This document shows positions 1 to 64,000 of a stretch of DNA of 64,000 nucleotides, one piece after another. The notes under the pieces were generated by a model. It ran no database searches and was not told where the DNA came from. It was given only the letters and a program-made list of their open reading frames with translations. Within the stretch, counting starts at the first letter, position 1; the number at the start of each line of letters is the position of its first letter. The DNA comes from Parvibaculum sp. GTDB taxonomy: Bacteria > Pseudomonadota > Alphaproteobacteria > Parvibaculales > Parvibaculaceae. The position numbers and the translations under genes are program-made. The stretch is taken from contig JAHBYL010000001.1 of the NCBI GenBank assembly GCA_019635955.1, forward strand, positions 62,001 through 126,000. The letters are read 5' to 3'.

Positions 1-552
<552 letters not shown>

Positions 553-665
553 TCATAGCGGAGCGAAGCCCGGGACGAAAGGGCCTAATCGCCGATTTGA
601 TGTGCGTTTCCACCGGGCGTTGTCACGCCCGCCGCTCCAGGTGGCGGAAGAGGCCGATCTCCGGC

Positions 666-1211
666 TCAGGCGTGATTCACTACCCTGACGTCTTCCGGGC
701 AGCCCGCAAGAAGCTCCGCTGAATGGGCCATGATGTAGTCGCGCTGCGCCTCCATCATCGCGCGGCCGAAACCGATGCAGAAGCGCTGCCCCTCCTGCAG
801 CACCTCCTCGGCCTCCCGCCGGTCGAGATCCAGCAAGGTTTCGTTCGTCTCCGCCAGCCTCTTGTCCAGCAGCTCTTTCACCCGCGAGCGAGGGAGAAAG
901 GGCGCAAAGCTCAAGATGAAAATGAACTCGGAGCGCAGGCGGTGTCTGGCATCGCCTGACATCAGCGCCCGGAGCGCCACCGCCCTCCCCGCCTCGGTCA
1001 GCTCATAGACCTTTTTGTTGGGCCGATTGTCCTGTTCGACCCTCTGGAAAGTGACGAGCCCCTCAGCCGCAAGTTCATTCAGAGCCGGATAGAGGTTCGA
1101 CAGGCTCACATCGAGCAAGGTCGAAACCTCGTTCTCCATGGTCTTCTTGATGTCATATCCGGTCGCTGGACCGGACATGAGGACACTCAGCAACAGTTCT
1201 TTCGTATTCAA
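666..1211 (-). CDS. PadR-family transcriptional regulator
   Basis: DNA-binding regulator of 181 residues with the PadR layout: an N-terminal winged helix (about residues 5-80, including TGYDIKKTME and LSNLYPALNELAAEGLV followed by a KKVYELTEAG wing) and a C-terminal helical dimerisation region (about 90-175). PadR proteins usually repress a neighbouring gene and release DNA on binding a small phenolic or hydrophobic ligand; the ligand here cannot be told. Start is ATG at 1211. The gene is divergent from the DUF1302 outer-membrane protein that starts at 1483, and the 271-bp space between them carries two perfect inverted repeats, so control of that protein and of itself is the simplest reading. 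Confidence 0.88.
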   Translation of the reverse strand: MNTKELLLSVLMSGPATGYDIKKTMENEVSTLLDVSLSNLYPALNELAAEGLVTFQRVEQDNRPNKKVYELTEAGRAVALRALMSGDARHRLRSEFIFILSFAPFLPRSRVKELLDKRLAETNETLLDLDRREAEEVLQEGQRFCIGFGRAMMEAQRDYIMAHSAELLAGCPEDVRVVNHA

Positions 1212-1237
1212 TCCGCGCCCTCCCCGACAGCAGATTG

Positions 1238-1258
1238 CGGTACTTGATCGGTGTACCG
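1238..1258. promoter_or_regulatory. Inverted repeat CGGTAC-N9-GTACCG upstream of the PadR gene
   Basis: A perfect 6-bp inverted repeat (1238-1243 and 1253-1258) 27 bp upstream of the PadR start codon, in the divergent intergenic region. The position is right for an autoregulatory operator. The sequence alone does not show which protein binds. Confidence 0.35.
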
Positions 1259-1279
1259 ACTTGATATATCCCCTTTACT

Positions 1280-1300
1280 AATAGGTGTGTCTCACCTATT
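1280..1300. promoter_or_regulatory. Inverted repeat AATAGGTG-N5-CACCTATT, likely operator
   Basis: A perfect 8-bp inverted repeat with a 5-bp spacer, in an AT-rich patch between the divergent PadR and DUF1302 genes. A site of this symmetry and length suits a dimeric winged-helix or TetR-type protein, and PadR is the adjacent candidate. Binding is inferred from position and symmetry only. Confidence 0.5.
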
Positions 1301-1482
1301 GGCTTTCTCTACATAACAGACTGTCCTAACGCGAATATCCCTCCTCGATCCTCGCAAAAGGTCAGCATCCCTCACCAAACTTGTGGCCGGTTCCGGCGGA
1401 GCCGGCCGCTTACTTCCCCAAAATCCGCCGCCTTATCTGGGGCAAACACAAAGAATCCAACCATCCGGGAGGAACCTTCAAA

Positions 1483-3429
1483 ATGATAGTATCGGCAGGA
1501 AATCGCCCTGTCACGAATGAACGAGCATTGCTCCGCAATCGCCGTTCGGGGGCATGCACGGTTGCCGCAGCGTTCGCTTCGGCTTTTCTTCTTTCCACTT
1601 CGGCCTCGGCCGCAAATTTTGTTTTTGGGGACCTGAACGTTCAGATCGACACCACCGTGTCGGCCGGCGTGACGCTGCGCGCGAGCGATCGCGACTGCAC
1701 CAAGGTGTCGGTCCTCAACGGCGGTTGCGCCAATGGCGACGGCCGCACGACCGGCGTCAATTCGGACAACGGCAACCTGAACTTCGACCAGTGGGACTTC
1801 GTCAACCAGACGCTGCAAGCCACGATGGACATTCAGGGCACGTGGCAGAATTACGGCTTCTTCGTTCGCCCGACGGCGTTCTATGACTTCGTCTATGCCG
1901 AAAACGATCTGCGTTTCCGCGATCTCGACCCAAACGCCAAAGACCAGCTCGACTACGATTTCGACGTGCTCGACGCCTTTGTCTACGGCAACTGGGACAT
2001 CGGCGGCCACTACACGACGGTACGCTTCGGCAAGCAGGTTCTGAACTGGGGCGAAAGCCTCTTCATCCAGGGCGGCATCAACTCCTTCCAGGCCGTTGAT
2101 GTGACACGCATCCGGACGCCCGGCGCCGAACTCAAGGACGCGCTGACGCCGATGCCGATAGTCTTCGCCTCGACGACGCTTACGCCGAACCTTTCGGTCG
2201 AGGCCTTCTGGCAGTTCAAATACGAGTACACCGAACTCGATCCGGCCGGGTCCTTCTTCTCGACCGATGACATCACCGGTCGCGGCTCCCTGCCGGGTCT
2301 GCTCAGCCCGAACGTCGATAATCCCGACCTTGCCGGACCGCCCGGCGGTTTCCCGCCTAGCGCCGCCGTCCCCATCGCGGTTCGCCGCTCGTCCGACCGC
2401 ATCGAAAGCGAGACCGACCAGTTCGGCATGGCAGTGCGCTACTATGCCGAGGAGCTCGGCGATGGCGTCGATTTCGGCCTCTACGCAGTCCGCTACACGA
2501 GCCGCCTGCCCTATCTCGGTTTCACCACCGGCCCGGATGACCTTGCATCCGCTTGCGCCTTTGTCGCGGTCGCTACCGGCGGTGCTCTGAGTTGCGCCCC
2601 CGGACCGACGCAAGCAGCGGCGGTGAATGCGGCGTTTGCCTATGCGGCCAACCAGGGCAAGTATTTCTACAGCTTCCCGACGATCGAAACGCTGGGCGCG
2701 AGCTTTGCGACGACGATCAGCGGTACGGCGGTGTCGGGCGAAATCTCGTACTCGCCCAACATGCCGTTCGGTGTCTCCGATCTTGAGCAGAACGCCTCAC
2801 AGCTCGACGGCACCGGTGGCTCCGGCCCGATCACAGGTTCGCCCGGCCCGATCAGCTCGCTGCCGGCCGCCGGTCCGAACCAGGACACGGTCCACATGAT
2901 CGAACTCGATGCGATCCAGGGTCAGATCGGTACCGTGAAGCTCTGGAGCACGACCGATCCCGTCACGCAGTTCTTCCGTGCGGACACGGCGACGTTCCTT
3001 TTCAACGCCGGATTCGTCTATGTGCAGGGCGCGAGCAACCACCCGCTCAATCGCGTCGGCCCGGAAGGCGCCATCCGCAATCCTTTCGCTGCCGGTCTGT
3101 TCACAGGTGGCGTGACCAATGCGAAGTATGCCGACGACATGTCCTACGGCTACCGGATGGTTCTGGCACCTTCCTACAGCAATGCTCTCGGTACGCCCAT
3201 CACGCTGACGCCGAGCATTTCCTGGCGCCACGATCTGCAGGGCAACTCGCCCGGCCCGAACACGGCCAACTATCTGCAGGGCATGAAGCAGGTGTCCATC
3301 GGTCTCTCGGCCGACTACCAGAACACCTGGCGGGGTAACATCAGCTACACCAACATCTTCGGTGCCGGCTTCGACAACCCCACCCATGACCGCGACTTCA
3401 TTTCGGCGAGCCTTTCCTACTCGTTCTGA
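1483..3429 (+). CDS. DUF1302 family outer-membrane protein
   Basis: A 648-residue envelope protein. The N-terminus carries a long signal peptide: a basic stretch to about residue 21, a hydrophobic core (TVAAAFASAFLLS, 26-38) and a cleavage-like ASA at 41-43. The mature part has the DUF1302 hallmarks: FGDLNVQIDTTVSAGVTLRAS near the start, LRFGKQVLNWGES-type sequence mid-protein (RFGKQVLNWGESLF), many alternating aromatic strands and a C-terminal SLSYSF as in outer-membrane barrels. DUF1302 proteins are associated with growth on hydrophobic substrates; the exact cargo is unknown. ATG at 1483 is preferred to an upstream TTG at 1381 because GGAGGAA precedes it. A strong terminator follows at 3453. 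A paralogue lies at 24763-26481. Confidence 0.85.
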   Translation: MIVSAGNRPVTNERALLRNRRSGACTVAAAFASAFLLSTSASAANFVFGDLNVQIDTTVSAGVTLRASDRDCTKVSVLNGGCANGDGRTTGVNSDNGNLNFDQWDFVNQTLQATMDIQGTWQNYGFFVRPTAFYDFVYAENDLRFRDLDPNAKDQLDYDFDVLDAFVYGNWDIGGHYTTVRFGKQVLNWGESLFIQGGINSFQAVDVTRIRTPGAELKDALTPMPIVFASTTLTPNLSVEAFWQFKYEYTELDPAGSFFSTDDITGRGSLPGLLSPNVDNPDLAGPPGGFPPSAAVPIAVRRSSDRIESETDQFGMAVRYYAEELGDGVDFGLYAVRYTSRLPYLGFTTGPDDLASACAFVAVATGGALSCAPGPTQAAAVNAAFAYAANQGKYFYSFPTIETLGASFATTISGTAVSGEISYSPNMPFGVSDLEQNASQLDGTGGSGPITGSPGPISSLPAAGPNQDTVHMIELDAIQGQIGTVKLWSTTDPVTQFFRADTATFLFNAGFVYVQGASNHPLNRVGPEGAIRNPFAAGLFTGGVTNAKYADDMSYGYRMVLAPSYSNALGTPITLTPSISWRHDLQGNSPGPNTANYLQGMKQVSIGLSADYQNTWRGNISYTNIFGAGFDNPTHDRDFISASLSYSF

Positions 3430-3452
3430 TCCGAAGTTAACGGCGACGTCCA

Positions 3453-3490
3453 AAGCCCCGGAAAAGCTTGCTTTTCCGGGGCTTCCTTTT
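3453..3490 (+). terminator. Rho-independent terminator after the DUF1302 gene
   Basis: A 15-bp perfect stem (3453-3467 paired with 3470-3484, outer sequence AAGCCCCGG) with a tight loop, followed by CCTTTT. It begins 24 bp after the stop codon of the DUF1302 gene and separates it from queC. Confidence 0.88.
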
Positions 3491-3548
3491 GTCCGCTTGA
3501 CGGAGCCGGGCGGCTCCTGTTCAACACCCCCGAACGGAGCAATATCAA

Positions 3549-4262
3549 ATGACTGAATCGGCAGGGAAAAAGGCACTTGTGCTGTTTTCAGGCGGGCAGG
3601 ACTCGACGGTCTGCCTCGCCTGGGCGCTAGCTCGTTTTGCCGAAGTCGAGACGGTCGGCTTCGACTATGGGCAGTCCCATGCCGTCGAACTCGAATGCCG
3701 CGACAAGGTGCGTGCGGGGATGGCCGCGCTCGATCCGGCCTGGGCTGCCCGCCTTGGCCCCGATCACATGATCCGGCTCGCCGAACTCGGTCAGGTCAGC
3801 GAGACCGCCCTCACCCGCGATGTCGAAATCGAGATGGGAGAGAACGGGCTACCCACGACATTCGTGCCGGGGCGCAATCTCCTCTTCTTTACCTATGCGG
3901 CAGCGCTCGGCTATCGCCGGGGCGCGCAGGTGCTGGTCGGCGGCATGTGCGAGACGGATTATTCCGGCTATCCCGACTGCAGGGCCGACACGATCAAGGC
4001 GCTTGAGGCCGCGATCTCGCTTGGCATGGACAAGTCCTTCACGCTCGCGACGCCACTGATGTGGATCGACAAAGCGGCCACGTGGTCGCTCGCGAAGGAG
4101 CTCGGCGGCGAGGCTCTTGTGGACCTCATTATAGAAGAGACCCATAGCTGCTACCGGGGCGACCGATCGCAGCGGCATGACTGGGGCTATGGCTGCGGTA
4201 CCTGCCCTGCCTGCGAACTCCGGGCGCGCGGCCATGCAGCCTTTGTGGCTGCGGGAGCCTGA
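3549..4262 (+). CDS. queC: 7-cyano-7-deazaguanine synthase QueC
   Basis: Makes preQ0 from 7-carboxy-7-deazaguanine and ammonia using ATP, a step toward queuosine in tRNA. Seen: the PP-loop SGGQDST at residues 14-20, the conserved [15 protein letters not shown] and [14 protein letters not shown] stretches, and four zinc-ligand cysteines (Cys201, Cys216, Cys219, Cys222) in CYRG...GCGTCPAC. The 237-residue length is normal. It is the first gene of a queC-queE-queD-queF operon; queE follows with a 4-bp gap. CGGAG lies upstream of the ATG. A search of the short leader for a preQ1 riboswitch found nothing convincing. Confidence 0.96.
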
Positions 4263-4266
4263 GCGC

Positions 4267-4899
4267 ATGTACTCGGTGAAGGAAATCTTCTACACGCTGC
4301 AGGGCGAAGGCGCACAGGCTGGCAGACCGGCCGTCTTCTGCCGTTTCACGGGCTGCAATCTCTGGTCCGGACGCGAGGAAGACCGCGCCGGCGCCATCTG
4401 CACATTCTGCGATACGGATTTTGTGGGCACGGATGGCGAAGGCGGCGGCAAGTTCCGCGATGCAGCCGCGCTTGCCGACGCGGTGGAAAAGACGTGGGCG
4501 ACGGGGGCGGGCGACAACCGGTACGTCGTCTGCACGGGCGGCGAGCCGCTGCTGCAACTCGATGAGGCGCTGATCGAGGCGCTTCATGCGCGGGGCTTCG
4601 AGATTGCCATCGAGACGAACGGTACGCTGGCTGCACCGGAGGGGATCGACTGGATCTGCGTAAGCCCAAAGGCGGATACGCCGCTCGTTCAGGTCGAAGG
4701 GGATGAATTGAAGCTCGTCTATCCGCAGGAAAAAGCGATGCCGGACCGCTTTGAGGGTCTCGGCTTTCGCCATTTCTTCCTGCAGCCAATGGACGGGCCG
4801 ATGCGGGAGGAGAATACGCGCGCGGCGACGGATTATTGTCTCGCGCATCCGAAATGGCGGCTCAGCCTCCAGACCCACAAGCTGATCGGTATTCCGTGA
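4267..4899 (+). CDS. queE: 7-carboxy-7-deazaguanine synthase QueE (radical SAM)
   Basis: Radical SAM enzyme that contracts 6-carboxy-5,6,7,8-tetrahydropterin to 7-carboxy-7-deazaguanine. The [4Fe-4S] cluster cysteines are Cys30, Cys45 and Cys48, i.e. the long CX14CX2C spacing known for one QueE subgroup rather than the classical CX3CX2C. FYTLQGEGAQAGRPAVF at residues 8-24 and VVCTGGEPLLQLDE are further QueE signatures. ATG at 4267 is chosen over an in-frame upstream ATG because it begins at the conserved N-terminus (MYSVKEIFYTLQGEG) and has GGGAG 8 bp before it; length is 210 residues. Its TGA shares one base with the queD start codon, so the two are probably translationally coupled. Confidence 0.95.
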   Translation: MYSVKEIFYTLQGEGAQAGRPAVFCRFTGCNLWSGREEDRAGAICTFCDTDFVGTDGEGGGKFRDAAALADAVEKTWATGAGDNRYVVCTGGEPLLQLDEALIEALHARGFEIAIETNGTLAAPEGIDWICVSPKADTPLVQVEGDELKLVYPQEKAMPDRFEGLGFRHFFLQPMDGPMREENTRAATDYCLAHPKWRLSLQTHKLIGIP

Positions 4900-5267
4900 T
4901 GAAGATCTATAAAGAATTCTTTTTCGACGCGGCGCATTTCCTGCCCTATGCGGAAGAAGGCCATCCGAACCGGCGGATGCATGGCCACTCGTTCCGCGTC
5001 GTCGTCTGGCTTTCAGGAAAGCCCTCGCCGAAGACGGGTCTTGTTCGCCACTTCGAGGATGTCGAGCGTGAAGTGATGGCCGTGCGGGAGAAGCTCGACC
5101 ATCATCTGCTCAACGAGATCGAGGGACTGGAACTGCCGACCCTCGAACATATCGCCGCCTGGATATGGAAGGCACTAGCCGGTCCGCTGCCGGAAATCGC
5201 GCGTGTGGAAGTTCATCGCGCTTCCTGCCGCGAAGGCTGTGTCTATGATGGGCCGGAAGCGGAGTAG
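4899..5267 (+). CDS. queD: QueD-like 6-carboxytetrahydropterin synthase (no catalytic Cys)
   Basis: Member of the 6-pyruvoyltetrahydropterin synthase fold; QueD turns 7,8-dihydroneopterin triphosphate into 6-carboxytetrahydropterin, the QueE substrate. The three zinc histidines are visible (His13 in FDAAHF, His28 and His30 in MHGHSF), as is the LDHHLLNE segment. The usual CxxxHGH motif instead reads NRRMHGH: Asn24 stands where the nucleophilic cysteine normally is. Two cysteines remain near the C-terminus (SCREGC). The start at 4899 overlaps the queE stop by one base; the product is 122 residues. Context makes a role in queuosine synthesis likely, but the missing cysteine leaves activity open. 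Confidence 0.88.
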   Translation: MKIYKEFFFDAAHFLPYAEEGHPNRRMHGHSFRVVVWLSGKPSPKTGLVRHFEDVEREVMAVREKLDHHLLNEIEGLELPTLEHIAAWIWKALAGPLPEIARVEVHRASCREGCVYDGPEAE

Positions 5268-5279
5268 CAAGGAACGATC

Positions 5280-5756
5280 ATGGCAAAAGCTTCAGGGAAA
5301 ACGAGTGCGAAGGGTCTTACCCAACTCGGCACCGACGCGAAGATACCCGCATCGCCCGAACAGGCCGTACTCGAACGTGTTCCCAACCCGCATCCGGGAG
5401 AGAATTACGTCGCCCGCTTCACGGTGCCCGAATTCACCTCGATCTGCCCGGTGACCAGCCAGCCCGATTTCGCACATCTCGTCATCGACTATGTGCCGGG
5501 AAAATGGCTCGTCGAATCCAAGTCGCTGAAGCTCTATCTGCAGTCCTTCCGGAATCACGGCGCTTTCCACGAAGACTGCACGGTCGCCATCGGCAAGCGC
5601 CTTGCCGAAACGCTTGTGCCGAAATGGATCAGGATCGGCGGCTACTGGTATCCGCGCGGCGGTATCCCAATCGACGTTTTCTGGCAGAAAGGCAGGCTTC
5701 CTGCCGGAGTCTGGGCACCGGACCAAGGCGTTGCGCCCTATCGCGGTCGCGGCTGA
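5280..5756 (+). CDS. queF: NADPH-dependent preQ0 reductase QueF
   Basis: Reduces the nitrile of 7-cyano-7-deazaguanine (preQ0) to the amine preQ1, the base inserted into tRNA by Tgt. At 158 residues it is the short single-domain (type I) form. Seen: the covalent-catalysis Cys56 in [12 protein letters not shown] with Asp63, the family signature ESKSLK at 79-84, and His97-Glu98 in GAFHEDC. AAGGAAC precedes the ATG. It closes the queCEDF operon, so preQ1 can be made from the pterin precursor by one transcript apart from the folE step, which is not in this window. Confidence 0.96.
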
Positions 5757-5865
5757 CCGTTACAAGAAAATTAAATTTTGATTTACGGGACGCGGTTAAT
5801 CTCGCCTCCAACTGAACGCGCGGCCTGGGGTGGGCGGCCGCGTTGCGTTCTTCTGGAGCATTGCC

Positions 5866-7236
5866 TTGTCCACCTCTCCGCAAACTCGCAGTGGCGTCAG
5901 CGAAGCGCATATTCAGCATGAGCTGAACGCGCTTTTCCGCGATTCGCTGCTCCCCATTTCGCTGTTCCTCGCGGGGCTTTATGCGCTTTTTGCGGTGCTT
6001 CATCTCATTCTTCTCGAGAACCCCGCACGCAACGTGATGGCGATTGCCGCACTTGCGGCGATGGCAGGTCTGCTCGTCATCGCCGCTGCCGCGCATGCCG
6101 GACGCATCGCCCCAGGCCAGGCTTATTTGGTCGGTTTCGTCATCGTCGGCATCGTTCTATCGAATTCCGCCCTGCACATGCTTCTGGAGCGGGATATCTA
6201 TCAATCGACCAATTTCGCGCTGATCTTCGTCGCGGCCGGCCTTTTCTTTCTTTCCCGGCGCAATCTTCTCATCGCCTTCGCGGTCAACTTTTCCGTTTGG
6301 GCACTCTGTGCGGCCATGGTCACCGAGAACACGAAACTGCTCGAACATTTCGCGGTGATGAGCCTGCAGGCGCTGCTGATCGGCGTGCTGGCCATAGAAC
6401 TCCGCCTGCGCAGCAGCCGCCGCCTTATCCGGATGCGGGCGGAAGCCATCGACCGCGAACGGAAGCTCGAACAAGCGCTGGCAAAGACAAAGCTCCACGC
6501 CTCAGTCGAGCGCGAAAACAAGGCGAAGACGGAATTTCTTGCCAATATGAGCCACGAACTCCGCACGCCCCTCAATGCCATTCTCGGCTTTTCGGAGGCC
6601 ATGCAGCAGAATCTCTTCGGTCCGCTCGGCAACAAGAAATACGAATCCTATGCGCACGACATTCATCACGCCGGAACGCATCTTCTTTCGCTGGTCAACG
6701 ACATTCTCGATCTGTCGCGGATCGAGCTCGAAGGACTGAAGATCATCCCACAGCCTGTGGACTTCGCGCGCGTCTGCAACAACTGCATTGCGATCGTGCG
6801 TGGCCGCGCGGAGCGGGGCCAGGTCAAGCTTTCACTTGATGCAGTGCCCCCCTTTCCCAAGATCGAAGCCGATGAACGCCGCCTGAAGCAGGTCGTCATC
6901 AACCTCCTCAACAATGCGGTGAAGTTCACGCCGCCTGGCGGCAAGGTAACGCTCGAACTATTGCACGGGGAAAAAGGCGGCGCCGTCATCCGTATCCGCG
7001 ACACGGGCATCGGCATGAACGAGGAGCAGCTTGAGAATGCTCTTCGACCCTTCTGGCAGGCAGATGCGGGCCTCGACCGCAGCTTTGAAGGCGCAGGCCT
7101 CGGCCTCGCCCTGGTAACGGAACTCGTCTCCCTCATGGAAGGCGAGTTCCGTCTTGAAAGCGAGCCCGGAAAAGGGACCGTGGCAACGGTCCTCCTTCCG
7201 CGTGCCTATTGCGGTGCGACGATCCACGCCGCCTGA
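5866..7236 (+). CDS. Membrane-bound sensor histidine kinase (orphan)
   Basis: A two-component sensor kinase. The N-terminal ~180 residues contain about six hydrophobic segments, then a linker coiled-coil (RAEAIDRERKLEQALAK), the HisKA dimerisation domain with phospho-acceptor in SHELRTPLNAILGFSE (His codon at 6553), and a HATPase_c domain with N box (VINLLNNAVKFT), G1 (RDTGIGM) and G2 (GAGLGLALV). The start is uncertain: TTG at 5866 has GGAG 7 bp upstream, while an in-frame GTG at 5830 would add 12 residues without a clear ribosome site. No response regulator lies next to it. The signal is unknown; the multi-pass sensor domain suggests a membrane-associated cue. Confidence 0.86.
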   Translation: MSTSPQTRSGVSEAHIQHELNALFRDSLLPISLFLAGLYALFAVLHLILLENPARNVMAIAALAAMAGLLVIAAAAHAGRIAPGQAYLVGFVIVGIVLSNSALHMLLERDIYQSTNFALIFVAAGLFFLSRRNLLIAFAVNFSVWALCAAMVTENTKLLEHFAVMSLQALLIGVLAIELRLRSSRRLIRMRAEAIDRERKLEQALAKTKLHASVERENKAKTEFLANMSHELRTPLNAILGFSEAMQQNLFGPLGNKKYESYAHDIHHAGTHLLSLVNDILDLSRIELEGLKIIPQPVDFARVCNNCIAIVRGRAERGQVKLSLDAVPPFPKIEADERRLKQVVINLLNNAVKFTPPGGKVTLELLHGEKGGAVIRIRDTGIGMNEEQLENALRPFWQADAGLDRSFEGAGLGLALVTELVSLMEGEFRLESEPGKGTVATVLLPRAYCGATIHAA

Positions 7237-7242
7237 GGTCGA

Positions 7243-8595
7243 TCAGGCCGCCTTTGCATGGGCGGCCCGGATCGTCTCATCCGCATATTTCGAAGCGTCC
7301 GTCGTATATTCCGCATGTCCGTACTCGACAAGCAAACGATCGATCTTTCGGATCAGGCGACGGTCGGTCGCTTCCCGCAATGCCGGAATGCGCAGCGCGA
7401 GCGAATAGAGCCTTTCGCGGCCGAAAACGAAAAGACCCAGCGCAATGAAGAGCGGCATGTCGTAGGGTCGCAGTTCCACGCCCATGAGTTTGGCCTTGCC
7501 GGTCTTGTCGCCGCGCAGGAAGGCCCGGTTGAAATAGACCCGCGCGAATGCCCGTTCCAGCGCATTGAAGACGCGGCTCTTGAGCGACTTGTCCGACGGA
7601 AAATAGGCCGCCATGGTGGCGCGCACCAGCGCGCCGCAAGTCTCGTCGTCGTAGCCGTCGCGCAGTGTGCCGGAATAGACGACCATGGCATCGTAGATAC
7701 CCTGCGGCGTTGCCGGCAGCAATTCTTCCGGCAGACCGAGCAGCCAGCAGCGATAGCGGTTGAACTCGACAAAGGCGCGTTCCTGCGGCGTGAACTCCGT
7801 GCGGCCTTCGCGCATCATCTTGAAGGCAAGCAGGAAGACGGCGATCGTGCCCGCGGGCATCTGATCGACTTGCGGAACGGGAATGCCGAATGTGTTCACG
7901 TCCCATGTGCGTCCACTGCGCAGAACGTTGAACCGCACCATGGAGTGCATGAGCCGCACCATGGCCGCCGCCTTGAAGCCAGTGCCGAAGCGTGTGAGTG
8001 CGCCGGGGAGCGAGGTCGTGGTGAAGAAGCTCGCCGTTTCCTTGATACGGCGCACCGCCGTTTCATGCGAGAGCGTGCCGGTAAGCGCCATGGGGAGCGC
8101 CGAATATTTGTTGAGGAAAGTTGCTACGAAAGCGCCGCGCACGACGAAGGGAGCGAGGTTCGCGGTCGGATTGCGGCTCGCCCGCGCGCCCTCCTCGATC
8201 ATGCTCATGTCGATCCAGTCCGGCGTCGCTTCCATTTCGCGGATGAAGGCAACGAGTTCGGGCGGCGCGTCCTTCACGTTCTCGACACCCTTGTCACAGG
8301 CTTCCGTCAGCATGGAGACAAGCACGCGAAAGCCATATTGCGGCATCAGCGCGGCATATGCGTCCGCCGTCGCATCGCCCAGCATCGTATAGGCGCGGGC
8401 GCGGGCCACCGTTTCCGGGTTCGATAACAGGCGCTGGCGAGCCTTTCGGTCGCCCTCGTTGAGCTGCATGCAATTGTCGTCAAGCCCGCCGGCAAACCGC
8501 TCCGGCGTGATGGAGAAATCCACCTTGCCATACATGGCCGGCAGCTTTTCCCGCTGCGCCATCACCCTTGCCTGAAGTGCCTCGAGACTTTCCAT
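7243..8595 (-). CDS. MpaB/DUF2236-type oxygenase family protein
   Basis: A 450-residue cytosolic protein that I place in the DUF2236 family (fungal MpaB, bacterial latex-clearing protein Lcp), whose characterised members are b-haem dioxygenases cleaving isoprenoid double bonds. Support: the block VRRIKETASFF around residues 181-191 and VRLMHSMVR at 213-221, whose His217 fits the proposed axial haem ligand flanked by arginines. No signal peptide is visible. GGAGGAGG precedes ATG 8595. It is divergent from a TetR regulator across a 54-bp region with repeated AACTTA/TAAGTT half-sites, and its transcript runs toward the histidine kinase. Substrate unknown; a hydrophobic terpenoid or alkene is an inference from the family. 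Confidence 0.72.
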   Translation of the reverse strand: MESLEALQARVMAQREKLPAMYGKVDFSITPERFAGGLDDNCMQLNEGDRKARQRLLSNPETVARARAYTMLGDATADAYAALMPQYGFRVLVSMLTEACDKGVENVKDAPPELVAFIREMEATPDWIDMSMIEEGARASRNPTANLAPFVVRGAFVATFLNKYSALPMALTGTLSHETAVRRIKETASFFTTTSLPGALTRFGTGFKAAAMVRLMHSMVRFNVLRSGRTWDVNTFGIPVPQVDQMPAGTIAVFLLAFKMMREGRTEFTPQERAFVEFNRYRCWLLGLPEELLPATPQGIYDAMVVYSGTLRDGYDDETCGALVRATMAAYFPSDKSLKSRVFNALERAFARVYFNRAFLRGDKTGKAKLMGVELRPYDMPLFIALGLFVFGRERLYSLALRIPALREATDRRLIRKIDRLLVEYGHAEYTTDASKYADETIRAAHAKAA

Positions 8596-8606
8596 GGCCT
8601 CCTCCC

Positions 8607-8639
8607 AACTTACAGTTCATAAGTTACGGTTTGTAAGTT
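8607..8639. promoter_or_regulatory. TetR-type operator with three AACTTA/TAAGTT half-sites
   Basis: Between the divergent oxygenase and TetR genes, AACTTACA (8607-8614) pairs with TGTAAGTT (8632-8639) as a perfect 8-bp inverted repeat, and an extra TAAGTT (8620-8625) forms a second dyad with the first arm. The whole intergenic region is 54 bp, so binding here would block both promoters. The adjacent TetR protein is the natural candidate. Confidence 0.55.
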
Positions 8640-8649
8640 ATAAGAAGGT

Positions 8650-9294
8650 ATGAGTGCAAGCATAAATCGCAAGTCCGCTCCGCAAAAGAGCCCACCCCTC
8701 CGGCGCCGCATGAGCGTCGAATTGCGGCGCGAGCAAATTCTCGACGTGACCCGGGATCTGGCCGATTCCGAGGGTTTTCATGCCGTCACGCTGGACCGGG
8801 TGGCCGAGAATTGCGGCATCAGCCGGACGGTGATCTACCAGCAATTCGGCAATCTGTCGGACCTTCTGCTCGCCATGGTGGACCGGGAATACCGGCACGC
8901 AGCTGAGGCATTCCTCGAGGCGGCACAGCGCGAGCCCGTCATGGGCCAATCGCGTTATGCTGCTGGCGTTGCCGGCGTGCTCGAAGCGGTCGATGCGTCG
9001 CCCGCAACCTGGCGGATGCTGCTCATGCCCAGCCAGGGCGGACCGCGCGAGCTTTACGAACGTCTCGCTGAGGCGCGTGACATGACCCAGGCGCATCTCG
9101 CCGCTGGTCTGAAGGAAGCGGGAATTGACGGTCCCGCGCTTGCCAATCCCGATCCCGAACTTGCGGCCCGGATGCTGCTCGCCGTATCGGAGCAGCTTGT
9201 GCATCTGCGGCTCACCGACCCGAAGAGCTACACGACCGAGCGGCTTCTCGCCCAGGCCGAGTGGCTCTTCGAAGCGATGTTTCCATCCCGCTGA
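8650..9294 (+). CDS. TetR/AcrR-family transcriptional regulator
   Basis: A 214-residue repressor-type protein. The helix-turn-helix domain is at about residues 25-72 (RREQILDVTRDLADSEGFHAVTLDRVAENCGISRTVIYQQFGNLSDLL), followed by an all-helical ligand-binding domain. A proline/basic N-terminal tail of about 20 residues precedes it; an in-frame ATG at 8710 is an alternative start. The gene is divergent from the MpaB-type oxygenase and shares its operator region, so it probably controls that gene and itself. It ends at 9294, abutting without overlap the stop codon of the SDR gene that converges on it. Confidence 0.88.
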   Translation: MSASINRKSAPQKSPPLRRRMSVELRREQILDVTRDLADSEGFHAVTLDRVAENCGISRTVIYQQFGNLSDLLLAMVDREYRHAAEAFLEAAQREPVMGQSRYAAGVAGVLEAVDASPATWRMLLMPSQGGPRELYERLAEARDMTQAHLAAGLKEAGIDGPALANPDPELAARMLLAVSEQLVHLRLTDPKSYTTERLLAQAEWLFEAMFPSR

Positions 9295-10086
9295 TCAGCG
9301 CGGCGGCATGCGAATGGCGCCGTCGAGACGCACCGTCTCGCCATTGAAATAGCCGTTGCGCAGCATGGTGCAGGCGAGATCGGCATATTCCGACGGATCA
9401 CCAAGGCGCGGCGGGAACGGCACCGAAGCCGCGAGATTTTCGAAAATCTGCGGCGCACGATCCTTCACGCCGAGCATGGGCGGCGTCGCCATGATACCAG
9501 GCAGAATCGTGTTGATTCGGATTCCCTCGCGTGAGAGGTCGCGCGCGATGGTGAGCGTCATGCCCTTGATCGCTGCCTTGGCCGCCGAATAGGCAACCTG
9601 GCCGATCTGACCGTCTTCGGCTGCGACCGAGCCCGTATTCACGATCGCACCGCGCTCGCCGCCATCCAGCGGATCGAGCGTCGCCATGCCGGCCGCGCTC
9701 TTCACGATGCAGCGGAAGGTGCCGACCGTGTTGAGGCCGAGCACATATTCGAAATCTGAAATCTTGAAGGGGATGATCGCGCCCGTCGTCTTGTCGCGCG
9801 CGATGGTCTTGCCGCCACGGCCGCCGCCAGCGCAGTTCACTAGCGCCCGCTCCTGCCCGTTCGCCGCGCGTGCCTTCTCGAAGCCCGCATCGACGGATGC
9901 CTCATCCATCACATTGACTTCGCAATAGGTGGCGCCGAGCTCCTTCGCCACGCGCTCGCCATTCTCCCTGTTGAGATCGAAGATCGCGACCTTGACGCCT
10001 AGCTCGCGCAGCGCCTTCACCGTCGCCTTGCCGAGGCCGGAAGCTCCGCCCGTGACGACAGCAGAAATTGAGCTATTGAGTTTCAT
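9295..10086 (-). CDS. SDR dehydrogenase, 3-hydroxyacyl-CoA dehydrogenase type 2 (HSD10)-like
   Basis: NAD(H)-dependent short-chain dehydrogenase, 263 residues. Seen: TGGASGLG cofactor loop (12-19), NCAGGG (84-89), catalytic Ser153, Tyr166 and Lys170 in AYSAAKAA. The C-terminal part (ASVPFPPRLGDPSEYADLA and GYFNGETVRLDGA) closely resembles the HSD10 group, which oxidises 3-hydroxy-2-methylbutyryl-CoA and other 3-hydroxyacyl-CoAs. The second of two tandem ATGs (10086) is taken because GGAGG sits at the right distance. It follows an acyl-CoA dehydrogenase by 29 bp, so the pair could carry out two steps of a beta-oxidation of a branched or unusual acyl-CoA. Confidence 0.86.
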   Translation of the reverse strand: MKLNSSISAVVTGGASGLGKATVKALRELGVKVAIFDLNRENGERVAKELGATYCEVNVMDEASVDAGFEKARAANGQERALVNCAGGGRGGKTIARDKTTGAIIPFKISDFEYVLGLNTVGTFRCIVKSAAGMATLDPLDGGERGAIVNTGSVAAEDGQIGQVAYSAAKAAIKGMTLTIARDLSREGIRINTILPGIMATPPMLGVKDRAPQIFENLAASVPFPPRLGDPSEYADLACTMLRNGYFNGETVRLDGAIRMPPR

Positions 10087-10115
10087 CATGTCCTCCCTGT
10101 TCTTGTTCCGGATTG

Positions 10116-11288
10116 TCAGTGAGATTTGCCTGCCCAGTCGCGCTTGATCTTCTTGGCGAGCGACCATTTGTGCACTTCGGTCGGGCCGTCATAGATGCGG
10201 AAAGCGCGGATCTCGCGGAAAATCTGTTCGACGATCGTATCGCCCGAAACGCCCATGCCGCCCATCACCTGGACGCAGCGGTCGGCGATGCGCATCAGCG
10301 CCTCCGACACGGCGACCTTCGCCATCGAGCTTTCGGCCGTGCCGAGCGAGCCGGTATCCAGCACATCGGCGCACCAGTCGATCATGAGTTCAGCCTGTTT
10401 CAGATCGATCAGGTTCTCCGCCAGCATGAAGCCGACGCCTTCATGGTCGATCAGCGGCTTGCCGAAGGCGTGGCGGCGGTTCGCATAATCCGTTGCGATC
10501 TCGTTTGCACGGGTGCAGCCGCCGAGCCAGCGCATGCAATGCGAAAGCCGCGCGGGGCTCAGGCGGATCTGGGCATATTTGAAGCCCTCGCCGCTTTCCC
10601 CAAGCATCTGGTCCGCCGGCAGGCGCAGATTGTCGATCACGACGACCGCATGACCGCCCGGCATGGAATTGTCGATCGTGTCGAGAACGCGCTCGATGCG
10701 GATCGAAGGATGCGGCAGATCGACGAGGAACATGCAGGCACCATCCTCGCCTTTCGCCATGACGATGCCGACCTTCGCGCCTTCCGCACCGGTGATGAAA
10801 GCCTTGCGGCCATTGATGACCCAGTGATTGCCGTCCTTTACGCAGGTCGTCTTCATCATCGAGGGGTCGGAGCCCGCGCCGCCTTCGAGCGCGGGTTCGG
10901 TCATGAAGAAGGCCGAGCGCGAGGCGCCCGAGACGAGCTGGTTCAGAAAGCGTTCCTTGATCTCGGGGCTGCCGATCTTGCCGAGAAGATACATATTGCC
11001 TTCGTCCGGCGCGCCCGTGTTGCAGGCGACGGGGCCGAGCGGTGAGAGGCCGGTCTTGCGCAGCACTAGCGCGGTTTCGCGCTGCGTGAGGTGGCTGCCA
11101 TCGGCAAGGATATGCGGTGTCATCACGCCCGCCGCCCGCGCCTTCTCGCGCAGCTCGTGCACGAGTTCTTCCGTTGGCCCATGCGCCGTACAGCGAGCAT
11201 CGCGCTCATGGGGCGCGACGACATTGCGCACGAAATCCTCGACCTTTGCGGCTATTTCTTCCGCCCTGCCCGCTACTGCCTGCGCCAT
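10116..11288 (-). CDS. Acyl-CoA dehydrogenase
   Basis: FAD-dependent acyl-CoA dehydrogenase of 390 residues that would introduce an alpha,beta double bond in an acyl-CoA and pass electrons to ETF. Seen: FFMTEPALEGGAGSDPSMM and the WVINGRKAFITGA FAD-binding region, DYANRRHAFGKPLIDHEG, QVMGGMGVSGDT, and RIYDGPTEVHKWSLA near the C-terminus, where the Glu matches the catalytic base of the medium-chain type. ATG 11288 is preferred to an upstream in-frame start at 11345 because the conserved family N-terminus begins there. It lies first in a two-gene unit with the HSD10-like SDR. Closest in style to ACAD10/11-type enzymes; substrate unknown. Confidence 0.9.
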   Translation of the reverse strand: MAQAVAGRAEEIAAKVEDFVRNVVAPHERDARCTAHGPTEELVHELREKARAAGVMTPHILADGSHLTQRETALVLRKTGLSPLGPVACNTGAPDEGNMYLLGKIGSPEIKERFLNQLVSGASRSAFFMTEPALEGGAGSDPSMMKTTCVKDGNHWVINGRKAFITGAEGAKVGIVMAKGEDGACMFLVDLPHPSIRIERVLDTIDNSMPGGHAVVVIDNLRLPADQMLGESGEGFKYAQIRLSPARLSHCMRWLGGCTRANEIATDYANRRHAFGKPLIDHEGVGFMLAENLIDLKQAELMIDWCADVLDTGSLGTAESSMAKVAVSEALMRIADRCVQVMGGMGVSGDTIVEQIFREIRAFRIYDGPTEVHKWSLAKKIKRDWAGKSH

Positions 11289-11444
11289 CTTTCTCTGCCT
11301 CGTTCCTCTGCGGATTGCACTGGAACAGGCTATAGCACATCGCACTCCGCCATTGACGAGCGCCCGCGTAGCAAATTGCGCGATGCTCGATCCGACGCCG
11401 CGTGACGCTGGGTCAAGTCTGGGGATTTCCCTTCGTTGGGCCGA

Positions 11445-12257
11445 TCACCCACCCGCAAACATGGGACGGCGCTTCTGCAGAAATGCGGAAATACCCTCGA
11501 GGGCGTCCGGCGAGGAAAAGAGACGGGACTGCAATTCCCGTTCGAGGTCGAGCGTCTCGGACAGCGCATTCTCCTGGGCCTGTGCGGACATCTCCTTGAT
11601 AGCGGCAACGGCGCCTCGAGGCAGCATCGAAAGGCGAGCAAGCAGATCGGCACTTGCTTCGGCAAATCGCTCGTCCGGCACGGAACGCCAGATGAGACCG
11701 AGTTCCGCCGCCGTTACTGCATCGAGCCTGTCGCCCAGCAGCGCAAAGGCCATTGCCCGCGCCGTGCCCATCCGCTTCTGCATGGATACGAAGCCGCCCA
11801 GATCGGGCACGAGGCCGAGCTTCGGCACGAACGGGAGCGCGAAGTAAGCCGAGTTTGCCGCCAGCACAATGTCGGCCGAAAGCGCAAGACCGGCCCCGCC
11901 ACCCACTGCCGGGCCGTTCAGCAGTGAAACGACCGGGCCGGGAAATGCCTTCAACTCCGTGACGAGCGCGTGGCCCTCCCGCAGGATGTCGTTCATGGCC
12001 TCATAGCGGCTACCTTCGCCGAAGGGCTCCCTCTCGAGCATCTCACTCAGGAACGTCAAATCCGCGCCCGCACAGAAAGCTCGCCCCGCCCCCGTCAGCA
12101 CCACGACCTTGATCGCGCCCGCCTCGCGGAAGGAATGCAGCGCCGCCCGACACTGAGCAAATGTATCGGGACAGAGAGGATTCAGTATATCAGGCCGGTT
12201 CAGGACAATGCGCCCGATGGGCCCGTCCCGTTCCGCGAGAACGTAAGGTACTTTCAT
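11445..12257 (-). CDS. Crotonase-family protein, PaaG/enoyl-CoA isomerase type
   Basis: An enoyl-CoA hydratase/isomerase of about 270 residues. The oxyanion-hole stretches are present (AGRAFCAGADL and GPAVGGGAGLAL). Neither hydratase glutamate is conserved: the first position is Gly in GGGAGLALSAD, and the second motif reads FVPKLGLVPDLGG, where the Asp before LGG is the acid/base used by PaaG and fatty enoyl-CoA isomerases. An isomerase role is therefore more likely than hydration. Last gene of the badH-badI operon; its start region TAATGAGGATG overlaps the P450 stop, with ATG 12257 preferred to ATG 12263 on ribosome-site spacing. Confidence 0.85.
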   Translation of the reverse strand: MKVPYVLAERDGPIGRIVLNRPDILNPLCPDTFAQCRAALHSFREAGAIKVVVLTGAGRAFCAGADLTFLSEMLEREPFGEGSRYEAMNDILREGHALVTELKAFPGPVVSLLNGPAVGGGAGLALSADIVLAANSAYFALPFVPKLGLVPDLGGFVSMQKRMGTARAMAFALLGDRLDAVTAAELGLIWRSVPDERFAEASADLLARLSMLPRGAVAAIKEMSAQAQENALSETLDLERELQSRLFSSPDALEGISAFLQKRRPMFAGG

Positions 12258-12262
12258 CCTCA

Positions 12263-13528
12263 TTACTCCCTGATGACGACCGGGAGTTCTTCAATGCCCT
12301 TGATGAAATTCGAGTAGACAAGCACCGGCTCCCCGATCACTTCAATCGGGCGGTCCGGCCAGCGTTTCAATATTTCCTCCCAGAGAATCTTCAGCTGCAT
12401 CTCGGCGAGACGATTTCCCATGCAACGGTGAATGCCGAAGCCGAAAGAGAGATGCTGGCGCGGCCGGGCGCGGTCGATGATGAAGCTGTTGGGATTTTCT
12501 ATCGCTTCGTCGTCCCTGTTGCCCGAGACGTACCACATGACGACCTTGTCGCCCTTCCTGATCTGCTTGCCGCCAAGCTCCGTGTCCATGGTGGCTGTCC
12601 GGCGCATATGCGACAGGGGCGTCTGGTAGCGCAATATCTCCGGAACCATGCTTTCGACGAGCCGCGGATTGTCGAGCAGCTTGCGGTATTCGCCGGGGTG
12701 CTGGCTGAGCGCCAACAAGCCGCCACTGATCGAGTTGCGCGTCGTATCGTTGCCGCCCACCAGGAGCAGGAAGCAATTGCCGAGATATTCCTCCTGGCTC
12801 ATGTTCCGCGTTGCCTCGCCATGGGCGAGCATGGAGATCAGATCTCCGCCGGGCTCGGACGCATTCACGCGCTCGTTCCACATGCCGATAAAGGCGGCCG
12901 CCGCCTGCTGCAGGTCCGCGGCGCGCGCTTCTTCCGCTTCCTTGCTCAGATAGGCTTCTTCGGAGACGGCGAGATCGGACCACCGGGTGAGATTTCGCCG
13001 TTCCTCCCAAGGGAAGTCGAACAGGGTCGCGAGCATCTGCGTCGTCAGTTCGATGGATACGCGGTCTACCCAGTTGAACGGCTCGTTGCGGGGTAGCGCA
13101 TCAAGAATTTTGCCGACGCGCTCCCTGATCGTGCTTTCAAGCTTCGCGAGGTTCGATGGCGCAACGATAGGGCTCACCACCTTGCGCTGCTCGTCATGCT
13201 TCGGCGGGTCCATTGCGATGAACATCGGCAGCATAAGCCCCGCATTGCCGTCGCGCAGCGTGACACCGCCATAGGCCACGTCCGAGGAGAACATGGCGTG
13301 GTTCGACTCGACATGCATGATGTCCCTGTATCGCGTTACCGACCAGAATGGCCCATAGGCGCTGTCGGCGCAGTAGTGCACTGGCGCTTCGCGGCGCAGA
13401 CGTGCGAAATAGGCCCACATGCGGTTCGAGCGGTAAAGCTCCGGGTCGCTCACATCGATACGGTCGAGAGGGATTGTGTAAGGGTCCGGCGCGGGCTTTT
13501 CACGTGCGGTTGCTGTGGCGGTGCTCAT
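12263..13528 (-). CDS. Cytochrome P450, CYP153-like alkane/alicyclic hydroxylase
   Basis: A soluble class I bacterial P450, 421 residues. Seen: I-helix oxygen-activation motif GGNDTTRNS, the ExxR pair in EILRYQTPL, and the haem loop FGFGIHRCMGNRLAEMQ with Cys369 as thiolate ligand. The QRKVVSPIVAPSNL, PFNWVDRVSIELTTQMLATLFDFPWEERRNL and LWEEILKRW stretches are characteristic of CYP153, whose members hydroxylate terminal methyls of alkanes and also cycloalkanes or limonene. It sits inside an operon with badH, badI and an aliB-like gene. No ferredoxin or ferredoxin reductase is nearby, although CYP153 needs them, so redox partners must come from elsewhere. Family call strong, substrate inferred. 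Confidence 0.9.
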   Translation of the reverse strand: MSTATATAREKPAPDPYTIPLDRIDVSDPELYRSNRMWAYFARLRREAPVHYCADSAYGPFWSVTRYRDIMHVESNHAMFSSDVAYGGVTLRDGNAGLMLPMFIAMDPPKHDEQRKVVSPIVAPSNLAKLESTIRERVGKILDALPRNEPFNWVDRVSIELTTQMLATLFDFPWEERRNLTRWSDLAVSEEAYLSKEAEEARAADLQQAAAAFIGMWNERVNASEPGGDLISMLAHGEATRNMSQEEYLGNCFLLLVGGNDTTRNSISGGLLALSQHPGEYRKLLDNPRLVESMVPEILRYQTPLSHMRRTATMDTELGGKQIRKGDKVVMWYVSGNRDDEAIENPNSFIIDRARPRQHLSFGFGIHRCMGNRLAEMQLKILWEEILKRWPDRPIEVIGEPVLVYSNFIKGIEELPVVIRE

Positions 13529-13555
13529 GGGATGTTCCCTTGTTTTCCGTTGCCG

Positions 13556-14344
13556 TCAGCGGAATGACGGCTCCCTGTTTTCGCGGAAGGCCGCAAGACC
13601 TTCGGTCACGTTGGCGCTCATGAGCGCGGCAATGGCGACTTCCTGTTCCATCTGCAACGCTTCCTCAAACGGTCTGTCGAGCCCTTCCCGGCAGGTCCGC
13701 TTCATTGCAGCAATGCCTTCCAGATTCTTCGCCGCGAGCTGCGTGCAATAGGCCTCCGCCGCATCGGCGAGTGCCCCGTCGTCAACCACGTGGTTGACGA
13801 GGCCCCAGCTTTGCGCCTCCCCGGCCTTGAGCCATCGCGCGCTGAACATCAGATCGAGCGCACGTCTCTGTCCGGCGAGACGAGCCAGGCGCTGCGTTCC
13901 GCCAAACCCCGGCATCAACCCATAGCGAGCGTGCTGGCAGCCGAGTTGAGCGGATGCACTGGCTATAACCACGTCGCAGGCCATAGCAAGCTCAAGCCCG
14001 CCGGCCAGGCAGAGCCCCTGCACCTGCGCCACAACGGGCAGCCTCGAGGCTTCGAGCCGCCTCATCATGCGATGACCGCCGGCGAGAAACCGCGCAAGCC
14101 GCTCCTTGTCATTGCGGACATCGAGCACCTCGTCCAGATCGGCGCCGATGCAGAAATGCTTGCCGCGCGCGCGTATCAGAACCGCGCGGACGCTGCCGTC
14201 ACCTTCGCATGCGTCAAGCGCGCTCTCGATCGCGGCGATGAGCGTCGACGACAGGCAATTAAACTTTGCCGGCCTGTTCAGCTCGATGAATCCGATGCTA
14301 TCTCGGATTGTCGTCAGCACATGCGGCTCCGTCATTTCGGACAT
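13556..14344 (-). CDS. Enoyl-CoA hydratase/isomerase family protein (BadK candidate)
   Basis: A 262-residue crotonase. Seen: GKHFCIGADLDEVL and VQGLCLAGGLELAMACD (oxyanion hole plus the first catalytic Glu in GLELA), and YGLMPGFGGTQRLARLAGQ. The second hydratase glutamate is replaced: PExxLG reads QHARYG, with His. AAGGA lies 8 bp before ATG 14344. Its place directly after an aliB-like dehydrogenase makes it the best local candidate for cyclohex-1-ene-1-carboxyl-CoA hydratase (BadK), but the altered second glutamate means another reaction is possible. Gaps to its neighbours are 12 and 27 bp. Confidence 0.82.
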   Translation of the reverse strand: MSEMTEPHVLTTIRDSIGFIELNRPAKFNCLSSTLIAAIESALDACEGDGSVRAVLIRARGKHFCIGADLDEVLDVRNDKERLARFLAGGHRMMRRLEASRLPVVAQVQGLCLAGGLELAMACDVVIASASAQLGCQHARYGLMPGFGGTQRLARLAGQRRALDLMFSARWLKAGEAQSWGLVNHVVDDGALADAAEAYCTQLAAKNLEGIAAMKRTCREGLDRPFEEALQMEQEVAIAALMSANVTEGLAAFRENREPSFR

Positions 14345-14356
14345 TCCGGATTTCCT

Positions 14357-15514
14357 TCAGGCGTAGGGCACGGCCACGCGCCCTACCCTCTCTCGTGAGA
14401 TGATCATCTTCTGTATCTGCTCGGTTCCGTCGCCGATCTGCAGACCCATGACGTCTCGCAATCTCTGCTGATGCGGAAGATCGGTGCTGTATCCGCCGTG
14501 ACCATGCGTCAGCAGGCAGCGGTGAATGACCTGAAAGGCTGTCTTTGGCGCCCACCACTTGCACATCGCGGCCTCGGCCGTGTGCGGCAGGCCGTTGTCG
14601 CGAAGCCAGAGCGTCTTGTAGCAAAGCAGCCGCGCAGCCTCGATGTAGGTCTCGGCCTCGGCGAGCGGCTCCGTCACGCCCTGATACTTCGCAAGCGGAT
14701 TTCCAAAGGCGAAACGCTCGGTGACGTATTTCCACGTCTCTTCCAGCGACGCCGCCGCCGAACCGAGGCATTGCAGGCCGATCAATGCGCGGGAGTAGTC
14801 GAACCCCTGCATCACCTGCGCAAAACCCTTGCCCTCAGTGCCGATCAGATACCGTGCGGGAACCCTGACATCATCGAAAAAGATCGACCCTCGGCCCACA
14901 GCCCTGGACCCCACATCGTCGAAACTCGATCGCGAGATTCCCGGCGCATCGAGCGGCGTCAGAAAGGCCGAGACGCCGCCGGCGCCGGGATTGGCTTCAT
15001 TTGTCCGCGCCAGAACGACGACATGGTCGGCCTGCTCCGCCATTGAGATCGATGTCTTTTCGCCGGAAAGAATGTAGTCGCCACCGTCTTTCCGCGCCTT
15101 CGTCTTCAAATGCGCCGCATCGGAGCCTCCGGCCGGCTCGGTCAATCCAAGCGCAACGATCGCTTCGCCCGCGCAGATGCGCGGAACAACATATTCAGCG
15201 ACCTCGCGTTTCGCATGAGAGGCGAGAATCGACCCCATGAGCGAACCGAGGAGCTGCACATAGGCGACGTTGATGTCCGCCCGCCCCACCTCCTCCATGA
15301 TGACGCCCGCCGTCACGCTGTCCAGCCCCGGTGCGCCAAGCCTCTCAGGCAGGTCGGCCCCGATCAGACCGAGACCGCCCATCTCCAGGACGAGGTCCCG
15401 ATCGATCCGACCTTCGGATTCGCGGGCCTTGTAGGCAGGCGCGAGCCTGTCGCGCGCAAACCGCCTGGTCGTGGCGCGGATGGCCTCCTGGTCGTCGGAG
15501 AATGCATGGTCCAC
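14357..15514 (-). CDS. aliB: Acyl-CoA dehydrogenase, cyclohexanecarboxyl-CoA dehydrogenase-like
   Basis: A 385-residue acyl-CoA dehydrogenase. Seen: ALGLTEPAGGSDAAHLKTKA, YILSGEKTSISMAEQADH, FAFGNPLAKYQGV, HGHGGYSTDLPHQQRLRD and QIGDGTEQIQKMIISRE, with the Glu in the usual catalytic-base position. The SISMAEQAD segment and the adjacent badI and badH point to the AliB group, which dehydrogenates cyclohexanecarboxyl-CoA to cyclohex-1-ene-1-carboxyl-CoA in Rhodopseudomonas palustris. The start is GTG at 15514 with GGGG 6 bp before it. Nine bases separate it from the badI stop. The symbol is given from resemblance plus context. Confidence 0.83.
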   Translation of the reverse strand: MDHAFSDDQEAIRATTRRFARDRLAPAYKARESEGRIDRDLVLEMGGLGLIGADLPERLGAPGLDSVTAGVIMEEVGRADINVAYVQLLGSLMGSILASHAKREVAEYVVPRICAGEAIVALGLTEPAGGSDAAHLKTKARKDGGDYILSGEKTSISMAEQADHVVVLARTNEANPGAGGVSAFLTPLDAPGISRSSFDDVGSRAVGRGSIFFDDVRVPARYLIGTEGKGFAQVMQGFDYSRALIGLQCLGSAAASLEETWKYVTERFAFGNPLAKYQGVTEPLAEAETYIEAARLLCYKTLWLRDNGLPHTAEAAMCKWWAPKTAFQVIHRCLLTHGHGGYSTDLPHQQRLRDVMGLQIGDGTEQIQKMIISRERVGRVAVPYA

Positions 15515-15523
15515 CAGGAGCCC

Positions 15524-16318
15524 CTATTTCATGTGCTTGCGGAATTCCGGCTTCCGCTTCTCATTGAGCGCGTTCACGCCTTCCTTCGATTCCGCCGTAT
15601 CGTAGTAAAGGCGGAGTGCCTGCAGGCCGAGGCCGCCTATGCCGCGAATGCTGTCGCTGTCGGCGTTGAATGAGCGCTTGGCGATGGCGATGGCAGTGGG
15701 ACTGCGCTCGACAAGTTCCGCGCACCAGGCTGCCACTTCGCTGTCGAGCTTGTCGTCGGGCACGACTGCGTTGACGAGGCCCATCTCGAACGCCTGTTGC
15801 GCGGTGTAGCGCCGGCACATGTACCAGAACTCGCGCGCCTTCTTTTCGCCGATCACACGGGCGAGATAAGCGGTGCCGAAGCCCGGATCGACCGATCCCA
15901 TCTTCGGGCCCACCTGGCCGAAGATCGCATTGTCGGAGGCAAGCGTCAGATCGCAGAGCGTTGCGAGCACATTGCCGCCACCAATGGCATAGCCGCGTAC
16001 CTTGGCGATCACCGGCTTCGGCACATCGCGTATGACAGTGTGCAGTTCCTCGAGAGGCATGCCGATCGTGCCGCGCACGCCGCCATCGCCATAGCCGCCA
16101 TCATTGTGGTCGGACTGGTCGCCGCCGGTGCAGAAGGCCTTAGGACCTGCGCCCGTCAGCACGATGACGCCAATGTCCTTGTTCCAGCCGGCTTTCAGGA
16201 ACGCATCGATCAATTCAAGACAGGTTTTCGGGCGGAAAGCGTTATAGACCTGCGGGCGATTGATGGTGATCGTCGCGGCGCCGTCTTTTTCGCTGTAGAG
16301 AATGTCCGTGTAGTCCAT
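15524..16318 (-). CDS. badI: 2-ketocyclohexanecarboxyl-CoA hydrolase BadI
   Basis: Crotonase-superfamily C-C hydrolase that opens the ring of 2-ketocyclohexane-1-carboxyl-CoA to give pimeloyl-CoA. The 264-residue product matches BadI along its length from memory: ILTGAGPKAFCTGGDQSDH-type motif near residue 55-71, PLEELHTVIRDVPKPVIAKV, GYAIGGGNVLATLCDLTLAS, GQVGPKMGSVDPGFGTAYLAR and the C-terminal KRKPEFRKHMK. The GPKMGSVDPG motif is the BadI/MenB type rather than a hydratase type. ATG 16318 is preferred to GTG 16327; the badH stop overlaps this start region. It is the defining gene of the ring-opening pathway in this operon. Confidence 0.93.
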   Translation of the reverse strand: MDYTDILYSEKDGAATITINRPQVYNAFRPKTCLELIDAFLKAGWNKDIGVIVLTGAGPKAFCTGGDQSDHNDGGYGDGGVRGTIGMPLEELHTVIRDVPKPVIAKVRGYAIGGGNVLATLCDLTLASDNAIFGQVGPKMGSVDPGFGTAYLARVIGEKKAREFWYMCRRYTAQQAFEMGLVNAVVPDDKLDSEVAAWCAELVERSPTAIAIAKRSFNADSDSIRGIGGLGLQALRLYYDTAESKEGVNALNEKRKPEFRKHMK

Positions 16319-16323
16319 GATCC

Positions 16324-17079
16324 TCACCCGTGCATTGAAAGGCCGCCCGAGACGCTGATCGTCTGGCCGGTAATGAAGCTCGCATCTTCGCTCAGGAAAA
16401 AGGCGACCATGCCGGGATAATCCTCCGGCCGGCCCAGCCTGCGCATCGGTACCGCCTTGGCCAGCGCCTCGGTGAGGCGTCCGCCCGTGTCGAAGGATGC
16501 AAGCAGCGGCGTGTCGGTCGGTCCCGGACAGATGGTGTTGAAGGTGATGCCTTGCCGTGCAAATTCCCGCGCCAGGGTTTTCATCAGGGCAATGACGCCA
16601 CCCTTCGCCGCCGAATAGACGGCTTCGCCCGACGAGCCGACCCGGCCGGCATCAGACGAAATGGTGACGACGCGCCCCGCGCCCTGCGCTGCCAGACGGC
16701 GCGCGACAATATGGGTGAGATTGAGCGACCCGAACAAATTGACGCCGATGATCTTCTGCCAGAGTTCGGGCTCGGTCTCGATGAAGGGTTTTGCTATGTC
16801 CCAGCCGGCATTGTTGACGAGGCCGAATATCGGACCGGCTTCCTTTTCGAAACTTTCGACCGCACGGCTCACAAGCCCGTAATCGGCGATGTCGACCTTG
16901 TAGCTCCAAGCCGTGCCGCCACGCGCGCGGATCGCTTCTGCGGTTTCGCCTGCACCCGCCTCGTTCAGATCGAAAATGCCGACCTTGCACCCCTCTTCAC
17001 CGAGGCGGAGCGCGATCGCCCTGCCGATACCGCTCGCGCCTCCGGTCACGATCACGGGCTTGCCGCGCAATCCCAACAT
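16324..17079 (-). CDS. badH: 2-hydroxycyclohexanecarboxyl-CoA dehydrogenase BadH
   Basis: NAD-dependent short-chain dehydrogenase oxidising 2-hydroxycyclohexane-1-carboxyl-CoA to the 2-keto thioester used by BadI. 251 residues: TGGASGIG (12-19), NNAGWDIAKPF (89-99), Ser141/142, Tyr155 and Lys159 in VYSAAKGG, and the C-terminal FITGQTISVSGGLSMHG. NAGWDIxKPF, RVGSSGEAVY and CPGPTDTPLL are features of BadH. GGAGG precedes ATG 17079. It is the first gene of the operon badH-badI-aliB-like-crotonase-CYP153-crotonase and is divergent from a TetR gene across a double operator. Confidence 0.92.
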   Translation of the reverse strand: MLGLRGKPVIVTGGASGIGRAIALRLGEEGCKVGIFDLNEAGAGETAEAIRARGGTAWSYKVDIADYGLVSRAVESFEKEAGPIFGLVNNAGWDIAKPFIETEPELWQKIIGVNLFGSLNLTHIVARRLAAQGAGRVVTISSDAGRVGSSGEAVYSAAKGGVIALMKTLAREFARQGITFNTICPGPTDTPLLASFDTGGRLTEALAKAVPMRRLGRPEDYPGMVAFFLSEDASFITGQTISVSGGLSMHG

Positions 17080-17100
17080 GCCTTCCTCCCTCTCTCCTTT

Positions 17101-17157
17101 TTCTAACGCTAGTTCGAATTTTGGTCCCGTGCAATATTTTTCGAATGATGATTAGAA
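17101..17157. promoter_or_regulatory. Symmetric double operator between badH and its TetR regulator
   Basis: TTCTAA-N6-TTCGAA (17101-17118) and its exact mirror TTCGAA-N6-TTAGAA (17140-17157) flank a 21-bp centre. A 9-bp direct repeat, GAATTTTGG at 17116-17124 and 17155-17163, overlaps them. The block is AT-rich against a GC-rich background and lies between divergent badH and TetR starts, so it is likely where the regulator represses both directions. Confidence 0.62.
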
Positions 17158-17213
17158 TTTTGGACTCGCATGTGCAACTATCCGGGCGTTGCATGAGAAC
17201 ACCGGAGGCCTTC

Positions 17214-17858
17214 GTGACGACCGAACGCAGCAAGTCCGACCTGACCCGCACGCGAATTCTGGATGCCGCCGCGCGGACCTTTCGCCAGAAAGGTTACGCA
17301 GCGACGACCCTGAACGAAATTGCCAGCGCGGCCGACATGCAGGCCGGAAGCCTTTATTACCATTTCGGTTCGAAAGACGAATTGCTTGAGGAAGTGCTCG
17401 ACATCGGTGCGAACAAGGTGAACGACGCCATCAAGGAAAGTCAGGAAAGGCTGCCACCGGAAGCAACCCATCGCGAGCGTATTCGTGCCGCGGTCGACGC
17501 CCATCTCACGATGCTTCTCAAGCACTGCGACTACACCTCCGCCAATATAAGCATTTTCGCCCAGATACCGGAGGAGATTCAGCAGCGTCACCTGCCGAAG
17601 CGCGACGCACTCGCCGCCCAGTGGCGGCGCATCCTGACGCGTGCGCAGAAGGCCGGCGCCCTGCGCGACGATGTCGATCTCAGCATGGTGCGCATGCTGC
17701 TGCTCGGCGCGCTCAACTGGTCGGTCGAATGGTACAAGCCGGGCAAGACCTCGATCCCTGCCATGGCGGACCATATTTGCCTGATGCTGCTAGACGGCAT
17801 CGGTTCAAAAAGCTCCACCCGCCGCAATACCGAAGGCCGGGCCGCGGAAGTCGCTTGA
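17214..17858 (+). CDS. TetR-family regulator, probable controller of the alicyclic operon
   Basis: A repressor-type protein of 214 residues with an N-terminal HTH (TRTRILDAAARTFRQKGYAATTLNEIASAADMQAGSLYYHFGSKDELLEEVL) and a TetR_C-type helical domain (LLLGALNWSVEWYKPG). The GTG at 17214 is chosen because GGAGG lies 5 bp before it; an in-frame ATG at 17193 would add 7 residues without a ribosome site. It is divergent from badH and upstream of a PECR-type SDR, with a symmetric operator pair in the space between. The ligand is presumably an acyl-CoA or acid of the pathway, which is an inference. Confidence 0.88.
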   Translation: MTTERSKSDLTRTRILDAAARTFRQKGYAATTLNEIASAADMQAGSLYYHFGSKDELLEEVLDIGANKVNDAIKESQERLPPEATHRERIRAAVDAHLTMLLKHCDYTSANISIFAQIPEEIQQRHLPKRDALAAQWRRILTRAQKAGALRDDVDLSMVRMLLLGALNWSVEWYKPGKTSIPAMADHICLMLLDGIGSKSSTRRNTEGRAAEVA

Positions 17859-17882
17859 AACACAGCCATCGGGAGAGGTCGC

Positions 17883-18752
17883 ATGACGTATCAGAAGGAA
17901 CGCTACGGTTTCACGGACGAGGAATTGACGTCGCTGCCGACTGTCTATCGGAGCGATCTCTTTTCCGGAAAGACGGTCGTCGTCTCGGGCGGTGGAAGCG
18001 GACTCGGACGAGCGATCGCCTGCCTTTTCGGACGACTCGGCGCGAATATCGCCATTTGCGGACGCAACGAAGAGAAACTCGCGGCGACCGTGCCCTTTCT
18101 GGAAAGCCTCGGTGCGCGTGTCTTCAGCATGCCGCTCACGATCCGCGACCCCGATCAGGTCGCCGGCTTCATCGATGCGGTCTGGAACGAGTTCGGCGCG
18201 CTGGATTTTCTGGTCAACAATGCAGGCGGTCAGTTCGCCCAGCCCGCTCTCGATTTCAAGGTCAAGGGGTGGAACGCGGTCATCGATACCAACCTCAACG
18301 GAACCTGGTACATGATGCAGAGCGCCGCGCGGCAATGGGTCGACCGCAAGACATCCGGCGCCATCGTCAACATCGTCGCCGATATATGGCGCGGAATGCC
18401 GGGCATTGCGCATACATGCGCGGCACGCGCGGGCGTCACCTATCTTTCCAAGTCGGTGGCGGTCGAGTGGGCCCAGTACGATATCCGGGTCAATTGCGTC
18501 GCGCCTGGCGTCTGCGAAACTAGCGGCTTCAGGCAATATCCGCTGGAGGGCCTGAGGTCCTACTATCTCGATTCCAATCCGATGCTAAGAGTCGGCGACG
18601 CGCACGACATCGCCGAAGCAGTTGTGTATCTCGCAGCGCCCAGCGCGAAGTTCGTCACGGGCGAGGTCCTGACGGTCGACGGCGGCGAGCAACTGTGGGG
18701 AGACCCGTGGCCGACCGGGCGGCCGGCGCACTTCCAGCCGAGAAACATCTGA
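17883..18752 (+). CDS. SDR of the PECR/DECR type (enoyl-CoA reductase-like)
   Basis: A 289-residue short-chain dehydrogenase/reductase. The Rossmann motif SGGGSGLGRAIA (about residues 35-46) and NNAGG are intact, and the C-terminus has FVTGEVLTVDGGEQLWG. The catalytic YxxxK is absent: the segment reads HTCAARAGV, with Thr and Arg at those positions. The AARAGV pattern followed by VAVEWAQYDIRVNCVAPG is typical of peroxisomal trans-2-enoyl-CoA reductase and 2,4-dienoyl-CoA reductase relatives, which use other residues. It follows the TetR gene by 24 bp with GGAGAGG before ATG. A reductase acting on an unsaturated acyl-CoA of the neighbouring pathway is plausible. Confidence 0.82.
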   Translation: MTYQKERYGFTDEELTSLPTVYRSDLFSGKTVVVSGGGSGLGRAIACLFGRLGANIAICGRNEEKLAATVPFLESLGARVFSMPLTIRDPDQVAGFIDAVWNEFGALDFLVNNAGGQFAQPALDFKVKGWNAVIDTNLNGTWYMMQSAARQWVDRKTSGAIVNIVADIWRGMPGIAHTCAARAGVTYLSKSVAVEWAQYDIRVNCVAPGVCETSGFRQYPLEGLRSYYLDSNPMLRVGDAHDIAEAVVYLAAPSAKFVTGEVLTVDGGEQLWGDPWPTGRPAHFQPRNI

Positions 18753-19100
18753 GAAAATTGCGGTCGCAATTGAAGGCACAGGCTCCAAGTGCCCCAGCCG
18801 ACACCGTTGAGAGCGGCGGCTTCCGGAACATCCAGTTCCTGCACCAGGGCCATCTGGCCAATATACGCTATCCAGTCAACTAGGCGGCTTTGCCGGGCGG
18901 CGGTCCCGCCGGCCGTCGCCCGGTGTTCTCCGTCGAGACAAACAAGAGATTCCTGTAGGAGGCGATTCCCGCCTTCTATTTTCCAGCTCAATGTCGTCGG
19001 ACATGCCATTCCCCTATCCACCCACCTAGCCTCTTCAGAGCATGGCCACCTGCCGGGCTTGGCTGATAGGGTCGCAGCTTCACTGGGGAGCCACGCGGCC
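18753..19100 (+). other. 348-bp gap with no gene called
   Basis: Between the PECR-type SDR and the aldehyde dehydrogenase. It contains a small dyad AATTGCG-GT-CGCAATT at 18756-18771 just past the SDR stop, without a T-run. Reading frames across it on both strands have no ribosome site or family resemblance I recognise, although a minus-strand frame between about 18780 and 18890 has natural-looking codon use and could be a gene remnant. GGGGAG at 19085-19090 belongs to the aldehyde dehydrogenase start. Confidence 0.4.
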
Positions 19101-20525
19101 ATGAAAAATTTCGACAGGTTTCTGATCGGCGGCGAATGGGTGATCCCGTCTTCGCGCGATAACCGCGACCTCCGCAATCCGGCGAATGACGAAGTCTATG
19201 GCACCGTCGTCATGGGCACGGCGGAAGACGCCGATGCCGCTATCCGCGCGGCTCATGCGGCATTCCCCTCCTTCGCGGCCACTAGCAAGGAAGAGCGCCT
19301 CCGGCTCCTGAAGCGCATCCTCGACATCTATGAGCGCCGCCGCGATGAATTCGCTGCAGCCATGACGGAGGAGATGGGTGCGCCCGCCACTCTCTCCCGC
19401 GATGCGCAGGCAGCGGCGGGCGCGGACTATCTGCGTGCCACCATCGATGCCTTCGAAACTTTTGCCATCGAACGCCCCGGCGCAGGCAACGTTATTCTCC
19501 GTAGGGAACCCGTGGGCGTCTGCGCCTTGATTACGCCCTGGAACTGGCCGCTCAATCAGATCGCGGGCAAGGTCGCGCCCGCGCTGGCCGCAGGCTGCTC
19601 CATGATCTTGAAGCCGAGCGAACTCACGCCCATGTCGGCCACGCTTTTCGCCGAGGTGCTGGTGGAAGCGGGTGTGCCCGCGGGTGTCTTCAACCTCGTG
19701 CATGGCGATGGACACGAGGTCGGCACGGCACTTTCCACGCATCCTCTCGTCGACATGGTGTCGTTCACCGGCTCGACGGCGGCCGGCGTGCAGGTCGCGA
19801 TCAATGCCGCCCCCAGCGTGAAGCGGGTGACCCAGGAACTGGGCGGGAAGTCGCCGAATATCCTGCTGCGCGATGCGGATTTCGACACCGCCGTCGAACG
19901 ATCCATCCGCGCCTGCATGGAGAACAGCGGCCAGTCCTGCAATGCGCCGACACGGCTCATCGTGCCCGCGGAGCGGCATGACGACATCGCAAATACGGCC
20001 GCTGCCATTGCGAATTCCCTTCGCGTCGGGGATCCGCTGGAGAACGAGACGGATATCGGCCCTCTTGTCTCCCGCGCGCATTACGAGCGCGTGCTCAACT
20101 ATATCCGCATCGGCCAGCAGGAAGGCGCTGTCCTCGCGGCGGGGGGACCGGAGCCCGTCTCCGGGCTCGAACCTGGCTATTTCGTGCGCCCCACTGTCTT
20201 TGCGCATGTGAAGCCGGAGATGACGGTCGCCCGGGAGGAAATTTTCGGGCCCGTCCTTGTCCTCCTCTCCTACGAGGACGAGGAGGACGCCATCGCCATG
20301 GCGAACGACACGCCGTATGGCCTCGCGGCCTATCTCTCCTCGCGGGACGAGGCCCATGCGCTTTCCGTGGCGCGGCGGCTCCGCGCAGGCCAGGTCCATA
20401 TCAACATGGCGCTACCCGGTGCCGAAACGCCCTTCGGCGGATACCGGCAGTCCGGCAATGGCCGCGAAGGCGGGGTCTTCGGCATCGAGGAATTCACGGA
20501 AATCAAGGCAATCGTCCGCCCCTGA
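19101..20525 (+). CDS. NAD(P)-dependent aldehyde dehydrogenase
   Basis: ALDH-superfamily enzyme of 474 residues that oxidises an aldehyde to the acid. Seen: ITPWNWPLNQIAGKVAPALAAGC with Asn148, the catalytic-base Glu246 in QELGGKSPNI, and nucleophile Cys280 in NSGQSCNAPTRL; the C-terminal REEIFGPVLVLLSY and ETPFGGYRQSGNGREGG are also present. An ATG at 19101 begins the normal family N-terminus; the frame stays open 312 bp upstream, but that extension shows no homology-like sequence. It sits downstream of the TetR and SDR genes and 77 bp before an amidase. Substrate unknown; an aldehyde from alcohol oxidation after the P450 step would fit. Confidence 0.93.
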   Translation: MKNFDRFLIGGEWVIPSSRDNRDLRNPANDEVYGTVVMGTAEDADAAIRAAHAAFPSFAATSKEERLRLLKRILDIYERRRDEFAAAMTEEMGAPATLSRDAQAAAGADYLRATIDAFETFAIERPGAGNVILRREPVGVCALITPWNWPLNQIAGKVAPALAAGCSMILKPSELTPMSATLFAEVLVEAGVPAGVFNLVHGDGHEVGTALSTHPLVDMVSFTGSTAAGVQVAINAAPSVKRVTQELGGKSPNILLRDADFDTAVERSIRACMENSGQSCNAPTRLIVPAERHDDIANTAAAIANSLRVGDPLENETDIGPLVSRAHYERVLNYIRIGQQEGAVLAAGGPEPVSGLEPGYFVRPTVFAHVKPEMTVAREEIFGPVLVLLSYEDEEDAIAMANDTPYGLAAYLSSRDEAHALSVARRLRAGQVHINMALPGAETPFGGYRQSGNGREGGVFGIEEFTEIKAIVRP

Positions 20526-20602
20526 CGCGCTGGCCCAACAAGGATATGGCGCCTTTGTGGCCCCGACCGCTTACTATGCAAAACGCATAGAAGGGACCCC
20601 GG

Positions 20603-22051
20603 ATGACCGCCAAGCTCGACCTCGCCTATATGCCCGCCGCGACGCAGCTTCGGCTCTATCGCTCGAAGCAGCTCTCGCCCGTCGATGTGCTGGAGGCGCA
20701 AATCGCGCGGGCCGAAGAGGCCGAGCCGAAGATCAACGCCTTTGCCTGGAAATTCTACGACGAGGCACGGGTGGCGGCGAAGAAGGCCGAGCGACGCTAC
20801 GTGGGCGGCGAAGCCCGTCCTCTTGAAGGCATCACGCTCGCCGTGAAAGACGACACGGATGTCGCAGGCAAGGTGACGGCCTCTGGCTCGAAGCTCTTTC
20901 TCGACTATATCGCGCCCTCCTCGCACCCCATGGTGCAGCGCTATCTCGATGCAGGCGCGATCGTTCATGCCAAGACCACCGTGCCTGAATTCTGCATCAG
21001 CACTGTCACCATCTCGCCGCATTGGGGGGTGACCCGCAATCCCTGGAACCTCGCCTATACGCCGTCAGGCTCTTCCGGGGGCTCGGGCGCCGCACTGGCG
21101 GCCGGGACGACAACGCTGGCAACGGGCAGCGATTCCGGCGGCTCAATCCGCTTGCCCGCGAGCGTCAACGGTGTCTACGGGTTCAAGGCACCTTTCGGCC
21201 GCTTTCCGGGCGTGGCGCCTTGGACGCTGGTGCCGAACTCCGTCTATGGGCCGATGGCGCGCACAATGACCGATCTCTCGCTGATGTATGATCTCGGCAC
21301 CGGCCCCACCTCCCATGACCATACGGCGCTGCCGAAACACACCCTGCCTGCGCCGCTTCCCGCCGTCGCCGGCATGCGGATTGCCTACAGCCCCGATCTC
21401 GGCTTCGCGCAAATCGATCCTGAAGTACGCGCGAACACGGAACGCGCGCTTACCCGTTTCGAGACGCTTGGCGCAACGGTCGAGGAAGTGAAGCTGGACT
21501 GGACGGCCGAGAAGATTCAGGAAGCCATGTACGGCACGCTGTTCAATGGCTTCTGGCGCGTTTTCCTCGATCAGATACAGGAAATGATGCACGACCCGGC
21601 GGAACTCTCCGACCAGTACCACAACTTTTATCGCAAGGCGCATTCCCTGCCCGCGGGCTCGCAGGAGAAGGCCGCGATGCTCGTTGCCGAGCTCAATGCC
21701 GGCATCCATGCGATCTTCAGCGCGGGCTTCGATGCGCTTGTCACGCCGACGACCGGCCTGCCGTCGATCCCGGCGGCGACGAACCACGCGAAGGACACGC
21801 TCGTCATCAATAATGTCACCGTGGACCCCACGATCGGCTGGTGCCTCACCCACCCCTTCAACCTGCTCTATCTGCATCCGATTGTCGTGGCACAGACGGG
21901 CCGTGCGTCGACCAACGTGCCGACATCGATCCAGATCATCGGCAACCGCTATGATGACGACACGGTCTTCGCCCTCGCCCATGCCTATGAGCGCATTGCC
22001 GAACCGCTCTATCGGGGCGATGCCTTCCCGGATTTCCGCCACACCGCCTGA
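20603..22051 (+). CDS. Amidase-signature family hydrolase
   Basis: A 482-residue amidase with the Ser-cisSer-Lys triad: Lys82 in LAVKDDTDV, cis-Ser157 in SGSSGGSGAAL, and nucleophile Ser181 in GSDSGGSIRLPAS. The whole signature region (about 75-200) is intact and no signal peptide is visible. Such enzymes hydrolyse aliphatic or aromatic amides, and a few are glutamyl-tRNA amidotransferase subunits; there is no gatB or gatC nearby, so a catabolic amidase is favoured. It follows the aldehyde dehydrogenase in the same direction and converges with an MFS transporter gene (3-bp gap between stop codons). Confidence 0.92.
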   Translation: MTAKLDLAYMPAATQLRLYRSKQLSPVDVLEAQIARAEEAEPKINAFAWKFYDEARVAAKKAERRYVGGEARPLEGITLAVKDDTDVAGKVTASGSKLFLDYIAPSSHPMVQRYLDAGAIVHAKTTVPEFCISTVTISPHWGVTRNPWNLAYTPSGSSGGSGAALAAGTTTLATGSDSGGSIRLPASVNGVYGFKAPFGRFPGVAPWTLVPNSVYGPMARTMTDLSLMYDLGTGPTSHDHTALPKHTLPAPLPAVAGMRIAYSPDLGFAQIDPEVRANTERALTRFETLGATVEEVKLDWTAEKIQEAMYGTLFNGFWRVFLDQIQEMMHDPAELSDQYHNFYRKAHSLPAGSQEKAAMLVAELNAGIHAIFSAGFDALVTPTTGLPSIPAATNHAKDTLVINNVTVDPTIGWCLTHPFNLLYLHPIVVAQTGRASTNVPTSIQIIGNRYDDDTVFALAHAYERIAEPLYRGDAFPDFRHTA

Positions 22052-22054
22052 GCG

Positions 22055-23236
22055 TTACGTCTCCTTGCGGTCCGCGGCGAGCGAAGGAATAACCCCGGCA
22101 AGCGCTGCAAGGGCAAGCACGCCGAGCGCGACGGCGAAGGCGACGGTGTAGGACTCGCCATCGATCAGGAATCCGACCAGCGCCGGGCCTAGCCCCGCCC
22201 CCACCGACACGACGATCACGCCCCAGACGGCGAGCCGCCCGCTGCGATCGAGCGCGGCCTGCACCGCCTGGAAATAGGGCGCGACGACGGCCCAGGCGAT
22301 GCTCTGCACCACCACCGCGCCGATGAAGATTGCCGCCGTCACCTGCGACAAACCGAAGACGATGACGGGCACCGTGTAGACGGCAAGCGCGAGCATGAGC
22401 GGCTTCGTTCGCCCGAAGCGCTCGCCCAGCGCCACGACGAGGATCGTGCCCGGAATGCCGCAGAGCGCCGAGAGCGCGAGAATATGCGCGACCTCCCCGG
22501 CCTCGATGCCGAGAAGCTCTCCGAAGCGCAGCATGTAGCTCCACAGGCCCACGGCAGCAACGCTGAACAAGCCGAAGGAGAGGACGGCAAGAAGCTTGAG
22601 CAGCGGCCTGCTCTCTACCGCTGCCGCGCGCAGATCCGGCGGCGCCTTGCTCAAGGGCACATCGCCACCATTCAAATTGAGAAGCGGTACAAGCAGGAAG
22701 GAGAGGAGCGCCAGCACCAGCAGGCAGAGATAGACGCTCGCCCCGGCGGCATGGACGGCCAGGGCCGGCACGGCCGCGATATAGCCCGCCGCCAGCACGA
22801 ATTGCAGCATGGTGTACATGCCGAAGCCGCGCGCCGCCTGGTCGTGTCTTCCGATCCAATTGGCGATGGCGCCTGTCAGAAGTCCGACGCCGAGCCCGGC
22901 AAGCGCGCGCAGAACGCAGAGCTCGATGAACCCGTCCGCTCGTATCGACAAGGCATCGCCGGCCATGGCAAACACAAGACCGAGCTGTGCGATGCGGGGC
23001 AGCGGCCAACGCGAAACGAGAACCAGCGCGGCGACAAGCCCGACTGTTGCACCGAGAACATTCGCTGCCGCGACTTCGCCCGCCGCTTGCTCGCTGAGCC
23101 CCGCATCGGAGATCCAGGCCCCGACAAGGCTCGGCAGGATGGAGACGATGATCGCGCCGTAAGCGCCGCAAAGCGCAACGAGAAAGAGGGCCGGAAGCCC
23201 GGCCCCGTCAAATCTGCCCCACCATCCGCGCGCCAT
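22055..23236 (-). CDS. MFS transporter
   Basis: A major facilitator superfamily membrane protein of about 393 residues with roughly 12 hydrophobic segments, starting with LPALFLVALCGAYGAIIVSIL. The cytoplasmic loop between segments 2 and 3 is diverged (LVSRWPLPRIAQLG) and ALGERFGRTKPLML is the second-half equivalent. ATG 23236 is preferred because GGGGAG lies 8 bp before it; an in-frame ATG at 23269 would add 11 residues. Substrate unknown. It converges with the amidase gene and lies downstream of DUF1329 on the same strand but after a strong hairpin, so it is probably its own unit. Confidence 0.87.
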   Translation of the reverse strand: MARGWWGRFDGAGLPALFLVALCGAYGAIIVSILPSLVGAWISDAGLSEQAAGEVAAANVLGATVGLVAALVLVSRWPLPRIAQLGLVFAMAGDALSIRADGFIELCVLRALAGLGVGLLTGAIANWIGRHDQAARGFGMYTMLQFVLAAGYIAAVPALAVHAAGASVYLCLLVLALLSFLLVPLLNLNGGDVPLSKAPPDLRAAAVESRPLLKLLAVLSFGLFSVAAVGLWSYMLRFGELLGIEAGEVAHILALSALCGIPGTILVVALGERFGRTKPLMLALAVYTVPVIVFGLSQVTAAIFIGAVVVQSIAWAVVAPYFQAVQAALDRSGRLAVWGVIVVSVGAGLGPALVGFLIDGESYTVAFAVALGVLALAALAGVIPSLAADRKET

Positions 23237-23300
23237 GCCACTTGCTCCCCTCTTCATCTCCATCCGCATTACCCCGTTTGCCCCTCACCCTTCAACAGAA

Positions 23301-23327
23301 AGGGCGGAGACATTCCGTCTCCGCCCT
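23301..23327 (-). terminator. Rho-independent terminator after the DUF1329 gene
   Basis: A perfect 11-bp stem, AGGGCGGAGAC (23301-23311) with GTCTCCGCCCT (23317-23327), loop of 5. On the minus strand it is followed by TTCTG, a short T-rich stretch. It lies 46 bp after the DUF1329 stop codon and before the MFS start. Confidence 0.75.
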
Positions 23328-23373
23328 CATCTTCACCCGCCCTTGGCGGCCAGCGCCCCGCCCCCCGGGAGTT

Positions 23374-24723
23374 CTATCGCGTTCCGAGCTTTCGCAGCGA
23401 CCCGACCTCGAACATCGCATCGGTCACCTCGGCGGCGGCATGGAAGTTCGGGCGGCGATCGTCGTTAAAAACAAGGTCGAGGATGTAGCGGCCGACCTGC
23501 AGGTCGTAAAGCGCCTGGCCGAAGCCGAAGCAGGTGGGCACGTCATAGGCGTTGACCGTCGTCTCTTCCTGATAGCGCCACAGATTGCCACGGCCGTCAT
23601 ACATGTCGGTCGCCACGACACGCCAGCTATCCTCATCGACATAGAAGACGCGCTTCGCGAGAAGGTGGCGAATGCCGGACTTCACGTTCGCCTCCACCAC
23701 CCAGACGCGGTGAAGCTCGTAGCGCATCGCATCACGGCTCGGATAGGACGGGCCCGTCAGATCGGCAACGCTATGCTTCGAATGAGCGAACTCGTAATTA
23801 TTGTAAGGAATATAGATTTCCTTCTTCCCGACAAGCGTCCAGTCGTAGCGGTCGAGACGGCCGTTATACATGTAAAGCTGGTCGGCCGTGCCGAGGCCTT
23901 CATAGCCCGAAACCGGATTGTCGTAGGAGAGTGTAGGCGCGCGGCGCACGCGGCGTAGGCCGGGGCTGTAGAACCATGCGTTGCGTTCGCCGTTCAGCGT
24001 TTCATGTACGAGATACATCTCGCCGGCCACGCGTGCGGGCGCGATGTAGGAACTCAGATATTTAAGCTGCACATTGCCGAGCTGCGAGAACTCCGTCCGC
24101 TCGGGATTGTAATAATTCGAAAGGCGCACCTCGTCCCATTTGAGTGGCACGAATTTCCCATCGGCGGCAACTACGGCAGTCGTACCGAGCACGCTGCGCG
24201 CCACGCCTTCGAAAGCCATTCGGTGGTTCCACATCACCTCCGCGCCGGACTTCGGCAGGGGAAAGGGAAAACCGCCCGGAACAGCATTGGCGAGATCATT
24301 CGTTCCGTCTTCGACCCTTGCACGGCCCGCGTTCTCGGCGCTCTTCTCATAGACGCGCGCCGGAAATGCGCAGCTCCGCCTCGTCGGATAGACATCCATG
24401 CGGTAACCGTCATAGCGGCTGAGAAGCGCGGCCTGCCCTTCCGTCAGTTTGTCGCGATGGCTATCGAGGTTGTCCTTCGTGATCGAGAAGAGCTTCGCAT
24501 CGCCCGCATAGGGATCGACGTAATCGCCGCCCTGCACATATCCCGCCGGCGGTGCCGTTATACCGCCCGTCCAGGCCGGAATTGTTCCGTCGGCATTGCC
24601 AGCCATTTCCGCGCCGATGGGCGTGAGCCGCGAGCCGAGATCGGCGGCGTCCTGCGCAAGCGCCGGAGCTGCAACAATGCCGCACGCGAGGAGAGCAACA
24701 GTTGCAGAAACCTTGATCGACAT
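23374..24723 (-). CDS. DUF1329 family periplasmic/outer-membrane-associated protein
   Basis: A 449-residue exported protein with a signal peptide (MSIKVSATVALLACGIVAAPALAQ, cleavage after ALA). The mature protein begins DLGSRLTPIGAEMAGNADGTIPAWTGG, the hallmark of DUF1329, and has the LolA-like beta-rich body seen in the family. DUF1329 genes commonly occur beside DUF1302 genes, as here (24763-26481, 39 bp upstream), and the pair has been linked in other bacteria to outer-membrane handling of sterols, wax esters or other lipids. The second in-frame ATG (24723) has AAGGA at proper spacing and is used. The precise function is unproven. Confidence 0.87.
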   Translation of the reverse strand: MSIKVSATVALLACGIVAAPALAQDAADLGSRLTPIGAEMAGNADGTIPAWTGGITAPPAGYVQGGDYVDPYAGDAKLFSITKDNLDSHRDKLTEGQAALLSRYDGYRMDVYPTRRSCAFPARVYEKSAENAGRARVEDGTNDLANAVPGGFPFPLPKSGAEVMWNHRMAFEGVARSVLGTTAVVAADGKFVPLKWDEVRLSNYYNPERTEFSQLGNVQLKYLSSYIAPARVAGEMYLVHETLNGERNAWFYSPGLRRVRRAPTLSYDNPVSGYEGLGTADQLYMYNGRLDRYDWTLVGKKEIYIPYNNYEFAHSKHSVADLTGPSYPSRDAMRYELHRVWVVEANVKSGIRHLLAKRVFYVDEDSWRVVATDMYDGRGNLWRYQEETTVNAYDVPTCFGFGQALYDLQVGRYILDLVFNDDRRPNFHAAAEVTDAMFEVGSLRKLGTR

Positions 24724-24762
24724 ATTCATGTTCCTTTTGCCTTCCGTTACTTCACAAGCCGC

Positions 24763-26481
24763 CTAGAAGGCGTAGGACACCGTAAAGGACGCGAAATCTC
24801 GGTCCTGCGCGAAGTTCGTCATGCCGCCACCGAAATTGTTGGTGTAGGCGAGGCCGAGGCTCCATGTGGATTGATAGTCCGCCGTGAGCCGGACAGTGAC
24901 CTGTTTGCGGCCATCGATATGCGTATCCGTCAGCGCATAGTCGAGCGCCGTGCCGTTCACGTCATGCCGGAAGGAGATGCCGGGATAGAGCACCCAGGGC
25001 GTACCGAAAATACCCTGATAGCTGCCGGTCACATCGAGGATGTAGCCGACCGCATTTCGCGCGCCGAACGTATTCACCGGCTTGCTGTCGAAATATGTCC
25101 AGGTGCCTTCCGCGATGATCGTCAGATCGTCCATGCCCAGGGCCGTGATCGCCGTGCCGAGCACCGGCGCCGCCGGTCCCGCGGAATAGATCGCGTTCAG
25201 AATGGTCTGCGTCCGGTTCTCGCGGATAAAGCCTGCCTCGTCTGCCGTGCCGGTAAAGCCAACCGGATCGATGAGGAAGGCCGTGGTTGCCGCCGCGGTG
25301 AACGGATCGGCGAGCGGTACCGGATAATCCGGCTGGTAGTTCACGTCGACACCGAAGGAAATCTCCCGCCAGACGAAGCTCGCGGTCGCGCCGACGAGAT
25401 CCTGATCGGGCACATAGTTGCGGTAATAGGCAACCGGATAGCAGAAGAAGACGGGGTCGCAGGCAGCCAGCGCGCCGACAACCGGCACCTTCTGGTGATA
25501 GCGCATGTAGTAGAGGCCGAACTCCGTCTGCAGGGCTTCGGCGAAGTAGCGCCCGCTCACGCCCCACTGCCCACCATGCGAAGGTGCGCGATCATCGGAG
25601 ATAGGGATACCTGTTCCGAGAAGGAATTGCGTCTGCGCATCGACGCCCGATGCCGCAGGGTCGCCGAACCCGCCAAGGCCGGGGCCATAGAAAATGCCCA
25701 CTGCGCCGGGTCCCACCCCATCTTCAAGCGAATGGAACGTGCCGACCGGATCGAGTTCCGTTTCGTTCCAGCGGAACTGGTAATAGGCGGAGATGTCTAG
25801 ATTGGCGAGCGGCGAGAACTGTGCAAGGACCATCGGCGCCGGCAGATAGGCTTCCTTGATCTCGGCACCGGCACCGCGCAACTTCGTCATGTCGAAGGAA
25901 TTGGTCTGGGCGATGCCGCCCGCATAGAAGATGCTTTCGCCCCAGTTGATCACCTGGTTGCCGAGGCGAAGATTGACCGGCATGTCGCCCACCGGAATAT
26001 CACCATAGACATAGGCATCGAGCAGGCGCGCGCGGCGGCCGAGGCGGCTCACGGCGGCGTCCGTCAGGTCGGTACGGCGGGTCGAGTCCCGGTCCATGTT
26101 GACGGGGTCGAAGAAATAGGAGCCGCGAATGAAGGCGCCCATGTTCTCCATCTTGACCTCGAGTTCGGAGATACCCGAGACCGGCGCGGAGAAGATGTCC
26201 CACTGATCGTAATTGAGATTGCCGTCATCGTAATTGTCGGTCAGCCCGTCATTGGCGCAGCCTTGCGGGTTCGCGGCGCTGATGAAGGCGCAATCCCGCC
26301 CCGAGGTGCGCATCGATACGCCTGCAGAGACCGTTGTATCGAGGGAAATATCCGCCCGCCCGAACTTGAACTGCATGGCATCCGCAGTTCCCGGAACCGA
26401 AACCGCGAGAAGAGCCGCGGCACCGGCTACAAGAGCCCCCGGCTTGCGCGGCAAACGAAACGGCCTGTGGCGTCGAGACAT
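24763..26481 (-). CDS. DUF1302 family outer-membrane protein
   Basis: A 572-residue envelope protein and paralogue of the gene at 1483. Signal peptide about residues 1-35 (RKPGALVAGAAALLAVSVPGTADA). Mature N-terminus MQFKFGRADISLDTTVSAGVSMRTSGRDC matches the paralogue's pattern, and LRLGNQVINWGESIFYAGG is the conserved internal motif; the protein ends in SFTVSYAF, a terminal Phe typical of barrels inserted by BamA. It is followed by DUF1329, which it probably partners in moving a hydrophobic substrate across the outer membrane. An operon of the two is likely: 39 bp apart, same strand, terminator only after DUF1329. Confidence 0.87.
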   Translation of the reverse strand: MSRRHRPFRLPRKPGALVAGAAALLAVSVPGTADAMQFKFGRADISLDTTVSAGVSMRTSGRDCAFISAANPQGCANDGLTDNYDDGNLNYDQWDIFSAPVSGISELEVKMENMGAFIRGSYFFDPVNMDRDSTRRTDLTDAAVSRLGRRARLLDAYVYGDIPVGDMPVNLRLGNQVINWGESIFYAGGIAQTNSFDMTKLRGAGAEIKEAYLPAPMVLAQFSPLANLDISAYYQFRWNETELDPVGTFHSLEDGVGPGAVGIFYGPGLGGFGDPAASGVDAQTQFLLGTGIPISDDRAPSHGGQWGVSGRYFAEALQTEFGLYYMRYHQKVPVVGALAACDPVFFCYPVAYYRNYVPDQDLVGATASFVWREISFGVDVNYQPDYPVPLADPFTAAATTAFLIDPVGFTGTADEAGFIRENRTQTILNAIYSAGPAAPVLGTAITALGMDDLTIIAEGTWTYFDSKPVNTFGARNAVGYILDVTGSYQGIFGTPWVLYPGISFRHDVNGTALDYALTDTHIDGRKQVTVRLTADYQSTWSLGLAYTNNFGGGMTNFAQDRDFASFTVSYAF

Positions 26482-26611
26482 CTATTCCCCCTTCTTCCCG
26501 GCCCGCTCCCGAAAGAGCCGGCCCCCAAACGATCCGCCTTCCCATGGCGGCACTCTCAAAGGCTAGGCCGCATCCGCGCACGTGGGATATGGCCTAGATA
26601 GGACAAACCGG

Positions 26612-28003
26612 CTAACCGAAGCTTATGCCCTCCCCGGCAAGCTCGTCGGCGGTATCGAGTATGGCGTCATGCAAAACGTCCGCCACGAAGTCAATCTCGG
26701 AACGCTCCAGCGTCAGCGGCGGCGAGAGTACATTGAGGTGGGCAAGCGGCCGCACCAGAAGTCCCCGCTTCTGGCAATGCCGCCAGATGCGCTTGCCGAT
26801 GCGGATATCGTCTCCGAAAAGCTCCTTCCGCTCCTTGTCCGCCACATATTCGATGCACATCATGAAGCGGCGGCCGCGCACATCGCCGACAAGCGGCAGG
26901 TCGGCGAGCGGCGCCAGCCGCTCCTCGAAATAGGGGCCGATCTCGCGCACGCGTTCGCAGATCCGCTCGCGTTCGATGATCTCGATATTCTTGAGCGCCG
27001 CCACGCAGGCCACCGCATGGCCCGTATAGGTGAAGCCGGTATTGAAATAGGTGCCCGGGCGGCTCAGCACTTCATAGATTTCATCGGACATGATGACCGC
27101 GCCGGCCGGGATGTAGCCCGAGGTGAGCCCCTTGGCGCAGGTGATGATATCCGGGACGATGCCGAACTCCGCTTCCGAGGAGAACATGTGCCCGAGGCGG
27201 CCGAATGCCGTTACCACTTCATCCGAGACGTAGAGAAGCCCGTATTTCCGGCAAAGCGCATGCATCCGCTTCAGATAGCCTTCGGGCGTGACGATGACGC
27301 CCCCCGAGCCCTGGATCGGTTCCGCGATGAAGCAGGCAACGTTCTCAGGCCCGAGTTCGAGAATCTTCGCCTCGAACTCCCCGGCGAGAATGTCGAGAAA
27401 TTCAGCCGCGCTCGTGCCTTCCGGGCGGCGATAAAGACCGGGCGCGGCCAGATGGTGGATGAAGCGCGTTTCCGGCATCCAGTCCGTCGAATAGCCGCGG
27501 TCGCTCAGCGAGGCGGTAAGATAAGTGCTGCCGTGATAGGCCTTGTCGCGCGTGATGATGTGCTGGCGCGTAGGCTCGCCCTTGCGGATGAAATAGTGAT
27601 GGATGAGGCGGATGGCGGAATCCGCCGCCGTGGAGCCGCCCGTCGTGAACAGCACGCGATTGAGCGAACCCGGCGCGCGGCGCGCCAGCTCCTCGGCAAG
27701 CGTCGCCATCGGCGCGGAGGTCAGGTCGTCGAAGGGCGAGTAATAGTCAAGCCGGCGTATCTGCTCCGAAATCGCATCGGCCATCTCATCGCGGCCATGG
27801 CCGATATTGACGCACCACATGCCGCCGAGGCCGTCGAGGAACTTGCGTCCATCCTCGCCATAGACATAGTTACCCTTCGCGGAGGCGATGACGGTGCGCT
27901 CCGCGGTCTCCATCACAGCGAGATCCGTGAAAGGATGGACATTGTAGCGCCGGTCGGCGGCTTCGACGCTTGCGTGATTGATCTTGCGCTCGGCGAGGCT
28001 CAA
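26612..28003 (-). CDS. Class III aminotransferase (omega-aminotransferase type)
   Basis: PLP-dependent aminotransferase of about 463 residues. Seen: GGMWCVNIGHGRDEMADAI, FTTGGSTAADSAIRLIHHYF, CFIAEPIQGSGGVIVTP, LYVSDEVVTAFGRLG with the cofactor Asp, and the Schiff-base Lys in DIITCAKGLTSGYIPAGAVI. These fit the omega-amino acid:pyruvate/putrescine group that deaminates terminal amines. The start is uncertain: TTG at 28003 has GGGAG 6 bp upstream; an ATG at 28066 in frame would add 21 residues of poor character. It is divergent from a LuxR-type regulator at 28186. The amine acted on cannot be told. Confidence 0.89.
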   Translation of the reverse strand: MSLAERKINHASVEAADRRYNVHPFTDLAVMETAERTVIASAKGNYVYGEDGRKFLDGLGGMWCVNIGHGRDEMADAISEQIRRLDYYSPFDDLTSAPMATLAEELARRAPGSLNRVLFTTGGSTAADSAIRLIHHYFIRKGEPTRQHIITRDKAYHGSTYLTASLSDRGYSTDWMPETRFIHHLAAPGLYRRPEGTSAAEFLDILAGEFEAKILELGPENVACFIAEPIQGSGGVIVTPEGYLKRMHALCRKYGLLYVSDEVVTAFGRLGHMFSSEAEFGIVPDIITCAKGLTSGYIPAGAVIMSDEIYEVLSRPGTYFNTGFTYTGHAVACVAALKNIEIIERERICERVREIGPYFEERLAPLADLPLVGDVRGRRFMMCIEYVADKERKELFGDDIRIGKRIWRHCQKRGLLVRPLAHLNVLSPPLTLERSEIDFVADVLHDAILDTADELAGEGISFG

Positions 28004-28185
28004 GACATTCTCCCTGCTTCGACGGTCTTTCGATGCTCCATGATTACGCCATCCTCCGTGCGCCATCTGTGGCCTTGGTAGGCTATAGGGCGCGCATCCA
28101 CAGGCTGGGCATGCTGGCGAAGCGTGCTACACTTTTGCGAAGGCAGGCCGAATGACGGCGCCAGGAGGACGCCGGAGCGAGTGGA

Positions 28186-29019
28186 ATGACCGAGAAAAAC
28201 AGTAAAGCGGGTTCGTTGCCGCTCGACAGCGTTGCGTCATGGAGCCGGAACCTCGCGGCGTGCCTCGCCGCAAGCGGCATGGAGGAATGTGCCGCACGGC
28301 TTGCCGATGGCCTGACAGCCCTCGTCCCCGATACGCGCATCTATACGGGCCTCTATCGCCGCGCCGCGCCACCCGTGGTCATCGACTTCGACGGCCACGA
28401 TGAATGGAACCACGGCTATAGCGACGGCAAGTATCTCCTCGATCCGACCTATGATCGTTTCCTTTCAGGCAAGCAAAGCGTCTGCCTGTCGCCAAAGGAA
28501 ATCTTCCCGCCGGACTTCCGCAAGAGCGACTACTACATTTCCTACTATCGCCCTTATGGCATGGTGGATGAGATCTGCTACCTGCTGCACGTCGAGCCGG
28601 ATGCGGCGATCTATGTCTCGCTGATGCGGCTCGCGCCCGCTTCCGCCTTCACTCCGGCGGAGTTACGCCGGCTCGATGCGGTGCTCGATGCGGTGGAGAC
28701 GGCGGCGCGGTATCTCCGCGCGCAAATGCCGGACCGGGGCGCGAGCGACGACAATTCGCTCCGGCTTCACCGCGTTCTCTCCGCCGCCTATGAGCGCTTC
28801 GGCGGCGAGAGCCTCAGCGAGCGCGAGAAAGAAGTGACGAACCTTTTGCTCAAGGGCTTGCCGCCCAAGGCCGTCGGCCGCATGCTCGGTATCGCACCGG
28901 GCACGGTCCGCAACCATATCAAACGCATCTATGTGAAGCTCGAAGTCCGCTCGCAGGCTGAGCTCCTTGCGCTCTTTTTCGAAACGCTGAACGACGCCGC
29001 CGCCGACAGCGCCGCCTGA
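28186..29019 (+). CDS. LuxR-family HTH transcriptional regulator
   Basis: A 277-residue regulator whose last ~65 residues form a LuxR/GerE HTH (LSEREKEVTNLLLKGLPPKAVGRMLGIAPGTVRNHIKRIYVKLEVRSQAELLALFF). The N-terminal ~190 residues look like a single sensory domain of GAF/PAS-like character and are not a receiver domain; I do not recognise an acyl-homoserine-lactone pocket with confidence. GGAG lies 8 bp before the ATG. It stands between the divergent aminotransferase and the downstream Rieske oxygenase (82 bp), so it may regulate one or both. Ligand unknown. Confidence 0.85.
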   Translation: MTEKNSKAGSLPLDSVASWSRNLAACLAASGMEECAARLADGLTALVPDTRIYTGLYRRAAPPVVIDFDGHDEWNHGYSDGKYLLDPTYDRFLSGKQSVCLSPKEIFPPDFRKSDYYISYYRPYGMVDEICYLLHVEPDAAIYVSLMRLAPASAFTPAELRRLDAVLDAVETAARYLRAQMPDRGASDDNSLRLHRVLSAAYERFGGESLSEREKEVTNLLLKGLPPKAVGRMLGIAPGTVRNHIKRIYVKLEVRSQAELLALFFETLNDAAADSAA

Positions 29020-29101
29020 CCCCCCGTCCCAAACGGGACATATGGCCTCCCGCCCTCGCCCGATAGCCTTGACCGGAGAAATCCGACCGAGGGAGGCACC
29101 C

Positions 29102-30151
29102 ATGTCCGAACTGCCAAGGATCGTTTCCGCACCGAGCCCGGAAACGCTGCCCGCCGAATGGTATTGGAGCGACGAGGCCTGGCAGATCGAGCGCCGCGAA
29201 ATCTGGGCGAAGCACTGGGTTCTGATCGGCCGCGCCGCGCAATTCGATGCGCCGGGCGACTATGTCTCCACAGAGCTTGCCGGCTATCCAATCTTCGCGA
29301 TCAAGGGCAAGGATGGGACGGTCCGCGCCTTTCACAATGTCTGCCGCCACCGCGCTTCACCGCTGGTGCAGGAATGCGCGGGCCATGTGGACCGCATCTC
29401 CTGCCCCTACCACCGCTGGCTCTACGATTTCGAAGGCCGTCTCAAGGGCGCGCCGAGCATGGAGATCGACAAGGACGAATACGGCCTCTTCCCAATTCAT
29501 TGCGCTGTCTGGCGTGGCCTCGTCTTCGTCTCGATCGATCCGGTAGCACCGATCGAACAATGGCTCGAGGACATCGCGAAGGCGGCCTTGCGCTACCCGA
29601 TCGAGGAACTGCATCTCGCGCGCGAATTCACCATCGAGGCGGGAGTGAACTGGAAGACCTATAGCGACAACTACGCCGAGGCCTGGCACATCCCTACCAT
29701 TCATCCGGGGCTCAACGCCTCCATCGACATGGCGAGCTACAGGATCGACACGGTCGGCGACACGTTGCAGAGCCATACCGCCGATGCGCGCGACGGCGGC
29801 AAGACGGACGGCTTCTGGGTCTGGCGGCTCCCCGGCCTCTTCTTCAACATGTACAACTGGGGCATGAACGTGGCCCAGCTCGAGCCCACGGGCCCGCGCA
29901 GCATGCGCCTCACGTATCGCTACTTCGTGAAGGACCTCGACCCCGCGAAGCAGGACGAACGCGACGCGCTGATCGACTGGGCCTATATGGTCGCCAAGGA
30001 AGATATCGATATCTGCAACGCGGTGCAGAAGAACCTCGAAGCCGGCATCTACGACCGCGGCCGCCTCTCCGGCGTCCATGAGAACGGCGTCATACAGTTC
30101 CAGAGCCTTGTGCTTGAGGCACACCGCCGAAACGGCCCGGCAAGCCGGTAG
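29102..30151 (+). CDS. Rieske non-haem iron oxygenase, alpha subunit
   Basis: A 349-residue aromatic-ring-hydroxylating-type oxygenase. The Rieske [2Fe-2S] ligands are Cys81, His83, Cys101 and His104 (CRHR...CPYHRW). The mononuclear iron site shows His196 and His201 in DNYAEAWHIPTIHPGL, with an Asp in KEDIDICN as the likely third ligand. It is shorter than dioxygenases with beta subunits, and no beta subunit, ferredoxin or reductase is adjacent; that resembles the single-component group that includes choline/carnitine-type monooxygenases. GGGAGG precedes the ATG. The substrate is unknown; an amine compound is an inference from the neighbouring aminotransferase. Confidence 0.91.
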   Translation: MSELPRIVSAPSPETLPAEWYWSDEAWQIERREIWAKHWVLIGRAAQFDAPGDYVSTELAGYPIFAIKGKDGTVRAFHNVCRHRASPLVQECAGHVDRISCPYHRWLYDFEGRLKGAPSMEIDKDEYGLFPIHCAVWRGLVFVSIDPVAPIEQWLEDIAKAALRYPIEELHLAREFTIEAGVNWKTYSDNYAEAWHIPTIHPGLNASIDMASYRIDTVGDTLQSHTADARDGGKTDGFWVWRLPGLFFNMYNWGMNVAQLEPTGPRSMRLTYRYFVKDLDPAKQDERDALIDWAYMVAKEDIDICNAVQKNLEAGIYDRGRLSGVHENGVIQFQSLVLEAHRRNGPASR

Positions 30152-30206
30152 TCATCCGGCCGAACGCTCGAACACTATCGCCGGGCCGCACGGCAAAAAC
30201 TTGCGC

Positions 30207-30234
30207 TTGCCAAACCGCGCACTTTTTATATAAT
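30207..30234 (+). promoter_or_regulatory. Sigma-70-type promoter for a leaderless TetR transcript
   Basis: TTGCCA (30207-30212), 16-bp spacer, TATAAT (30229-30234). The ATG of the TetR gene is at 30242, only 7 bp after the -10 box, so transcription would start at or next to the A of the ATG and leave no room for a ribosome-binding site. A leaderless mRNA is predicted. Confidence 0.6.
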
Positions 30235-30241
30235 CACCGTT

Positions 30242-30874
30242 ATGCCAAAACTAATCGACCATGATGCCCGCCGGAAAGACTTCGCTCGCGCCGCGGTTGC
30301 GGTGATCGGCGAACAGGGGATCGACAATACGCGGCTTGTCGATGTCGCCCGCGAAGCCGGGGCGACGACCGGCGCGCTCACGCATTACTTCAATGACAAG
30401 GATGCGGTGCTGCTCGCTGCGCTCGATCATCTGGCGCAAGGCATTCTCCACAGGCTCAAAACCAGCGTCGAGGCCGACGATCTCGTTGCCCTTGCGGCGG
30501 AGATTCTGCCTGTGAATGAAGAGAGCCGGTGCGAATGGCGCGTCTGGATGAGTTTCTTCGGCCGCGCAGTGGGCGACCCCGCCCTCGCCCGCATCAACAA
30601 GGCCTATTACGACGAGTTCCGCGACGGGCTGGCTGCGATCATCCGCCAGCAGCAACGCGAGGGAAAGCTCTCGCGCGACGTCGACCCTGCCGTCACGGGC
30701 GATGCGATCATCTCGATCCTGGACGGTTTCTCGATCCGCGCCACGCTCGAACCCGAAGAGTGGCCCGCTGCGCGTCAGCGGTCGCAACTCGAAGCCATGC
30801 TGCGGCCGCTATTGCCCGCGCCGCTGCCCGCGCAACGCAAAGCCAAGAGAGGAAAGAAAGATGCCGAAGCTTGA
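30242..30874 (+). CDS. TetR-family transcriptional regulator
   Basis: A 210-residue regulator with an N-terminal HTH (DFARAAVAVIGEQGIDNTRLVDVAREAGATTGALTHYFNDKDAVLLAAL) and a TetR_C domain; the layout resembles BetI-like proteins (TTGALTHYFxDKDAVL). A basic, proline-rich tail ends the protein. Its 3' end overlaps the start of the phytanoyl-CoA-type dioxygenase gene by 14 bp in another frame, so the two form one transcript. A perfect -10 box lies 7 bp before the ATG, predicting a leaderless message. Targets probably include this operon and perhaps the Rieske gene just upstream. Confidence 0.88.
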   Translation: MPKLIDHDARRKDFARAAVAVIGEQGIDNTRLVDVAREAGATTGALTHYFNDKDAVLLAALDHLAQGILHRLKTSVEADDLVALAAEILPVNEESRCEWRVWMSFFGRAVGDPALARINKAYYDEFRDGLAAIIRQQQREGKLSRDVDPAVTGDAIISILDGFSIRATLEPEEWPAARQRSQLEAMLRPLLPAPLPAQRKAKRGKKDAEA

Positions 30875-31769
30875 AATGCTGCCCGCGAGCGCAAGCGCGG
30901 ATGAGATCGTCTCTGTGCTGAAACGCGATGGAGCGTTGATCGTGACCGGCGTTCTTTCTCCGGAAGAACTTGACCGGGTCAAGGCCGAGACCATGCCCTA
31001 TATCGAGGCGACGGAATTCGGCCGCGACGATTTCACCGGCAATCTCACGACGCGCACAGGCGCGCTTGTCGCCCGCTCGCCCGCCTGCCGCGACATGGTG
31101 ATGAACAAGACGGTGGTGGAAGCCGCAAATATCTTCCTCAAGCCCTTTTGCGAGCGCATCCAGCTTCACCTGACGCAGGTCATTCGCATCACGCCGGGCC
31201 AGCGGAAGCAGCAGATTCATCGCGACCGCTGGGCTTGGGGCACCTATCTCAAGGGGCTCGAGCCGCAGTTCAACACGATCTGGGCGATTTCGGATTTCAC
31301 GAAGGAAAACGGCGCGACGCAGGTCTGCCCCGGCAGCCTCGACTGGCCGGACGATTATCAGCCGACGGATGATCAGATCGGATATGCAGAAATGCCGGCG
31401 GGCTCCGTGCTGATCTATTCGGGCGGCGTGTTTCACGGCGGCGGTGCCAATCAGTCGAATGGCGACCGCATCGGCATCAATATCACCTATACGCTGGGCT
31501 GGCTCCGGCAGGAGGAGAACCAGTATCTCTCCTGCCCGCCTGAAATCGCAAAGACGCTCGATCCCGAGCTGCAGGCACTGATCGGCTATGCGATGGGAAG
31601 CTATGCGCTCGGCTATTACACGCCACCGCTCGGACCGGGCCAGGGCCCCGAAGTCGTGCCGCCGGAATTCGCACTCGGCAAACTCGATCCCGCCGCAGCG
31701 CAATTCGGTTCGGAGGAACTCCGCCAGCAGGTTTCGGCGCAGATCAGGGGCGAGAAGCAGACGGCTTAA
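30861..31769 (+). CDS. Phytanoyl-CoA dioxygenase family (Fe(II)/2-oxoglutarate) protein
   Basis: A 302-residue oxygenase of the PhyH superfamily. The iron facial triad is visible: His120-x-Asp122 in [10 protein letters not shown] and His192 in [12 protein letters not shown]; Arg203 is placed to bind 2-oxoglutarate. The family hydroxylates diverse lipids, amino compounds and secondary metabolites, so the substrate is not given by homology. ATG 30861 follows AAAGAAAG and lies inside the 3' end of the TetR gene. It converges with kdsA, overlapping by 4 bp. Together with the Rieske enzyme it makes two unrelated oxygenases in one small cluster. Confidence 0.86.
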
Positions 31770-32599
31770 GCGGCCTTCGCCAGCGCGTCGAACTTCTTGA
31801 GCCGCGCGAGCAGCGGCTCAAGCTCGGCGAGCTTTACCATGTTCGGCCCATCGGACGGCGCATTGTCCGGGTCCTGATGCGCTTCCATGAAGACGGCGCC
31901 GACGCCGATTGCGACGGCGGCTGTTGCGATCACGGGCACCATGCGGCGGTCGCCGCCCGATGCCGTGCCCTGCCCGCCCGGCTGCTGCACGGAATGCGTC
32001 GCGTCGATCACCACCGGGCAGAGGCATTCATCCTTCATGATCGGCAGCGCGCGCATGTCGTTCACAAGCGTGTTGTAGCCGAAGGAGACGCCGCGCTCCG
32101 TCGCCAGCACATTCGGGTTGCCGGCATCGACGATCTTGTTGACGACGTTCTTCATGTCCCAGGGCGCGAGGAACTGGCCCTTCTTCACGTTCACCACCTT
32201 GCCGGTCTGCGCCGCTGCTTCGAGAAGGTCCGTCTGGCGGCAAAGGAACGCGGGGATCTGCAGAATGTCGACGACGCTCGCCACCTCTGCGCATTGCTCG
32301 CGCTCATGCACGTCGGTCAGCACAGGTACGCCGAGTTCCTTCTTCAAATCCTCGAAGATCGGCAGCGCGAGTTCGAGACCGAGACCGCGCTTCGCGTTGC
32401 GGCTCGTGCGGTTCGCCTTGTCGAAGGACGTCTTGTAGATAAAGGGGATGCCGAGCCGGTCCGTGATTTCCTTGATCGCGCCCGCCATGTCGAAGGCATG
32501 CTGGCGCGTTTCGAGCTGACACGGCCCCGCGATCAGCGCGAAGGGCTTGTCGTTCGCGATCTCGAAATTGCCGACCTTGACTGACTTGTTCGCGGGCAT
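31766..32599 (-). CDS. kdsA: 3-deoxy-D-manno-octulosonate 8-phosphate synthase
   Basis: Condenses phosphoenolpyruvate with arabinose 5-phosphate to make KDO-8-phosphate for lipopolysaccharide. 277 residues; seen are [72 protein letters not shown] and [22 protein letters not shown], all KdsA/DAHP-synthase landmarks. It follows pyrG by 18 bp on the same strand. eno, often next in this order in related genomes, is missing here and instead found at the left edge of the window. Confidence 0.97.
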
Positions 32600-32617
32600 C
32601 TCGGTTACTCCTGCGGC

Positions 32618-34252
<1,635 letters not shown>

Positions 34253-34362
34253 CTAGATTACACCAAGCAAAACGATTCGGAGGCCCAAAACCGGCTCCCG
34301 ATACAAAATCTTCCCTCCGGCCCGGATCGCGACCCGGACCGGCCGTTTGTGACGTTTGTCGC

Positions 34363-34770
34363 CTATTCCGCGCGGGGAACCGTGGGTTCGGCCGGTTCCG
34401 CGGGTGCCGGGACCACCGGCTCCACATCCGCCGCCGGCGGCACGGAAGGTTCCTCGAAGCCGCCCAGCGGTGCCGGGACGTCAGGCAGAGTGCTTTCGCC
34501 CTGTCCGGCCGGCGGCACCACGCGGTCGAGCACGCTATCGCCCGAGCCGCCCCGCGTCGCGAGAATGCCGAGCACCAGGCTCGTCGTGATGAACAGAACC
34601 GCAAGAATGGCCGTCGTCCGTGTCAGCACATTCGCCGTGCCGCGCCCGGTCATGAAGCCGTCGCCGCCGCCGCCAATGCCAAGCGCGCCGCCCTCGGAGC
34701 GCTGGAGCAGGATCGTCGCGACAAGCGCCACCGCGAGCATCAGGTGAATGATCAGAATGATGGTCGTCAT
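34363..34770 (-). CDS. secG: Preprotein translocase subunit SecG
   Basis: Small inner-membrane partner of SecYE that assists protein export. 135 residues: first transmembrane helix IILIIHLMLAVALVATILL (4-22), then QRSEGGALGIGGGGDGFMTGRG, the conserved cytoplasmic loop, and a second helix TAILAVLFITTSLVLGIL. The C-terminus is a proline/acid-rich low-complexity tail (about residues 75-135), as is common in alphaproteobacterial SecG. It follows tpiA and precedes pyrG in the common order, although a small-protein/cspA/PAS group lies between tpiA and secG here. Confidence 0.95.
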   Translation of the reverse strand: MTTIILIIHLMLAVALVATILLQRSEGGALGIGGGGDGFMTGRGTANVLTRTTAILAVLFITTSLVLGILATRGGSGDSVLDRVVPPAGQGESTLPDVPAPLGGFEEPSVPPAADVEPVVPAPAEPAEPTVPRAE

Positions 34771-34967
34771 GGCACCTCGGCCAGCCGGAACGGCTGATGG
34801 AAACGGAAAAGGCCATGGGCCCGTTCCTTGCGGCGCGGCCCGGCCAGTCGCGGCGGGTTGTAGCGCATGAAGCGCCCGGTTTCCAGCCCTCTGACCGGGT
34901 TTCGGCTCACGCGGCTGGAGATGAACGAGAAATATTACGGAAATTATGTCGGGAGCGCAGGGCGGCC

Positions 34968-35189
34968 TTAAATAGCGACGGAATTGGCTGCCGTCGCCGG
35001 ATGATCGAGCTGGCCTTCGCGAACCATGCGCTCATGGCCGTCCGCCAGGCTCTTGATGCGGTACTGAAAGCCCGCTCCCTCGGAGGGAAGCTGCCGGAGA
35101 ACCTGATACTGACCGCGAGCGGCCGGCGGGTAGGAGCCGCCCGCCGTGAACTCGACCGTTTCGCCGATCTGGAATTTGTGCGCCTGCAT
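34968..35189 (-). CDS. Small conserved hypothetical protein
   Basis: A 73-residue protein, FQIGETVEFTAGGSYPPAARGQYQVLRQLPSEG... (cut), with the pattern of a small SH3-like or RNA-associated beta protein that I recall as common in Hyphomicrobiales: F-x-I-G-x-x-V near the start, then QYRIKSLADGHERMVREGQL. It has no signal peptide or membrane segment. It follows another small protein by 4 bp and both are downstream of cspA. No function can be assigned. Confidence 0.7.
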   Translation of the reverse strand: MQAHKFQIGETVEFTAGGSYPPAARGQYQVLRQLPSEGAGFQYRIKSLADGHERMVREGQLDHPATAANSVAI

Positions 35190-35193
35190 GGTC

Positions 35194-35430
35194 CTACTTC
35201 TTCTTGGCCTTCACGCGCTCAAGCGATTTGACGCGACCGCGCGGCCTACCGGATTTTTCCGCGATGTCGCGGTCCTGAGCTTCGATGACCGCCTTGGCAC
35301 CCGCCGTATCGGCGAGGCCGTCGATCTCCGTCAGGGGAACCTTGCGGTTCGAACTTAGCGTCCCGTCCTCGTAAACCACGTTGAAAATGACGAAGTCGTT
35401 TTCCGTCAGTTTCTTGTTGTTGCGTGCCAT
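35194..35430 (-). CDS. Small conserved hypothetical protein next to cspA
   Basis: A 78-residue basic protein beginning MARNNKKLTENDFVIFNVVY and continuing EDGTLSSNRKVPLTEIDGLAD, then EAQDRDIAEKSGRPRGRVKSLERVK. The combination xxFNVVYEDGTxxSNRKVP and QDREIAEKSGRPRG recurs in alphaproteobacterial small proteins encoded beside cold-shock genes, as I recall. The lysine/arginine-rich tail suggests nucleic-acid contact. It lies 53 bp after cspA with a terminator between, and 4 bp before the next small protein. Function unknown. Confidence 0.75.
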   Translation of the reverse strand: MARNNKKLTENDFVIFNVVYEDGTLSSNRKVPLTEIDGLADTAGAKAVIEAQDRDIAEKSGRPRGRVKSLERVKAKKK

Positions 35431-35450
35431 GGAGCGCTCCGGAAACGGAA

Positions 35451-35472
35451 AAGGGGCGCCGAAGCGCCCCTT
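35451..35472 (-). terminator. Rho-independent terminator after cspA
   Basis: Stem GGGGCGC (35453-35459) with GCGCCCC (35464-35470), tetraloop TTCG on the minus strand, followed by TTTTCCGTTTCC. It starts 14 bp after the cspA stop and would separate it from the two small downstream genes, possibly incompletely. Confidence 0.82.
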
Positions 35473-35483
35473 CGATTTGCGGT

Positions 35484-35693
35484 TCAGGCGTTGCGAAGAT
35501 TCGCAGCCGAGACCTTGCCGCTGCGCTGGTCGGTCTCGAGGTCATAGGCGATCGCCTGACCTTCATCGAGACCACGCATGCCGGCGCGCTCAACAGCGGA
35601 GACATGGACAAAAACGTCCTTGCCGCCGTCCTGGGGCTGGATGAAGCCGTAGCCCTTCTGGGAGTTGAACCACTTAACGGTGCCGTTTGCCAT
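35484..35693 (-). CDS. cspA: Cold-shock protein (CspA family)
   Basis: A 69-residue single-stranded nucleic-acid-binding protein with one cold-shock domain. Both RNP motifs are visible: KGYGFIQP (RNP1) and DVFVHVSAV (RNP2), after the start MANGTVKWFNSQ. The ATG at 35693 is used because AAGGA lies 9 bp upstream and it begins the standard sequence; an upstream in-frame ATG adds only 3 residues. It has a leader of about 140 nt from a promoter-like site at 35837-35865, as is usual for RNA-thermoregulated csp genes, and a terminator follows. Confidence 0.95.
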   Translation of the reverse strand: MANGTVKWFNSQKGYGFIQPQDGGKDVFVHVSAVERAGMRGLDEGQAIAYDLETDQRSGKVSAANLRNA

Positions 35694-35836
35694 GTGAGGC
35701 ATTCCTTATCAACGTGATATATCGCCACCGGCGCACTGTGCGACCGGCGGATCAAACTTCGAGGGATCGGGATAGACAGGTCCGGCGCTCGATCGCGAGC
35801 GTGGAGAGCAGCCGAACCAAAGAATTCGATAGGCAA

Positions 35837-35865
35837 GATATAAGCGGTTTGGGGGCGCATTACAA
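35837..35865 (-). promoter_or_regulatory. Promoter candidate for cspA with a long 5' leader
   Basis: On the minus strand TTGTAA (35860-35865), a 17-bp spacer and TATATC (35837-35842). Transcription from here would give about 135-140 nt of untranslated leader before the cspA ATG at 35693. The 35694-35929 interval contains no gene. Long structured leaders are common for csp mRNAs; structure here was not computed. Confidence 0.5.
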
Positions 35866-35929
35866 GGACGCAGGAAAAAATCCCGGTATCCAGCCGTTTT
35901 CAACCTCCTCCCGCCATTGAAAGCCGGGA

Positions 35930-36469
35930 TCAGTTTCCCGAGGCGGGGCACCCTGCGCCGATGTCGATCCACTCCCCTGCGCCGATCTCGAGGATCCGGA
36001 AATCCCGTTCGTCGTGTATGCCGACGACCTCCACGATGCTCATGAGCGCCATGATGATCCAGTTGGCGGAGCGCTCATTATAAAGCGGCAGGTCCAGCGC
36101 CTCGCACTGAATGACATAGCCGGTCGCGGCCTGCACTTTGATCGGGAAGCGCCCGCCACATGGATAGCCGATCAGCGGCTCGCTCGCGGCGAAGAAGGAC
36201 TGAAACGCCTCCTCCTTGAGGAGATCGAGGTAGTTCTTCCGGGTCGGATCGAAGCCCATGATTTCCGTGAGCTTCGACCCCGCATATCGAAACTGCGCCG
36301 ATTGCAGCGATTCGTACTCGACCATCACCATCATCGGCGTCAGATCGCGAATTGAAAGCGGATCGAAATGACGCCGATCCGGCACAACGGCCCCCTCGCG
36401 CGGGAGGCCGTTCCAGTAGTTAAAAAATCTGAGACTTTCGTCGGTCTGAAATTGGGGCCACGCGTCCAT
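35930..36469 (-). CDS. PAS-domain protein (DUF1457/PAS_5 type)
   Basis: A 179-residue soluble protein that I assign to the alphaproteobacterial PAS_5 group by the sequence RFFNYWNGLPREGAVVPDRRHFDPLSIRDLTPMMVMVEYES, the family's conserved entry region, followed by AQFRYAGSKLTEIMGFD. There is no kinase, cyclase or HTH attached, so it is a stand-alone sensor whose partner is unknown. It lies between tpiA and cspA on the same strand. Confidence 0.77.
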   Translation of the reverse strand: MDAWPQFQTDESLRFFNYWNGLPREGAVVPDRRHFDPLSIRDLTPMMVMVEYESLQSAQFRYAGSKLTEIMGFDPTRKNYLDLLKEEAFQSFFAASEPLIGYPCGGRFPIKVQAATGYVIQCEALDLPLYNERSANWIIMALMSIVEVVGIHDERDFRILEIGAGEWIDIGAGCPASGN

Positions 36470-36546
36470 TGAAATCCGTCACAACACTGCCCCCGCAAAG
36501 CGATTGATACAGCGATGGACCGGCAATTCAACCCGGCTTTACCCGA

Positions 36547-37302
36547 TCAGGCATAGGCCGAGATAATTCCCCAGAAATCTTCCGCCTTCAGGCTCGCACC
36601 ACCGACCAGAGCGCCGTTTACATTCGGCACGCTCATAAGTTCCGCTGCATTCGACGGTTTCACCGAGCCGCCATAGAGAATGCGCATCTTCGCGCCTTCC
36701 GCCCCGAAGCGCGCCTCGAGCGCCTTGCGGATGGCGGCATGGACCTTCGCCACATCGTCCGGCGTCGGCGTGCGGCCCGTGCCGATAGCCCAGACCGGCT
36801 CATAGGCGATGACGGTCGTCCTCGCCGTGGCGCCATCGGGCAGCGAGCCCTTGAGCTGACCGCGGATCACTTTCAGCGTCGCGCCGCTGTCGCGCTCCGC
36901 TTCGGTTTCACCGACGCAGACGATGGCCGTGAGCCCGGCGCGATGTGCGGCTTCCGCCTTGGCGCGGACCAGGGCATCGGTTTCACCGTGATCGGCCCGG
37001 CGCTCCGAATGGCCAACGATCACGAAAGCTGCGCCGGCGTCCTTCAGCATCTCGGCCGAGATATCGCCTGTATGCGCGCCGCTTTGCTTCGCATGGCAAT
37101 CCTGGCCGCCTATGGCGATCTTCGAGCCCTTTGCCGCTTCCTTCAGCGTCGCGACCAGCGTGGCGGGCGGACAGATCAGCACGTCGCAGGCGGGCTTCGT
37201 CTTGCCCGAGAGCTTCTTCGCCAGCGCCGTCACCTCCTTCTTCGAGGCTTTCGCTCCGTTCATCTTCCAGTTGCCGGCTACCAGTGCCTTCACGCGCGCC
37301 AT
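36547..37302 (-). CDS. tpiA: Triosephosphate isomerase
   Basis: Interconverts dihydroxyacetone phosphate and glyceraldehyde 3-phosphate. 251 residues: GNWKMNG with the catalytic Lys at the start, the His in VIVGHSERR, the catalytic Glu in [16 protein letters not shown] (flexible loop) and [13 protein letters not shown] for the phosphate. Full length. It is the first gene of the tpiA...secG-pyrG-kdsA stretch, transcribed away from the long region without intact genes that follows. Confidence 0.97.
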
Positions 37303-37393
37303 TATCCCGCTCTCCGCATCAGAATGAGTTGCGTCCGTTTAGCAGATGGCAGATGCCGCGCCAACGCCGGCCGCGGCACCCTGCAGCCGCATG

Positions 37394-37406
37394 GGTGAAG
37401 TTCACC
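37394..37406. repeat. 13-bp perfect palindrome GGTGAA-G-TTCACC
   Basis: Lies 92 bp upstream of the tpiA start codon and 54 bp before the promoter-like site of the candidate small RNA. Its position fits an operator in a divergent control region. No adjacent regulator gene points to a binding protein. Confidence 0.4.
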
Positions 37407-37459
37407 TGAGGGAAATAGAACACAGTCCCAGCGAAAGTTTCATTTCAATGACTATTCTG

Positions 37460-37488
37460 TTGGCAAGTAATGACCTCGCGTGTAGCTT
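37460..37488 (+). promoter_or_regulatory. Promoter candidate for the small RNA at 37495
   Basis: TTGGCA (37460-37465), exactly 17 bp, then TAGCTT (37483-37488). Transcription would begin near 37495, next to an ATG at 37496 that opens a 28-codon frame. The -35 box is close to consensus; the -10 box matches at TA...T only. Confidence 0.42.
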
Positions 37489-37494
37489 GCGCCC

Positions 37495-37643
37495 CATGAC
37501 AAACCGTCGATTCCACATGGCCGAAAAGGCCACCTTTTGGGGTTACTCGCCTTCGGGGCCGGGTCGCTTGCGCACGCGCTGAATTAGCCTGCAAAATCGA
37601 CGCTTTGAGAGCCCCATCCACCAGATCGGGGCTCTTGTGTTTT
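37495..37643 (+). ncRNA. Candidate structured small RNA with its own terminator
   Basis: An approximately 149-nt unit bounded by a promoter-like site and an intrinsic terminator. The 5' part 37501-37512 pairs with 37595-37606 (CGTCGATT with AATCGACG plus an AAA/TTT extension across one mismatch), enclosing 82 nt with an internal hairpin TGGCC-GAAAA-GGCCA (37518-37532). The same stretch has an open frame of 28 codons (37496-37582, starts MTNRRFHMAE), which would be leaderless, so a tiny peptide is an alternative. It shows none of the motifs I know for SRP RNA or tmRNA; 6S RNA cannot be excluded. Confidence 0.42.
37608..37643 (+). terminator. Terminator-like hairpin closing the small RNA
   Basis: AGAGCCCC (37608-37615) and GGGGCTCT (37628-37635) form a perfect 8-bp stem with a 12-nt loop, followed by TGTGTTTT. 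It starts 2 nt after the closing stem of the candidate small RNA. The strong stem in a region without an intact gene is the main reason to suspect a transcript here. Confidence 0.65.
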
Positions 37644-37909
37644 CAGAACTCCGGTCACCGAAACCAGTCGCGTACCGGAGTTTGCCCATGCCTCTTGAAT
37701 ACTTGAACCGCTTCGCCGGACCCACGCTGGAGATCCGCGCTCCGCCGCGCTGATCCGGCGTAAAGAACCGCTTTTCCAAAGGCAGACCCAGTGCCCCCGC
37801 GCAAATCGCACGGGAGCAAGCGATACAGTTTTGCCTGCCTTTCGAAACACGAATACTTGAAAACAACTACACCTTCTTTGCCCGCGCAGAGAGGGAACGG
37901 AGAAGAATT
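37644..37909. other. Gene-poor stretch with several perfect repeats
   Basis: No protein gene recognised. It holds AACTCCGG/CCGGAGTT (37647-37654 and 37675-37682), AAAGGCAG/CTGCCTTT (about 37779-37786 and 37836-37843), and an 11-bp direct repeat GAATACTTGAA (37697-37707 and 37851-37861). A 107-codon minus-strand frame crosses it, but its sequence resembles nothing I know. GGAG at 37899-37902 is a ribosome site for the broken gene that follows. Confidence 0.45.
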
Positions 37910-38251
37910 ATGCCTATCGTCTAAGTTCACCGGATCGTCCAGCATGGCCGCAGCGCCGGCACGGTTGCCGCGCTGGCCGCCTTCCTGGGCATCTCCTTCA
38001 GCTCCCACCCGCCGGACGACATTCTGGCGGCGCTCATCGTCATCCTGCCGTCCTTTCAGGTCGCCTTCTTCGCCCTGATCTTCGCGGTGGCATATGACGA
38101 GGCGCCACATCTGCTCGGCACGCGCTTCGCCTTCTCGCTCTGGGCGGCCGCGAGCTTCGTCGTGATGTGGGCTCTTGTCGAAGCGACGCAGGCCAGCATC
38201 CGGGTCTATGTCGAGTTCGGCCTGCCGCCCGTTTATGGCATGCAGGTCTGA
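37910..38251 (+). pseudogene. Small membrane protein gene interrupted at codon 5
   Basis: GGAG sits 7 bp before ATG 37910, the frame reads MPIV and then TAA (37922-37924), and the same frame continues open to TGA at 38249-38251. The continuation has strong GC third-position bias and encodes two hydrophobic segments (GTVAALAAFLGISF and ILAALIVILPSFQVAFFALIFAVA) and a third (FAFSLWAAASFVVMWALVEA), about 109 residues in all. No alternative ATG, GTG or TTG with a ribosome site lies early in the frame. Either a nonsense mutation killed a small membrane-protein gene or the base is a sequencing error. Function unknown. A 202-bp gap without genes follows before ppiD. Confidence 0.6.
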
Positions 38252-38453
38252 TCGCCCGGCAGCCTTGCCGTCCGGCGGTGCCTTCCGCATTTTTCCAAGG
38301 AAAATCAAGCGCGAAGCCCCGCCGGGCGGCTTGCGGCCCTCTGCCCTCGCACCTATCATGCCGCCCTTGTCGCGGGGGGCGGGGGCCGGCCGTTACCGCA
38401 AATCGACCTAATCCAGAAACCGCCTTGGCCTGGCGGGGACAGAAAGACCGAAC

Positions 38454-40349
38454 ATGCTCGACAGTCTGCGGAAAACCGCTTCCGGTATCATCGGGTTCGC
38501 CATTGTCGGCATTCTCGTGATCGCCTTCGCGGTTTGGGGCATCGCCGACATCTTCACCGGCTTCAGCGACGATGCTGTCGCCGAGGTCGGCGACCAGAAA
38601 ATCGACTCGGCCACTTTCGAGCGCGAGTTCCGCGCGGAGATGGACCGCATGTCCGAGCGCCTAGGCCAACCCCTTACCCGCGATCAGGCGCTGCGCTTCG
38701 GCGCGGACAGGATGGCGCTTTCCCGGCTTATTTCGGTTGCTTCGATCGACGAGGCAGCGCGCGACATCGGTCTTGCCATCGGCGACGAGGCCGTGGGTCT
38801 CGATATCGTCACGGACGAGAACCTTCAGGGCGGTTTCGGCCGCTTCGACCGGGAGCTTTTCCGGCAGGTTCTCCGCCAGAACGGCATTTCCGAGGAGCGG
38901 TTCATCGAACAACGCCGCAAGGGCATGCAGCGGACCCAGCTTACGGGCGTAGTCGAGGCGGGCATTCCCGCCCCGGAAATCCTGGTCGGCACCGTGCTGC
39001 GCTTCCAGGAGGAAACCCGCACCGCCGGCTACATCATCCTGCCGCCCTCACTCGTGACCGAGATTCCGGAAGCGAAGGAGGAGGACATTGCCTCGCTCTA
39101 CGAAGCGGGCGCATCGGCCTTCACCCTGCCGGAAACGCGCGACTTTGCGATCATGGAGATCGAGCCCGCCGACATCCTCAGCACGATTTCGGTTTCGGAA
39201 GATCAGCTGCAGGCCGCCTATGAGGAGCGGCGCGGCGAGTATGACGTGCCGGAGCGGCGGGAAATCACGCAGATCACCTTCCCGAGCGAGGCCGATGCCC
39301 AGGCCGCGCTCGCACGGCTGCGCGACGGGGCGGCGATTTCGGCGGTCGCCGAGGAGATCGGCCTCGATGAAGCCGATCTTCATCTCGGGAAGGTCACGCG
39401 CGACGAGCTTCTTTCGCCTGTACTGGCCGAGGCTGCCTTTTCCACGGAACAAGGCGCCTGGAGCGAGCCGGTGCGCGGCCCGCTTGGCTGGGCAATCTTC
39501 CGCAGCGACTCGATCGAAGCCGGCAAGCCCAGCACCTTTGAAGGTGTGCGCGAGCAGGTTCTCGAGTCGCTCAAACTCGAACTGGCGCGCGAGCAGATTT
39601 ACGACATCCAGAACAATATCGAGGATGCGCGGGCGGGCGGCGAACCGCTGGATGCGATTTCCGAGCGCTTCGATATTGAGGTCCGCCATTTCACGGGCGT
39701 CACCCGCCAGGGCAAGACGCGCGACGGCGCCACGCCCGAACTGCCGGAACTGCCCGGTCTTCTCGACGCCGTTTTCGACAATATGGAAGGCGACCAGATT
39801 CCGCCGCTCGATACCGGCAAGGAAGGCTATTACTGGGTCGAGATCAATACGGTCACGCCGGCGGCGCTGAAACCGCTCGACGAAGTGCGCGACGAGATCG
39901 TCAAGGTCTGGAACGACCAGCAGCGCGAAGCTGCGCTCGAGAACATCGCGCAGCGCCTTGCCGACCGGGGCAATGCAGGCGAGAGCTTCGAGGACATTGC
40001 ACGCGAACTCAATCGCGGCGTTCTCACCATGCCGGGCATACAGCGTTATGCGCAGAACGACACATTCTCTCGCAGCGCCGTGGCGAAGCTCTTTGCGGCA
40101 CCCGAAGGCGGTGTCACCTGGGGCCCGGTCGGCGTGGGCGACAGTCTCATCCTGATGCAGGTGCGCTCAGTTCGCGTTCCCGACGTCGACAGGACTTCCA
40201 AGGCCTATGCCGACGCGCTCGCAAATGTCACGGACTCGATCGGCGCGGACATGCTTCAGTCCTTCGTCGTCGGCTACCAGAAGCAGGCCGGCGTGAAGAT
40301 CAATCAAGGTCTGCTGCAGCGGCTGACTTCGGCGGATGGCGCGCAATGA
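38454..40349 (+). CDS. ppiD: Periplasmic peptidyl-prolyl isomerase/chaperone PpiD
   Basis: Membrane-anchored periplasmic folding factor of 631 residues for proteins leaving the Sec translocon. N-terminal anchor IIGFAIVGILVIAFAVWGIADIF (12-34), then a SurA-like N domain (DDAVAEVGDQKIDSATFEREF) and two parvulin-like segments, the first around RREITQITFPSEADAQAALARLRDG to GPLGWAIF, then a long helical C-terminal part. The parvulin catalytic pattern is degenerate, as is common in PpiD. The stop codon overlaps the trpE start by 4 bp (ATGA), so trpE is probably translated from the same message. Confidence 0.92.
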   Translation: MLDSLRKTASGIIGFAIVGILVIAFAVWGIADIFTGFSDDAVAEVGDQKIDSATFEREFRAEMDRMSERLGQPLTRDQALRFGADRMALSRLISVASIDEAARDIGLAIGDEAVGLDIVTDENLQGGFGRFDRELFRQVLRQNGISEERFIEQRRKGMQRTQLTGVVEAGIPAPEILVGTVLRFQEETRTAGYIILPPSLVTEIPEAKEEDIASLYEAGASAFTLPETRDFAIMEIEPADILSTISVSEDQLQAAYEERRGEYDVPERREITQITFPSEADAQAALARLRDGAAISAVAEEIGLDEADLHLGKVTRDELLSPVLAEAAFSTEQGAWSEPVRGPLGWAIFRSDSIEAGKPSTFEGVREQVLESLKLELAREQIYDIQNNIEDARAGGEPLDAISERFDIEVRHFTGVTRQGKTRDGATPELPELPGLLDAVFDNMEGDQIPPLDTGKEGYYWVEINTVTPAALKPLDEVRDEIVKVWNDQQREAALENIAQRLADRGNAGESFEDIARELNRGVLTMPGIQRYAQNDTFSRSAVAKLFAAPEGGVTWGPVGVGDSLILMQVRSVRVPDVDRTSKAYADALANVTDSIGADMLQSFVVGYQKQAGVKINQGLLQRLTSADGAQ

Positions 40350-41857
40350 TCTCCCCGGACTACGGCGTCTTCGAAGCTGCCTATAAGGAAGGCCGGCCGC
40401 AAGTCGTCTATACGCGCCTCGTTGCCGACCTCGAAACGCCTGTGTCGGCCATGCTCAAGATCGCCGAGGGCAAGGCCAACAGCTTTCTTCTCGAGTCGGT
40501 CGAGGGCGGCGATGCACGCAACCGCTATTCGATCATCGGCCTGAAGCCGGACGCCATCTGGCGGACGCGCGGCGACAGCGCCGAGATCAACCGCAAGGCA
40601 CGCTTCGACATCGATGCTTACGAGCCCTGCACGGATGGCGCCCTTGCGAGCCTGCGCGCCTTCATCGAGGAATCGCGCATCGAGCTGCCCGAGGAACTGC
40701 CGCCCATGGCAGCGGGCGTCTTCGGCTATATGAGCTACGACATGGTGCGCCTGATGGAGCGCCTGCCCAACGAAAACCCGGATGCGCTCGGCCTGCCCGA
40801 CGGCATCTTTCTCCGGCCGACCGTGATCTGCGTCTTCGATTCCGTGAAGGATGAAGTGACCATCGTCACGCCGGTTCGGCCGGAGCCCGACGTCAGCGCC
40901 ACCGCGGCCTATGCTCGGGCGAGTGAGCGGCTGTCCGACATCGTCGCGGATTTCGACCGTGCGCTGCCTCATGGTTCACGCGATGCCGATGTGGCGCCAC
41001 TCGGCGAACCGCAATCCAATACGCCGCGCGACACCTATTTCGGCATGGTCGAACGCGCAAAAGAATATATCGCCGCGGGCGACATCTTTCAGGTGGTGCT
41101 GTCGCAGCGTTTCGAAACCCCCTTCACCCTGCCGCCCTTCTCGCTCTATCGGGCACTCCGGCGGATCAATCCTTCGCCCTTTCTCTATTTCCTGAACTTC
41201 GAGAATTTCTCCATCGTCGGGTCGAGCCCCGAAATTCTCGTTCGGGTAAGGAACAATCGCGTGACCATCCGTCCCATTGCCGGGACGAGACATCGCGGCA
41301 GGAACCGCGCCGAGGATGAGGAGATCGCGGCGGAGCTGCTCGCCGATCCGAAGGAGCGCGCCGAACACCTGATGCTGCTCGACCTCGGCCGTAACGATGT
41401 CGGCCGCGTCTCGAAAATCGGCACCGTGGAGGCGACAGAGCGTTTCGCGCTCCAATACACCTCCCATCTCATCCACATCGTCTCGAATGTGGAGGGCGAT
41501 CTCGATCCGTCCTATGACGCGATTTCCGCGCTCGTCGCGGGCTTTCCGGCGGGCACGGTTTCCGGCGCGCCAAAGGTGCGCGCCATGGAGATCATCGATG
41601 AGCTCGAGCTCGAGAAGCGCGGGCCCTATGCGGGCTGCGTCGGTTACTTTTCGGCCGCAGGCGAGATGGACACCTGCATCGTGCTGCGCACGGCCATCGT
41701 GAAAGACGGCAAGATGTACGTGCAGGCAGGCGGCGGCGTGGTCGCGGATTCCACGCCCGAGGGCGAACATCAGGAAAGCGTCAACAAGGCAAAGGCCCTC
41801 TTCCGCGCCGCGGAGGAGGCGGTGCGCTACGCCTCGCAGGCGGGCAAGCGGCAGTAG
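40346..41857 (+). CDS. trpE: Anthranilate synthase component I
   Basis: Converts chorismate and ammonia to anthranilate, the first step to tryptophan. 503 residues: an N-terminal region with LLESVEGGDARNRYSIIGL (the feedback-inhibition LLES motif), and the chorismate-binding domain with SPEILVRV, RPIAGTRHRGRN, MLLDLGRNDVGRV and PAGTVSGAPKVRAMEII. The Mg2+ glutamates of GEMDTCIVLR and the C-terminal GGGVVADSTPEGEHQE are present. The start overlaps the ppiD stop. Unusually, the partner trpG is 1.3 kb further on, separated by a broken minus-strand monooxygenase gene. Confidence 0.97.
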   Translation: MISPDYGVFEAAYKEGRPQVVYTRLVADLETPVSAMLKIAEGKANSFLLESVEGGDARNRYSIIGLKPDAIWRTRGDSAEINRKARFDIDAYEPCTDGALASLRAFIEESRIELPEELPPMAAGVFGYMSYDMVRLMERLPNENPDALGLPDGIFLRPTVICVFDSVKDEVTIVTPVRPEPDVSATAAYARASERLSDIVADFDRALPHGSRDADVAPLGEPQSNTPRDTYFGMVERAKEYIAAGDIFQVVLSQRFETPFTLPPFSLYRALRRINPSPFLYFLNFENFSIVGSSPEILVRVRNNRVTIRPIAGTRHRGRNRAEDEEIAAELLADPKERAEHLMLLDLGRNDVGRVSKIGTVEATERFALQYTSHLIHIVSNVEGDLDPSYDAISALVAGFPAGTVSGAPKVRAMEIIDELELEKRGPYAGCVGYFSAAGEMDTCIVLRTAIVKDGKMYVQAGGGVVADSTPEGEHQESVNKAKALFRAAEEAVRYASQAGKRQ

Positions 41858-41860
41858 CCG

Positions 41861-43084
41861 TCAGGCTTCGCCGGTCCGGACATGTTCCGGGCGCACCCCG
41901 ATGCCGACCGCATAGCCAGGTATGCGGCGCAGGAGCGGGAATGCATTGGCAAGCCTCATCGCAAGAGGCGCGGAAACAGGCCCCTTCGCGCGCAGCGTCG
42001 GCAGGATCACGCGGCGCTGGGCAATGACCTGAAAGGTTTGGGTCGCCCAGGTCGGAAAGGCGCGGCGGCGCTGCACGGCGCGCAGATCGTCAAGCGTCAA
42101 CCGCTGTTCGCGCAGCGGCGCCGCCAGAATATTCGCCGCCGCCACAGCATCCTGAATCGCGAGATTGATGCCGACGCCGCCAACGGGCGACATCGCATGT
42201 GCGGCATCGCCGATGCAGAGCAGGCCGGGTCTTGCCCATTCACGCAGACGGTCGACCTTGACCGTCAGCAGCTTCACATCGTCCCAGCTCGCGATCTCAT
42301 GCATGCGCCCGGCGGCAAAAGGAAGGAGATGCGCAACATCGGCGCGGAAGGTATCCAGCCCTCGCGCCTTCGTCTCCTCGAAAGCGCCCTTCTCGATCAC
42401 GAAAGCGCATTGCTAATAATCGCCCCGGTCGATGGTGATGACCAGATGGCCGGGCGCTACACGAAAAAGCGTGTCCGACGGATCGTCCGGCCGCCGCGAC
42501 AAGCGCATCCAGAGAACATCCATCGGCGCGCCATATTCGCGCACGACAAACCCCGCCCGATCGCGCGCGGTAGAGCCGCGCCCATCGGCGCCGACCACAA
42601 GGTCGGCCCTGATATCCATCGGCCCATCGGCCGTCTTCGCCCTCAGGCCCGCGACACGGCCGCCTTCCTTGATCAGATCCGTCACCTCGGCATTCATGCA
42701 AATCCGGAACCCCGGATAGCTGTGGCCGGCCTCCGCCAGAAAGTCGAGAAAGTGCCATTGCGGCATGAAGGCGATGAAGCCGCACTGAACCGGCAAATGG
42801 CTGAAGTCGACCACATTGAGGAAACGGCCGCCGATTTCGATACCGGCACCCTGCATCTTCTGGTGCGGCCGCGACAACAACGCCTCGAGCAGGCCCAGCT
42901 CGTGCATCACTTCCAGCGTCGAGGGATGGATCGTGTCGCCGCGAAAATCGCGCAGGAAGTCCCCATGTTTCTCGAGCACGGTGACCTCCACCCCTGCGCG
43001 GGCGAGCAGGAACCCGAGCATCATGCCCGCCGGGCCGCCGCCTGCAATCGCGCAAGTGGTGCGAATTTCGAGCGTCTCCGCCAT
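41861..43084 (-). pseudogene. FAD-dependent aromatic monooxygenase, broken by an amber codon
   Basis: A PheA/UbiH-type flavin hydroxylase of about 407 codons. Start ATG 43084; the FAD-binding GxGxxG region [23 protein letters not shown] motif VVGADGRGSTARDRAGF and GD motif CIGDAAHAMSPVGGVGINLAIQDA are all intact, on both sides of a TAG at 42413-42415. The codons around it read DRGDY-stop-QCAFVIEKG; the family has Trp there (DRGDYWQC), so one G-to-A change TGG to TAG explains it. No frameshift is seen, and the two halves are in one frame. It lies antisense between trpE and trpG. A sequencing error or amber suppression is possible. Confidence 0.85.
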
Positions 43085-43100
43085 GCCTTCCCTCCGAGCC

Positions 43101-43130
43101 TTGCCGCGCCCTGCCCCCGCCCCCTATATA
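43101..43130 (+). promoter_or_regulatory. Promoter candidate for trpGDC
   Basis: TTGCCG (43101-43106), 18-bp spacer, TATATA (43125-43130) in an otherwise very C-rich stretch, 47 bp before the trpG ATG. It would restore transcription of trpG, trpD and trpC, which are cut off from trpE by the antisense monooxygenase. Confidence 0.42.
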
Positions 43131-43176
43131 TAAGCCGGCTTCCGGTATTTCGGCAGCTGATCGTCAGGAATTGGCC

Positions 43177-43770
43177 ATGCTGCTTCTCATCGATAACTAC
43201 GACAGCTTCACCTACAATCTCGTCCACTTTCTGGGCGAGTTGGGGGCCGAGGCGGCCGTTCATCGCAACGACATGATCACGGTGAAGGAGGCGCTGGCCG
43301 AACGCCCGCAGGCGATCGTCCTGTCCCCCGGGCCCTGCGACCCGGACAAGGCCGGCATCTGCCTCGAACTCATTGCCGCCGCCGCGGCGCACCGCATCCC
43401 GCTGCTTGGCGTCTGCCTCGGCCATCAGGCCATCGGCCAGTCCTTTGGCGGCAAGGTGGTCCGGGCGCCCGTCCTCATGCACGGCAAGATGAGCGACATT
43501 CACCATGGTGGCAAAGGGATCTTCCAGCACTTGCCGAGCCCCATCGAGGCGACGCGCTACCATTCGCTGATCGTCGAGCGCGAGAGCCTGCCGGATTGTC
43601 TGGAAATCACCGCCTGGACGACGGACGGCATCATCATGGGCATGCAGCACAAGGAGCTGCCGATCCATGGCGTCCAGTTTCACCCGGAAAGCATCGCTTC
43701 CGAGCATGGGCATGACCTGCTGCGGAATTTCCTCCAGCTTGCGGGCATGAATGTGCGGGAGCTGGCCTGA
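43177..43770 (+). CDS. trpG: Anthranilate synthase component II (glutamine amidotransferase)
   Basis: Supplies ammonia from glutamine to TrpE. 197 residues with the class I amidotransferase triad: Cys in [11 protein letters not shown], and His/Glu in GVQFHPESI. The start [15 protein letters not shown] is the normal TrpG/PabA N-terminus; the same subunit may also serve p-aminobenzoate synthesis. ATG 43177 has AGGA upstream; an in-frame TTG two codons earlier is less likely. trpD follows 79 bp later. Confidence 0.96.
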
Positions 43771-43849
43771 CGCCTGCAGCCGGAATGACTGTATTTTTGG
43801 CCGCTGAGCGAATATCTTTCGGGCGGGCAGGAACAAACCAAGCAGAACA

Positions 43850-44875
43850 ATGACCGATTTCAAGACCATCATCGCGGCGCTTGCCGAGGGCAGGAAGCTC
43901 GATGCCGCGGATGCGCGCGCCGCCTTCGAGACCGTCATGTCCGGGGAGGCGAGCCCGGCACAGATCGCGGCCTTCCTGATGGGGCTTCGCGTACGCGGCG
44001 AAACGGTCGAGGAGATCACGGCAGGCGCGCGCGTCATGCGCGAACGGGCGCTGCGGGTGCAGGCGCCGGCCAACGCCATCGACATCGTGGGCACGGGCGG
44101 CGACGCGCTCGGCACCTGGAATATCTCGACCGCCACGGCGATCGTCGTCGCGGCAACGGGTGTCCCCGTCGCGAAACATGGCAACCGCAAGGCCTCCTCC
44201 CTCTCGGGTACGGCGGATGCACTGCAGGAGCTTGGTGTCAATCTCGACATCGATCCAGCCACCATCGAGCGATGCATCGGCCGCGCCGGCATCGGCTTCA
44301 TGTTCGCGCAGGCGCATCATTCGGCGATGAAGCACGTGGCGCCGGTGCGCAACGATCTCGGCATCAAGACCGTGTTCAACATGCTCGGGCCGCTTTCCAA
44401 TCCGGCGCTCGTCAAGCATCACCTGCTCGGCGTCTTTTCTTCCGGCTGGGTCGAGCCCTTTGCCGAAGTGCTGCGCAATCTCGGCTCTGACAGCGCCTGG
44501 GTCGTCCACGGCTCCGACGGCATGGACGAGATCACGACGACAGGCCCTACGACCGTTGCCGAACTCAAGAACGGCGCTATCCGTCTCTTCGCCATCACGC
44601 CGGAAGATGCAGGGCTCAAACGCGCCTCCATCGAAGACCTCAAAGGCGGAAGCCCGGCCGAGAATGCTGCTGCGATCCACCGCCTGCTCGACGGCGAGGC
44701 GAGCGCCTATCGCGACATCGTGCTCCTGAACAGCGCTGCCGCGCTCATCGTTTCGGGTCGCGTTTCCGCGCTCAAGGATGGCGTCACCATCGCAGCCCGC
44801 GCCATCGATGACGGCAGCGCACGAGCCGCACTTGCGAAGCTCGTCGCCGTTTCGAACGGACGCGCAGATGGCTGA
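43850..44875 (+). CDS. trpD: Anthranilate phosphoribosyltransferase
   Basis: Joins anthranilate to phosphoribosyl pyrophosphate. 341 residues; the PRPP-binding GTGGD motif is in [41 protein letters not shown] is the second signature, and [11 protein letters not shown] and the C-terminal helices complete the family pattern. Full length, intact. Its stop codon overlaps the trpC start by 8 bp, so the two genes are probably coupled. Confidence 0.97.
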
Positions 44876-45665
44876 CATTCTCGAAAAGATCGGCGCCTAC
44901 AAGCTGGGCGAGATCGCCTCGGCGAAGCAGGCCCATCCGCTCGCGGGAGTTGAGGCAGCCGCCCGTGCGGCGTCGCCCGTTCGCGGCTTTGCCGATGCTC
45001 TGAAGGCTCGTGTTTCGGCCGGCCAGTTTGCGCTCATTGCCGAGATCAAGAAGGCGAGCCCTTCCAAGGGTCTCATCCGCGCCGATTTCGATCCGCCTGC
45101 GCTTGCCCGCGCCTATGAGGCGGGGGGTGCCGCCTGCCTTTCGGTGCTGACGGACGGCCCCTCGTTTCAGGGCGCGCCCGACTATCTCGCTGCGGCACGC
45201 GCCGCCACTTCCCTTCCCGTCATCCGCAAGGATTTCATGTACGACACCTATCAGGTGGCGGAAGCCCGCGCGATGGGAGCAGACGCCATTCTGATCATCA
45301 TGGCCGCCGTCTCGGACGCGCAAGCGCGCGAACTCGAAGACGCCGCCTTCCAGTGGAAGATGGATGTGCTGGTCGAAGTACATGACGAGGAAGAATTGGA
45401 GCGCGCACTCGTGCTCCGGAGCCCTCTCCTCGGCATCAACAACCGCAATCTAAAGACATTCGAGACAACTCTTTCAACAACCGAGCGTCTCGCCCCCCTT
45501 GTGCCGGAAGACCGGCTCATCATCGGCGAGAGCGGCATTTTCAACCATTCCGATCTGACGCGCCTTGAAAAGGTCGGCGTACGGACTTTCCTTGTCGGCG
45601 AGAGCCTGATGCGGCAGGACGATGTGGAGGCGGCAACGCGTGCGTTGCTTGCCGGTCCCGCCTGA
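44868..45665 (+). CDS. trpC: Indole-3-glycerol phosphate synthase
   Basis: Ring-closing decarboxylase of tryptophan synthesis, 265 residues, a single TIM-barrel domain not fused to TrpF. Seen: [15 protein letters not shown] with the catalytic Lys, [61 protein letters not shown] and [14 protein letters not shown] 44868 lies inside the 3' end of trpD and begins the conserved sequence; an upstream in-frame start is internal to trpD. A 152-bp gap without recognised features follows before the acetyltransferase gene. Confidence 0.97.
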
Positions 45666-45817
45666 CCGCAGGCGCATTGGCCTCCGGGGCCTCGAAGGCG
45701 GGGATGGAACTTTTCATTCCCCCGGACCGGATGATTCATATCCCAATTTTCGCGTGCCGCTGCGCTGTATGGAAATTCCGTGCGCTCCGGCAACACCGCC
45801 ATCGAAAGACAAATCCC

Positions 45818-46333
45818 ATGACCTATGAAATCCGCCAGGCAGGCGTCGATGACTTTCAGCACTTCGGTCCGATCGAGCGTGCCGCCGGCGCCCTTTTCGT
45901 GGAGGCGGGACTTGCCGAAATCGCCTCGCACGAACCGACCGATCTCGGTTTCATCGAAGCGGCTCATCGGGCGGGCGCAGTCTTCGTCGCGACGGAAGGC
46001 GGCAAACCTGTAGGCTTCATCCTTGCCGCGCCGCTCGACCGCCATATGCATATCTACGAATTGTCCGTACACCCTGCGCACGGCAAACGAGGGCTTGGGC
46101 GGAGACTGGTCGAGGCTGTCTGCGCGTACGCGCAAAAAGATGGGTTCGCCGCTGTGACGCTGTCGACCTTCCGCGACCTGCCATGGAACGGCCCCTTCTA
46201 TGCCTCCTGCGGCTTTCGCGAACTCGACCGCAGCGAGTGGACGCCGGCCCTTCTTCTCGCCCATTATCGCGAGGAAGATCTGGGCCTGCCGATGCAGCGG
46301 CGGTGCTTCATGCGCAAGGAACTCGCCCAATGA
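45818..46333 (+). CDS. GNAT-family N-acetyltransferase
   Basis: A 171-residue acetyl-CoA-dependent acetyltransferase. Seen: the beta-strand/loop [28 protein letters not shown], where RGLGRR is the pyrophosphate-binding A motif, followed by [27 protein letters not shown], a B motif. The substrate is unknown; nothing in the operon (tryptophan and molybdopterin genes) indicates one. ATG 45818 is chosen as the first that gives a standard N-terminus; an open frame reaching back to 45677 adds a stretch of poor character. The stop overlaps moaC by 4 bp. Confidence 0.85.
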
Positions 46334-46827
46334 CGAAAAAGCCGGCTCCGAAGAAAAAGCTTACCCATCTCGACGAGAAGGGTGCGGCGCGCATGGTCGA
46401 CGTGTCGGACAAGCCCGTCACCTCGCGCAGCGCGACGGCGAAAGGGGCCGTCTCCATGAAACCGGCCACGCTGAAGCTCATACTCGCCGACAAGCTGAAA
46501 AAGGGGAATGCGCTCGAAGTCGCGCGGCTCGCCGGAATCATGGCGGCGAAGAAGACGCCGGATCTCATTCCCCTCTGCCATCCTCTCGCCATATCGAAAG
46601 TGGAAGTTGAACTCCGCCCCGACAAGAAGACGAGTTCGGTCGAGGTCGAGGCGACGGTAAAGCTCTCCGGCCAGACCGGCGTCGAAATGGAAGCCCTGAC
46701 AGCCGTTTCCGTCGCTTGCCTCACGCTTTACGATATGGCGAAAGCGGTCGATCGCAGCATGAGGATCGGCGACATTCGCCTCGTCGAGAAATCGGGCGGC
46801 AAGTCGGGCGACTACAGGGCGGAGTAG
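46330..46827 (+). CDS. moaC: Cyclic pyranopterin monophosphate synthase MoaC
   Basis: Second step of molybdopterin synthesis, forming cPMP from the MoaA product. 165 residues: [29 protein letters not shown] at the N-terminus, [17 protein letters not shown] in the middle and [27 protein letters not shown] toward the end, all diagnostic, including the active-site Lys/His/Asp region. The start overlaps the GNAT stop (ATGA). moeA begins 10 bp downstream. Confidence 0.97.
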
Positions 46828-46836
46828 AAAGAGCCC

Positions 46837-48048
46837 ATGGCACAATCACCCCTCCTCCCGGTGGACGAGGCCCGGGCGCGTATTCTCGCCTCGCTGCGCA
46901 CGACACAGACGGAAAGCGTGCCGCTGTCGCAGGCCGTTGGCCGCGTGCTCGCGGAAGAGGCCATTGCGCGACGCACGCAGCCGCCCGCCGATCTTTCCGC
47001 GATGGACGGCTACGCCGTGAAGGCGGCCGACACGGCGTCCCTCCCTGCCCGCCTCAAGGTTGTGGGCGAGGCGCCTGCCGGCGGCGCTTACACAACAGAA
47101 CTGAAATCCGGCGAGGCCGTCCGCATATTCACAGGCGCACCACTGCCGCGCGGCGCGGATGCCATCGTCATCCAGGAGGATACGGCGCGCGAGGGCGCCA
47201 TCGTCGTCGTAAAGGAAAGCGCCGAGGCCGGGCAGCATGTGCGCCCGGTGGGGCTCGATTTCCGCACCGGCGATTCTGGGCTTCCCGCAGGCCAGAAGCT
47301 TTCACCCGCCGATATCGCACTGGCCGCGGCCATGAACCTCGCGACGCTCAATGTTCACAAGCGCCCTGTGATCGCCTTCTTCTCGACGGGGAATGAGCTG
47401 GTGCCGCCCGGAACCGAACCCGGGCCCAACCAGATCGTCTCGGCCAATAATGACGGCATTGCCGCGCTGGTCCGGGAGGCGGGCGGTGAACCGCTAGATC
47501 TCGGTATCGTGCGGGACGATGAAGCGGCGATCCGGGATGCCGCCAAGCGCGCGGGACATGCCGACATGCTGGTCACGCTTGGCGGCGCATCGGTGGGCGA
47601 GCACGACCTCGTGCAATCCGCGCTTGGCCCCCTCGGCCTCGATGTCGACTTTTGGAAGATCGCCATGCGTCCCGGCAAGCCGCTGATCTACGGGAAACTC
47701 GGCGAGACACCCCTGCTCGGCCTGCCCGGAAACCCGGTGTCGGCACTCGTCTGCGCGACCCTGTTCCTCAGGCCCGCCATCCAGCGGCTCCAGGGCGGCG
47801 AAACGGCGCTTCACACGACGCTGGCTCGGCTTGGCTCCGCCCTGCCCGCAAATGGCGGGCGGGAGGACTATGTCCGCGCGACACTCGACCATATTCACAG
47901 AGAGCTTCCGCTCGCGACGCCTGCCTCGATTCAGGACAGTTCGATGCTCTCCGTGCTGGCCCGGGCGGGATGCCTCATCATCCGTGAGCCCCGGGCTCCG
48001 GAGGCAAAAGCCGGTGAAATCGTTACGGTTTTGCCGCTCCGCGGTTGA
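46837..48048 (+). CDS. moeA: Molybdopterin molybdotransferase MoeA
   Basis: Inserts molybdate into adenylylated molybdopterin. 403 residues with the four-domain MoeA layout: N-terminal ADLSAMDGYAVKAAD motif, EDTAREG and VRPVGLDFRTGD in domain 2, then the MogA-like domain with FFSTGNELVPPG, NDGIAALVREAGGEPLDLGIVRDD, LVTLGGASVGEHDLV and GLPGNPVSALVC, and a C-terminal beta domain. Intact. It follows moaC closely and precedes lexA after a region with the lexA promoter. Confidence 0.96.
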   Translation: MAQSPLLPVDEARARILASLRTTQTESVPLSQAVGRVLAEEAIARRTQPPADLSAMDGYAVKAADTASLPARLKVVGEAPAGGAYTTELKSGEAVRIFTGAPLPRGADAIVIQEDTAREGAIVVVKESAEAGQHVRPVGLDFRTGDSGLPAGQKLSPADIALAAAMNLATLNVHKRPVIAFFSTGNELVPPGTEPGPNQIVSANNDGIAALVREAGGEPLDLGIVRDDEAAIRDAAKRAGHADMLVTLGGASVGEHDLVQSALGPLGLDVDFWKIAMRPGKPLIYGKLGETPLLGLPGNPVSALVCATLFLRPAIQRLQGGETALHTTLARLGSALPANGGREDYVRATLDHIHRELPLATPASIQDSSMLSVLARAGCLIIREPRAPEAKAGEIVTVLPLRG

Positions 48049-48065
48049 GTTATCCACAAAGACGC

Positions 48066-48095
48066 TTGACAGATTCAGGAGAACTAAACTAGAAC
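48066..48095 (+). promoter_or_regulatory. lexA promoter with alphaproteobacterial SOS box
   Basis: TTGACA (48066-48071) is a consensus -35. GAAC-N7-GAAC (48081-48084 and 48092-48095; reverse GTTC-N7-GTTC) is the LexA-binding motif of this class and overlaps the expected -10 (TAGAAC, 48090-48095). Located 73 bp upstream of the lexA start, it predicts autorepression of lexA. Confidence 0.85.
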
Positions 48096-48168
48096 AGCCC
48101 GAAGCGTTTTTGTTTTGTTCCGAAGCCCGAAAGATGGGCCTTTCGGGCGACTGGAGGGGCTGGAGAAT

Positions 48169-48882
48169 ATGCTGACGCGCAAGCAACACGAACTGCTGAT
48201 GTTCATCCATGAGCGGATCAAGGAAGGCGGCGTCTCTCCGAGCTTCGACGAAATGAAGGAAGCGCTCGACCTGCGCTCCAAGTCCGGCATCCACCGGCTG
48301 ATCACGGCGCTGGAGGAACGCGGCTTCATCCGCCGGCTTCCGCACCGCGCCCGCGCCCTCGAAATCCTGAAACTGCCGGATGCTGCCTCGCCGAGCCTTG
48401 CGGTTTCGCGCGGCAAGGGCTTTTCGCCCAGCGTCATCGAAGGCGGCGCCCGGCCGAAGCCCTCGAGCCGCGATCTTTCTCCCGCGCGCGACACGGGCGA
48501 CACCATGGCGCTGTCCGTGATGGGGCGCATCGCCGCCGGTACGCCGATCGAGGCGCTGCAGGAGGAGAGCCACCAGGTCAGCGTGCCGCTCAGCCTTCTG
48601 GGCTCGGGCGAGCATTATGCGCTCGAGGTCAAGGGCGACTCGATGATCGATGCCGGCATCCTTGATGGCGATACGGTCCTCATCCAGCGCTGCGACACGG
48701 CGCAGAGCGGCGACATCGTTGTGGCGCTTGTCGATGGCTACGAGGCCACGCTGAAGCGGCTCCGCAAGAAGGGCGAGTCCATCGCGCTCGAGGCGGCGAA
48801 CCCGGCCTACGAGACCCGCATTTTCGGCCCGGACCGCGTCAAAGTTCAGGGCAAGCTGGTCGGGCTTCTTCGCCGCTATTGA
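48169..48882 (+). CDS. lexA: LexA repressor
   Basis: SOS-response repressor that self-cleaves when RecA is active. 237 residues: winged HTH at the N-terminus ([53 protein letters not shown]), a long linker, and an S24 peptidase domain with the scissile Ala123-Gly124, nucleophile Ser158 in [10 protein letters not shown] and Lys196 in YEATLKRL. The linker is longer than in E. coli, as is usual in alphaproteobacteria. The ATG at 48169 gives the standard N-terminus. The coding end overlaps comEC, converging, by 7 bp. Confidence 0.98.
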
Positions 48883-51023
48883 GCCTCGTCCTGCCGCTGC
48901 ACCCAGGGGCGTTCGCCACGTTCGCTACGCGCCGTGGTCATGCCGATGCTTCCATCGCCGGCTATGCTGATCGCGGTAGCGCCGTTGCGCCAGAAATGAA
49001 ACCAATCCAGCAGCAGGCCTGCGCCGCATCCTCGTCTCATGGGTGCGGGAACGGGCACGCGGGCGACGATGATGTCGGCGCGGCCGCAATCTTCCGCCAA
49101 TGCATCCAGCGAATTCGAGAAGGCGACAACCGGCCGTCCGGGCTCGGCATATATGCAGCCGCTCTGGTCGCATCGCATATGTTCCGTGCGCGCCGCTTCG
49201 CGGGGGCTACGGCTGTCTCCCTCATATCTCAGCCATTGCCGCGCGGCATAATCGGGCCGCGAGGATGACAGGGCGAGCGTGCCATCCGCCATGCGCGCCG
49301 CCAGCAGGCTCGCGTCGCGGTCAATCAGAATGTCGGGCTTTTGTGCACCGCCCCAAAAGAGGAAACCGAGCAGGATGGCCACCATCCCGCTATGGCGCCA
49401 GTGTCCTTTCCAGATCGCCATCCACAAGCCGCCCATCGTTACCAGCAGCAGGGCATGAAGCGGTGCCGCCGGGACCATCCGGTCCGAGCCGCCCCAGCCT
49501 GCAACCTCGTCGGCGATGGCGAGCATGGTCTCGACCCCCCAGCCCATCGCCAGCAGCGCAGGCCCGTCCAGGCCGAAGGGCATGAGCAGCAGGGCGAGGA
49601 GCGCCATGGGCATCACCACCAGGCCGACAACAGGCATCGCCGCCATATTGCCGGCAAGCCCGTACACGGCGATCCGGTTGAAGTGATAGGCGGCGATGGC
49701 GCCCGTCGCCGCTCCGGCGACGATGCTCGTCAGCGCGATGCCGAGCACATAGATAACCGCGAGACGCGGCCAGTCCGCGACGCCATAACCTCGCGGAGCA
49801 AGCATCCAGCGGCGAACGAGATCGCTCTCGTAGAATGCGATGAGCGCAATCACAGCCGCGAACGACATCTGGAATCCCGCCCCGACAAGGCTTTCCGGTC
49901 GCCAGAGCAGCACCAGAATGGCGGCCAGCATGACGTTCCGCATACTGAGCGCAGGGCGGTCGAGAAGCACAGCAACGAACATCAGCGAAATCATGATCCA
50001 GGCGCGCTGTGTGGCGATGGCGCCGCCGGAGATGAGCAGATAGAAAGTCGCGCCAAGAATGGCGATCGCCGCCGCCCATTTCTTGATCGGATAGCGAAGC
50101 GCAAGTCCGGGAACGAGCGCCAGCGCCGCCCGTACCGCCCAGAAGAGCGATCCAGCAAACAACACCATGTGAAGGCCGGAGATTGCCAGCACATGGTAGA
50201 TGCCGGCGGCGCGCAGATCCTCCGAGATTTCATCCGGGATGCTCGCCCGCTCGCCGGTGATCAGCGCGGCGGCCACCGCTCCGCTCGTTCCGCCGATCGT
50301 GCCGCGGATGCGCGCGCCGATCTTCATTCGCAAGGTGGAGAGCCAGGCGCCCGGCCCCGAGGGTGCTTCGATCTCCCGCGGCGCGCTATAGGCGAAGCCC
50401 ACGGCGCCAAGCCCGTTGAACCAGGCCTGTCGGGCAAAGTCGAAGCCGTAGGGCGAGACGGGCTCGGGCGGCGGCAATAGCCGCGCGCGCATCTCCACGG
50501 TTGCGCCGGGCCTGAGAGCGGCATCCCGGATGCGGATGTTGAGCCTGACCCGGGCAGGCAGTTCCTCCACTCGAAGCCCGCTAAAGCTCTCCGGCGCCAG
50601 AATGGCCAGAAGCCCTCCGTTCACGGTTGTCTCGACGGAGACCACTCGCGCCGTCAGCGTGCCCGCCTGCGTTCGTTCGATCACCGGCGCGGCGACCCAT
50701 GCCGTCCTCCCGACGGCGGCCGCGAAGCCCAATGCCACGCAAAATAGCGCAGCGGCGCAAAGCGCCGCCGCCGGCCATCGCCGCACGGACCAGAGCAAGA
50801 GCCCGGCAAGCACAAGCCCCGACCCCGCCGCCCATAGCGGAGGCTCGGCCGGCAGGGCGAAATAGCTGGCGATCCCGAACCCGAGAAAGACCGGCGTCCA
50901 GAGGAAATAACGGTCCGATTCCGCCGCAAAAGACCGCCGGAGCCAGGCGATGGCGGCGCCCGGCATCTCACGCAGCGTCAATCGGGCGCCGTAGGCCTCC
51001 GGAAAATCCTCGGTCCGCGCCAC
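48876..51023 (-). CDS. comEC: ComEC/Rec2-family competence membrane protein
   Basis: A 715-residue inner-membrane channel protein for uptake of single-stranded DNA. N-terminal hydrophobic segments and a soluble DUF4131/OB-like domain (about 60-220) are followed by the ComEC/Rec2 core with [24 protein letters not shown] and [19 protein letters not shown] and about ten further helices. The C-terminal ~150 residues do not show the HxHxDH metallo-beta-lactamase motif, so the nuclease-like domain seems absent or degenerate. Its stop overlaps lexA's 3' end by 7 bp. Competence of this organism is not established. Confidence 0.9.
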
Positions 51024-51060
51024 CCGCCCTCCCCGGCCTGCCCCGCTAATGCCGGTGACG

Positions 51061-51073
51061 GTGCCTAAGGCAC
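51061..51073. repeat. 13-bp palindrome GTGCCT-A-AGGCAC between comEC and gltX
   Basis: A perfect 6-bp inverted repeat with one central base, 38 bp upstream of the comEC start in the divergent comEC/gltX region. A second AAGGCA follows at 51081. The remaining part of the 237-bp interval holds no gene that I recognise. A regulatory role is possible only by position. Confidence 0.35.
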
Positions 51074-51260
51074 TGTCCCCAAGGCATTTTTCCCGCCGGC
51101 CTGGACTTCATTTCTGGCTTACGCTGCGTTGCCGCAATGTGCTAGAAATCCCGAGCCCCACAGCAGGCCCAAGGGTTCTTGCCCATAACAGCGGCCAAGC
51201 TTGCCAACATTTCACTGTGTTGCCTACCCGTGCGGCTGCGAGGCCGGATCGCAGGAGACC

Positions 51261-52673
51261 ATGAGCGAAACAAGGACCGTCATTACGCGTTTTGCGCCCT
51301 CGCCGACCGGATATCTCCATATCGGCGGCGCAAGGACGGCTTTGTTCAACTGGCTCTTCGCGCGCCATCATGGCGGCCGCTTCCTGCTCCGAATCGAGGA
51401 TACGGACCGCGAGCGCTCGACGGATGCCGCCATCGACGCGATCTTCGAGGGGCTTCGCTGGCTCGGCCTCGAATGGGACGAGGAGCCCATCTTCCAGTTC
51501 TCGCGCAGCGCGCGCCATCGCGAAGTCGCCGAGCAGCTCCTCGCCGAGGGCAAGGCATATTACTGCTATGCCAGCCCGGCAGAGCTCGAGGAAATGCGCG
51601 AAAAGGCCCGCGCCGAAGGCCGCCCCATCCGCTATGACGGACGCTGGCGCGACCGCGATCCTTCAGAGGCGCCGGCCGGCGTGAAACCCGTCATCCGCTT
51701 CCGCTCGCCCGACGAAGGCGAAACCATCGTGCGCGACCATGTGATGGGCGATGTACGCTTCCCGAACGAGCAGCTCGACGATCTCATCATCCTGCGCAGC
51801 GACGGCACGCCGACCTACAATCTGTCCGTGGTGGTGGACGATCACGACATGGGCATCACCCATATCGTCCGGGGCGACGACCATCTGACCAATGCCGGCC
51901 GTCAGAGCCAGATCTATGCGGCGCTCGGCTGGACGACGCCGGAGTTCGCCCATGTGCCTCTGATCCACGGGCCCGATGGCGCGAAGCTCTCTAAGCGACA
52001 TGGCGCGCTGGGCGCGGAAGCCTATCGCGACCTCGGTTATCTGCCGGAGGCGATGCGCAATTACCTCGTGCGGCTCGGCTGGAGCCATGGCGACGATGAA
52101 ATCTTCTCCACGGACCAGGCCATCGCGTGGTTCAACCTCGAAAGCATTGGCCGCTCGCCCGCGCGGTTCGACTTCGCCAAGCTCGAGAACGTGAACGGCC
52201 ACTATATCCGCGAAGCGGACGACGAGCGGCTTGCCGACGAAACCATCGCGTTGATGAGCCGCCTCAATGGCTGGCAGACGGATGAGGCGTTCCGCCAGAA
52301 GCTGATCGCGCTCATGCCGGGCCTCAAGGAGCGCGCAAAAACTCTGGTCGAGCTTGGTCAGGGCGCCGCCTTCCTGCTGGCGCAGCGGCCGCTTGCCTGC
52401 GACGACAAGGCACAACAGCTTCTCGGCCCGGATGCGCGCGCCCTTCTCGCCCGGCTCGTTTCGCGGCTTGAGGCGCATAATGACTGGCAGCTCGCCGAGA
52501 TCGAAGCCACGATCCGCGCTTTTGCGGAGGAGGAAAATCTCAAGCTCGGCAAGGTGGCGCAGCCGCTCCGCGCCGCCGTGACCGGCAGCACCGTTTCACC
52601 GCCTATTTTCGACGTGCTGGCAACGCTCGGCCGGGACGAAACATTGGCGCGGATGAAGGATCAGGCTGCATAG
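51261..52673 (+). CDS. gltX: Glutamyl-tRNA synthetase
   Basis: Charges tRNA-Glu (and in many alphaproteobacteria tRNA-Gln for later amidation). 470 residues, class I synthetase: HIGG at the HIGH position in [22 protein letters not shown], the KLSKRHG version of [14 protein letters not shown], and a helical C-terminal anticodon-binding region. GCAGGAGA lies just upstream of ATG 51261. Alphaproteobacteria often carry two GltX copies; only one is seen here. A short hairpin directly follows the stop. Confidence 0.97.
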
Positions 52674-52714
52674 CCGGAACATCGGTTCCGGCGATTGCGG
52701 CGAGACATTATAAT
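52673..52714 (+). promoter_or_regulatory. Promoter for gltA overlapping a gltX-end hairpin
   Basis: TATAAT at 52709-52714 is a consensus -10, 17 bp after TTCCGG (52686-52691), a weak -35. The -35 lies in the 3' arm of a perfect 8-bp hairpin, GCCGGAAC (52673-52680) with GTTCCGGC (52685-52692), which begins at the gltX stop codon. No T-run follows the hairpin, so it is not a standard terminator. Confidence 0.5.
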
Positions 52715-52784
52715 GGGAACAACCCGACCCGGCCGAACTGCCCGAAAGGCGCTCCGGCCGGTCTAACAGGACAGGTAGGCAGGC

Positions 52785-54101
52785 ATGACAGAATTCGGAA
52801 CCAAAGCTGGAGCGAAATCCCAGGCGACGCTCTCGGTGGATGGCAAGTCTTACGAGTTGCCGGTCTATGGCGGATCGCTCGGCCCCAGCGTCGTCGACAT
52901 TTCGACGCTTTACGGCAAGAGCGGCGTTTTCACCTACGATCCGGGTTTCACCTCCACGGCGAGCTGCGAATCCGACATCACCTATATCGACGGTGAAGAA
53001 GGCATCCTGCTCTATCGCGGCTATCCGATCGATCAGCTCGCTGAGAAGGGCAATTTCATTGAGACCTGCTACCTGCTGCTGAACGGCGAACTGCCGACCA
53101 ACGAGCAGTACACCGAGTTCGAGCGCGCCATCACCATGCACACCATGGTGCATGAGCAGATGCAGTTCTTCCTGCGCGGCTTCCGCCGCGACGCGCATCC
53201 CATGGCCATCATGTGCGGCATGGTGGGCGCGCTGTCGGCCTTCTATCACGACTCGACGGATATCAACGATCCGGTGCAGCGGATGATCGCGAGCCGCCGC
53301 CTGATCGCCAAGATCCCTACCATCGCCGCCATGGCCTACAAATATTCGGTCGGTCAGCCGGTCGTCTATCCGAAGAACAGCCTCGGCTATGCCGAAAACT
53401 TCCTGCATATGTGCTTCTCGGTTCCGGCCGAGGAATACAAGGTCGATCCGATCCTGGCCCGTGCGATGGACCGTATCTTCATTCTGCATGCTGACCACGA
53501 GCAGAACGCGTCGACCTCGACGGTGCGCCTCGCCGGTTCGTCGGGCGCCAATCCCTTCGCCTGCATCGCGGCCGGCATTGCCTGCCTGTGGGGCCCGGCG
53601 CATGGCGGCGCCAACGAAGCGGCGCTCAACATGCTGCAGGAAATCGGCTCCGTTGACCGCATCCCGGAATTCGTCAAGAAGGCGAAGGACAAGAACGATC
53701 CGTTCCGCCTGATGGGCTTCGGCCATCGCGTCTACAAGAACTACGATCCGCGCGCCCGCGTGATGCAGCAGACCTGCCATGAAGTGCTCAAGGTTCTGGG
53801 CATCAAGGACGACCCGCTGCTGGACGTCGCGCTCGAACTCGAGCGGATCGCGCTCAACGACGAATACTTCATCGAGAAGAAGCTCTATCCGAATATCGAC
53901 TTCTATTCGGGCATCACGCTTAAGGCGATGGGCTTCCCGACCACCATGTTCACGGTGCTCTTCGCCCTTGCCCGTACCGTCGGCTGGGTCGCGCAGTGGA
54001 ACGAGATGATCGAGGATCCGGGTCAGCGCATCGGCCGCCCGCGCCAGCTCTATACCGGCGCCGCGCAGCGCGACTATGTCGAAGCCGGCAAGCGCAAGTA
54101 A
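52785..54101 (+). CDS. gltA: Citrate synthase
   Basis: Condenses oxaloacetate and acetyl-CoA in the TCA cycle. 438 residues, type II (hexameric, Gram-negative) form with an N-terminal beta domain ([25 protein letters not shown]). Catalytic residues are in [19 protein letters not shown] (first His) and [14 protein letters not shown] (second His), with an Asp in [14 protein letters not shown]. Intact. It is followed by a strong terminator and converges with lpxB. Confidence 0.98.
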
Positions 54102-54124
54102 CACCGAACGGCATGCAAAGATCG

Positions 54125-54154
54125 AGGGCGCTTCTCCGGAAGCGCCCTTTTCTT
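54125..54154 (+). terminator. Rho-independent terminator after gltA
   Basis: A perfect 10-bp stem, AGGGCGCTTC (54125-54134) and GAAGCGCCCT (54139-54148), tetraloop TCCG, followed by TTTTCTTTT. It begins 24 bp after the gltA stop, next to the end of lpxB on the other strand. Confidence 0.92.
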
Positions 54155-54155
54155 T

Positions 54156-55313
54156 TCAGAGAAGCTCCAGAACTGCTCTAGCCGCGCGGCTGTTCGGGCT
54201 TTCCCCATCGACACCCATGCGCGCGCGCACTTCGTCGAGATCGGCGATCGCGCGGCGGCGGTCCGCCGTGTCGCGCATCAAGGGCCGCAATCCCTCGAGC
54301 AGGTCATCCGCCGTGCAACGCGACTGCAGATATTCGCGCACCGAAGGCCGGTCGAGGATGAGGTTCACCAGCACCACGGACGGGATTTTCAGAACGCTGA
54401 GCGCGAACCAGCCGACGATCGCTTCCGCGCGATAGGCAACAACCATGGGCACCCGCGCGAGCGCGAGTTCGAGCGTGACAGTACCGGACGCCGCCAGCGC
54501 CGCATTTGCGGCAGCGAAGGCGCCCTTCTTTTCTTCTTCGCCAGCGACGATCTCTACAGGCACTTTCCAGGTCTCGACAGCCTTCTCGATCAACGGCCTG
54601 ACATGGGGCACGGCCGGTATGACGACACGGAGACCGGGCATCTCGTCTGCCAGTCGGTCGACGACGCCGCCGAAAATATCAACGAGGTGCTTCACCTCAT
54701 TGAGGCGGCTGCCCGGCAGAGCGAGCAGCAGCGGGACGTCGGAACCTATCCCGTGCCGCTCGCGGAACGACGCACCCGAACCGGCTTCCGGCAGCCGCTC
54801 GATTGCCGGGTGGCCGACATAGACGCAATCGACGCCGACAGACTTCAGGAACTGTGCTTCGAAGGGCAGCAGCGCGAGAACGCGGCGAATATATTTCTTC
54901 ATCGCGCGGGCGCGGCCCTGCCGCCATGCCCAGACGCTCGGCAGCACGTAGTCGACGATCGGTATATCCGGTGCCTTGCGGGCGATGCGCTTCGCGACCA
55001 TGTGGGTGAACTCGGGGCTGTCGATCACGACCACGATATCGGGCTTCTGCTCGACGGCATGGCGTACGGTTTGCCATATCCGGCGGAAGATGAGTGGCAG
55101 CCGCGGGATGATCTCGCGCGGCCCCATCACCGCGATGTCGGACATGGGGAAGATCGAGGCGAGCCCGCGCTTTTCCATTTCCGGACCGCCGACGCCAGAG
55201 AAGCGGAGAGGGACGGCGGACTGCGCCACGAGAGCATCCATCAAGCCGGCGCCAAGCGCGTCTCCGGAGGTTTCACCGGCGACGAGCATGACGTGTTTTT
55301 CGTCCGCCTTCAT
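54156..55313 (-). CDS. lpxB: Lipid A disaccharide synthase
   Basis: Glycosyltransferase joining UDP-2,3-diacylglucosamine and lipid X to make the lipid A disaccharide. 385 residues with LVAGETSGDALGAGLMDAL at the start, RFSGVGGPEMEKRGL, VVVIDSPEFTHMVAKRI, DYVLPSVWAWRQGR and LPGSRLNEV. Full length. Its first codons overlap the end of lpxI by 4 bp and it closes the lpxD-fabZ-lpxA-lpxI-lpxB run. Confidence 0.97.
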   Translation of the reverse strand: MKADEKHVMLVAGETSGDALGAGLMDALVAQSAVPLRFSGVGGPEMEKRGLASIFPMSDIAVMGPREIIPRLPLIFRRIWQTVRHAVEQKPDIVVVIDSPEFTHMVAKRIARKAPDIPIVDYVLPSVWAWRQGRARAMKKYIRRVLALLPFEAQFLKSVGVDCVYVGHPAIERLPEAGSGASFRERHGIGSDVPLLLALPGSRLNEVKHLVDIFGGVVDRLADEMPGLRVVIPAVPHVRPLIEKAVETWKVPVEIVAGEEEKKGAFAAANAALAASGTVTLELALARVPMVVAYRAEAIVGWFALSVLKIPSVVLVNLILDRPSVREYLQSRCTADDLLEGLRPLMRDTADRRRAIADLDEVRARMGVDGESPNSRAARAVLELL

Positions 55314-56185
55314 GACCGCAGCTTTCGCAGCCGGTCGGGCGCAAGTCCCACCACAAAGATACCGGCCCTGTTCGCGGCGCGCGCCACCGCCTCACCATCG
55401 ACGATCAAGGCACCGCCGGCCTCGACGGCAATGCCTGCGAGCCCTGCGGCAGCGACATTCTCGACGGTCTTCACACCGACGGTCGGCAGATCGACTCGCT
55501 TTTCCTGACCCGGCTTCGAGAGCTTCACCAGCACGCCCGCGCGAGCCTCCTCCCGTCCCCGCACATCCTGCGGCAGCGACGACACGCGCTCGAGCATGCG
55601 GTCAGTTCCCTCCGCCGCCTCGAGCGCCAGCACGACACCGCGGCAGGCCACTGCACCCTGTCCGATATCGAGAGCGCCTATGGCGAGCGCCGCACGCGCG
55701 GCGACATCGATATCGATTTCCTGCTCGGGCGATGGCGCAGCCTTGCTCAGCACGCCTTCCGGCGCCAGCAGGCCGCCCGCCACCTCATGCGCGCCGATGA
55801 CGCGGAATCCGTGTTCCTTCTCGAAATAGTCTGCGAGGCCGCGCAGCAACCCGTCGTCTCCCTGCATCAGCCAGCGAGCGACGCGCGGCATAAGGGAGCG
55901 GCCCGTCTTGTCGGGGAAAAGCGATGCGAGGTTCGGCCGCTTTATGCCGCCTATCAGCACGATATCCTCGCAGCGGTTCTCCTTGAGAAGACGCAGGAAT
56001 TCCCCCATCGCGCCAAGGCGCACCCAGGCGTGCGGAAATCGCTCGATTTCCTTCTCCGCCGCGCCCTCGATGCCGATAACATAGACATCGCGGCCGGCTG
56101 CAAGCGCAGCCTCGGCGAGCATTGCGGGCAAGGGGCCGCTACCGGCGGCAATGCCGAGTTTGCGGGGTTTGCCCTCGGTCTCCAT
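55310..56185 (-). CDS. lpxI: UDP-2,3-diacylglucosamine pyrophosphatase LpxI
   Basis: Hydrolyses UDP-2,3-diacylglucosamine to lipid X; LpxI is the alphaproteobacterial replacement for LpxH. 291 residues (formerly DUF1009): LGIAAGSGPLPAMLAEAAL at the N-terminus, VLIGGIKRPNLASLFPD, GDDGLLRGLADYFEKEHGFRVIGAHEV in the middle, then the conserved Asp-containing DLPTVGVKTVENVAAAGLAGIAVEAGGALI. Starts 10 bp after lpxA's end and overlaps lpxB by 4 bp. Context and sequence agree. Confidence 0.95.
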   Translation of the reverse strand: METEGKPRKLGIAAGSGPLPAMLAEAALAAGRDVYVIGIEGAAEKEIERFPHAWVRLGAMGEFLRLLKENRCEDIVLIGGIKRPNLASLFPDKTGRSLMPRVARWLMQGDDGLLRGLADYFEKEHGFRVIGAHEVAGGLLAPEGVLSKAAPSPEQEIDIDVAARAALAIGALDIGQGAVACRGVVLALEAAEGTDRMLERVSSLPQDVRGREEARAGVLVKLSKPGQEKRVDLPTVGVKTVENVAAAGLAGIAVEAGGALIVDGEAVARAANRAGIFVVGLAPDRLRKLRS

Positions 56186-56194
56186 CGCCAGGGA

Positions 56195-56995
56195 TCAGGC
56201 CGCTCGCTCGGACCGGGGCATGCAGATCGCCCGATCCGATTCCGAGCGGATGAAATTCACGATATCCATGACGTCGGGCTGAGCAGCAAATCGTTCAGCA
56301 GCCTTTTCCACCCGCTCTCGCAGGGTGCCTTCTTCCGCGAACAGAAGGCCATAGGCTTCGCGCATGGCCCCGATCTGCTCGCGGGAAAAGCCGCGGCGCT
56401 TCAGGCCGATGAGATTGAGCCCCATCAGATAGGCGCGGTTGCCGACGACGAGCCCGTAGGGGATCACGTCGTTCTCGACCGCGCTCATGCCGCCGATGAA
56501 GGCGTGCTTGCCGACGCGGCCGAACTGGTGCAGCGCGGCGCCGCCGCCGAAGATCACGTAATCGTCGATCTTGCAGTGACCGGCCAGCATGACGTTGTTG
56601 GAAAACACGACATGATTGCCGACGATGGAGTCGTGGCCGACATGCGATGCCGTCAGAAAGGCGCAGTGATTGCCGACACGCGTCAGCATGCCGCCACCTT
56701 CCGTGCCCGGATTCATCGTGACATGTTCGCGGATGAGATTGTCGGTGCCGATCTCAAGCCGGCTCGGCTCGCCGCGATACTTCAGGTCCTGCGGCGCATG
56801 GCCGATCGAGGCGAAAGGGTAGATCTGCGTTCTCGCGCCGACCGAGGTTCGCCCCTCGACCACGACATGCGAGTGGAGCACGACACCCTCGCCGAGCGAC
56901 ACATCCGCTCCGACGACGCAATAGGGACCGACGGTGACATCGGGCGCAAGCTCCGCTTTCGGATCGACTATCGCCGTCGGATGTACGTTGGTCAT
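56195..56995 (-). CDS. lpxA: UDP-N-acetylglucosamine O-acyltransferase LpxA
   Basis: First enzyme of lipid A synthesis; adds a 3-hydroxyacyl chain from ACP to UDP-GlcNAc. 266 residues, a left-handed parallel beta helix of hexapeptide repeats beginning [13 protein letters not shown]-like ([16 protein letters not shown]) and including the catalytic His in [21 protein letters not shown], with a helical C-terminus. ATG 56995 overlaps the fabZ stop in an ATGA, which fixes the start; an upstream frame extension is internal to fabZ. Confidence 0.97.
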
Positions 56996-57468
56996 TTCGC
57001 TGATGCACCTGCGATCATGGCGCCAAGATCGCACTCGGCAACAAGCTTGCCGTCTACGCGGCCTTCGCCGTGATATTTCCAGACCGGCCCGCGGCTCTGC
57101 AATTTCGTCATATGCAATTCGAGAACGTCGCCCGGCAGAACCGGCTTGCGGAACTTGGCGCGGTCCACTGTCATGAAATAGACGAGCTGGTTGCTGCCCG
57201 ATGTCCCGAGATTGTTGATCACGAGTGCGCCTGCCGTCTGCGCCATGGCCTCGACGATGAGAACGCCCGGCATTACCGGATGTCCCGGGAAGTGCCCTTG
57301 AAAGAAGGGCTCGTTCGCAGTGACGTTCTTAATGCCGATAGCGGATTGATCGCCCTTCATCTCGATGATGCGGTCGATCAGCAGCATCGGATATCGATGG
57401 GGGAGAAGCTCCATCACCCGGTTGATATCGGCGCTGTCGAGTTTTTCCGGCGCCTCAGCCTCGCTCAT
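56992..57468 (-). CDS. fabZ: 3-hydroxyacyl-[ACP] dehydratase FabZ
   Basis: Dehydrates 3-hydroxyacyl-ACP in fatty-acid elongation and competes with LpxA/LpxD for the 3-hydroxyacyl pool. 158 residues, hot-dog fold: [16 protein letters not shown] at the start, the catalytic His and Glu in [23 protein letters not shown]. Intact. Located between lpxD and lpxA, its standard position, with a 4-bp overlap with lpxA and 30 bp after lpxD. Confidence 0.97.
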
Positions 57469-57498
57469 ACGATCATCCTTCCCAGATTTCCAATGCCG

Positions 57499-58560
57499 CT
57501 ATTCGTCCGACTTCTTGCCCGCTTTCGGGCGCCGGCCAAGCTTGCGGAGTTCGACGACCTCGCGCCGCCATTCGGAGATCGGCTTCGCCGGCACGCCGCC
57601 ATATTGCTGACCCGCGGGCACATCATGCACCACCGCGCCCCGCGCCGCGATCTGCGCGCCGCTATTGACCGTCAGATGACCGGTCACGCCGACCTGGGCG
57701 GCGAGCACGACGAAATCGCCGAGCTTCGCGCTTCCCGCAATGCCGGTTTGCGAGACGATCACGCAGCCGCGGCCCGTTTCGACGTTGTGGCCGATCTGCA
57801 CGAGATTATCAATCTTGGTGCCCTCGCCGATCACCGTGTCGGGCCCCGCGCCGCGGTCGATCGTCGTGTTGGCGCCGATCTCCACGTCGTCCTGAATGAT
57901 GACACGGCCAAGCTGAGGTACCTTCTCGTGCTTCGGATAGCCCATGGCGAAACCGAACCCGTCCTGTCCGATCCGCACGCCGGGATGCAGCATGACGCGG
58001 TCGCCGATATGGGAGTGGCTTACGGTCACATTGGGCGCGATGTAGCAATCCTTGCCGACGGTACAGCCCTTGCCGATGCTCGTGTTGCAGCCGATCACGG
58101 TGTTGCGCCCGATCTCGGCGTGAGCGCCGACCGTGGCACCGGGCTCGATAGTGACGTTCTCGCCGAGCTTTGCCGTCTCATGAACGCAGGCACGGGCATG
58201 CACGACGCCGCGCTCGCCGAACGTGTCGCTGCCGGATGTGGCATCGGGATAAAAAATCTGTGCCGCCAGCGCATAGGCACGGTAAGGCTGTTCCGTGATC
58301 AGGAGCATCACCCCCTGCGGCGCGCGATCCGCGAAGCGAGGATGGACGAAACAGGCGGCTGCTTTCGTCGCCTCGAACGCCGCCGCATATTTCGGGTTGT
58401 CGAGAAAGCTGACCTTGCCGGCTCCTGCCGTGTCCAGGGGAGCGACGCCATCTATGGCGTAAGCGGGGTCCGCGCCCGGCCCGAGGGCCGCACCTGTCCG
58501 GCTTGCCAACTCGCCGAGCGGCAAGGCATTCGCCGGAGTGAAGAACCGCTTATCCGCCAT
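57499..58560 (-). CDS. lpxD: UDP-3-O-acylglucosamine N-acyltransferase LpxD
   Basis: Adds the second 3-hydroxyacyl chain in lipid A synthesis. 353 residues: an N-terminal uridine-binding domain (FFTPANALPLGELASRTGA, then VSFLDNPKYAAAFEATKAAACFV), then hexapeptide-repeat beta helix (IEPGATVGAHAEIGRNTVIG...) and C-terminal helix. The catalytic His sits in LVQIGHNVETGRGC. ATG 58560 gives the usual N-terminus; a TTG start at 58596 is possible but adds unlikely sequence. Follows skp by 48 bp. Confidence 0.96.
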   Translation of the reverse strand: MADKRFFTPANALPLGELASRTGAALGPGADPAYAIDGVAPLDTAGAGKVSFLDNPKYAAAFEATKAAACFVHPRFADRAPQGVMLLITEQPYRAYALAAQIFYPDATSGSDTFGERGVVHARACVHETAKLGENVTIEPGATVGAHAEIGRNTVIGCNTSIGKGCTVGKDCYIAPNVTVSHSHIGDRVMLHPGVRIGQDGFGFAMGYPKHEKVPQLGRVIIQDDVEIGANTTIDRGAGPDTVIGEGTKIDNLVQIGHNVETGRGCVIVSQTGIAGSAKLGDFVVLAAQVGVTGHLTVNSGAQIAARGAVVHDVPAGQQYGGVPAKPISEWRREVVELRKLGRRPKAGKKSDE

Positions 58561-58608
58561 AGATGTCGCATCCGGGCCGCATATCGGGCCCGCCAATCAG
58601 TTGGCGAC

Positions 58609-59214
58609 TTAACGCCCGTTCGCGGCAGCCTTCTGTGCCGCCTCGATTTCCTCCTTCGTCAAGGCCTTCACCTCGACGCGGGCAAGCTTTTCATTGAGCC
58701 GCTTCAGCACTTCCGCCGAAATATCGAGATCGGCGCCGCCGGCAAGCACCACGGCCTGGTCGAGCAGCAGCGTGGCCTTCTGCTCCTTCATGATCTCGGC
58801 GAAGATCGGGCGCAGCGCAGCCTCCACCTGGGATTCTGCGCGCTGCACGCCGAGCTGCAGGCCCTGCTGCTTGATCTGGATCGACTGCTGGAACTCGCCG
58901 GTCCGCTGCTGCAGGCTCTGTACGCGCTTCTGCAGATCTTCCTGCGAGAGCAGCGAGCGCTCTTCCTGCAATTTCTTGGCATCGGCCTGAAGAGCGTCAT
59001 CCGTCTTCTTGCCGTCGGCCATGATCTTCTTGACCTGTTCCTCATACTGGCTGCGGATGCTCTGGCCGGCCTTGGACTGGGCGAACACGCCCTGCGTGTC
59101 GACCACCAGAATGATGGCCGGACCGGCCGCCTGTGCCGCGACGGCCGACAGGCTCAACCCCAGAGCCACGGCCAAAGACACGGCGATACGCTTTACACTC
59201 AACTTGGAACTCAT
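58609..59214 (-). CDS. skp: OmpH/Skp-family periplasmic chaperone
   Basis: Holds unfolded outer-membrane proteins on their way to BamA. 201 residues with a signal peptide (about 1-30: VKRIAVSLAVALGLSLSAVAAQA) and then a long alpha-helical, coiled-coil body rich in Gln, Lys and Glu (AGQSIRSQYEEQVKKIMADGKKTDDALQADAKKLQEER onward) typical of Skp trimers. ATG 59214 is used; an upstream frame adds 9 residues. It lies directly after bamA (54 bp), the standard order. Confidence 0.9.
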   Translation of the reverse strand: MSSKLSVKRIAVSLAVALGLSLSAVAAQAAGPAIILVVDTQGVFAQSKAGQSIRSQYEEQVKKIMADGKKTDDALQADAKKLQEERSLLSQEDLQKRVQSLQQRTGEFQQSIQIKQQGLQLGVQRAESQVEAALRPIFAEIMKEQKATLLLDQAVVLAGGADLDISAEVLKRLNEKLARVEVKALTKEEIEAAQKAAANGR

Positions 59215-59268
59215 TTTAGAGCATCCCTCATTAGGTCTCATTGCAAGCTGCTCCCCCCGCAGCCCGGG

Positions 59269-61629
59269 TCAGAACGACGTACCCGCGCTGAAGCGGAACG
59301 CCTCCTTCTCGTCGTAAGGCTCGTCGAGCAGCACGTGAGCCAGATCGAGCCTGATAGGACCGAAAGGCGACTGCCAGTAAAGGCTGACGCCCACCGATGC
59401 GCGCGGCGCGAAATCGTCCACGACGCCCGGATAGATGCTCGCGTCGTAATCCGACAGGCCGATAAAGCCGCCATCGACGAATACCGAAGTTCTCACGCCC
59501 AGAGCCTCCGGCAACCCGTTCGGGAACGAAACTTCCGCGGTGCCGAAGATATAGGCGAGTGCGCCGACAGCATCCTGATTGGGCGACGTCACGTCGCGCG
59601 GGCCGACGCCGCCGCGGGCGAAGCCGCGGATCGTATTGCCGCCCTTGAAGAAGTGGTCGGCCAGAGGCACGTCCTGACCGAGCCCCTGCACATAGCCGCC
59701 ATCGAGTTTCCAGCTCGTCAGGAAATCGTCTGAGAGCGGATAGTAGAAGCGCGCGAGAATTTCGTTCGACAGATAACGGACGTTGCCACCGAGACCGGCG
59801 AAGTTCTGGCTGAACAGGAAGTCCCAGCCACCCGTCGGATCGACCGGGTCGTTTCGGTTGTCGTAGTAATAATCGTAGCCGATGATCGACCGATACTTTT
59901 CGCCTTCAGCAGCCGCGATGACCGGCGACACGCAAGGCGTGTTCGGCGGCGCAATGCTACAGGACTGATAGCGGACGTCGAAAATCTCGTCGAAGCGGAA
60001 CTGATACCGCGCCAGGAACCGCGCCTTCTCGGAGAGCGGGAAGCCGAAGCGCAGACCGAAACCCTGCGACCGCGAGTTGAACGAGGATTCATTCTGGTAA
60101 TTGGTTTCGCTGCCGAAGAGGTCGAAACCACCGACGAGGTTGCGGTCGAGGAAATACGGATCCGTATAGCGGAAGTCGATCAGCTGCCTGCGCTTCGAGA
60201 TCGAGAGGCTGGTGCTGAGCTGCAAACCGCGGCCGAGGAAATTGCGTTCCGAGAGCTGAATGCCGGCAACGGCGTTATCCAGCGTCGAGAAACCGGCGCT
60301 GAGCGAGAGCGAGCCGGTGGACTGCTCCTGCACATTGACGTTGAGGACGGTCTTGTCGGCCTCGCTCCCGGGGTCCTGCGTTACTTCCACCTTGGCGAAG
60401 TAGCCAAGCGCGCGGATGTTCTTTTCCGACCTGTCGAGCAGCACCTTGTTGAAGGCGTCGCCCTCCGACATCCGCATCTGGCGGCGCACCACCTTGTCGA
60501 GAGTGCGCGAGTTACCGGTAATGTTGATGCGTTCGACATAGACGCGCGGGCCTTCCGTGATCTGGAAGGTAAGGTCGATTACCCGTTCGTCGGTACGCCT
60601 GCGGATGCGCGGGCGCACTTCCGCGAAGGCATAGCCGCTCGTGCCCGCCGCATAGGTCAGCGCATCAAGCGTCTTGTCGATCAGGCCGGCATTGTAGGTG
60701 TCGCCGGTCTTCGGGAGCAGAAGAGCTTCGAGCGATTCCTTGTTGAGCTTCTCGAGTTCCGTGGTGACGGTCACATCGCCGAATTCGTAGATCTCGCCTT
60801 CGTCAACGGTGAAGGTGATGTGGAAGGCGGAATCGTCGCGGCGCAGATCGGCGATCGCGGAGACGACGCGGAAGTCCGCATAGCCGCGCTGCAGATAGAA
60901 ACGGCGCAGCAACTCGCGGTCATAGGTCAGGCGGTCGGGATCGTAGCTGTCCGACGAAGACAGGAACTTCCACCAGGCGGATTCGCTCGTAGAGATGACT
61001 TCGCGCAGCTTGCCGTCGCTGAACTTCGAATTGCCGATGAAATTGATGGAGGCAATCTTGGTCCGTGCGCCCTCATTGATCTCGAACACGAGGTCGACGC
61101 GGTTCTGCGGCAGCTGAATGATCTTGGGCTCCACAGTCGCGGAGAATCGTCCGCCGCGCCGGTAGAGTTCGATGATGCGGGTCACGTCGCTCTGGACCTT
61201 CGCCCGCGTATAGACGGTGCGCGGCTGAAGCTGGACTTCCTGTTTCAGGTCGTCCTCGTTGATCGCGCTGTTACCTTCGAAGGCGATGCGGTTGATGATC
61301 GGGTTCTCGACCACCGACACGATCACGCGGGTGCCGTCGAGATGCATCGACACGTCCGCAAAGAGGCCGGTGCCGAAAAGCTGCTTCAGCGATGCGTCGG
61401 CGATTTCCGGATCGTACTGCATGCCGGGCAGGAGCAGCATGTAGGTCCGGACGGTGCCGGCTTCGATGCGCTGATTGCCCTGGACGACGATTTCCGTGAT
61501 GTAGGGCGCCTCGGCGCGGGCCTGGCCCATGCCTCCAGCGCCGCCTGCGATCATCGGCGAAACGAGCAATGCCGCGGCGAACACCGCAATGCGCACCGTT
61601 CTTGTCATGTAGCCGGCAAGTCGCCCCAT
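59269..61629 (-). CDS. bamA: Outer-membrane protein assembly factor BamA
   Basis: Central component of the BAM complex that inserts beta-barrel proteins. 786 residues: signal peptide about 1-38, five POTRA domains (first ITEIVVQGNQRIEAGTVRTYM; later INRIAFEGNSAINEDDLKQ, IASINFIGNSKFSDGKLREVI), then the 16-strand barrel with the conserved VRGF/Y region (GNTIRGFARGG) and the terminal RFSAGTSF ending in Phe. ATG 61629 has AGGGGA at ribosome-site spacing; the open frame to 61704 is not supported. Confidence 0.97.
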   Translation of the reverse strand: MGRLAGYMTRTVRIAVFAAALLVSPMIAGGAGGMGQARAEAPYITEIVVQGNQRIEAGTVRTYMLLLPGMQYDPEIADASLKQLFGTGLFADVSMHLDGTRVIVSVVENPIINRIAFEGNSAINEDDLKQEVQLQPRTVYTRAKVQSDVTRIIELYRRGGRFSATVEPKIIQLPQNRVDLVFEINEGARTKIASINFIGNSKFSDGKLREVISTSESAWWKFLSSSDSYDPDRLTYDRELLRRFYLQRGYADFRVVSAIADLRRDDSAFHITFTVDEGEIYEFGDVTVTTELEKLNKESLEALLLPKTGDTYNAGLIDKTLDALTYAAGTSGYAFAEVRPRIRRRTDERVIDLTFQITEGPRVYVERINITGNSRTLDKVVRRQMRMSEGDAFNKVLLDRSEKNIRALGYFAKVEVTQDPGSEADKTVLNVNVQEQSTGSLSLSAGFSTLDNAVAGIQLSERNFLGRGLQLSTSLSISKRRQLIDFRYTDPYFLDRNLVGGFDLFGSETNYQNESSFNSRSQGFGLRFGFPLSEKARFLARYQFRFDEIFDVRYQSCSIAPPNTPCVSPVIAAAEGEKYRSIIGYDYYYDNRNDPVDPTGGWDFLFSQNFAGLGGNVRYLSNEILARFYYPLSDDFLTSWKLDGGYVQGLGQDVPLADHFFKGGNTIRGFARGGVGPRDVTSPNQDAVGALAYIFGTAEVSFPNGLPEALGVRTSVFVDGGFIGLSDYDASIYPGVVDDFAPRASVGVSLYWQSPFGPIRLDLAHVLLDEPYDEKEAFRFSAGTSF

Positions 61630-61704
61630 CCTGTCCCCTAACCTTACCTCTCCGCCGGAGTGCGAGCCCTGTCGCATCCGAACGTCGCCATCCAATCGCG
61701 GCAT

Positions 61705-62862
61705 TTAGCTGAACAATCCACCGAGAAACGAGAAGACCTGCAGTCGAGACAGGTCGTTCCAGGTCGCAAATATCATCAAAGTCATGACCAGCGCGAGCCC
61801 GATGCGGAAGCCGTATTCCTGGGCTTCCTCGCCAAGCGGGCGTCCGCGCACGGCCTCAACCGCATAGTACAGAAGATGGCCGCCATCAAGCAGGGGCACC
61901 GGAAACAGATTGAGCAGCCCGATGCTGACGGACAGAAGACCGGTCAGCGAGAGAAGAGCGACGATGCCGAACGTCGCGATCTGCCCGGAGGTTTCGGCAA
62001 TGCCGATCGGGCCGCGGAGCTGATCCGTCGACTCCCGGCCGGTAATCATGCGGCCGATATAGGCAAAAGTCTGCTCGATGATGAAACCCGTGTGCTTGAC
62101 GCCCTGCCAGACCGCCGCGACCGGGTTGCTACGGATCACTTCCGACGTGCCGTCGCGCTGGAGGCCGAGTTGCGGCACCCGGTGCACATTTCCGAACGTG
62201 TCGGTGATTTCGTTGACCTGCGGCGTCGCCTCGAGCATCAGGAGGCGGCCCTCGCGCTCTACCCCGAACGCCATGGCGGACCGCGTCACGGAGACATAGC
62301 GCTGAACTTCCTCGAAGCTTTCGATGCTTGAACCGTCAATGGAGACGATCCTGTCTCCGACCATGAAGCCCGCTGCCGCGGCGGGGCTTCCCTCGACCAC
62401 GCCGCTCACCACGGGTGCGCTGACCTGACGGCCGACAAACATGAACACGCAGGCGAAAATGACGATGGCGAGGATGAAATTGGCGATCGGACCTGCGGCG
62501 ACCACAGCGGCGCGCTGATGCAGCGGCTTGAAGTGGAACAGCCCGGCCTTCTGCTCCTCCGGGATCGCAGCCAGCTTGTCGCGGTCGGGCACGCTCGCGG
62601 CATTCTCGTCACCGGCAAACTTCACATAGCCGCCGAGCGGAACCCAGCTCACTTTCCAGCGCGTGCCGTGACGATCGTTCCAGCCGAATATCTCTCGCCC
62701 GAAACCGATCGAGAAAACATCGACCTTCACACCGAACCAGCGCGCTACGGAAAAATGACCGAGCTCGTGGAAGAAGACCACAATGGTCAATACGAAGAGG
62801 AATGGAACGAGATAGCCCCAGAGGGACTCCCCGAAGCCTCCGATCCCCGCAAGCAATTCCAT
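61705..62862 (-). CDS. rseP: Site-2 zinc metalloprotease RseP
   Basis: Inner-membrane intramembrane protease (M50B) for regulated cleavage in envelope-stress signalling. 385 residues: the HExxH site HELGH at residues 32-36 in the first transmembrane helix, a periplasmic PDZ domain (about 110-220, VSGVVEGSPAAAAGFMVGDRIVSIDG), and the second zinc ligand in NLFPVPLLDGGHLLYY. ATG 62862 is taken; an upstream in-frame TTG at 62883 is less supported. It lies between dxr and bamA, the normal order. Confidence 0.96.
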   Translation of the reverse strand: MELLAGIGGFGESLWGYLVPFLFVLTIVVFFHELGHFSVARWFGVKVDVFSIGFGREIFGWNDRHGTRWKVSWVPLGGYVKFAGDENAASVPDRDKLAAIPEEQKAGLFHFKPLHQRAAVVAAGPIANFILAIVIFACVFMFVGRQVSAPVVSGVVEGSPAAAAGFMVGDRIVSIDGSSIESFEEVQRYVSVTRSAMAFGVEREGRLLMLEATPQVNEITDTFGNVHRVPQLGLQRDGTSEVIRSNPVAAVWQGVKHTGFIIEQTFAYIGRMITGRESTDQLRGPIGIAETSGQIATFGIVALLSLTGLLSVSIGLLNLFPVPLLDGGHLLYYAVEAVRGRPLGEEAQEYGFRIGLALVMTLMIFATWNDLSRLQVFSFLGGLFS

Positions 62863-62993
62863 CAAGTCCGTTGTCCCACTCAACAGGCGACCGGCCCGGC
62901 CGAAATCTGACCAGGCACTGCCATTCCCCCACTAGCTACCCACCCCCGGCCATACTGACCGACCCGGGGACCATTTGCTGCACACAGACTACG

Positions 62994-64000
62994 TCAGCGG
63001 CTGTGCTTTTGCACCCACTCCCGCGCAAGAATCCGGGTGTTTCTGTCAATTTTGTAAACGCTGTCCAGATCGGCCGGGGCAGAGTTCCGGCCGGCGCATC
63101 GAGCCAGAATATCCGCCGAAACCCGCGCAATATCGAGAAAGCCGATGCCGCCGCCCAGGAAGGCCTCGACGGCAACCTCGTTGGCGGCATTGAGGATGGT
63201 CGGCGCCGCCCCTCCAGCGCGGAGCGCATCCCGGGCGAGGCCGAGGGCCGGAAACCGTTTCAAATCAGGGTCTTCGAAGGTTAACCGGCCAATCCGGGCG
63301 AGGTCGAGCTTCTCCGTCGGGGCGGCCATGCGCTCCGGCCAGGCCAGTGCATAGGCGATCGGAGTACGCATGTCCGGAGAGCCGAGCTGGGCCAGCACCG
63401 AGCCATCCACATAGGCGACCATGCTGTGGATGATCGATTCCGGGTGGATGATGACATCGAGGCGAGGTTCGCCGACCGGAAAGAGGTAGTGAGCCTCGAT
63501 GAGCTCCAGCCCCTTGTTCATCAAAGTTGCGGAATCGACCGATATCTTGGCGCCCATGTCCCAGCGGGGATGGGCCACCGCCTGGGCAGGGCTCGCCTTC
63601 TCCATTTCGGCGAGGCTCCAGGTCCGGAACGGTCCGCCGGAGGCCGTCAGCACGATCTTGTCGACCGTCTCAAGCCGCTTCTCGTCGAGCACCTGGAAGA
63701 TCGCGTTGTGCTCGGAGTCGACCGGCAGCAGCGTGGCACCGGATTTCATCACTTCCGCAAGAAACAGCGGACCGGCGGAAACGAGGCATTCCTTGTTGGC
63801 CAGCGCCACATGGGCGCCGCGGCGGACGGCGGCAAGCGTCGGAGCAAGGCCCGCCGCGCCGACGATGCTCGCCATGACCCATTCGGCCGGGCGGGCGGCC
63901 GCTTCCGCGATCGCGGCATCGCCCGCCGCAACCTCGATGCCGGTGCCGGAAAGGCCATCCTTGAGCGCCGGGAAAAGCGCCTCATCGGCGATGACCGCGA
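62994..64000 (-). CDS. dxr: 1-deoxy-D-xylulose 5-phosphate reductoisomerase (5' end beyond window)
   Basis: NADPH-dependent enzyme of the non-mevalonate isoprenoid pathway, making 2-C-methylerythritol 4-phosphate. About 335 residues are inside the window; the N-terminal NADPH-binding start (about 55-60 residues) lies past the right edge. Seen: [26 protein letters not shown] with metal-ligand Glu/Asp, [41 protein letters not shown], and [20 protein letters not shown]. The 131-bp gap to rseP holds no recognised gene. Confidence 0.96.

Follow-up and report, generated by a model that had tools for sequence, protein, structure and literature searches.

The window analyzed here, a 64 kb stretch of Parvibaculum DNA, carries at 37460-37643 an interval flanked on one side by tpiA (minus strand, 36547-37302) and on the other by a gene for a SurA_N-type foldase followed by trpE (plus strand, from 38454), names being assigned from translations. 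The parts of the leader and ORF3 in the window lie on the plus strand. A sequence-only reading had interpreted this interval as a compact transcription unit for a small regulatory RNA, without a known gene. The latter description is right for the interval itself; what follows it is ORF3 (37910..38251), which represents an undescribed gene family encoding a three-helix membrane protein of 113 residues in the window. The literature library searched contained no paper on a Parvibaculum leader peptide or sRNA, and comparison with Rfam yielded no covariance-model match on the plus strand, either at gathering thresholds or at E-values up to 10. Interrogation of 61 genomes with the DNA of the interval returned matches in the genome of origin (a bin of 201 contigs, approximately 87% complete) and in 21 other Parvibaculum genomes; one further match, of 37 bp in a sister genus, falls within a different coding sequence and probably arose by chance. 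The interval was aligned across 20 Parvibaculum loci. Records carrying the same unit derive from Parvibaculum or from bins of Parvibaculaceae/Rhodobiaceae. Most likely the stretch is a genetic switch restricted to Parvibaculum and its closest relatives, in which the progress of ribosomes on a tiny leader gene ahead of a transcription stop signal determines whether the membrane-protein gene behind is read; all evidence presented is comparative and draws on few independent lineages. Motif matches in Streptomyces and other actinobacteria, returned by a pattern scan, were taken as chance occurrences in G+C-rich genes. The size and layout of the unit also suggested 6S RNA, an identity we rejected: the 6S RNA of this genome resides on another contig, and the interval has no match to it.

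The interval opens with the predicted promoter that the sequence-only reading had pointed out (37460..37488), comprising a -35 element TTGGCA, a spacer of 17 nt and a -10 element TAGCTT. Its position is conserved, and its sequence largely so, in the 20 homologues, 14 of which retain the form TTGGCA-17-TAGNNT. The exact arrangement TTGGCA-N17-TAGCTT occurs once in the 64 kb, with zero occurrences expected from shuffled sequences, and was missed by a strict promoter scan because it agrees with only eight of 12 consensus bases. Between the -10 element and the ATG of the first reading frame, L1, the gap is exactly 7 nt in 17/20 homologues, and an ATG likewise lies 7-9 nt past the -10 element in two other genera. 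Given the spacing found in these 17 loci, the RNA is expected to start at or next to the L1 ATG, probably within about one base of it.

L1 itself (37496..37582), the leaderless 28-codon frame that had been proposed to overlap the unit, encodes MTNRRFHMAEKATFWGYSPSGPGRLRTR followed by a stop codon and is open in 20/20 homologues. An open frame alone is not rare, a chance frame of such composition remaining open over 25 codons with a probability of 0.43, and the argument for L1 therefore rests on its fixed start and its C-terminal peptide. The latter conforms to P-[S/T]-G-P-[G/S]-R-x-R in all 20 loci, with R-x-R-stop in 18; the R codons and the x residues vary, and the four most distant loci show synonymous changes, with other Pro, Gly and Arg codons in the motif. 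In L018 and L019 one base is gone near the end of L1, and R-x-R-stop gives way to ...SRLRALK or SRLRVLK. The N-terminal half drifts with no coding constraint (pN 0.39 vs pS 0.34), and purifying selection on L1 is unsupported by pN/pS, pN not being below pS. Conservation of the frame and of its C-terminal peptide in every locus would suit a small functional protein provided with its own terminator and unrelated to the regulation of ORF3, but this explanation is very improbable in view of the drifting N-terminal half, with pN close to pS, and of the two other genera, in which the layout is kept though the leader peptides differ and have no conserved R-x-R end.

In none of the 20 L1 sequences is there a run of codons for a single amino acid, which excludes an attenuator of the amino-acid-biosynthesis subtype and does not bear against drug- or stress-type attenuators. 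Trp in particular occurs at most once, and is absent from several homologues. A Trp leader, considered since the unit precedes ppiD-trpE, was rejected on this ground, as well as by the presence of a gene in between and by the other positions that the unit occupies in relatives.

Past the end of L1 lies an intrinsic terminator (37607..37643; stem GAGAGCCCC/GGGGCTCT, tail TTGTGTTTT), which had been recognized previously as AGAGCCCC..GGGGCTCT with a T-rich tail. Across the 20 sequences 95% of its cells are paired, and eight cells carry compensated changes, a value as high being attained in 0/500 shuffles. An intrinsic terminator separates leader ORF and gene in two other genera as well. The hairpin GGCC-GAAAA-GGCC within L1 (37519..37531) also bears out its earlier prediction: the stem is paired in 14/14 sequences with six compensated changes, a U-A/C-G exchange in six sequences, and the loop is not conserved. 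The proposed pairing of the two ends of the unit fared differently. This closing helix, CGTCGATT:AATCGACG, does occur in the fold of the window sequence (MFE -56 kcal/mol, z -2.3) but is kept as that helix in only three of the 20 homologues, all of them close sequences.

Further pairings point to an alternative structure that would prevent termination. The candidate 5' strand of an antiterminator, GGGGC at 37555..37559 (region 2), is complementary to GCCCC at 37611-37615 in the 5' arm of the terminator, at a spacing of 57-60 nt in all loci; within L1 it comprises the last base of a Ser codon, a Gly codon and the first base of a Pro codon. When the RNA was folded only as far as the terminator 5' arm and with no ribosome, GGGGC:GCCCC paired in most sequences. 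With a ribosome placed at the Tyr codon it paired in 20/20 folds, and with a ribosome placed at the stop codon the GCCCC arm was left free for the terminator. Inside this core, two helices, GUCG:CGAC (37563-37566 with 37598-37601) and UUGC:GCAA (37568-37571 with 37591-37594), have 96% and 86% of their cells paired, respectively. They covary slightly, with three compensated pairs, and are found in the RNAalifold consensus; sliding them by +2 or +3 columns gave similar covariation scores with far fewer pairs. (In alignment A3, L020 is off by one base in the inner helix.) The antiterminator blocks would also account for the conservation of GCCTGCAAAATCGAC, which follows the L1 stop. A competitor of the antiterminator, the 1:2 hairpin within L1 (ACUCGCC-UUCGG-GG-C-CGGGU; 37545..37564), has 90.7% of cells paired and, being almost invariant, has no covariation support. 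The core GGGGC:GCCCC is likewise invariant in Parvibaculum, hence without covariation in the genus, and the energy of the duplex between L1 and the terminator arm, compared with that of shuffled L1, was mostly not significant (p 0.02-0.62). In L061, from a second genus, GGGAC(U) stands opposite (A)GUCCC, a compensated change of the core seen by inspection in this one case. With a core that is invariant and a pairing energy that is mostly not significant, we regard the antiterminator within the L1 leader as a good candidate rather than as proven.

The conserved organization extends beyond the terminator. A hairpin, AACTCCGGT/ACCGGAGTT (37647..37682), conceals the Shine-Dalgarno sequence GGAG of a second small ORF, L2 (37688..37753; MPLEYLNRFAGPTLEIRAPPR followed by a stop codon), in 19/20 homologues, three or four of the four GGAG bases being paired despite sequence change. 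L2 bears near its C-terminus a RAPP motif of arrest type; RAPP or RGPP is found near the L2 end in half of the homologues (10/20, as EIRAPP or EIRGPP), with weaker forms elsewhere and none in four. Each of the two has been proven to act as an arrest motif elsewhere, in other peptides (PMC12992588). What L2 shares with ApdA, ApdP and their relatives (PMC12992588) is an R-[AG]-P-P sequence close to the C-terminus and a location upstream of another gene; unlike ApdA and ApdP, L2 is only 21-36 residues long, has no evident export signal, and has a motif that is decayed in half of the homologues. In a sister genus (L060-L066) the second small ORF has a different conserved end, AIDVSVGS or AIHVSVGS, instead of EIRAPP. 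Because a hairpin hides the L2 Shine-Dalgarno sequence and L2 carries RAPP/RGPP, ORF3 is probably also controlled in a second, translational stage. The simple idea that a ribosome stalling on L2 would free the start of ORF3 was rejected, since folding gave it no support: such a ribosome brought no change in the predicted access to that start. A further hairpin, CCTTCTTTGC..GCAGAGAGGG, lies at 37880-37905 of the window, directly before the ORF3 Shine-Dalgarno sequence; most of the homologues located at the tpiA site seem to have it as well.

Proteins of the ORF3 family are 113-129 residues long, are modelled by AlphaFold2 as three long helices (mean pLDDT 85) and have intact representatives in 28 other genomes. 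Searches of Pfam, NCBIfam, PADLOC, PHROGs and PDB, by sequence and by fold, identified no relative of ORF3, and in the same libraries it resembled no resistance protein. The copy in the window is broken by TAA at codon 5 (37922-37924), a codon that reads CAA in the near-identical genome G002; the difference could reflect true polymorphism, decay of the gene or faulty assembly, the last of which could also underlie single losses, the genomes being largely bins. Among the 40 genomes from the family, ORF3 is present in 30, which represent three genera; it was found in none of 381 genomes of the class beyond those.

Wherever ORF3 occurs (30/30 genomes), a leaderless-type ORF and a terminator are located upstream of it. 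Four Parvibaculum genomes carry the module at other chromosomal sites, with trp genes not nearby. One genome (L022) cleanly lacks it in the space from tpiA to the foldase gene; in another (L017) a deletion between two copies of GCTTGCGC has shortened L1, and ORF3 has lost its middle, residues about 36-98, the damage mapping on the reverse strand to approximately 1443-1510 and 1890-2018 in the turned sequence. That leader and ORF3 are present, relocated, lost and damaged jointly is the strongest argument for regarding the leader as serving ORF3. In Parvibaculum MAG_BA296 (L020:980-1370), a guanidine-II riboswitch (38 bits) and an ORF for an SMR-type transporter immediately precede the relocated module.

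These observations alter the original small-RNA interpretation. As supposed, the interval does hold a transcription unit, which is conserved and unannotated and includes a leaderless small ORF and a terminator. Its interpretation chiefly as a stand-alone sRNA is not supported: the unit always stands before ORF3, moves and decays with it, and has conserved pairings of attenuator type. The self-contained promoter and terminator and the conserved internal hairpin would be compatible with a terminated transcript of approximately 148 nt, or a leader peptide, acting chiefly in trans with ORF3 as a secondary matter, for which the leaderless rnTrpL, known to act in trans (PMC7298713), offers a precedent. 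We nevertheless consider this unlikely, since the unit directly precedes ORF3 in all 30 genomes and is lost or damaged jointly with it, its conserved pairings are those of the terminator and of the L2 start region, and the leader outside the attenuator segments mostly diverges freely. By analogy with rnTrpL/peTrpL, the terminated RNA or peptide may have a trans role in addition.

From the comparison of these sequences, we consider it likely that 37460-37643 forms the 5' portion of an attenuator through which ribosomes control the transcription of ORF3. In such an attenuator, region 2 would have three possible fates: pairing with a CC stretch that lies upstream (1:2), pairing with the terminator 5' arm (2:3, the antiterminator) or occlusion by a ribosome. 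The terminator 5' arm would otherwise pair with its own 3' arm (3:4, the terminator). A ribosome reaching the conserved P-S-G-P-G-R-x-R-x-R-stop end of L1 would cover region 2, so that the terminator forms and an RNA of about 148 nt is released. Were the ribosome held or missing upstream, at about the Tyr codon or earlier, region 2 would be free, the antiterminator would form and RNA polymerase would read on into L2 and ORF3. The sign we favour is accordingly that full translation of L1 leads to termination and that ribosomes held or missing early lead to read-through; the response may instead have the opposite sign. Points that speak against the attenuator are the invariant antiterminator core, a pN of L1 not below its pS, the absence of a codon run for one amino acid, the unchanged predicted access to the ORF3 start with a ribosome stalled on L2, and the nonsense codon in the ORF3 copy of the window.

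The end of L1 invites comparison with leaders that sense macrolide-type drugs, in which the ribosome would stall at R-x-R and ORF3 would be a resistance or ribosome-stress protein. The yxjB (tlrB) leader of Bacillus subtilis encodes a peptide with an R-x-R-stop end (RYR), followed by an intrinsic terminator and a hairpin that hides a Shine-Dalgarno sequence (PMC6851288), an order reproduced here, and R-x-R-stop persists in 18/20 loci while its R codons and x residues vary. The tlrB leader is, however, not described as leaderless, and its hidden Shine-Dalgarno sequence is that of the resistance gene, whereas here it is that of L2 and the regulated ORF3 is a membrane protein without known relatives. 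That the present leader senses drugs in this manner is quite unlikely: judging from fold geometry, a ribosome stalled at R-x-R would occupy region 2 and favour termination, the conserved R-x-R end is missing in the other two genera, and ORF3 has no recognizable relative among resistance proteins.

The attenuator that we propose for ORF3 shares with the trpLE(G) attenuator (rnTrpL/peTrpL) an alphaproteobacterial leaderless leader ORF followed by an attenuator terminator; in Sinorhizobium meliloti the rnTrpL transcript starts at the ATG and the terminator comes after it (PMC7298713). It differs in that L1 has no Trp run, the gene downstream is ORF3 instead of trpE(G), and two extra layers, the hairpin hiding a Shine-Dalgarno sequence and L2, are interposed. 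In Escherichia coli, the toiL uORF of topAI-yjhQ reads translation stress through RNA structure (PMC12121999); it works via Rho and the hiding of a Shine-Dalgarno sequence, without an intrinsic terminator in the leader, which sets it apart from L1.

A more far-reaching and distinctly tentative reading is that the whole constitutes a two-stage leader not described before, in which attenuation through a leaderless peptide is combined with a RAPP-type uORF behind a Shine-Dalgarno-hiding hairpin that gates translation of a lineage-specific membrane protein; such a leader would serve Parvibaculaceae, and them alone, as a sensor of translation or membrane stress. The leader-ORF3 system is small and readily testable with reporters in a harmless, cultivable bacterium. 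An attenuator of this kind, conserved, unannotated and based on a leaderless leader peptide, would extend a group in which few are known, and would be linked to an orphan family of membrane proteins. It also points to two uORFs in tandem whose peptide motifs differ, one of these motifs corresponding to a ribosome arrest motif that is already proven.
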